20,914 nucleotides of DNA from a virus: the IMG/VR virus record IMGVR_UViG_3300029309_000414, positions 1-20,914 of that record; one strand, 5' to 3'. The position numbers were made by a program, and so were the translations under genes. Shown here piece by piece: positions 1-20,914 of this stretch (its first letter is position 1; every line of letters begins with the position of its first letter). The notes below the pieces were generated by a model that was given only the letters and a program-made list of their open reading frames with translations, searched no databases and was not told the origin of the DNA.

Positions 1-3000
1 GAGAGTGCTAGGTTTATTGTTAATACTAAGAACGGCAAACAACAAATACATGTTGAGTCTCGTAACGCTCAACCAATAGACATCATACACGATGCTTTTC
101 ATGTTGTCTTTGCTAGAGAGTTTGGTCAGGACCAAGAGATCGCTAGGGTCATGTCTAATAGACTCAGAGATGTAATGTCTAAGTCTAACAAAGAGGACGC
201 CGCTTTGGTTAAAAGAATTGATGATGTTATAAACTCTGCTGAGTATGCCGAAGGATTAAAAGGAGAAGAGTTTCTTGCTGATGTTGCCGCAGAATTGTCA
301 GGCGCTTATGGTCAGTTAAGTCAGTCAGGCAAGTCTAAGTTTAAGAATACTTTAGTGTCCTTTATTGATGAGATTCTTAAAAAGTTCGGTATTAATATAG
401 GGGCCTTCACAAATGTTCGTAACGAGTTTGACTCTGATCAACGTGTGGTTAATTTCTTAAATGCTTTTTCTAAAGTATATGCCTCTGGTGCTGCGCTTGA
501 CCCAAGTCAAAAAGCAGCCAAAACAGAAGAACGATCTAAACTAATGAGTGAACTTCCACCGGACGCAACTCCTGAAGAACTTGCTCAATGGAATAGAGAA
601 AAGCCTGCTAGAGATCAGGAACGAAAAGATGCTCTTGATGCTATGGAAGAGCAAGACAAAAAGCAAAAGAAACAAGAGGAGCAAGATTTAACCAGGAATC
701 AGCGAGAAGATGATATCCGCTCTGGTAAGTTTAATCCCGACATAAGTATAGAAGATGCTAAAGAGTTTGAGGCTGGAAGAAAAGAAAGAAGAGAAAAACT
801 TCAACAAGACTATAATAAAGCCGTAGGTGATATTGCGGGTAATTCTAGTTTTGCTAATGTTGCCACGGACGATGCGCTATCCTCAGTTGGTAATTTCATG
901 TTAGACTTTGAAGAAAGAAGTAAGAGACGTTCAAAATTAATTACTCGTAGAGGAGTTAAAAGATATCAACCTAGGATACGACTCAAGCAAAGAGATTTTC
1001 AAGGTGTTAGAGAAATAGGAGGTGCTAAAGAACTAATTATAAACGCCATGGACAAAATATTCTTGCTTCAAAGAGAGTTAGAAGATGCTGGCGTTGATAT
1101 TAATTTGACTAAAGACGTAAGGAATAAGTTAATACTTGGCGACTCTGCCGCCTTAGATCAAAGCAATAAGTTTGAAGAGGACTTAGGAACTATCATTGAA
1201 ACAATGAACTCTGCGGGTATGGGTATTGATCAGACCTCAGACCTCTTGCTAGCCATGACGGCTTTAGGAGTTAATGAGGTAGGAAGAGTCTTGAGCGACA
1301 AGCAAAGCGCTTCTGGTATGAGTGATGCTGACGCAAGAAAAGAATTAGCCAAGTATGGTATAGATAAATCTGCAACTTTTGATGACCTAAACGGATTCCT
1401 TGAATTATTAAGCAAGTCTTCTGAAAAAGACACACCCGCAGGCATGAAGTCAGGTAAAGAAATAGCAAAGGTTGTTAAAGAATGGATGAGCGTTGCCGAA
1501 GGCACACGAGAAATCTTAATGGAGAACCTTATGCCTGGCGGTGAAATTGTTGAGGAGCGCACAGGTCCTTTTGTTTTTAATAAGAAAAGAGATGAAGACG
1601 GCAATCAGATTGAAATCAATGAGGGTGAAGTTTACTATGTTTTAGTTAAAGAAAAAACAGGAGAGGTCATTCAAAACTTCCCGACAGAACAAGAGGCTAC
1701 TAAGGCTAAGGACCAAAGAGCCGCATGGTCTGAGACCTATGGAGATCTCTATGTTCCTTTGTGGGGATTTGCCGACCCAAGCGTTGTGCCTTATCTCGAA
1801 TCAGACATAACCTCTGACCTTCAGGTGGATAATAAAAATGAAAATAACGAACCTAAAGGCGAAAAGAAGAGTAAGTTTAAAGTTACCCTAGGCAATCTTG
1901 CAGATGGTCTTTACAGACTTGTTTCAGGTGATATAGATTATGAAAGATCTGAAAAGATTGAAGAAAAAACACCAGAAGAAAGGCCACAAAATACTGGACC
2001 CTCTAAGGCTCAAGGAGTAGAAGTTACTAAACCAGTTGGAAGAAGAAAAGGCAGAGATTCAAAGGCTGGAAATATTTTAGTGAATTTAATTATTGATAGA
2101 AAGAAAGCAATTTCAAATAATCATAGGAATGAAGTGCTTATAAGGTTTTATAATCTGTTAAATGATCCTATTTCTAGAGAAGTTTTGGTAGATAATAAAT
2201 TAATATCTACTCGAAAGTTTGATGGCTCTAAAGATAAATTAAGTAAGGTTGCCAGCGATCCAAATCAAGTTCAGGTAAGGATAAATGGGGACAGGTACAT
2301 TATAGAGTTTAGTGAGGATATGAGTTACCTCGCTACTGTTTTAAAGGGTGGTAATATGATGAGAATGGGTCTAGTTGCTTCAGCCTTTAAGAACTTAACT
2401 ACATTTAGGTCAAGGACTCTTACACAGTGGTCTCCGGACTTTTGGATTCCTAACTTTGAGAGAGACTTTGGTATGGCGTTTATCTCTTTGGGGGGTAAAA
2501 AACAACAAAAAATATTTGGTATCTCTGAAAAAAGCAAAGCCGAGCAAACTAAAGAACTTGCTAAAATAAGATTTCAATTTGTTTCCGGTATTCTTCCATC
2601 CATGAAAGCAATTGGTCAAGAGGCACTAGGTAAAAAATCGGACAACAAATACTTAAAATACTTTGAAGAGTTTAAAAAGTATGGTGCTAAAACGGGATTC
2701 ATGAGTCAAGATGACGTTCGGGCTTTACGAAAAAAACTTAAAAATGTTGACATGAGTGTGCTTTCTAATAAGGCTACGTCTCTGAAAGAATTAGAAAATG
2801 GCGTTAAATTTGCGGCTGATGTTTTCGCAGGTATTAATGATATTTTTGAAAACAGTTCTCGTCTTTCTGCATTTGTTGCCGCTAGAGATAGAGGGGTAAG
2901 TCCTGAAAAAGCAGCAGAACTTGCCAAAGAGTTAACGGTAAACTTTAATCAAGTAGGATCTATGGGTCCTTTGATTGGTTCTTACCTTATGTTTTTTAAT

Positions 3001-4311
3001 GCAGGAGCGCAGGGGTCTAACGCCGTATATCAAAACTTATTTAGCACATTAGACGCGGTCACTATGAGTGCCATGTTGACTGGTCTTGGTTTCATGACTC
3101 AAATGATTAACTACGGAATAGGTGATGAAGATGATGAGCCTGTTATTGGTGGGGCTGAGGATAAAGAATACGGTAGGAAATACATAGAACTAGAGCCTGA
3201 TTATTTAAGATCTACTCGACTAGGTTATTATAAGCCCAGCGGATTATTTCTTGGAGTGTATGAGCCTTACGGCTACAATGTTTTCCCAAGTCTTGGAAAG
3301 GGATTATTTGACATGCAACAAAGAATGCGAGATCCAAACTATGCTGGTTCATTGGGCGGAGATATGACAAAGTTACTTCAAACAACTTTTAGTGCTTTTA
3401 GTCCGGTTGCTATACCTCGTACATCAGAGGGTTTTATGAGTCCTAAGTGGTTTGTTAAAAACACATTAGGGCAAACGGGTCTGGCTCCAGTTGCCGACCT
3501 GATAACTAATGAAACATGGTTTGGATCTCCTATTTATAAGGAAAAGAAACGAAACAAAATAAATGAATATTATTTTGAGGCAGACAAGGGCGGTAGTTAT
3601 CCCGCTCGTTGGTTGTCTGAGGCTTTAGCCACAGGAACCGAAGAAAGCAGCGCTAAGAAGGATGGAAAAGATTACATAGCCCCGAAAGCATTAGACTATG
3701 CGTTTCAACAAATAGCACCAGGGCCTTTAGGTTTTGCTAATCGTAATGCTAATTGGATTGATGGCGCCTATCAAGGCTCTAAGGTTATAAAGGACACCGA
3801 TGACTTTAAGAAGGCTATAAATAGAGTATTAAAAGGAGAATCTGAAAACGTCAAGTTAAAAGACATATCTTTCATAAGAGCATTTGTTGCACAACCAACT
3901 ACAGACTTTGAGGCTAACAAAGAATTTAGTTATCTTTTGCCTTACCTAAAAAGGTCTGAAGAGATTAGTCCTTCATCAGAAGACATAATTAAAGGTAAGC
4001 AAATAGAAGGCCAGTTGGATTTTGCAGATAGTGGAATGACCCCAGTTAAACTTAGACGTCTCAGAGAGAGTTATAAAGAAACTGAGGCGAAAATACGGGA
4101 TGTTAAAGATAAGTTGGACGACGAGGTTCAACGGCTTAAAGATCGAGGTCTTCCACAAATGTCTGAATTAAGGTATGAAAAAGAATTAAAAGATGTTTAC
4201 AAAAAACAGAGTATTCTAAAAAAGAACTGGCTAAGAGATAACAGAACCAATACGCGGTTGTTCTTAGAGGCTATGGATAGGGACTACATAAAGTCAGGTT
4301 CACAGGAGTAG
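1..4311 (+). CDS. Giant polyvalent virion-associated protein (5' end outside window), LPD38-like region
   Basis: The frame is open from base 1, so the gene starts upstream; 1436 residues are visible and the first internal ATG (151) is not the real start. Near the left edge HDAFH (88-102), followed about 56 residues later by EEFLAD (265-282), resembles the HExxH...E layout of zincin metallopeptidase domains in phage polyvalent proteins, with the catalytic Glu replaced by Asp. A charged, helical, Lys/Glu-rich stretch lies near 600-830. Around 2845-3290 the segment starting FENSSRLSAFVAARDRG and continuing through LTVNFNQVG, LMFFNAGAQG, a hydrophobic helix and a DEDDEP loop matches the large polyvalent protein-associated domain LPD38 as I know it. 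The C-terminus (about 4040-4160) is a coiled coil. Known: such giants are encoded next to structural genes and several are ejected with the DNA. Inferred: an internal/ejected virion protein. The following lysis cassette supports a late gene. Confidence 0.8.
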   Translation, partial: ESARFIVNTKNGKQQIHVESRNAQPIDIIHDAFHVVFAREFGQDQEIARVMSNRLRDVMSKSNKEDAALVKRIDDVINSAEYAEGLKGEEFLADVAAELSGAYGQLSQSGKSKFKNTLVSFIDEILKKFGINIGAFTNVRNEFDSDQRVVNFLNAFSKVYASGAALDPSQKAAKTEERSKLMSELPPDATPEELAQWNREKPARDQERKDALDAMEEQDKKQKKQEEQDLTRNQREDDIRSGKFNPDISIEDAKEFEAGRKERREKLQQDYNKAVGDIAGNSSFANVATDDALSSVGNFMLDFEERSKRRSKLITRRGVKRYQPRIRLKQRDFQGVREIGGAKELIINAMDKIFLLQRELEDAGVDINLTKDVRNKLILGDSAALDQSNKFEEDLGTIIETMNSAGMGIDQTSDLLLAMTALGVNEVGRVLSDKQSASGMSDADARKELAKYGIDKSATFDDLNGFLELLSKSSEKDTPAGMKSGKEIAKVVKEWMSVAEGTREILMENLMPGGEIVEERTGPFVFNKKRDEDGNQIEINEGEVYYVLVKEKTGEVIQNFPTEQEATKAKDQRAAWSETYGDLYVPLWGFADPSVVPYLESDITSDLQVDNKNENNEPKGEKKSKFKVTLGNLADGLYRLVSGDIDYERSEKIEEKTPEERPQNTGPSKAQGVEVTKPVGRRKGRDSKAGNILVNLIIDRKKAISNNHRNEVLIRFYNLLNDPISREVLVDNKLISTRKFDGSKDKLSKVASDPNQVQVRINGDRYIIEFSEDMSYLATVLKGGNMMRMGLVASAFKNLTTFRSRTLTQWSPDFWIPNFERDFGMAFISLGGKKQQKIFGISEKSKAEQTKELAKIRFQFVSGILPSMKAIGQEALGKKSDNKYLKYFEEFKKYGAKTGFMSQDDVRALRKKLKNVDMSVLSNKATSLKELENGVKFAADVFAGINDIFENSSRLSAFVAARDRGVSPEKAAELAKELTVNFNQVGSMGPLIGSYLMFFNAGAQGSNAVYQNLFSTLDAVTMSAMLTGLGFMTQMINYGIGDEDDEPVIGGAEDKEYGRKYIELEPDYLRSTRLGYYKPSGLFLGVYEPYGYNVFPSLGKGLFDMQQRMRDPNYAGSLGGDMTKLLQTTFSAFSPVAIPRTSEGFMSPKWFVKNTLGQTGLAPVADLITNETWFGSPIYKEKKRNKINEYYFEADKGGSYPARWLSEALATGTEESSAKKDGKDYIAPKALDYAFQQIAPGPLGFANRNANWIDGAYQGSKVIKDTDDFKKAINRVLKGESENVKLKDISFIRAFVAQPTTDFEANKEFSYLLPYLKRSEEISPSSEDIIKGKQIEGQLDFADSGMTPVKLRRLRESYKETEAKIRDVKDKLDDEVQRLKDRGLPQMSELRYEKELKDVYKKQSILKKNWLRDNRTNTRLFLEAMDRDYIKSGSQE

Positions 4312-4328
4312 GGTTAATATTACTGTAT

Positions 4329-4336
4329 TACCTTTG
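4329..4336 (+). promoter_or_regulatory. Possible Bacteroidota -7 element before the lysis cassette
   Basis: TACCTTTG fits the Bacteroidota -7 consensus TAnnTTTG and ends 4 bases before the holin ATG (4341). Used as a promoter it would give an almost leaderless lysis mRNA. No TTTG lies about 19 bases upstream, so the -33 half is not supported. Confidence 0.3.
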
Positions 4337-4340
4337 TAGT

Positions 4341-4565
4341 ATGGGATTCACAGATATTTTTAAAGACGATAATGACATCAACGAAAAGTCCGTAGTCGGG
4401 TTTGCTTCGTTTGCCATTATGATTTTAGTGATGTTAATTGACATCATTACTGGTTGGTTTGGACACGACCTTGTGGTCAATGAGTTCATATACAACAGTT
4501 TCACAGTTGTTACATTGGGATGCTTTGGCATCTCTGGAATAGAAAAGTTCGCAGGAAAGAAATGA
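4341..4565 (+). CDS. Putative holin, two membrane segments
   Basis: A 74-residue protein with a short charged N-terminus, a hydrophobic segment at about residues 18-39 (GFASFAIMILVMLIDIITGW), a short loop with GHDLVVNE, a second hydrophobic segment at about 48-66, and a Lys-rich tail (EKFAGKK). Size, topology and position fit a two-segment (class II-type) holin, which would oligomerise in the inner membrane and open it at lysis time. I recognise the 'helix-loop-helix-EKF' style from small membrane proteins of Bacteroidota phages, but this is by general resemblance, not a firm family match. Its stop overlaps the next start (ATGA at 4562-4565), indicating translational coupling with the next membrane protein. 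It could instead be an antiholin or another small membrane protein. Confidence 0.6.
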   Translation: MGFTDIFKDDNDINEKSVVGFASFAIMILVMLIDIITGWFGHDLVVNEFIYNSFTVVTLGCFGISGIEKFAGKK

Positions 4566-4870
4566 CTAAAAAATCTGCTATAGATAGGTTGGATGAGTTC
4601 GGTGAAGACCGAGTCTTTGGTATTAGCATCAAGACATTAATCGCGATAAGTATGACAGTTGCCATGGCAGCCTCTGGCTATACAATGATGATGAACGAGG
4701 TGGAAATCGCTAAGGAACTCCCCGTCCCTCCTGTGTCAGCCGAACAATTCAAGTTGCAAACAGAGATTATTGAGAACGCCATAATCGAGACGAAGGCCGA
4801 CATCTCAGACATTAAGAAACAAATGGACAGGATGGAGAGCCGCCTCTTCGAGAACTCTAGGAGGCGATGA
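4562..4870 (+). CDS. Membrane protein with periplasmic coiled coil (lysis cassette)
   Basis: Start chosen at ATG 4562, which overlaps the holin stop as ATGA; the longer frame from 4520 would lie inside the holin gene. The 102-residue product has a charged N-terminus (MTKKSAIDRLDEFGEDR), one membrane helix at about residues 22-43, a proline-containing linker (LPVPPV) and a helical, heptad-like region at about 60-97 ending in FENSRRR. With the N-terminus inside, the coiled coil would be periplasmic, the layout of an inner-membrane spanin subunit (Rz-like). It could equally be a holin regulator. Its stop overlaps the next start as ATGA (4867-4870), so the three lysis genes are coupled. Confidence 0.5.
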   Translation: MTKKSAIDRLDEFGEDRVFGISIKTLIAISMTVAMAASGYTMMMNEVEIAKELPVPPVSAEQFKLQTEIIENAIIETKADISDIKKQMDRMESRLFENSRRR

Positions 4871-5307
4871 AATGTTCCACGCTAAGTCTGGCTTTTTTTG
4901 TAACTTTACTTCTAGTAATTTTAACTACAAGTTGTAGCACTCAATGGCACCTAAAGAAAGCAATCAAGAAAGATCCGACAATCCTAGTTCAGGATACAGC
5001 GATTGTCATGGACACGGTTGTTATAGAGAGGACTGCTGTGCAGGATACGGTCACCATCTCAAATACGGACACAGTAGAGATTATAAAGAACAACTTCCGA
5101 GTGAAGATTATGCGTACCTCAGACACCCTCATAATCGATGGAGGTTGTGATGCTGATACAATAGTCAGAACCGTTAGCGTGCCTTTTGAAAAAATAGTTT
5201 ATCACGAAAGAACCAAGTGGTATCACAAGATGTACAAGTGGTCATTCTACCTCCTGATCCTCGGTGTTGGTGCTGAAGGAGTCCGAAGACTCTTTAGATT
5301 TAGTTAG
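4867..5307 (+). CDS. Lysis lipoprotein with C-terminal membrane anchor, candidate unimolecular spanin
   Basis: The 146-residue product begins with a type II signal peptide: MKCSTL, a hydrophobic core at residues 7-20 and a lipobox-like TTSC with Cys23 as lipidation site (Leu sits at -4 rather than -3). The middle (about 40-115) is rich in alternating Thr/Val/Asp strands such as TVVIERTAVQDTVTI, predicting beta structure, and the C-terminus has a hydrophobic helix at about 124-139 followed by a basic tail (RRLFRFS). An outer-membrane lipid anchor plus an inner-membrane helix in one chain is the architecture of u-spanins such as T1 gp11, which fuse the two membranes in the last lysis step. STQWHLKKAIKKDP resembles the start of small lipoproteins I know from Bacteroidota phages. 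Alternatively it is the o-spanin partner of the upstream coiled-coil protein. Confidence 0.6.
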   Translation: MKCSTLSLAFFVTLLLVILTTSCSTQWHLKKAIKKDPTILVQDTAIVMDTVVIERTAVQDTVTISNTDTVEIIKNNFRVKIMRTSDTLIIDGGCDADTIVRTVSVPFEKIVYHERTKWYHKMYKWSFYLLILGVGAEGVRRLFRFS

Positions 5308-5332
5308 CCAAATCTCTCTATAGTAAAGTTCC

Positions 5333-5575
5333 TCAATCCAATCCATAGAACCTAAGTAATGTTTCAGCCGCAGTCGGTCTGATCTTTTCTATACTCATCT
5401 TCTCTTCGTTGACATCTAAGGCATAGCCAATGAGCATGGACTCATTGACTTCCTTAATTTTCTGTATGGCTTTAGGATCTTTAATAGGTAATACATCTCC
5501 AACCTTTAGATCTACGATGCGCTGAGACAACGGATCATTATTGATTAGTTCTTGTAACTCTACCTTACCGGACAT
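5333..5575 (-). CDS. Small hypothetical protein overlapping the RNR 3' end
   Basis: I do not recognise this 80-residue protein. It has no membrane segment or Cys motif; it reads as a compact mixed alpha/beta protein with charged helices (IKDPKAIQKIKEVNES) and ends in LLRFYGLD. Its ATG (5575) lies 16 bases inside the reductase gene, whose stop is at 5560, so it is probably co-translated with it. It is the last gene of the leftward block and faces the lysis lipoprotein across 25 bp that show only weak inverted repeats and no clear terminator. Confidence 0.6.
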   Translation of the reverse strand: MSGKVELQELINNDPLSQRIVDLKVGDVLPIKDPKAIQKIKEVNESMLIGYALDVNEEKMSIEKIRPTAAETLLRFYGLD

Positions 5576-7464
5576 GCCCCTGTGTCACAATCAGCAATCT
5601 CAATGTCTTCCATGTTCAATTGATTTAGGCTGAGTATTGGTGTAGTCTTAGACTTCATATCTAAGTAAGTGGCTTCATCTATCTCCTCAAAAGGAGCCTG
5701 AGCAAACCCATGATCGCTATGCAGTAAGAATGATACAGTCTTTACGTTGATGTAGTTTACATTCAACCAATCCTTAATCTCTTCTAGTTCTTCTAGTTTG
5801 TAGTAGATAGTAACAGATACTGCATTGTCGCTCCACTCTCTCTGAAGCCTTCTAATGACCTCTAATTGATCGACGGCTCCCAAGTCTCCTGCAACAATAG
5901 TTCGTGAAGGAAATCTACAGGGAAACGAGACTACCATAGTCGAGTGATCCTCTGTGCCATCAAAGTTCTGAACATATTCTACATGGAATCCGTTAGACCT
6001 GGCAACCTCAATCAATGGAGAGTTGGCCGCCATTCTGATTCGTCGAATAAAGAAGGTACTATATCCGGGATGCGCACCAGGAGTGACTCCTGCTAGTAGG
6101 GATAGAGTCCCTGACGGCTTAACCGTGGTTAACTTAATAGACCTATTCCATCCTTTGATCTTAGAATATTCATCGTCATAAGATCTTAGATACTTGTATG
6201 TGTCAGACAACCAAGATCTTTGATCGTCGGTTGCTTGTAAGTATCCTGTTACGCCGATACCCATCCTCATATTCTTATGAACTATGGCCTCTGTTTCTTT
6301 TAAAGAACATTTGATTGCAAGACTATGCTTTGAAATTCTATATAAATATGTAGCAACTTTTTTTAGTTCCTCTTCGCTTTCTATGTTGGGTAAATAGATC
6401 TCAGCCAAGCAACAAGTTTCTTTGTCTGCTAATGATTGTTCAGCGCAAGGATTGAACCCCATAACTTCAGGGTCTGGATATTGCTCTTCTCCTGTTCTTC
6501 CCATCTTTCTAGCGGCGGTAAGATTGATAAGACCATACGGCTCTCCATTTCCTTTGTACCCTTCCCAGAACTCCTCCGGCAATTGAGATATATCATCACA
6601 CGCTACTGAGTTATTACTCATTGCTCTCCAATTAGGAATGTTTCCTAAGTCCCATCTCTTTGCCCTTAGATAATCTAAATCATCATAGTCACCAATAGCA
6701 ATTTGTGCTGATCTTCTTACGTTTCCGGATACTACAATCATTCCTATGATATTCATAATATCTAAAGTGTCAATAGATCGTAATCTTTTTCCTGATCTAG
6801 CATTGAGAACCTCATTAATAAGTCCCATTCCTTTTGCCAAGTCCTCGGCTCCTGATGCAATTCCGCCAAACCCTTTGATCAAAGATCCTTTAGGCCGTAT
6901 AAGATGAGTTGCATAAGTAAATGATTCGCCTGTAACAAAGGACGCCTCAAGCGTCCGCTTTAGTAACTCGACCCATCCTTCTCTGCTATCAGGCACAATA
7001 AAGTCTGCATCATTTACATTCTCTCTAACGACTTTTACTTTTCTTTTGACCTTGGGTAATTGATATACATGCTCTCTTTGAATATTATATCCTACTCCAG
7101 ACCCTAGCATAAGCATTTCAAACGCCCAAGTAAACGGCCTAATAGGTTCGTCTATAATAGTGAAAGCACAGTTCTGAAGTGATGGCAACCCTAAAGTGTC
7201 TACAGTCTTTGTTCCTAACTGCCATAGAAATCTTCCTGCAACTGTTCCTTTGAGTTCCATCATGTATTGTTTGAACTCTTCTATCTCTTGTTCATTAAAT
7301 CCACAATCCAATTGTTTATTTGCCGCCTGCATTATTCTGTTTACAGTGTCTTCCCATTCTTCTGTTTGTCCTTTTGTTGTAGGTCTGGCATAGGTACGTT
7401 TATAGGTGACGTATCCTACTTCACCCCAAGGAATGTCCTCAGGCCGATAAGTAATTGGTGTCAT
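5560..7464 (-). CDS. nrdJ: Monomeric class II (adenosylcobalamin-dependent) ribonucleotide reductase
   Basis: Reduces ribonucleotides to deoxyribonucleotides by a B12-derived radical, needing neither oxygen nor a second subunit; it would feed phage DNA synthesis. The 634 residues carry every key residue: Cys99 (LQNCAF) and Cys351 as the active-site disulfide pair, NPCAE with Asn338, thiyl Cys340 and Glu342, and the C-terminal shuttle pair Cys626/Cys631 (CDTGACPVR). The 11-residue step from thiyl Cys to Cys351 is the same as C408-C419 of the Lactobacillus leichmannii enzyme, and the tail resembles it closely. GSGVGYNIQ (121-129) and KPSGTLSLLAGVTPG (449-463) are further family motifs. It is shorter than the 739-residue relative, with about 48 residues fewer between Cys99 and Cys340. 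No reducing partner (glutaredoxin/thioredoxin) is in the window. A terminator-like hairpin sits just upstream. Confidence 0.95.
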   Translation of the reverse strand: MTPITYRPEDIPWGEVGYVTYKRTYARPTTKGQTEEWEDTVNRIMQAANKQLDCGFNEQEIEEFKQYMMELKGTVAGRFLWQLGTKTVDTLGLPSLQNCAFTIIDEPIRPFTWAFEMLMLGSGVGYNIQREHVYQLPKVKRKVKVVRENVNDADFIVPDSREGWVELLKRTLEASFVTGESFTYATHLIRPKGSLIKGFGGIASGAEDLAKGMGLINEVLNARSGKRLRSIDTLDIMNIIGMIVVSGNVRRSAQIAIGDYDDLDYLRAKRWDLGNIPNWRAMSNNSVACDDISQLPEEFWEGYKGNGEPYGLINLTAARKMGRTGEEQYPDPEVMGFNPCAEQSLADKETCCLAEIYLPNIESEEELKKVATYLYRISKHSLAIKCSLKETEAIVHKNMRMGIGVTGYLQATDDQRSWLSDTYKYLRSYDDEYSKIKGWNRSIKLTTVKPSGTLSLLAGVTPGAHPGYSTFFIRRIRMAANSPLIEVARSNGFHVEYVQNFDGTEDHSTMVVSFPCRFPSRTIVAGDLGAVDQLEVIRRLQREWSDNAVSVTIYYKLEELEEIKDWLNVNYINVKTVSFLLHSDHGFAQAPFEEIDEATYLDMKSKTTPILSLNQLNMEDIEIADCDTGACPVR

Positions 7465-7484
7465 ATTGTGAAAGTTTTTAAGGT

Positions 7485-7508
7485 TAAAAAAGCCCCATCT
7501 CTGGGGCT
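7485..7508 (-). terminator. Rho-independent terminator or attenuator upstream of the RNR gene
   Basis: On the minus strand AGCCCC-AGAGAT-GGGGCT forms a perfect 6-bp, GC-rich stem with a 6-nt loop, followed directly by TTTTTTAA. It lies after the dioxygenase stop (7536) and only 20 bases before the reductase ATG (7464), so it can end the upstream operon or act as an attenuator letting part of transcription into the reductase gene. Confidence 0.8.
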
Positions 7509-7535
7509 GATCGAAGATACAAAATTTTGTTTTAT

Positions 7536-8099
7536 TTAAGGTGACTCATAACGCAAACTTCCTGACTCGCATCCTGATGGTTTGTGTTTCCATAGGTTGA
7601 TTGCTATGGCCGACCTAACCCCTTGACTTACAGGCTTTACCTGATGAAGGTGCTTGCCTGCTTCAAAAATTATTAGCCTATTGAACTTGGCTTGTACAAC
7701 CTCTGGTTCTTTATCTTCACCTGAAGAATATATGGCTAAGTCACCGCCTTTAATTTCCATTGGCACAGGATAAAAAACACTCCCGATAAGAGGGGCTATA
7801 ACTTCTCCTGTTTTTTCTTTATGTTCTTCGTCTTTGTCAATATGAGGTGGTAACTCTTGATGTGTTATCTGAGGACCAAGTTGCCCTGTCCAATATTCAA
7901 AACCACAAACACTAACGTCATGATAAGGCGACTGATGACCCCATATTTTTTCTATAAGTTGTTTCTTTAGAGTGTTGGCTTCTTCCACCCACCATCCATC
8001 GTACCAATAGTAAGTTCCGTTATTATTAAAAAAAGACCTATCGTTTTTTAGTTGATGTAGAAATTCTTCATCCTTAATGAAGTTATCGCATATAATCAT
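7536..8099 (-). CDS. 2-oxoglutarate/Fe(II)-dependent dioxygenase, prolyl-hydroxylase type
   Basis: The 187-residue protein shows the double-stranded beta-helix signature: iron ligands His86 and Asp88 in PPHIDKD, GGDLAIYS (118-125), distal iron ligand His152 in KHLHQVKPV, and Arg162 (SQGVRSAIAINLW), the usual 2-oxoglutarate-binding Arg ten residues later. Such enzymes hydroxylate a substrate with O2 and 2-oxoglutarate. The HQVKPVSQGVR pattern is that of the prolyl 4-hydroxylase-like group; phages, notably marine ones, often encode it, with substrates mostly unknown. Its start (8099) overlaps the upstream stop as ATGA, and a terminator follows, so it closes the operon with the glycosyltransferase. 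The substrate could be a protein, a nucleic acid base or a small molecule; the sequence does not decide. Confidence 0.85.
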   Translation of the reverse strand: MIICDNFIKDEEFLHQLKNDRSFFNNNGTYYWYDGWWVEEANTLKKQLIEKIWGHQSPYHDVSVCGFEYWTGQLGPQITHQELPPHIDKDEEHKEKTGEVIAPLIGSVFYPVPMEIKGGDLAIYSSGEDKEPEVVQAKFNRLIIFEAGKHLHQVKPVSQGVRSAIAINLWKHKPSGCESGSLRYESP

Positions 8100-8623
8100 G
8101 ATGTTCCGAATTGTTTTGGGTGAAGTTCATAAAAGGGTGAGTAACTCTGCTTAACATCCCATTTCTTTACCTCTTCTGGAGTGTAGTTAGCAACAATATA
8201 TTTTTCTGGAGAAACAAATAAAAGGAATACAACTATATCTGAAGTTTCTCTATCCATAGCCCTACAATTAGCCTTGAAAGAATACTCGCAGGTTTTTATG
8301 CTTATCCTTTGACTCTCTCCATTTTTCACAACGGTCAAATCTGTATCATCTTTAACACTTCTTGCTCCTTTGATAAACGTAGAGGCTTTGTAAGAGGAAA
8401 ACTCTGGATTAGTTTCGTAATAGTGTCGAACCAATAACTCTCCTAGTATTCCTAGGTATTCTGTATAATACTCTCTGTCCACTTCGCCTAATAACTTTGA
8501 TTGCTTTGTTCCTGTCCTTTGTTTGTGAGTCCCTTTGTATCTTTTTTTGTTGATCTCTACTCTTATCAGAGTCAACGCGTGTGCATACTCTTTGAGATAA
8601 GATGGGATCGGCTGATAATTCAT
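8096..8623 (-). CDS. Hypothetical protein, possible PD-(D/E)XK nuclease-like fold
   Basis: Start taken at ATG 8623, which overlaps the upstream stop as TGATG; an in-frame GTG directly before it is less likely. The 175 residues are not a family I can name. The order helix with Glu62 (ILGELLVRHYYE), then DDTDLTVV (92-99), then a strand ISIKT (107-111) with Lys110 and a hydrophobic strand DIVVFLLFV (129-137) is that of PD-(D/E)XK nuclease-like folds, with Ser108 where the second acid is usual. The N-terminal 45 residues are basic (KKRYKGTHKQRTGTKQSK), consistent with nucleic-acid binding. It is wedged between a glycosyltransferase and a dioxygenase with overlapping stops and starts. The fold call is inference and the protein may be inactive as a nuclease. 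Confidence 0.55.
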   Translation of the reverse strand: MNYQPIPSYLKEYAHALTLIRVEINKKRYKGTHKQRTGTKQSKLLGEVDREYYTEYLGILGELLVRHYYETNPEFSSYKASTFIKGARSVKDDTDLTVVKNGESQRISIKTCEYSFKANCRAMDRETSDIVVFLLFVSPEKYIVANYTPEEVKKWDVKQSYSPFYELHPKQFGTS

Positions 8624-9615
8624 CACACTAGACCCTTGAGTCTTTCTTTATTAATCTTAGATAGGTTATACTCGTCTTTAAAGTCTTCGTATAACTCATG
8701 TGCTAACTCTTTTGCTCTTTCTAGAGTCATTTCTTTGACGGCTTTTTTCCAATCATCGTAGTTGTCACACAAGATGCCTGTTTTGTTTTGCTTTATACAC
8801 TCCTTATAAGGTGTCACGTTAGATGCTATAATAGCCGTCCTTGTAAAGGCGGCCTCTACGACCTTGAGATTAGACTTAGACTTATTAAAAGAACCACCGA
8901 GCAGAGGCGCTAAAGAAACGTCAAACTTTTTGTAGAACGATGCGTACTGATGAATGTCTTTAGGCAAAAGTTGATGCTTAGCATTTAGGTATTCATCGTA
9001 ATGCCCTTCGCTTGCCACTTTACCCCCAAGATGAGTACAATAAAGTTCGTAATCTTCAAATGTCATACCCATAGACTTTATATCTGCCATGTGTCCGTTA
9101 GCACCAAGATAACCAAATCGAACAACGTCTGTCGGTTCTTTCTCTATGTCTGCCCATTGCTCTTCCTTTTCATATACGGTATTCGGGACAATCCGGATGG
9201 GTACATCAGGATTAATCTTTCTCATCCTTTCTCCTAGATATTTAGAAGGAGTCCAAATCTCGTCAGCAATCTTTATTGTATTAAGGATGTCAGGACCTGC
9301 TATCTTTCTATAATACTTATGGGCATCATTGTCCTTGGGCAATTTCCAAAAGTCATCATTGTCTAAGATTAATTTAATATCATTATCAACTAAAAACTTT
9401 TTAAAAGCCTTATGGTTTGTAACCGTACATCTGCGAGATGTAACGACGGCTTTAACCTTAGTAAGGTCAAATGTTTTTAATTCATTATAAGACTGAAAAA
9501 AATGTATGTTAACTCCCTCCTCTGCTCTAAGACGAACAAAGGGAGTCATCAGTCTGTGATAGTTAATGCCGTTCAGACCATCAAGAAATATCAGAACTAT
9601 CGTCTTTGAATTCAT
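8623..9615 (-). CDS. GT-B fold glycosyltransferase, family 4-like
   Basis: A 330-residue protein with the two-domain layout of GT-B enzymes. The N-terminal half has IVLIFLDG, NGINYHRL (15-22) and KLILDNDDFW (81-90), the last typical of glycosyl-acceptor domains in GT4-like proteins. The C-terminal half opens with VRFGYLGANGH (165-175) and contains DVSLAPLLG (232-240) and NKSKSNLKVVEAA (244-256), with Glu254 in the nucleotide-sugar binding position, and PYKECIKQNKTGILC. It would transfer a sugar from a nucleotide donor. Phage enzymes of this type may decorate virion proteins, modified DNA bases or host surface glycans; the sequence does not say which. Its ATG (9615) lies 35 bases inside the preceding gene, and the frame before it codes for the needed first beta strand, so this start is favoured. 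Confidence 0.85.
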   Translation of the reverse strand: MNSKTIVLIFLDGLNGINYHRLMTPFVRLRAEEGVNIHFFQSYNELKTFDLTKVKAVVTSRRCTVTNHKAFKKFLVDNDIKLILDNDDFWKLPKDNDAHKYYRKIAGPDILNTIKIADEIWTPSKYLGERMRKINPDVPIRIVPNTVYEKEEQWADIEKEPTDVVRFGYLGANGHMADIKSMGMTFEDYELYCTHLGGKVASEGHYDEYLNAKHQLLPKDIHQYASFYKKFDVSLAPLLGGSFNKSKSNLKVVEAAFTRTAIIASNVTPYKECIKQNKTGILCDNYDDWKKAVKEMTLERAKELAHELYEDFKDEYNLSKINKERLKGLV

Positions 9616-9808
9616 TGATTAGTGATCTTATTTGGTCAAACTCTCCATCCGTTTCTCTCTTGTATTTTCTTATGGTATTGTGGAGTGCGTCTGTGTTTCT
9701 TTTTGGTTCTCCTCCTTCAGAGTGAAGGGCTTCATACAAGGCCGTTGCGGCCTCGTGTATTCTGTTAGTGCATTTATAATATTGGTTACTCAGTTCTTTG
9801 GAATCCAT
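9581..9808 (-). CDS. Small helical hypothetical protein
   Basis: A 75-residue, mostly helical, charged protein with no membrane segment (HEAATALYEALHSE, TIRKYKRETDGEF, DQIRSLINEFKDD). I do not recognise it. It overlaps the resolvase gene by 23 bp at its start and the glycosyltransferase by 35 bp at its end; overlaps on both sides and an ATG start argue that it is a real operon member rather than a chance frame. Confidence 0.55.
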   Translation of the reverse strand: MDSKELSNQYYKCTNRIHEAATALYEALHSEGGEPKRNTDALHNTIRKYKRETDGEFDQIRSLINEFKDDSSDIS

Positions 9809-10163
9809 GACATTTAATCGTTGCTACAAATTGGTTTTTCTCTAGGCTCGGATCAAAGGCAGTAGATTGTTTCATGAAATATTTCGGCGTGTCGTCAACA
9901 ACGTAGTCATTGTTGCGTAAATAATCAGCAAGAAACTTAATGCAAATGATACTATTATCCACATCAAACCTACAATTATACCTAACAGAAAGACTAAATC
10001 TTTCCGCAGTAAAAGTAGGTACTTCTTTAAGTTCTTCTTCGATACTTTTGAAGTAAGATTCCTTGGCCCTAGTTCTAGATGTCCAATGACGTCCTGCATA
10101 AAACGCATTAAGGCTCGGCGGTTTCGGAAGTTGGAGTACAATCTCATAGTAATCTTCAATCAC
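9786..10163 (-). CDS. rusA: RusA-like Holliday junction resolvase
   Basis: RusA-type endonucleases are small dimers that cut four-way DNA junctions made by recombination or replication-fork events. The 125-residue length is typical. The N-terminus has LPKPPSLNAFYAGRHW (12-27), matching the P-x-x-x-N motif of the family; FDVDN (66-70) gives Asp67 and Asp69, and VVDD (88-91) gives the third acidic position, with the helix IKFLADYL between them as in RusA. The start is a GTG (10163) four bases after the helicase stop; no better in-frame ATG exists. The neighbours (primase-helicase, exonuclease, ERF protein) make a role in resolving phage replication or recombination intermediates likely. Confidence 0.88.
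   Translation of the reverse strand: MIEDYYEIVLQLPKPPSLNAFYAGRHWTSRTRAKESYFKSIEEELKEVPTFTAERFSLSVRYNCRFDVDNSIICIKFLADYLRNNDYVVDDTPKYFMKQSTAFDPSLEKNQFVATIKCHGFQRTE
9955..9963 (+). promoter_or_regulatory. Consensus DnaA box inside the RusA-like gene
   Basis: TTATCCACA matches the 9-mer DnaA box exactly. It is the only perfect copy I found, and one copy in 21 kb of AT-rich DNA is not far from chance. It is listed because this phage encodes a DnaA domain IV-like protein about 2 kb away. No cluster of boxes or obvious AT-rich unwinding element accompanies it. Confidence 0.25.
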
Positions 10164-10167
10164 ACCA

Positions 10168-11958
10168 TTAAAATAGGTATTTTTGTCTGTCCTGCAAAGT
10201 TAAAGGCAAGAAAAGTTTTGAACCTGATATCCATGTATGAAACCCTGTCATGTTTTTATTTATCTGAAAAAGAATTGGTTGACTCTTTGGAGTAGGCTCC
10301 CCTCCGGTCTCCTTGTTTCTTTGTTTTGACACATGAAATTCTGTGATTCTTCTAACCTCCGGATCGTCTGAGTTTAATCGCCTATGCCATACTAGTAGGG
10401 TATCTGCGCGATTACTAAATTTAGAACCACCTTCAGATTCTGAACCCAAAGGCGCGACTTGTAAACCATCTTGTCCCTTGGCTCTTTGAGCCGAAGTTAC
10501 TGAGTGAGTGTTCAGCCAAACGGCTAAATCATTCTTGGTTGACATTGTTAACAACTCTGATGCCGCCTCATAATGATACTCATGTGAGTTCAATTTACTT
10601 TGGCCCATTTGTAGTTTTAAACTATTGTATGGATCAATAAAAAATCCCTGATAACTATCTTGCCTCATTAATTTTTCTGCGAATATTAACATATCCGAGT
10701 ATCCGTAAGTCTGATAGTTGTTTATGAGTACAAAATGATGCTTAACGAAGTTGAAAGCAAACAATCTTTCTTCAGCATTCATATTATGAATTGGTTTATC
10801 CATGCAAAATTCCATCAGCCTCATCTTTACTGCGCCGGTTTTATTCTCAGATGAATAGACAATCCATTTCCAATTGTGATTGATGGCACTAGACATCAAC
10901 ATATTCAATGCCATTGTAGTCTTTCCAATGTTGGAGTGGCCAACGATAACAACAAATTCTTTTTTGAAAAGAAAATAAGGATCAAGGTTAGGGCATCCTG
11001 TAGATAGGCCCATCTCAATATCCCCACGAGAAAAATCCTCTATCCATTTGTAGTCTTCACTATCTGATGCAACAAAAGACATATCCCCATTGTTAATTTG
11101 CATCTCTCTAATGGCGGCGGCCTCTTCTTCTAGGGTAGCCCTAATCGGTTGCCTTTTACCCTCTTCTATTCCATCTAATAAAGTCCTGACTGCGTGATCT
11201 AAATCCTCTACATCTTTATGTTCGAGTTCCCTACGCATAACCCTGACGGCTTCATCCTCTTCTAGACGTCCGGCCGCTATGTAACCACCGGCTAAAACGC
11301 TAGCCTTACATAGTATTAAATGCTTTTCCCCATCGCTTGCGCCACGAATCATTGAACATATAATGTTCATTTTGTTATAGTCTGTGTAACTTCGATCCGT
11401 TTTTAATTCTGCTGATTGGTCCAATGCCTTTTCTGATAACATCATACCAAAAGGTTGAGCCGTAGTGTTAATGACTAAGTCCGGATCATGACTTTCATAA
11501 CAAGCCCTTGCCTCATTTATACCCGAAGGATCTACCTCAAGTCCATATGTTTTATCAAAGTAAGATTGTAAGGAACGAAAATGATCTCTGTGTTTGTCAG
11601 GATTGCTTACTTGAACTATCGCTTTTAATCCATCTCCGGAAGGGCTTGCCCAACAAGCCAACACATAATCGTCTGTACCTAAAAGTGATTTTGATTCCTT
11701 GACATTGATGTGATCAAAGTCTAAAACAATTAGACCGCTATGTCTTTTTAAATCTTGATCTTTTCTTCCGTTAAAAACTCCGGAAAACATAGCGATAGGC
11801 AGTTCTTTTTTTTTAGACCTATTCCCTGTCCTTACCTCTTTTACTTTGGACTTGCTTTTTCCTTCTTTAATTCTTTCTAAAGCCGTAGACAAAGACACAA
11901 CCACAGGTTCAGTAGTGTCGACTACTGATTTGTACATGGTTATTTTTTTGTCAAACAT
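10168..11958 (-). CDS. Primase-helicase fusion: BT4734/VirE-N type primase domain plus DnaB-like helicase
   Basis: The 596-residue protein has two parts. Residues 1-165 match the BT4734-like (VirE N-terminal) domain regarded as an archaeo-eukaryotic-type primase fold: GVFNGRK, GLIVLDFDHI with Asp80 and Asp82, SPSGDGLKAIV (105-115), and DPSGINEARACYESHDP (143-159). A helical linker (about 190-290) follows. Residues 310-560 form a RecA/DnaB-like motor: Walker A GHSNIGKTT (340-348), Walker B-like GFFIDPYN (438-445), NTHSV (483-487) and a basic KQRNKETGG segment. It would prime and unwind DNA at the phage fork, as T7 gp4 does with unrelated primase parts. It starts 8 bp inside the preceding gene. 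An alternative start is Met8. Confidence 0.88.
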   Translation of the reverse strand: MFDKKITMYKSVVDTTEPVVVSLSTALERIKEGKSKSKVKEVRTGNRSKKKELPIAMFSGVFNGRKDQDLKRHSGLIVLDFDHINVKESKSLLGTDDYVLACWASPSGDGLKAIVQVSNPDKHRDHFRSLQSYFDKTYGLEVDPSGINEARACYESHDPDLVINTTAQPFGMMLSEKALDQSAELKTDRSYTDYNKMNIICSMIRGASDGEKHLILCKASVLAGGYIAAGRLEEDEAVRVMRRELEHKDVEDLDHAVRTLLDGIEEGKRQPIRATLEEEAAAIREMQINNGDMSFVASDSEDYKWIEDFSRGDIEMGLSTGCPNLDPYFLFKKEFVVIVGHSNIGKTTMALNMLMSSAINHNWKWIVYSSENKTGAVKMRLMEFCMDKPIHNMNAEERLFAFNFVKHHFVLINNYQTYGYSDMLIFAEKLMRQDSYQGFFIDPYNSLKLQMGQSKLNSHEYHYEAASELLTMSTKNDLAVWLNTHSVTSAQRAKGQDGLQVAPLGSESEGGSKFSNRADTLLVWHRRLNSDDPEVRRITEFHVSKQRNKETGGEPTPKSQPILFQINKNMTGFHTWISGSKLFLPLTLQDRQKYLF

Positions 11959-12490
11959 TTTCCTGAATTAGAGGATGTTGATCTATTAAGTTTTTTAACT
12001 CAACGATATCAAATTTTAAATCCATTATTCTTTCCCATTCAGAAAACGGAATTGCTGAAGGTTGTATGGCTAACCTTAAATCCTTGCCTCTAATTATTTT
12101 TTTTTCTGTTTGAGGATCATATAGGGTACAGAGTTCATCTTTCAAACGCTTATATGTTTCAACATATTTTGGGTGCATGGCTAAGCCTTTACGATTTAAT
12201 ATTGTCATAGAGGCGTGTTTCTTTAAAGAATGTATTGCGGTTGCGTGATCCCTGTTTAAAATTTTTCCTATCTCAGAATAAGTCTTCTCTTTTTTAGAAT
12301 GATATCTTAGAATTGCTGAAAGCATTGATCTTCCATCAACATAACTTCGCTCTCTACTTCGTCCCAATAATGTTTTTACTGATAGGTTCAAAAAATAACA
12401 AGCCTTTTGTATGCTTACTTCCGGTTTGTCTACTAAAACAAATTCAATTTTTGGTTTAGTGTTCCTCTTTTCAATTGTGAATCTTTTCAT
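11951..12490 (-). CDS. DnaA domain IV-like DNA-binding protein without AAA+ domain
   Basis: Residues about 25-95 match the C-terminal DNA-binding domain of DnaA: a first helix SIQKACYFLNLSVKTLLGRSR, then SYVDGRSMLSAILRYHSKKE, then TYSEIGKILNRDHATAIHSLKKH with the signature RDHATAIHS (80-88); Ala83 stands where many DnaA proteins have Thr. There is no Walker motif or AAA+ domain; instead a basic/helical C-terminal extension (about 100-179) follows. A role as origin-recognition protein or helicase loader for the adjoining primase-helicase is inferred from the position directly upstream (8-bp overlap). It could also act as a repressor or as a competitor of host DnaA. Its start overlaps the previous stop as ATGA (12487-12490). 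Confidence 0.8.
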   Translation of the reverse strand: MKRFTIEKRNTKPKIEFVLVDKPEVSIQKACYFLNLSVKTLLGRSRERSYVDGRSMLSAILRYHSKKEKTYSEIGKILNRDHATAIHSLKKHASMTILNRKGLAMHPKYVETYKRLKDELCTLYDPQTEKKIIRGKDLRLAIQPSAIPFSEWERIMDLKFDIVELKNLIDQHPLIQENV

Positions 12491-12753
12491 TTCATTGCTA
12501 CACTTAAAAAACCTCCGTTATTTCTAATCATGTCTTGAAATATCTCTTCTAATTTCTGTTTACTATCTGAAGAGAATATAGCATCGCCTGACCTTTGCAG
12601 TTGATACTCTGAATTTTTTTTAACTATTGTATATTTTCTGTGCCGATCATAAACCGATAGGTTTAAGGAATGTTTATTGCCGTTCCTTCCATGCTCGGTA
12701 CATTTTTGCGATAACGGCTCTTCGTTGTGGTTTGAACTTAAATCTTTTTCCAT
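12487..12753 (-). CDS. Hypothetical protein upstream of the DnaA-like gene
   Basis: An 88-residue protein I do not recognise. The first 30 residues are polar and look disordered (NHNEEPLSQK); the rest is a possible small beta/alpha domain (KYTIVKKNSEYQLQ, then SKQKLEEIFQDMIRNNG). It overlaps the DnaA-like gene start by ATGA, which supports it, but its first 80 bases overlap the end of the preceding small gene in another frame, which is long for this genome. No later start codon would remove that overlap. Confidence 0.55.
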   Translation of the reverse strand: MEKDLSSNHNEEPLSQKCTEHGRNGNKHSLNLSVYDRHRKYTIVKKNSEYQLQRSGDAIFSSDSKQKLEEIFQDMIRNNGGFLSVAMK

Positions 12754-12871
12754 ATCTCGCGTTGGCTATTCTGATAAATTGATTGATTTCTTTCTCGTTG
12801 TCATTCATAATGTATGGGTTGAAAATGGGGGGTACAAACCCCCCCAAATTATCTTCAACTAATCTAAACAT
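12674..12871 (-). CDS. Small basic protein coupled to the SSB-tail gene
   Basis: The 65-residue frame starts at ATG 12871, overlapping the previous stop as TAATG. Residues 22-65 (MNDNEKEINQFIRIANARYG, then GKRFKFKPQRR and VIAKMYRAWKERQ) look like real protein: helical, basic, possibly DNA-binding. The first 21 residues run through a G7/C6 hairpin (12827-12845) and are less convincing, so the true start may be ATG 12808 (43 residues), leaving the hairpin in an intergenic leader. The family is unknown to me. Confidence 0.5.
   Translation of the reverse strand: MFRLVEDNLGGFVPPIFNPYIMNDNEKEINQFIRIANARYGKRFKFKPQRRAVIAKMYRAWKERQ
12827..12845 (-). repeat. G-run/C-run hairpin
   Basis: On the minus strand seven G, TTTGTA, then six C form a perfect 6-bp G:C stem with a 6-nt loop, followed by ATTTTC rather than a long U tract. 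It lies either inside the 65-residue gene or, if that gene starts at 12808, in its leader. It could slow transcription or limit translation of the downstream replication genes. Confidence 0.55.
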
Positions 12872-13125
12872 TAAAATGGTAGGTCTTCCTTGACCTCTTC
12901 CTTCTTCTTCATGTACTTCTGATTCTCCGGATCATTAGGATCGAAGACAGACAAAAATGCAGTTCCATCTTGCTTAATAACAAAATCCACATTTATTCTC
13001 TGCGCACCTGTGATATACTTTTTTAGTTCATCAAGTTGCTCAGGTTTGTATGTAATAGGGTACTTAACGATCCCACTATCATACGTTTTGCGGTCACCGA
13101 CGTAACCAATATAAACTTTAGCCAT
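12871..13125 (-). CDS. Small protein with SSB-type acidic C-terminal tip
   Basis: Start chosen at ATG 13125 (MAKVYIGYVGDRK), preceded by the leader AAATTAAATACA, nearly the same as that of the ERF gene; the longer frame to 13185 would overlap the exonuclease gene. The 84 residues have two strand-rich parts (AKVYIGYVG; INVDFVIKQDGTAFLSVFDP) and a charged tail ending KKKEEVKEDLPF. An acidic tail ending D-[ILV]-P-F is the hallmark of bacterial SSB proteins, where it docks helicases, primases, recombinases and nucleases. The protein is shorter than a full OB-fold SSB (about 110 residues of core) and I cannot confirm an OB fold. Position between the exonuclease and the replication genes supports a role on single-stranded DNA. 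Confidence 0.7.
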   Translation of the reverse strand: MAKVYIGYVGDRKTYDSGIVKYPITYKPEQLDELKKYITGAQRINVDFVIKQDGTAFLSVFDPNDPENQKYMKKKEEVKEDLPF

Positions 13126-13135
13126 TGTATTTAAT

Positions 13136-13951
13136 TTAAATGGTGTCAATGCGATAGTGTGTTTCACTAGCGCGATCACTCTCAATAAATCGAGCGATGT
13201 TGTCTATAGCCTCGTTGAATTGCTTTTTACCCAAGTTTAGAGTTTCCTCAGAGGCTTTATAGACTGCGGGTAAATAGGGATATGTTTTCTCTTGACCTAC
13301 CCAAAAGAAATCTCGGTAGGTGTCATCATCTTTTTTATATGCTTCCCGATATAGGTAGGCTTGCAAACTATACATATATTTTCCTTTGATATCCCAACGT
13401 AAACCATGCACACTTTGTGTACTCTTGCTATCGCTGATGAATGTATCGCCTAAACAATCAAGAAACCCCCTGATCATTACATCTCCATAATTCTCTGTCG
13501 GTATTGGTCTTTTAAACTCTGCCTGACAATCTCCGGTAAGATATAATTCTTTGATTCCACAATCCTCTAGCCTTGTTATCATGTCGATAGCCTTAGCGTG
13601 ATCGTCAACATTTACCATCTCTTTGTCAGGGTTATCCTCTTCTAGTTTCCGGAGTAAATCCTTATATACTTTAGTTGCTCTAGGGTTTTTTATACCCTTT
13701 GCTTTTAAGTTACCAACGATGTCTTCATCCTCTATCAAGACAAACCTATCGTCAAATTTTTCCGGAGTAAGAAGTAAGCAGTCGTAAAGTGAACCAAATT
13801 GCAAGGCCGGAGTAGTATACTTCATCTTATCTTGGAACTTTAACTCAAACAATCTCATATCCCCTGTAGGATGTCCATATTTGAGAGTAGAATAAGAAAG
13901 GTAATCCTTCTTTCCACCGGTTTTTTCTTTTAATGCCTTAATAATATCCAT
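13136..13951 (-). CDS. RecE-like PD-(D/E)XK exonuclease
   Basis: The 271-residue protein fits the exonuclease VIII/RecE-type branch of PD-(D/E)XK nucleases. It begins with DYLSYSTLK, then LQFGSLYDCLLLTPEKF (50-66), the motif that in many relatives carries a His where this one has Tyr/Asp. The active site is readable as Glu145 (AEFKRP), Asp165 (GFLDCLGD), Asp174-Ser-Lys176 (ISDSKSTQS) and a QAYLY motif (197-201). It would degrade one strand of double-stranded DNA ends to expose single strands for the ERF protein, whose gene overlaps its start as TAATG (13951). The pairing equals lambda Red exo/bet in function. The C-terminal third (FFWVGQEKTYPY onward) is also typical of the family. Confidence 0.88.
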   Translation of the reverse strand: MDIIKALKEKTGGKKDYLSYSTLKYGHPTGDMRLFELKFQDKMKYTTPALQFGSLYDCLLLTPEKFDDRFVLIEDEDIVGNLKAKGIKNPRATKVYKDLLRKLEEDNPDKEMVNVDDHAKAIDMITRLEDCGIKELYLTGDCQAEFKRPIPTENYGDVMIRGFLDCLGDTFISDSKSTQSVHGLRWDIKGKYMYSLQAYLYREAYKKDDDTYRDFFWVGQEKTYPYLPAVYKASEETLNLGKKQFNEAIDNIARFIESDRASETHYRIDTI

Positions 13952-14460
13952 TACTTAATCGCCTCTAGTTTTTTATACTGAGCCGGTGTAATCTTACTAC
14001 CTTTCTTTTTCCTTATGGTCTCCAACACCATCGGTCTTTCTTGAGGGGATTTGGATTTTAAATGATTCATTGCATCGTTAAATACATTACCCGATCCGGA
14101 AATCCCTTGTGTGGAATTGCCATCGTCATCTTCAGCCCTGAGTCCTAACAAAGAAACCAACGAATACCTTCTGTAATAAGTAATCGCTGATCCTACTTTT
14201 TGAGGCTCTTGTTCTAATGGCAAGGGCAATACAGACACTATAGAATTACCCTCTAGATCAGAAATAATAGTGTTTACGGCTCCATCTATGATGGGTTGTA
14301 ACAATACTAATTCGTGTTTTTTAAGTAGGGGTTGTAGCACTTCCACAAGTGCGTTGATATCAAAGTATTCTGATCTGAAAAAAAGATTTTTGTTTGTCTT
14401 GGATATTGTTCCAATTTCAGATTGCAGTTTGAAAATTTTCTTATAAATTTTATTTTCCAT
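13951..14460 (-). CDS. erf: ERF-family single-strand annealing protein
   Basis: ERF proteins bind single-stranded DNA and anneal complementary strands in phage recombination. Residues 88-114 carry the family signature: KVGSAITYYRRYSLVSLLGL followed by RAEDDDGN. The N-terminal half (IYKKIFKLQSEIGTISKTNK, DINALVEVLQPLLKKHEL, LEGNSIVSVLPLPL) has the usual helix-then-beta order. Start chosen at ATG 14460 (169 residues), next to the leader AAATTTAATACA shared with the SSB-tail gene; an upstream ATG at 14511 would add 17 residues that read through the promoter-like region. The C-terminal 25 residues (RKKKGSKITPAQYKKLEAIK) are basic. The stop overlaps the exonuclease start (TAATG). Confidence 0.9.
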   Translation of the reverse strand: MENKIYKKIFKLQSEIGTISKTNKNLFFRSEYFDINALVEVLQPLLKKHELVLLQPIIDGAVNTIISDLEGNSIVSVLPLPLEQEPQKVGSAITYYRRYSLVSLLGLRAEDDDGNSTQGISGSGNVFNDAMNHLKSKSPQERPMVLETIRKKKGSKITPAQYKKLEAIK

Positions 14461-14480
14461 TGTATTAAATTTTAGGGGTT

Positions 14481-14511
14481 TGAAGATAGGCTTTCTATCT
14501 TTTAAATGCAA
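14481..14511 (-). promoter_or_regulatory. Possible promoter for the recombination/replication operon
   Basis: On the minus strand TTGC (14511-14508), a 19-base spacer and TATCTTCA (14488-14481) resemble the Bacteroidota -33/-7 pair with one or two mismatches in TAnnTTTG. It overlaps a 7-bp hairpin (AAGATAG/CTATCTT) and precedes the ERF start by 20 bases. The 69-bp gap is one of the few breaks in this gene block. Confidence 0.3.
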
Positions 14512-14529
14512 GAGTTAAACAATATATTT

Positions 14530-14721
14530 TTAAGTTAGTGTTTCAATGTCGACCTCTTCTCTTTTGCTGAAATCACAATTGTTAAATGAGATTCTGCACA
14601 TCTTAAAAGTTATGTCAGCAATAAAAAAACTACACACTTTATAGGTTAGTCCATCACTATGATCTTTATAGAAATAGTTATAATCCTTTTCCATAATTAA
14701 TTCTTTTCTATCGTGTATCAT
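14530..14721 (-). CDS. Small hypothetical protein
   Basis: A 63-residue protein I do not recognise, with a Tyr/Phe-rich middle and three Cys (VCSFFIADITFKMCRISFNN). The start at 14721 overlaps the preceding stop as ATGA; an internal ATG (MEKDYNYF) at residue 10 is an alternative. It is the last small gene before the promoter-like gap upstream of the ERF gene. Confidence 0.5.
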   Translation of the reverse strand: MIHDRKELIMEKDYNYFYKDHSDGLTYKVCSFFIADITFKMCRISFNNCDFSKREEVDIETLT

Positions 14722-14951
14722 ACTATGTTATTTATAGGTCGAGTCTTGGCGAGTGCATTCTCTAGTCTTTTGATTGACTTGTTTAACTCATGAATCTTCA
14801 TTTGTATTAACACATCTCCACTTATCATACTATATCTAGTCATTGTTGTAACGACCTCTTTCATTTCTCGAATTTCTCCTGTGATTTTTGCTTCAGTTTC
14901 TGCGTACACTTTTAAGTATGGTTTTAATTGAACTAAATAAACTAGGCCCAT
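14718..14951 (-). CDS. Small helical hypothetical protein
   Basis: A 77-residue protein, helical and coiled-coil-like (IREMKEVVTTMTRY, KIHELNKSIKRLENALAK). The function is not recognisable. It overlaps the upstream gene by 59 bp if ATG 14951 is used; a GTG near 14908 or the Met at residue 30 would reduce or remove the overlap. The downstream ATGA junction supports the 3' part. Confidence 0.5.
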   Translation of the reverse strand: MGLVYLVQLKPYLKVYAETEAKITGEIREMKEVVTTMTRYSMISGDVLIQMKIHELNKSIKRLENALAKTRPINNIV

Positions 14952-15168
14952 TACTTCGTCTTCTTTTGTCGTTTACACCGACTAAATAAAAAACTTTTGA
15001 ACCATCCGGAACATACTTAGTTCCTATTGCGTTGGCCGTCAAGGCCCTAGCATCTCTTTGAGAGTTGCAAGTCCATAGAAAACACTCTGTTTTCTTTTGT
15101 TTCCCTTTGACCTTAGAGATTCCGCGTTGATTAAACGGAACAGGAACGGTTACAAGATATTGTTTCAT
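14893..15168 (-). CDS. Small basic hypothetical protein
   Basis: A 91-residue basic protein. It opens with a beta-strand MKQYLVTVPVPF, has KVKGKQKKTECFLWTC and SQRDARALTANAIG, reading as a small alpha/beta domain, and ends in a Lys/Arg-rich helix (SIKTILKSVRRN). I cannot name the family. An A/T-rich leader precedes its ATG, 11 bp after the previous stop. Confidence 0.55.
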   Translation of the reverse strand: MKQYLVTVPVPFNQRGISKVKGKQKKTECFLWTCNSQRDARALTANAIGTKYVPDGSKVFYLVGVNDKRRRSNGPSLFSSIKTILKSVRRN

Positions 15169-15179
15169 AATAAATAAAA

Positions 15180-15482
15180 TTAAAGTCCGTTATGGACTGC
15201 GTTAATAAAAATAGTTGCGTTTGTTTCCTCTTCATTGGAAATCGAGTCGGCATAGTCACGAGCCTCAGTATAAACTTTGCTATCTGCATTTCTCACATGA
15301 TCAAGAAAATTATTAAACCATTCTAGATGCCGGTTAGTTTTTTCCCTTTCATCTCTGAGCGCATTGACACAATGAGTCAGGAACTCTATCGTTTCATGGG
15401 GATCAAAGTTTACATTAAAAGAACCCACTACCTTGAGTGGGTCTCTTGTTTGTCCGTTGTGTTTAAATGTTTCCCTCGCCAT
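15180..15482 (-). CDS. Hypothetical helical protein
   Basis: A 100-residue, mostly helical protein (ETIEFLTHCVNALRDERE, LEWFNNFLDHVRNADSK, ARDYADSISNEEE) with no membrane segment. Unrecognised. Its ATG overlaps the 3' end of the preceding 200-residue gene by 20 bp, so the two are probably coupled. Confidence 0.6.
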   Translation of the reverse strand: MARETFKHNGQTRDPLKVVGSFNVNFDPHETIEFLTHCVNALRDEREKTNRHLEWFNNFLDHVRNADSKVYTEARDYADSISNEEETNATIFINAVHNGL

Positions 15483-16065
15483 TGTCCAAATGTTTTATAA
15501 AATTAATTACGGCATCGTAAACATCATGTATTTGAGCAAAGCAAATTACATCTGCTATCTGTTCTCGGTAGTCATTACCTATATACTCTTCGTTTGTAGT
15601 TATAGCCCGAACTACAGGCATTAACCAATTCCAACACGAACTCCATTGCTCTTCAGTATCTAAATCGCTATGGCTTATGGTATAATGATCATCATCGGTG
15701 TCGATTAACCAATTACAATCATCGTCTGAGTCATACATCATGAAGTTGGCTATCATGTCAGCCTCCGATTGCCCATCATCATAAACTACTACATTTTTAT
15801 CCTTACCCTTATATTGATACAGGATTGAATTATTGATGCTTTCTGCTCGTTCTATGGCATCGGGTAGGTTAAGAAAGAATTTTTCCTCAATGGAAAATGG
15901 ACTCTTTACACTATAGCATGACGACTCACTTAGTTCTTCAGGAATACCATTGTGTTCAATCCAATTGGTGGCCCTTGCTTTGTTGCACCTATGGTCGCTT
16001 TTTAGGTAACTTATTGCGTTGGACTCCTCTAAGAAGTCCGCTCCGCTTTTAGAAATAAAACTCAT
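15463..16065 (-). CDS. Strongly acidic hypothetical protein
   Basis: A 200-residue protein whose middle is unusually acidic (YDDGQSEAD, YDSDDDCNW, DTDDDHYTISHSDLDTEEQW) and rich in aromatics (WSSCWNWLMP). No known family comes to mind. High negative charge and an early-gene position are shared with DNA-mimic anti-restriction proteins, but this is only an analogy. The start at 16065 overlaps the preceding stop (ATGA). It is the largest product of the early small-gene block together with the 199-residue protein at 18955-19554. Confidence 0.65.
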   Translation of the reverse strand: MSFISKSGADFLEESNAISYLKSDHRCNKARATNWIEHNGIPEELSESSCYSVKSPFSIEEKFFLNLPDAIERAESINNSILYQYKGKDKNVVVYDDGQSEADMIANFMMYDSDDDCNWLIDTDDDHYTISHSDLDTEEQWSSCWNWLMPVVRAITTNEEYIGNDYREQIADVICFAQIHDVYDAVINFIKHLDNGEGNI

Positions 16066-16301
16066 GACGATGCTCGGTTTATACCTTCATATATATCAAT
16101 CAAGCCTTCCATATAGTCCTGATCTTTTTCGAGGTCATAAAGTTTATGGTATTTAGCCTCCATACAATTTTCAAAGTATGTGCCTCTCCCACATCCATCA
16201 TTCCAAATTGTGACGTTAGGGATGTTTGTTTTGCATTCGTATCCGAGTCCTCTGCGGGTTTCGAAATACCTTACTGAAGTTACTTTTAAATTTTCTTTCA
16301 T
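16062..16301 (-). CDS. Hypothetical protein with conserved-type early leader
   Basis: A 79-residue protein with KVTSVRYFETRRGLGYEC and VTIWNDGCGRGTYF, suggesting a small beta-sheet domain, then an acidic helical tail (LEKDQDYMEGLIDIYEG). It resembles small proteins I have seen in phage genomes but I cannot name it. Its ATG is preceded by the TAATCTCTAA-type motif at 16306-16322. Confidence 0.6.
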   Translation of the reverse strand: MKENLKVTSVRYFETRRGLGYECKTNIPNVTIWNDGCGRGTYFENCMEAKYHKLYDLEKDQDYMEGLIDIYEGINRASS

Positions 16302-16305
16302 TGTT

Positions 16306-16322
16306 TTATTGATTAGAGATTA
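16306..16322 (-). promoter_or_regulatory. Pre-start leader motif, copy 1 (TAATCTCTAATCAATAA)
   Basis: This 17-mer differs by two bases from the motif at 19761-19777 and 20235-20251 and sits 4 bases before an ATG. The short, fixed distance to the start suggests a translation-initiation role rather than a promoter. Confidence 0.5.
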
Positions 16323-16336
16323 TTATATTATTAAAG

Positions 16337-16600
16337 TTAAGAATTATATTTATTAATTGCAAATTCCGGATGTTTTTTCCGGAGGTCGCGTATAGCCTCG
16401 CGTAGTTCGGCCATTCTTTGCCGGTATTCCCTAGTCTTCACTTGTTTAAGTTTAGTTTTAGATATGCAATAAATTTTATTGCCATCTACATAGGTATCCC
16501 CATTGATTAATCGGTGCATTAAAGATTCATGCTTTAGTTCAAACTCCTCTACCGAAATATTATTGTTGAGGTCGTTTGCTGAAATTGAGTAAATTTTCAT
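16337..16600 (-). CDS. Small hypothetical protein with basic helical C-terminus
   Basis: An 87-residue protein: a beta/alpha N-terminus (MKIYSISANDLN) with a GDTYVDGNKIYCISK strand pair, then a long basic helix (TREYRQRMAELREAIRDLRK). Unrecognised. It has its own short A/T-rich leader, 18 bp after the previous small membrane gene. Confidence 0.6.
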   Translation of the reverse strand: MKIYSISANDLNNNISVEEFELKHESLMHRLINGDTYVDGNKIYCISKTKLKQVKTREYRQRMAELREAIRDLRKKHPEFAINKYNS

Positions 16601-16618
16601 CGTGAATTGATATTATTA

Positions 16619-16744
16619 TTAATAAAAAAAAAGTTTATATGTCCCATAGATTGCCAACCAATAGGCAAGGAGGGTAGTAAGTAGGCCAATGATTCCAATA
16701 ATCATTGTTGCCACCTTACCATAATGTTCCGGATGTTTTTTCAT
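16619..16744 (-). CDS. 41-residue single-pass membrane protein
   Basis: A short gene: ATG 16744 overlaps the preceding stop exactly as ATGA, and the frame runs 41 codons to TAA at 16619. The product starts with a basic, His-containing head (MKKHPEHYGK) and then has one long hydrophobic segment (residues 11-35, IIGIIGLLTTLLAYWLAIYG) ending KLFFY. Coupling, the clean membrane helix and the tight fit in the gap make it very likely real. Possible roles include membrane signalling, superinfection exclusion or a holin-like function; none is shown. Confidence 0.7.
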   Translation of the reverse strand: MKKHPEHYGKVATMIIGIIGLLTTLLAYWLAIYGTYKLFFY

Positions 16745-17073
16745 TCCCTCATGGCTTTAACATATTCGTAATGCTCTACAAGAAATTTTTCTTTGTACTT
16801 AGGATCAGTCATTGCCAATGCAAGTTCTCTGATCCAATCTTTATGCGTGAATAAACAGTTGTCGCGGTCAACTTCGTACATATACGTCAGCATCTCTTCA
16901 AAATCATTAGTCATCGGTATGGAGTTAGTCCGCATTGTTTCCTCAATACCATTAAGATCATATGATGGGTGGCAGTCATTACAGAAAATGTCAAAATCAT
17001 TTTCATTAACATCTCTCATTGTCCCATATTCTTGGACGACTCCACAATTGTAACAAATATCGTATCCTTTCAT
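16741..17073 (-). CDS. Hypothetical protein with N-terminal CxxC/CxxC zinc-binding motif
   Basis: A 110-residue protein with CYNC at 7-10 and CNDC at 31-34, a four-Cys zinc-ribbon or treble-clef-like knuckle with a 20-residue spacer, followed by an acidic helical domain (EEMLTYMYEVDRDN, WIRELALAMTDPKYKEKF). Such knuckles bind nucleic acids or proteins. Starts by ATGA overlap at 17073. No family name assigned. Confidence 0.65.
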   Translation of the reverse strand: MKGYDICYNCGVVQEYGTMRDVNENDFDIFCNDCHPSYDLNGIEETMRTNSIPMTNDFEEMLTYMYEVDRDNCLFTHKDWIRELALAMTDPKYKEKFLVEHYEYVKAMRE

Positions 17074-17414
17074 AACCCTAAGTGATATTTAAGTGTGCGT
17101 GTTGCCATCTCATCCTGATACATTTCTCTCGCTTGATCTTCAATTGATGCCATCGTGTACGGCTCAACATAACCTTCGGAGCAGTAATGTCCCATCATTA
17201 CCAAGTCGCCATTCTCTTCGTCTATGTATGTCACGTCATAAGAACAATTCTTACAATCGGTATTGCTATACGCATCCTCTACCCTGTCAAGCAGTTCATT
17301 AAAGTAGTCCTGAGCCTCTTCGGTATAACTCTCGCCCTCATGGGCATTATCTCCGAATTTTCGGTCGACATACTCGCCAACCGCATCTATGATTTCAATT
17401 TCTCTATCTGTCAT
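17070..17414 (-). CDS. Acidic hypothetical protein with Cys/His cluster
   Basis: A 114-residue acidic protein: an N-terminal helical part (MTDREIEIIDAVGEYVDRKF) and a central DCKNCSYD (Cys54, Cys57) with MGHYCSEG (His76, Cys78) 18-20 residues later, a possible CxxC...HxC metal site. The C-terminal helix is amphipathic. Immediately upstream of, and coupled (ATGA) to, another Cys-cluster protein, so the two may act together. Unrecognised. Confidence 0.6.
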   Translation of the reverse strand: MTDREIEIIDAVGEYVDRKFGDNAHEGESYTEEAQDYFNELLDRVEDAYSNTDCKNCSYDVTYIDEENGDLVMMGHYCSEGYVEPYTMASIEDQAREMYQDEMATRTLKYHLGL

Positions 17415-17469
17415 GATTTTTATTCTTTAATAAATTAAAATTTCCGTTTCATGCTCTTGCAATCTTCAG

Positions 17470-17486
17470 TCAAGGTCACACCTTGA
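17470..17486. repeat. Short perfect inverted repeat in a 115-bp gap
   Basis: TCAAGGT-CAC-ACCTTGA is a 7-bp perfect inverted repeat with a 3-nt centre in the gap 17415-17529. It could be an operator-like palindrome or a small RNA hairpin; there is no U tract. It falls inside a 27-codon open stretch with no start codon at its head. Confidence 0.45.
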
Positions 17487-17529
17487 TACGGAGGCAGTTT
17501 AATATCATGCTTAGGATAATTCTATTTAC

Positions 17530-17892
17530 TTACATTTCCGCTTCAAATCTTAGACAGTATTCATCGGGATTGTTGTCAAACCAATCCTTGATTTTCTTAC
17601 CTAGTCCATAGTCCGCCCATTCCGACATATCATGTTCAGTAATTCCGGCATCCTTTAAATCGGAGTGGCTATACATTTGTCTTCCTTCCATGAAATCATC
17701 GACTTTTTTTACTGATCCACTTGCAAGTATACCCTCTAGTTCTTTTTTAATTTTAGAGTAATCCTCTCGATCCACTATGTATTGAGTATAGGCCCACTCC
17801 TCTTCGACCGCTCCAAATCTTACCCCAGCATCCGACGCTTGAACTCCAAATACAAACTTTCCTTCTATATCGCCACTATAATATCGTCCCAT
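17530..17892 (-). CDS. Conserved-type phage hypothetical protein
   Basis: A 120-residue acidic protein beginning MGRYYSGDIEGKFVFGVQAS. This opening (MGRYY.GDIEGKF.F.VQ.S) I recall from small proteins of aquatic phages with no assigned function. The rest is helical (YSKIKKELEGILAS, LKDAGITEHDMSEWADYG) and the C-terminus NPDEYCLRFEAEM is strand-like. Its leader contains four ATTAA repeats (17900-17917) and the diverged hairpin repeat C. Confidence 0.65.
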   Translation of the reverse strand: MGRYYSGDIEGKFVFGVQASDAGVRFGAVEEEWAYTQYIVDREDYSKIKKELEGILASGSVKKVDDFMEGRQMYSHSDLKDAGITEHDMSEWADYGLGKKIKDWFDNNPDEYCLRFEAEM

Positions 17893-17899
17893 AACTATT

Positions 17900-17917
17900 T
17901 AATTTAATTTAATTTAA
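17900..17917. repeat. ATTAA tandem repeat before a start codon
   Basis: On the minus strand ATTAAATTAAATTAAATTAAAT lies 8 bases before ATG 17892. A/T-rich leaders replace Shine-Dalgarno sites in Bacteroidota, so it is likely a translation enhancer; it could also vary in copy number by slippage. Confidence 0.5.
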
Positions 17918-17939
17918 TGCCCGACTTCATTGCCTTGCA

Positions 17940-17976
17940 CCCCAAAACCCCGATGCGTTTAAACATCGAGGCAAGG
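17940..17976 (-). repeat. Intergenic hairpin repeat, copy C (diverged)
   Basis: On the minus strand CCTCGATG-TTTAAACG-CATCGGGG forms an 8-bp stem (one G-U) with an 8-nt loop, preceded by CCTTG and followed by TTTTGGGG. It aligns with copies A and B in the flanks (CC-TTG-CC before the stem, GGGTTTTGG after) while the inner stem has changed on both arms, keeping the pairing. CCTTGC/GCAAGG may add an outer pairing. Confidence 0.5.
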
Positions 17977-18002
17977 GAAACCTAACAAACAACTTTTTTA
18001 TA

Positions 18003-18281
18003 TCATTTAATCTTACCGCTATTTAACTTGGATAAAAAGTCTTTATCGTCACCGAACTTAGATAAAAAGTCCTTAATAGTTTTTTCATATTCCTGTTCCC
18101 AACAGATCGCCAAATGTTTCACTTCCCTGTGGTCTAGCATTAAGGTCATGCCATTGGTTAACACGAATACAGATCCGCCGGAATGTCGCGCCGGTATCTT
18201 GTGCATCTTCAAATACTTAACGGCTTTTACCGATTGATTATTTGATTTACGTTCATTGTATGTACTACTAAACTTTTTCAT
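18003..18281 (-). CDS. Small basic protein with duplicated C-terminal segment
   Basis: A 92-residue basic protein. The core KAVKYLKMHKIPARHSGGSVFVLTNG resembles a small hairpin-type RNA/DNA-binding or toxin-like fold (helix, then GGS strand, then strand with a His), but I cannot assign it. Near the C-terminus DFLSKFGDD is followed by KDFLSKLN, from a 30-bp duplication at DNA level. Starts by ATGA overlap at 18281. Confidence 0.6.
   Translation of the reverse strand: MKKFSSTYNERKSNNQSVKAVKYLKMHKIPARHSGGSVFVLTNGMTLMLDHREVKHLAICWEQEYEKTIKDFLSKFGDDKDFLSKLNSGKIK
18025..18075. repeat. 30-bp period tandem duplication within a gene
   Basis: Two 21-base units (18025-18045 and 18055-18075), both containing GATAAAAAGTC, differ at two positions and are offset by 30 bp. 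They encode the repeated DFLSK segment of the 92-residue protein, so the duplication is in frame. Confidence 0.7.
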
Positions 18282-18517
18282 ACCTTATTGAAGTTTACAT
18301 TCGTTACGATTGGATAGTAATCAATGACTCTAAATTTATGCATATCCTGATTCTTTAGGTCGTCATAAATACCCTTTTTCTTATAGGAAATTATTTCATC
18401 TTCATCTTTAAAATAAAAGAATATATAATCATCGTCATCTGTTTCCTTGTTAGTAGTCACAATAACATCCTCATAATTTAAGTTATCGTTCCATTGTATC
18501 GTTGCCCTGTATTCCAT
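18278..18517 (-). CDS. Small acidic hypothetical protein
   Basis: A 79-residue protein of predicted beta strands (YRATIQWNDNLNYEDVIVTT, DYIFFYFKDEDEIISYKKKG, KFRVIDYYPIVTNV) and strongly acidic middle. Unrecognised. Starts two bases after the previous stop and is coupled (ATGA) to the next gene. Confidence 0.6.
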   Translation of the reverse strand: MEYRATIQWNDNLNYEDVIVTTNKETDDDDYIFFYFKDEDEIISYKKKGIYDDLKNQDMHKFRVIDYYPIVTNVNFNKV

Positions 18518-18519
18518 GA

Positions 18520-18951
18520 TTAATACCTTTCAAATGAGTAATCGCCATCGTAAACCTCAAGTTCCCCATTGATCTCAATCCAATATGCTTCGCTGATGTC
18601 ATAATTGCATTCCCAACATTCAGGGTAGAAATACCCCAACATTTCATATTTTTCATATAAGAATTCGTCTTGATCATCGTATGGATCTTCATCGTATCCT
18701 TTCCGCATTTCGACATCCATAACGTCCGCTTTAACTTTAAAATCGTCCGCAGTTTTTTTATTTACATACGCATGAATCCCCTTTTTGTCTATGTCCCTTA
18801 GATGATTCATCAAATCGTCAAAGTCTTTTATACAAAATGAGTAATGATCTATGCCTACTGAATAGCCTTCATTCATACCTTTCCCTGTGATTTCGCACTT
18901 CCTATGCCATATTGTTGCATCCTTTGGCGAATTGTAATTATTGTATCCCAT
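18520..18951 (-). CDS. Hypothetical protein with 'C-x-x-TGKGMNEGY' motif
   Basis: A 143-residue acidic protein. HRKCEITGKGMNEGYSVG (about 16-33) resembles a motif I have seen at the start of small phage and environmental Bacteroidota proteins of unknown function. A middle part (DLMNHLRDIDKKGI) is helical, and the C-terminal region has a second Cys pair (PECWECNYD) and many acidic residues (GYDEDPYDDQDEFLYE). The Cys residues might bind metal. It begins 3 bases after the stop of the upstream 199-residue gene. Confidence 0.65.
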   Translation of the reverse strand: MGYNNYNSPKDATIWHRKCEITGKGMNEGYSVGIDHYSFCIKDFDDLMNHLRDIDKKGIHAYVNKKTADDFKVKADVMDVEMRKGYDEDPYDDQDEFLYEKYEMLGYFYPECWECNYDISEAYWIEINGELEVYDGDYSFERY

Positions 18952-18954
18952 GAT

Positions 18955-19554
18955 TTAATTATTATTAATTGATTTGTTTCTAACTATACCCCAAACGATC
19001 GCCTGAAATTCGTAGCCCTTTAGACCTACTTCATGCGCGCATTTTAAGGTAATATCTTCAATGACCTTGTACCGGTATGGAGTCAGTCCGCTTTCAATGG
19101 TCTGTCCAAAACCGGCACGCAAATGCCATACGTCAATCGTTATTTTGCTATCGTCTAGTTCAGCGATATTCTTAACGAAGGAATACGTTTTTGGCGATGC
19201 GTTATCAATTGTGCGAGTCCCTCGCGCTATCTCAAAGGCCTTTATCTTATTGTTGTTGAAGGTGCATACCTTCACATCGTCCGGAGTTTTGCCATCGTTT
19301 ACGGCTTCCAATACGTTACGCGTATCGATTATGTTGCGCTCCCATTTATTGCGTGGACTCAGCGCACTTAATGCGTGGGCAACTGACTGCGAATTAAAAT
19401 CTAATTCTTTGCCTATATGAGCGCAAATATCATGCGCGCGGGGATACCATGCGAGTCCTTCCTCTACGTCCTTAGATGTCCGCATATTATATGCATTCAT
19501 TAAGTTTGTTTTGATCTTGCGCCGGTAATATGGTGTTAAATTAGGTAACTTCAT
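18955..19554 (-). CDS. Conserved phage protein with HhH-glycosylase-like features
   Basis: A 199-residue protein. GLAWYPRAHDICAHIG (33-48), HALSALSPRNKWERNI (60-75), PKTYSFVKNI (121-130), ITIDVWHLRAGFG (138-150) and YEFQAIVWGIVRN (181-193) form the pattern of a protein family I have seen in many actinobacterial and other phages (W-Y-x-x-A, then SP/AxxxWxxN, then ID.H, then Q-A-x-x-W). The layout is loosely like helix-hairpin-helix DNA glycosylases, with the invariant Asp141/His144 pair, but I cannot confirm the fold or activity and do not recall a reliable family name. It looks more GC-rich than its neighbours (many GCGC words), suggesting a different origin. It lies in the early operon. Confidence 0.65.
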   Translation of the reverse strand: MKLPNLTPYYRRKIKTNLMNAYNMRTSKDVEEGLAWYPRAHDICAHIGKELDFNSQSVAHALSALSPRNKWERNIIDTRNVLEAVNDGKTPDDVKVCTFNNNKIKAFEIARGTRTIDNASPKTYSFVKNIAELDDSKITIDVWHLRAGFGQTIESGLTPYRYKVIEDITLKCAHEVGLKGYEFQAIVWGIVRNKSINNN

Positions 19555-19558
19555 GATA

Positions 19559-19756
19559 TTAATATTTAATGTATCTAGTGGAAGTCGTGATCTTAAATTT
19601 GGATAAGTACTTTCGTACTTCCTTCATTGTGTCGAAATGTTTCGAAACGACTTTTTTCTCATTGTCTAGGTGCATTACTTCGTAGTATGGGTTTTCGTCC
19701 CATTCTACATCTGTAACGTATCCAATGGTTGGATGAGATATAAAATTTGCTTTCAT
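19559..19756 (-). CDS. Small hypothetical protein
   Basis: A 65-residue protein with a beta-strand-rich start (MKANFISHPTIGYVTDVEWD, ENPYYEVMHLDNEKKVV) and a basic helical end (EVRKYLSKFKITTSTRYIKY). Unrecognised. The 17-base pre-start motif lies 4 bases before its ATG, and hairpin repeat B with its micro-ORF lies upstream. Confidence 0.6.
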   Translation of the reverse strand: MKANFISHPTIGYVTDVEWDENPYYEVMHLDNEKKVVSKHFDTMKEVRKYLSKFKITTSTRYIKY

Positions 19757-19760
19757 GTCT

Positions 19761-19777
19761 TTATTTGTTAGAGATTA
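19761..19777 (-). promoter_or_regulatory. Pre-start leader motif, copy 2 (TAATCTCTAACAAATAA)
   Basis: Identical over 17 bases to the copy at 20235-20251, placed 4 bases before ATG 19756. Both copies follow a hairpin repeat, so hairpin and motif form one leader unit. Confidence 0.6.
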
Positions 19778-19787
19778 ATTAAGTTTT

Positions 19788-19826
19788 CTACCACCAAAAC
19801 CCGACCACTATCTCAAGGTCAGGCAT
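19788..19826 (-). other. 12-codon micro-ORF inside hairpin repeat B
   Basis: ATG at 19826 opens a frame MPDLEIVVGFWW ending in TAG at 19788. The same frame in repeat A reads PDLEIVVGFRWYK after a TTG. PDLEIVVGF is identical and the only change in its codons is synonymous (CCT/CCC). It could be a leader peptide, a mini-protein, or a by-product of the conserved RNA. Confidence 0.35.
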
Positions 19827-19828
19827 GG
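19789..19828 (-). repeat. Intergenic hairpin repeat, copy B
   Basis: 40-base unit, 37 of 40 bases identical to copy A (20256-20295). Minus strand: CCTGACC-TTGAGATAGT-GGTCGGG, a 7-bp stem with one G-U pair and a 10-nt loop, then TTTTGGTGGTA. In a 178-bp gap (19757-19934) that otherwise holds only two AAAACGAATA repeats 36 bp apart (19850-19859, 19886-19895). Confidence 0.8.
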
Positions 19829-19934
19829 GGTAAAGTTTAACGGCTTTACAAAACGAATATGTAATAGTAAAAAAACCGCTCAAATAAAACGAATACAATT
19901 ACTCGTTGGGTAAATAGTTTTAGGCTGAAGTTTC

Positions 19935-20225
19935 TCATGACCATTTCAAATCTTTAAAGTCTTGATCCCAATTATCGCAAAGGATGTAATCGGTATTATA
20001 TTCCGACGATCTCGCGACCGGATTGAATCCAAGTTCAATTAATATATTCAATGCCTGTTGATGAATATTGCCAACCTCACAAGAATAAGATTGTGTGATG
20101 CTCATTGGCTTACCATCTCGAAAGCGTTTTGCTTCCGTTATTTTAATCTTTGACTGCCTAAAACTTGTCGGGCCGATGTACTTTACAGAGAACTTTCGTA
20201 AAGGTCGTAATTCGTGAATTTCCAT
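19935..20225 (-). CDS. Hypothetical protein
   Basis: A 96-residue protein: basic beta-rich N-terminus (FSVKYIGPTSFRQSKIKI), then ITQSYSCEVGNIHQQALNIL and a possible small-domain C-terminus (LGFNPVARSSEYNTDYILC). The SFRQSKIKI and ALNIL...GF patterns recall small phage proteins seen before, without a known function. The pre-start motif lies 9 bases before its ATG, after hairpin repeat A. Confidence 0.6.
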   Translation of the reverse strand: MEIHELRPLRKFSVKYIGPTSFRQSKIKITEAKRFRDGKPMSITQSYSCEVGNIHQQALNILIELGFNPVARSSEYNTDYILCDNWDQDFKDLKWS

Positions 20226-20234
20226 AGTTATAAT

Positions 20235-20251
20235 TTATTTGTTAGAGATTA
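20235..20251 (-). promoter_or_regulatory. Pre-start leader motif, copy 3 (TAATCTCTAACAAATAA)
   Basis: Second exact copy of the 17-mer, 9 bases before ATG 20225. A variant with a 4-base insertion (CTCTAACCAAACAAATAA) precedes ATG 20713 at about 20717-20734. Confidence 0.6.
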
Positions 20252-20255
20252 TTTG

Positions 20256-20295
20256 TACCACCGAAACCCGACCACTATCTCAAGGTCGGGCAAGG
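20256..20295 (-). repeat. Intergenic hairpin repeat, copy A
   Basis: Minus strand: CCTTG, then CCCGACC-TTGAGATAGT-GGTCGGG (7 perfect pairs, 10-nt loop), then TTTCGGTGGTA. Fills the 86-bp gap 20226-20311 together with the pre-start motif. A reading frame from TTG (20293) runs 14 codons to TAA at 20249. Confidence 0.8.
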
Positions 20296-20311
20296 CGGAT
20301 AAATAAATTAA

Positions 20312-20713
20312 TTATCCATAAACCGGATCGAAAAACTTTTCAACTTGGTTAATAGTTCGTAGGGCCTTATGTAGTTGGCGCGATGCGTATAAATTTTGCG
20401 TGCATAGGTTTGCAATCTCAACAATTTTTGAATCGTTAGCCGGCATTTTATCCTCGACATAATCTAAAAACGATTGTATTTTATAAGAGTGGTCTTCCGC
20501 CATCTGTATATCGTTACCCATCACGTAAAATTTAAGCCGAAAATTTGCCAACTCTTCAACACAATTTTCAATTACTTCCTCAAGCGTAATTTCATCGCCG
20601 GACTTTTTATCAAAGTGCATTTTGTGCATTGCTCGTTCATATCTATGATGATCCAAAGGCCTAACTCCGGCCCTTAGTTTATTATGCGGGTTATTTGAAA
20701 GTCTTATCTTCAT
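20312..20713 (-). CDS. First early gene: helical hypothetical protein
   Basis: A 133-residue, mostly helical protein with a basic N-terminus (MKIRLSNNPHNKLRAG, HHRYERAMHKMHFDKKSG) and amphipathic helices (EEVIENCVEELANFRLKF, KIQSFLDYVEDK, LYASRQLHKALRTINQ). No family recognised. It is the promoter-proximal gene of the leftward block, read from the strong promoter at 20771-20801 with a leader of about 50 bases ending in a variant pre-start motif. Confidence 0.65.
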   Translation of the reverse strand: MKIRLSNNPHNKLRAGVRPLDHHRYERAMHKMHFDKKSGDEITLEEVIENCVEELANFRLKFYVMGNDIQMAEDHSYKIQSFLDYVEDKMPANDSKIVEIANLCTQNLYASRQLHKALRTINQVEKFFDPVYG

Positions 20714-20770
20714 GGTTTATTTGTTTGGTTAGAGTTTAAAAATTGCCGAAGGATTAACCCATCGACAGAG

Positions 20771-20801
20771 CAAATATAAACATTTTTATCAAATACACAA
20801 A
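20771..20801 (-). promoter_or_regulatory. Strong Bacteroidota-type promoter for the leftward early genes
   Basis: Minus strand TTTG (20801-20798), a 19-base spacer, then TATATTTG (20778-20771): an exact match to the Bacteroidota -33 (TTTG) and -7 (TAnnTTTG) elements with the usual spacing. Transcription would begin near 20764-20768, about 50 bases before ATG 20713. The -33 box lies inside a tandem repeat. Confidence 0.7.
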
Positions 20802-20825
20802 TTTATTTTACTAAATACACAAATT
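20782..20825 (-). repeat. Two 22-bp tandem repeats overlapping the early promoter
   Basis: Minus strand units AATTTGTGTATTTAGTAAAATA (split here as AATTTGTGTATTT plus AGTAAAATA) at 20825-20804 and AATTTGTGTATTT plus GATAAAAAT at 20803-20782 follow each other head to tail. The 22-bp period is two helical turns, as expected for paired binding sites of a regulator covering the -33 region. The remaining edge (20826-20914) shows short open frames only. Confidence 0.6.
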
Positions 20826-20914
20826 ATTTTTGTTTGTCCGGTTTCGCAACGCATAAAGCAAAACTACTTTTCGAGCGTGGAATAAATAAACAAAGGGAAT
20901 GCGCGCACTTATAG

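Follow-up and report, generated by a model that had tools for sequence, protein, structure and literature searches.

A small phage protein with an SSB-type tip beside recombination genes: a candidate SSB-equivalent hub with a core unlike that of SSB

The described systems closest to the locus studied here are phage modules that combine a single-stranded-DNA-binding protein (SSB) with a single-strand annealing protein (SSAP). In phage HK620, the annealing protein Sak4 is reported to bind single-stranded DNA (ssDNA) coated by the cognate phage SSB only if the SSB has its last six residues, NDYPPF, and annealing is stimulated through these same residues (PMC5928155). The host tropism of some phage annealing proteins has been ascribed to recognition of the SSB C-terminus (PMC10711431), and the tip of E. 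coli SSB alone binds RecO, PriA, PriC, and chi, with differing affinity (PMC7145534). The locus described here is of this known kind, a phage SSB/SSAP module, with a tip-bearing protein whose core may turn out to be a new fold. It resembles HK620 in that the gene of a phage protein with such a C-terminal tail adjoins the SSAP gene, but the HK620 protein is reported as a bona fide SSB, whereas no relation to SSB could be detected for the core of the tip protein, which is about 63 residues long. The order of domain, variable linker, and acidic tip ending in P-F is shared with bacterial SSB (PF00436; E. coli tail DDDIPF), to which neither sequence homology nor an OB-fold match was detected. As a preliminary description of this DNA had noted, the protein is also shorter than a canonical SSB, with 84 aa versus 178 aa in E. 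coli.

The window, meaning the whole stretch of DNA that was analyzed, is a 20,914-base virus record. The preliminary description had placed the tip protein at 12871-13125, and these coordinates are correct, but the plus-strand frame given for it has two internal stops and the gene lies on the minus strand. The reported 84 residues ending in KEEVKEDLPF are indeed encoded there, by an 84-codon open reading frame (ORF) that runs from an ATG at 13125 to 12874 and is followed by a TAA stop at 12873-12871. The surrounding recombination operon was also recognized correctly, and its genes follow each other in the order listed, with the parts of the tip protein set below its gene:

13951..14466, minus strand: Erf-type SSAP, start taken at the ATG at 14466 (PF04404, 3.1e-20)
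13136..13951, minus strand: exonuclease of the DUF3799 / exonuclease VIII type, 271 aa (DUF3799, 5e-20; phrog_412, 1.2e-33)
12871..13125, minus strand: tip protein coding sequence, 84 aa, stop included (ORF translation)
12937..13125, minus strand: core of the tip protein, residues 1-63 (alignment and predicted structure)
12889..12936, minus strand: linker, residues 64-79, variable and of low model confidence (alignment and model)
12874..12888, minus strand: SSB-type tip EDLPF, residues 80-84 (alignment)
12674..12871, minus strand: 65-aa ORF whose start overlaps the tip-gene stop (TAATG), without a family match
12487..12753, minus strand: 88-aa ORF of the same operon, without a credible family match
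11951..12490, minus strand: DnaA C-terminal (HTH) domain protein, a putative initiator (PF08299, 9.8e-10)
10168..11958, minus strand: primase-helicase with a BT4734-like N-terminal part, DnaB type (Pfam/PHROG profile matches)
9786..10163, minus strand: RusA-like Holliday junction resolvase (phrog_4632, 4.5e-9)

The TAATG overlaps at the Erf/exonuclease junction and at the junction of the tip gene with the next gene make both pairs look translationally coupled, and the gap between the exonuclease and the tip gene is 10 nt. The DnaA C-terminal-domain gene adjoins the helicase gene, and an iterated profile found similar ORFs in 56 of the 80 exonuclease loci described below. The helicase matches 44 records, mostly of Flavobacterium, Cellulophaga, Nonlabens, Tenacibaculum, and Maribacter phages and also of Pseudomonas, Synechococcus, and Planktothrix phages, and these relatives, the sole basis for a host assignment, suggest a host among the Bacteroidota. 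Genome scans with patterns from the tip-protein and exonuclease alignments detected no relative in GTDB, and hence no linkage to a host.

The exonuclease is the constant upstream neighbor of the tip gene. Of 84 IMG/VR relatives found with the exonuclease alignment, 80 were kept as loci, and in 78 of these a small ORF ending in [LMV]PF lies within 460 nt downstream of the exonuclease. The contigs of the two loci lacking one (L080 and L090) stop about 300 nt past the exonuclease, so the slot is filled in 78/78 loci where the contig suffices. The starts of the slot ORFs range from 31 nt before the matched end of the exonuclease to 458 nt beyond it, and these ORFs represent 56 distinct proteins, ending in LPF (49), MPF (4), or VPF (3). 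By comparison, none of the 2,281 other ORFs of at least 60 aa in these 80 loci ends in [LIVM]PF, a figure that is not a number of independent cases since the loci are partly redundant. Nine codons are used at the Leu/Met/Val position of the tip and four at the Pro position, and the synonymous variation of the Leu and Pro codons points to selection on the peptide and not on the DNA.

Searches that started from the tip protein itself gave the same picture. Ten IMG/VR relatives were found with the window protein, the closest identical (L001) and the most distant at 37% identity, and every one has the ending DLPF. Core patterns of two divergent subgroups retrieved 136 and 223 relatives, from which the best 80 of each were kept, and a third subgroup yielded 8. 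The tip is kept in 80/80 (the best 80 of 136), 73/79 (the best 80 of 223, one being truncated), and 8/8 of them, with retention in the two large subgroups thus measured on the closer relatives. The six exceptions end in VNF (3), EPF (2), or PPF (1), and PPF is also the ending of the HK620 SSB (PMC5928155). Loss of the tip in orthologs, which by the preliminary description would have counted against its reading, is therefore rare, and the tip is retained in nearly all of those examined. The exonuclease is present in 78/80, 77/80, and 8/8 of these tip-found loci, whose contigs overlap those of the exonuclease set, and exonuclease and SSAP together are present in 74/80, 75/80, and 8/8 (flanks of at most 3 kb, with some contigs again shared with the exonuclease set). 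Sak and Erf profiles cross-match, and the counts therefore refer to an SSAP of either kind. The constant position beside SSAP and exonuclease makes the gene a member of a phage SSAP-exonuclease recombination module.

The kind of SSAP varies, with Erf in the window and Sak (PF06378, Pfam) in the three A6-type loci examined. A6-type loci such as L190, L259, and L102 pair the exonuclease and the tip gene with a Sak-type and not an Erf-type SSAP, which suggests modular exchange of the SSAP. One 82,425-base record (G004; loci L041 and L052) has two exonuclease-tip modules, separated by about 60 kb, whose tip proteins differ, perhaps because it holds more than one genome unit or because two alleles were joined in assembly. 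That record and two others among the related phage records of 60-82 kb also have a motif repeated at an exact spacing of 27 bases (G004:C1:37413-37559, G005:C1:71728-71874, and G015:C1:24696-24842), which suggests a gene with a 9-residue repeat.

The slot proteins form a superfamily. Forty-one of them can be aligned, with a core of some 63 residues, a variable linker, and a conserved tip in which P83 and F84 are invariant, and the mean majority frequency in this alignment is 0.91 for the tip, 0.52 for the core, and 0.29 for the linker. Residues 1-63 of the window protein have a pI of 7.9 and a charge of +0.5 (pI 5.2 for residues 1-69), and the cores of the A5 subgroup have a mean pI of 5.5 and a mean charge of -1.6. 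With tails removed, hhalign related the window-type profile to three other subgroups at probabilities of 97.7, 94.9, and 94.8%, compared to 0.3% for the unrelated A4 family. Without tails, the A1 and A6 subgroups first gave a weak 34%, which rose to 94.9%, over 41 columns, with larger profiles. Direct comparison of the A5 type with the A6 and L094 types was weak (1.5-6.9%), and their kinship thus runs through the window-type members.

No credible match among the 41 members was found in Pfam, PHROG, NCBIfam, or PADLOC. Weak matches to Phage_tube_2 (0.0068, 5/41 members), Cas8f (0.003, 4/41), and JetA (0.0024, one member) were read as chance because the libraries disagree, and sequence searches of the PDB gave a best E value of 0.18. 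When six members were used as tblastn queries against 50,697 deposited phage records, the only significant hit was MW202828, found by two A6-type members; the four other members, the window protein included, found nothing significant in these records. Eleven Erwinia and Dickeya phage matches to the window protein were dismissed as chance (E of 0.07 or worse, about 30% identity). The exonuclease likewise had no tblastn match in the deposited phages. A literature search, with most subscription papers outside its reach, found no description of the family or of SSB tips on non-SSB phage proteins.

Neither the predicted fold nor sequence profiles link the core to SSB. AlphaFold2 with 41 sequences gave a mean pLDDT of 80, with block means of 88-91 across residues 11-60, for a beta-rich model with several two-residue N-terminal strands, a helix spanning residues 28-37, and two later strands (46-50 and 56-61). 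The model from nine sequences has its first strand at 4-9, followed by an identical helix and last strands. Foldseek with the two models found no match in the PDB at E≤0.001, and VIA against PDB folds gave a best Z of 2.1 for one model and none for the other. In a viral fold library, the single match at E≤0.001 was the unnamed A0A516LQ04 (E of 1e-4, TM of 0.68), and lower matches were mostly uncharacterized phage proteins. One Cellulophaga phage protein, phi17:2 gp007, lacks the tip, but it was equated with the fold match R9ZYI3 by a guess from length alone and was counted neither way. None of the 41 members matched Pfam SSB (PF00436) at E≤0.1, and hhalign of four subfamily profiles against the SSBs of E. 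coli and eight phages gave 0.1-0.5%, while the control, with halves of the SSB set, gave 99.9%. With no match to the SSB profile, the superfamily does not group with SSB by sequence. What it shares with SSB is the architecture of a variable linker and an acidic C-terminal tip ending in PF; the PF ending is present in seven of the nine SSBs used for comparison, while one ends in PW (Salinibacter phage) and one is without a tip (Gordonia phage). By the preliminary description, a predicted full OB fold with close SSB homologs would have made the protein an ordinary SSB; no OB fold was among the matches listed by Foldseek and VIA, and Pfam and hhalign gave no SSB homology. Judged by these tests, the tip protein does not look like a cut-down OB-fold SSB, and its core belongs to a different, undescribed family.

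The slot can also be filled by a second tip family. Among the 80 exonuclease loci, 74 have a superfamily member, 4 have a member of the A4/A7 family (phrog_24909) in its place downstream of the exonuclease, and the two never occur together. The tip-bearing ORF of L078 was placed in alignment A3 but is left unassigned by the subfamily profiles, the contig of L090 ends early, and L080 is counted among the 74 by elimination. A4/A7 proteins are about 100 aa long and have an SSB-type tip, kept in all seven aligned members, one with an extra Asn; this is the copy of Elemovirus, which ends in DDLPFN. Members of phrog_24909, annotated as hypothetical, lie at L040:3498-3791, L056:3270-3569, L063:3029-3331, and L272:5001-5294 (Elemovirus) and in L273, L274, and L275. 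The gene adjoins Erf and exonuclease genes in Elemovirus and an SSAP gene in a Vibrio phage, and the short stretches around it in a Polaribacter and a Tenacibaculum phage have neither an annotated SSAP nor an annotated exonuclease. The family thus resembles the superfamily in its tip and in the similar slot, and its function is likewise undescribed, but the cores are unrelated by profile comparison (hhalign of 0.1-0.4% between the superfamily and A7). SSB identity was considered for A7 but not adopted. One of seven members matched Pfam SSB at E=0.014, and a profile of three A4 members matched an SSB A chain (6bhw) at E=1.3, but the seven-member profile had no PDB match at E≤1 and gave 0.4% against SSB in hhalign, and for this reason we do not call A7 an SSB.

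A further comparison is offered by Maribacter phage Panino, in which a DUF3127/phrog_4932 protein annotated as "single strand DNA binding protein" has the tip DDLPF and shares its region with Erf and exonuclease VIII genes. Its core, in contrast, is DUF3127, which is matched by 0/41 superfamily members at E≤0.1, as is phrog_4932. For the annotated Panino SSB (60 aa; L023:8527-8867, CDS0039/0040), the match to DUF3127 is confined to the second half of the profile (positions 46-84 of 85), and the ORF in front of it overlaps it in a different frame. The DUF3127 gene may have been split or frameshifted here, or the sequence may contain an error.

A recognizable SSB gene was looked for in 20 chosen records of 53-82 kb that carry the tip gene (19 from IMG/VR and MW202828), which are not known to be complete genomes. 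None of them matched PF00436, DUF3127, phrog_44, phrog_378, or phrog_4932, while the same profiles matched 10, 1, 10, 2, and 2, respectively, of 14 controls.

Based on the HK620 Sak4, tropism, and tip-binding precedents, we propose that the tip protein acts as an SSB-equivalent hub of the phage, with a core that by sequence and predicted fold is unrelated to SSB and would bind ssDNA, a reading to which we give about an even chance. The small core would associate with the ssDNA that the exonuclease produces and with ssDNA at the phage fork, and a flexible linker, predicted from sequence and model, would present the SSB-type tip. The HK620 precedent and the gene order suggest that the tip may dock the phage annealing protein, the exonuclease, or the primase-helicase, as well as host proteins that read SSB tips. 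Such docking would hand ssDNA to the phage recombination machinery and could give an advantage at the phage fork. In favor of this proposal are the near-universal tip, the constant slot, the diverged linker, the exchange of the slot for A4/A7, and the failure to recognize an SSB in the 20 long records. In a Salinibacter phage, an annotated SSB adjoins an ERF SSAP. DDLPF, the commonest tip here, also ends the SSBs of a Bacteroides phage (NDDLPF) and a Flavobacterium phage (HDDLPF), which makes binding by host tip readers plausible. Against the proposal, there is no PDB fold match and no SSB profile similarity, the near-neutral to acidic cores do not suggest a DNA binder, and the A4/A7 replacement family is itself without an established SSB identity.

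The most constant feature of the locus is the adjacency to the exonuclease, and for this reason the strongest rival is an adaptor that does not bind ssDNA, in which the core binds the exonuclease or the SSAP and the tip tethers the complex to host readers of the SSB tip. The adjacency persists whether the SSAP is Erf or Sak, no OB fold was found, and the cores are near-neutral to acidic, all of which such an adaptor would explain. We nevertheless consider it rather unlikely, since the exchange of the slot between the superfamily and A4/A7 is easier to reconcile with a common function in handling ssDNA than with a protein contact specific to one core, and since the tip is already supplied by host SSB, which offers it in many copies. 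An ordinary OB-fold SSB that has diverged beyond recognition would account for the small beta-rich domain, the linker, the tip, and the gene context. However, Foldseek, VIA, Pfam, and hhalign all fail to support it, and a core that has about 63 residues, a single helix, and few strands does not suit it, which makes it improbable.

The preliminary description had suggested either a minimal phage SSB or a decoy, and it is the phage SSB half that is favored here, by the constant slot, the A4/A7 exchange, and the lack of a recognized SSB in the 20 records. A decoy would be a soluble tip titrating the partners of host SSB. The tip sits free on a small protein, and isolated SSB tip peptides bind partners (PMC7145534), but a decoy would need to win against the pool of host SSB. 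It has no obvious reason to stay beside the exonuclease or to be exchanged between families and is thus without specific support; with the constant place beside SSAP and exonuclease, the conserved core, and the A4/A7 exchange all unexpected, we hold it to be quite improbable. Least probable of all, and in our view very hard to credit, is that the C-terminal LPF is a protease degron causing fast turnover. LPF at the C-terminus is a ClpXP signal in some strains of Streptococcus mutans, but the same report describes the effect as dependent on the strain and LPF as not recognized in E. coli, and a figure title excludes (other) streptococci too (PMC5143411). The acidic residues preceding the tip are also SSB-like, and the tip is common to unrelated families at the same module.

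Beyond this locus, the SSB-equivalent hub might stand for a large unnamed class of phage ssDNA-hub proteins without an OB fold that combine a core of about 60 residues of undescribed fold with an SSB tip and are a constant part of Erf/Sak-exonuclease modules in uncultured phages, a generalization that we put forward only tentatively. The proposal offers a testable function for a family present in hundreds of IMG/VR loci yet, with six queries, in only one of the 50,697 deposited phage records. The host range of some phage annealing proteins, ascribed to recognition of the SSB C-terminus (PMC10711431), limits recombineering in new hosts. A compact tail-bearing protein encoded beside an SSAP and an exonuclease would be a candidate third recombineering component for poorly tractable bacteria. 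Our findings suggest that the SSB tip has been reused on unrelated cores; if the generalization is true, phages would have attached it, as a portable recruitment module, to two or more of them.
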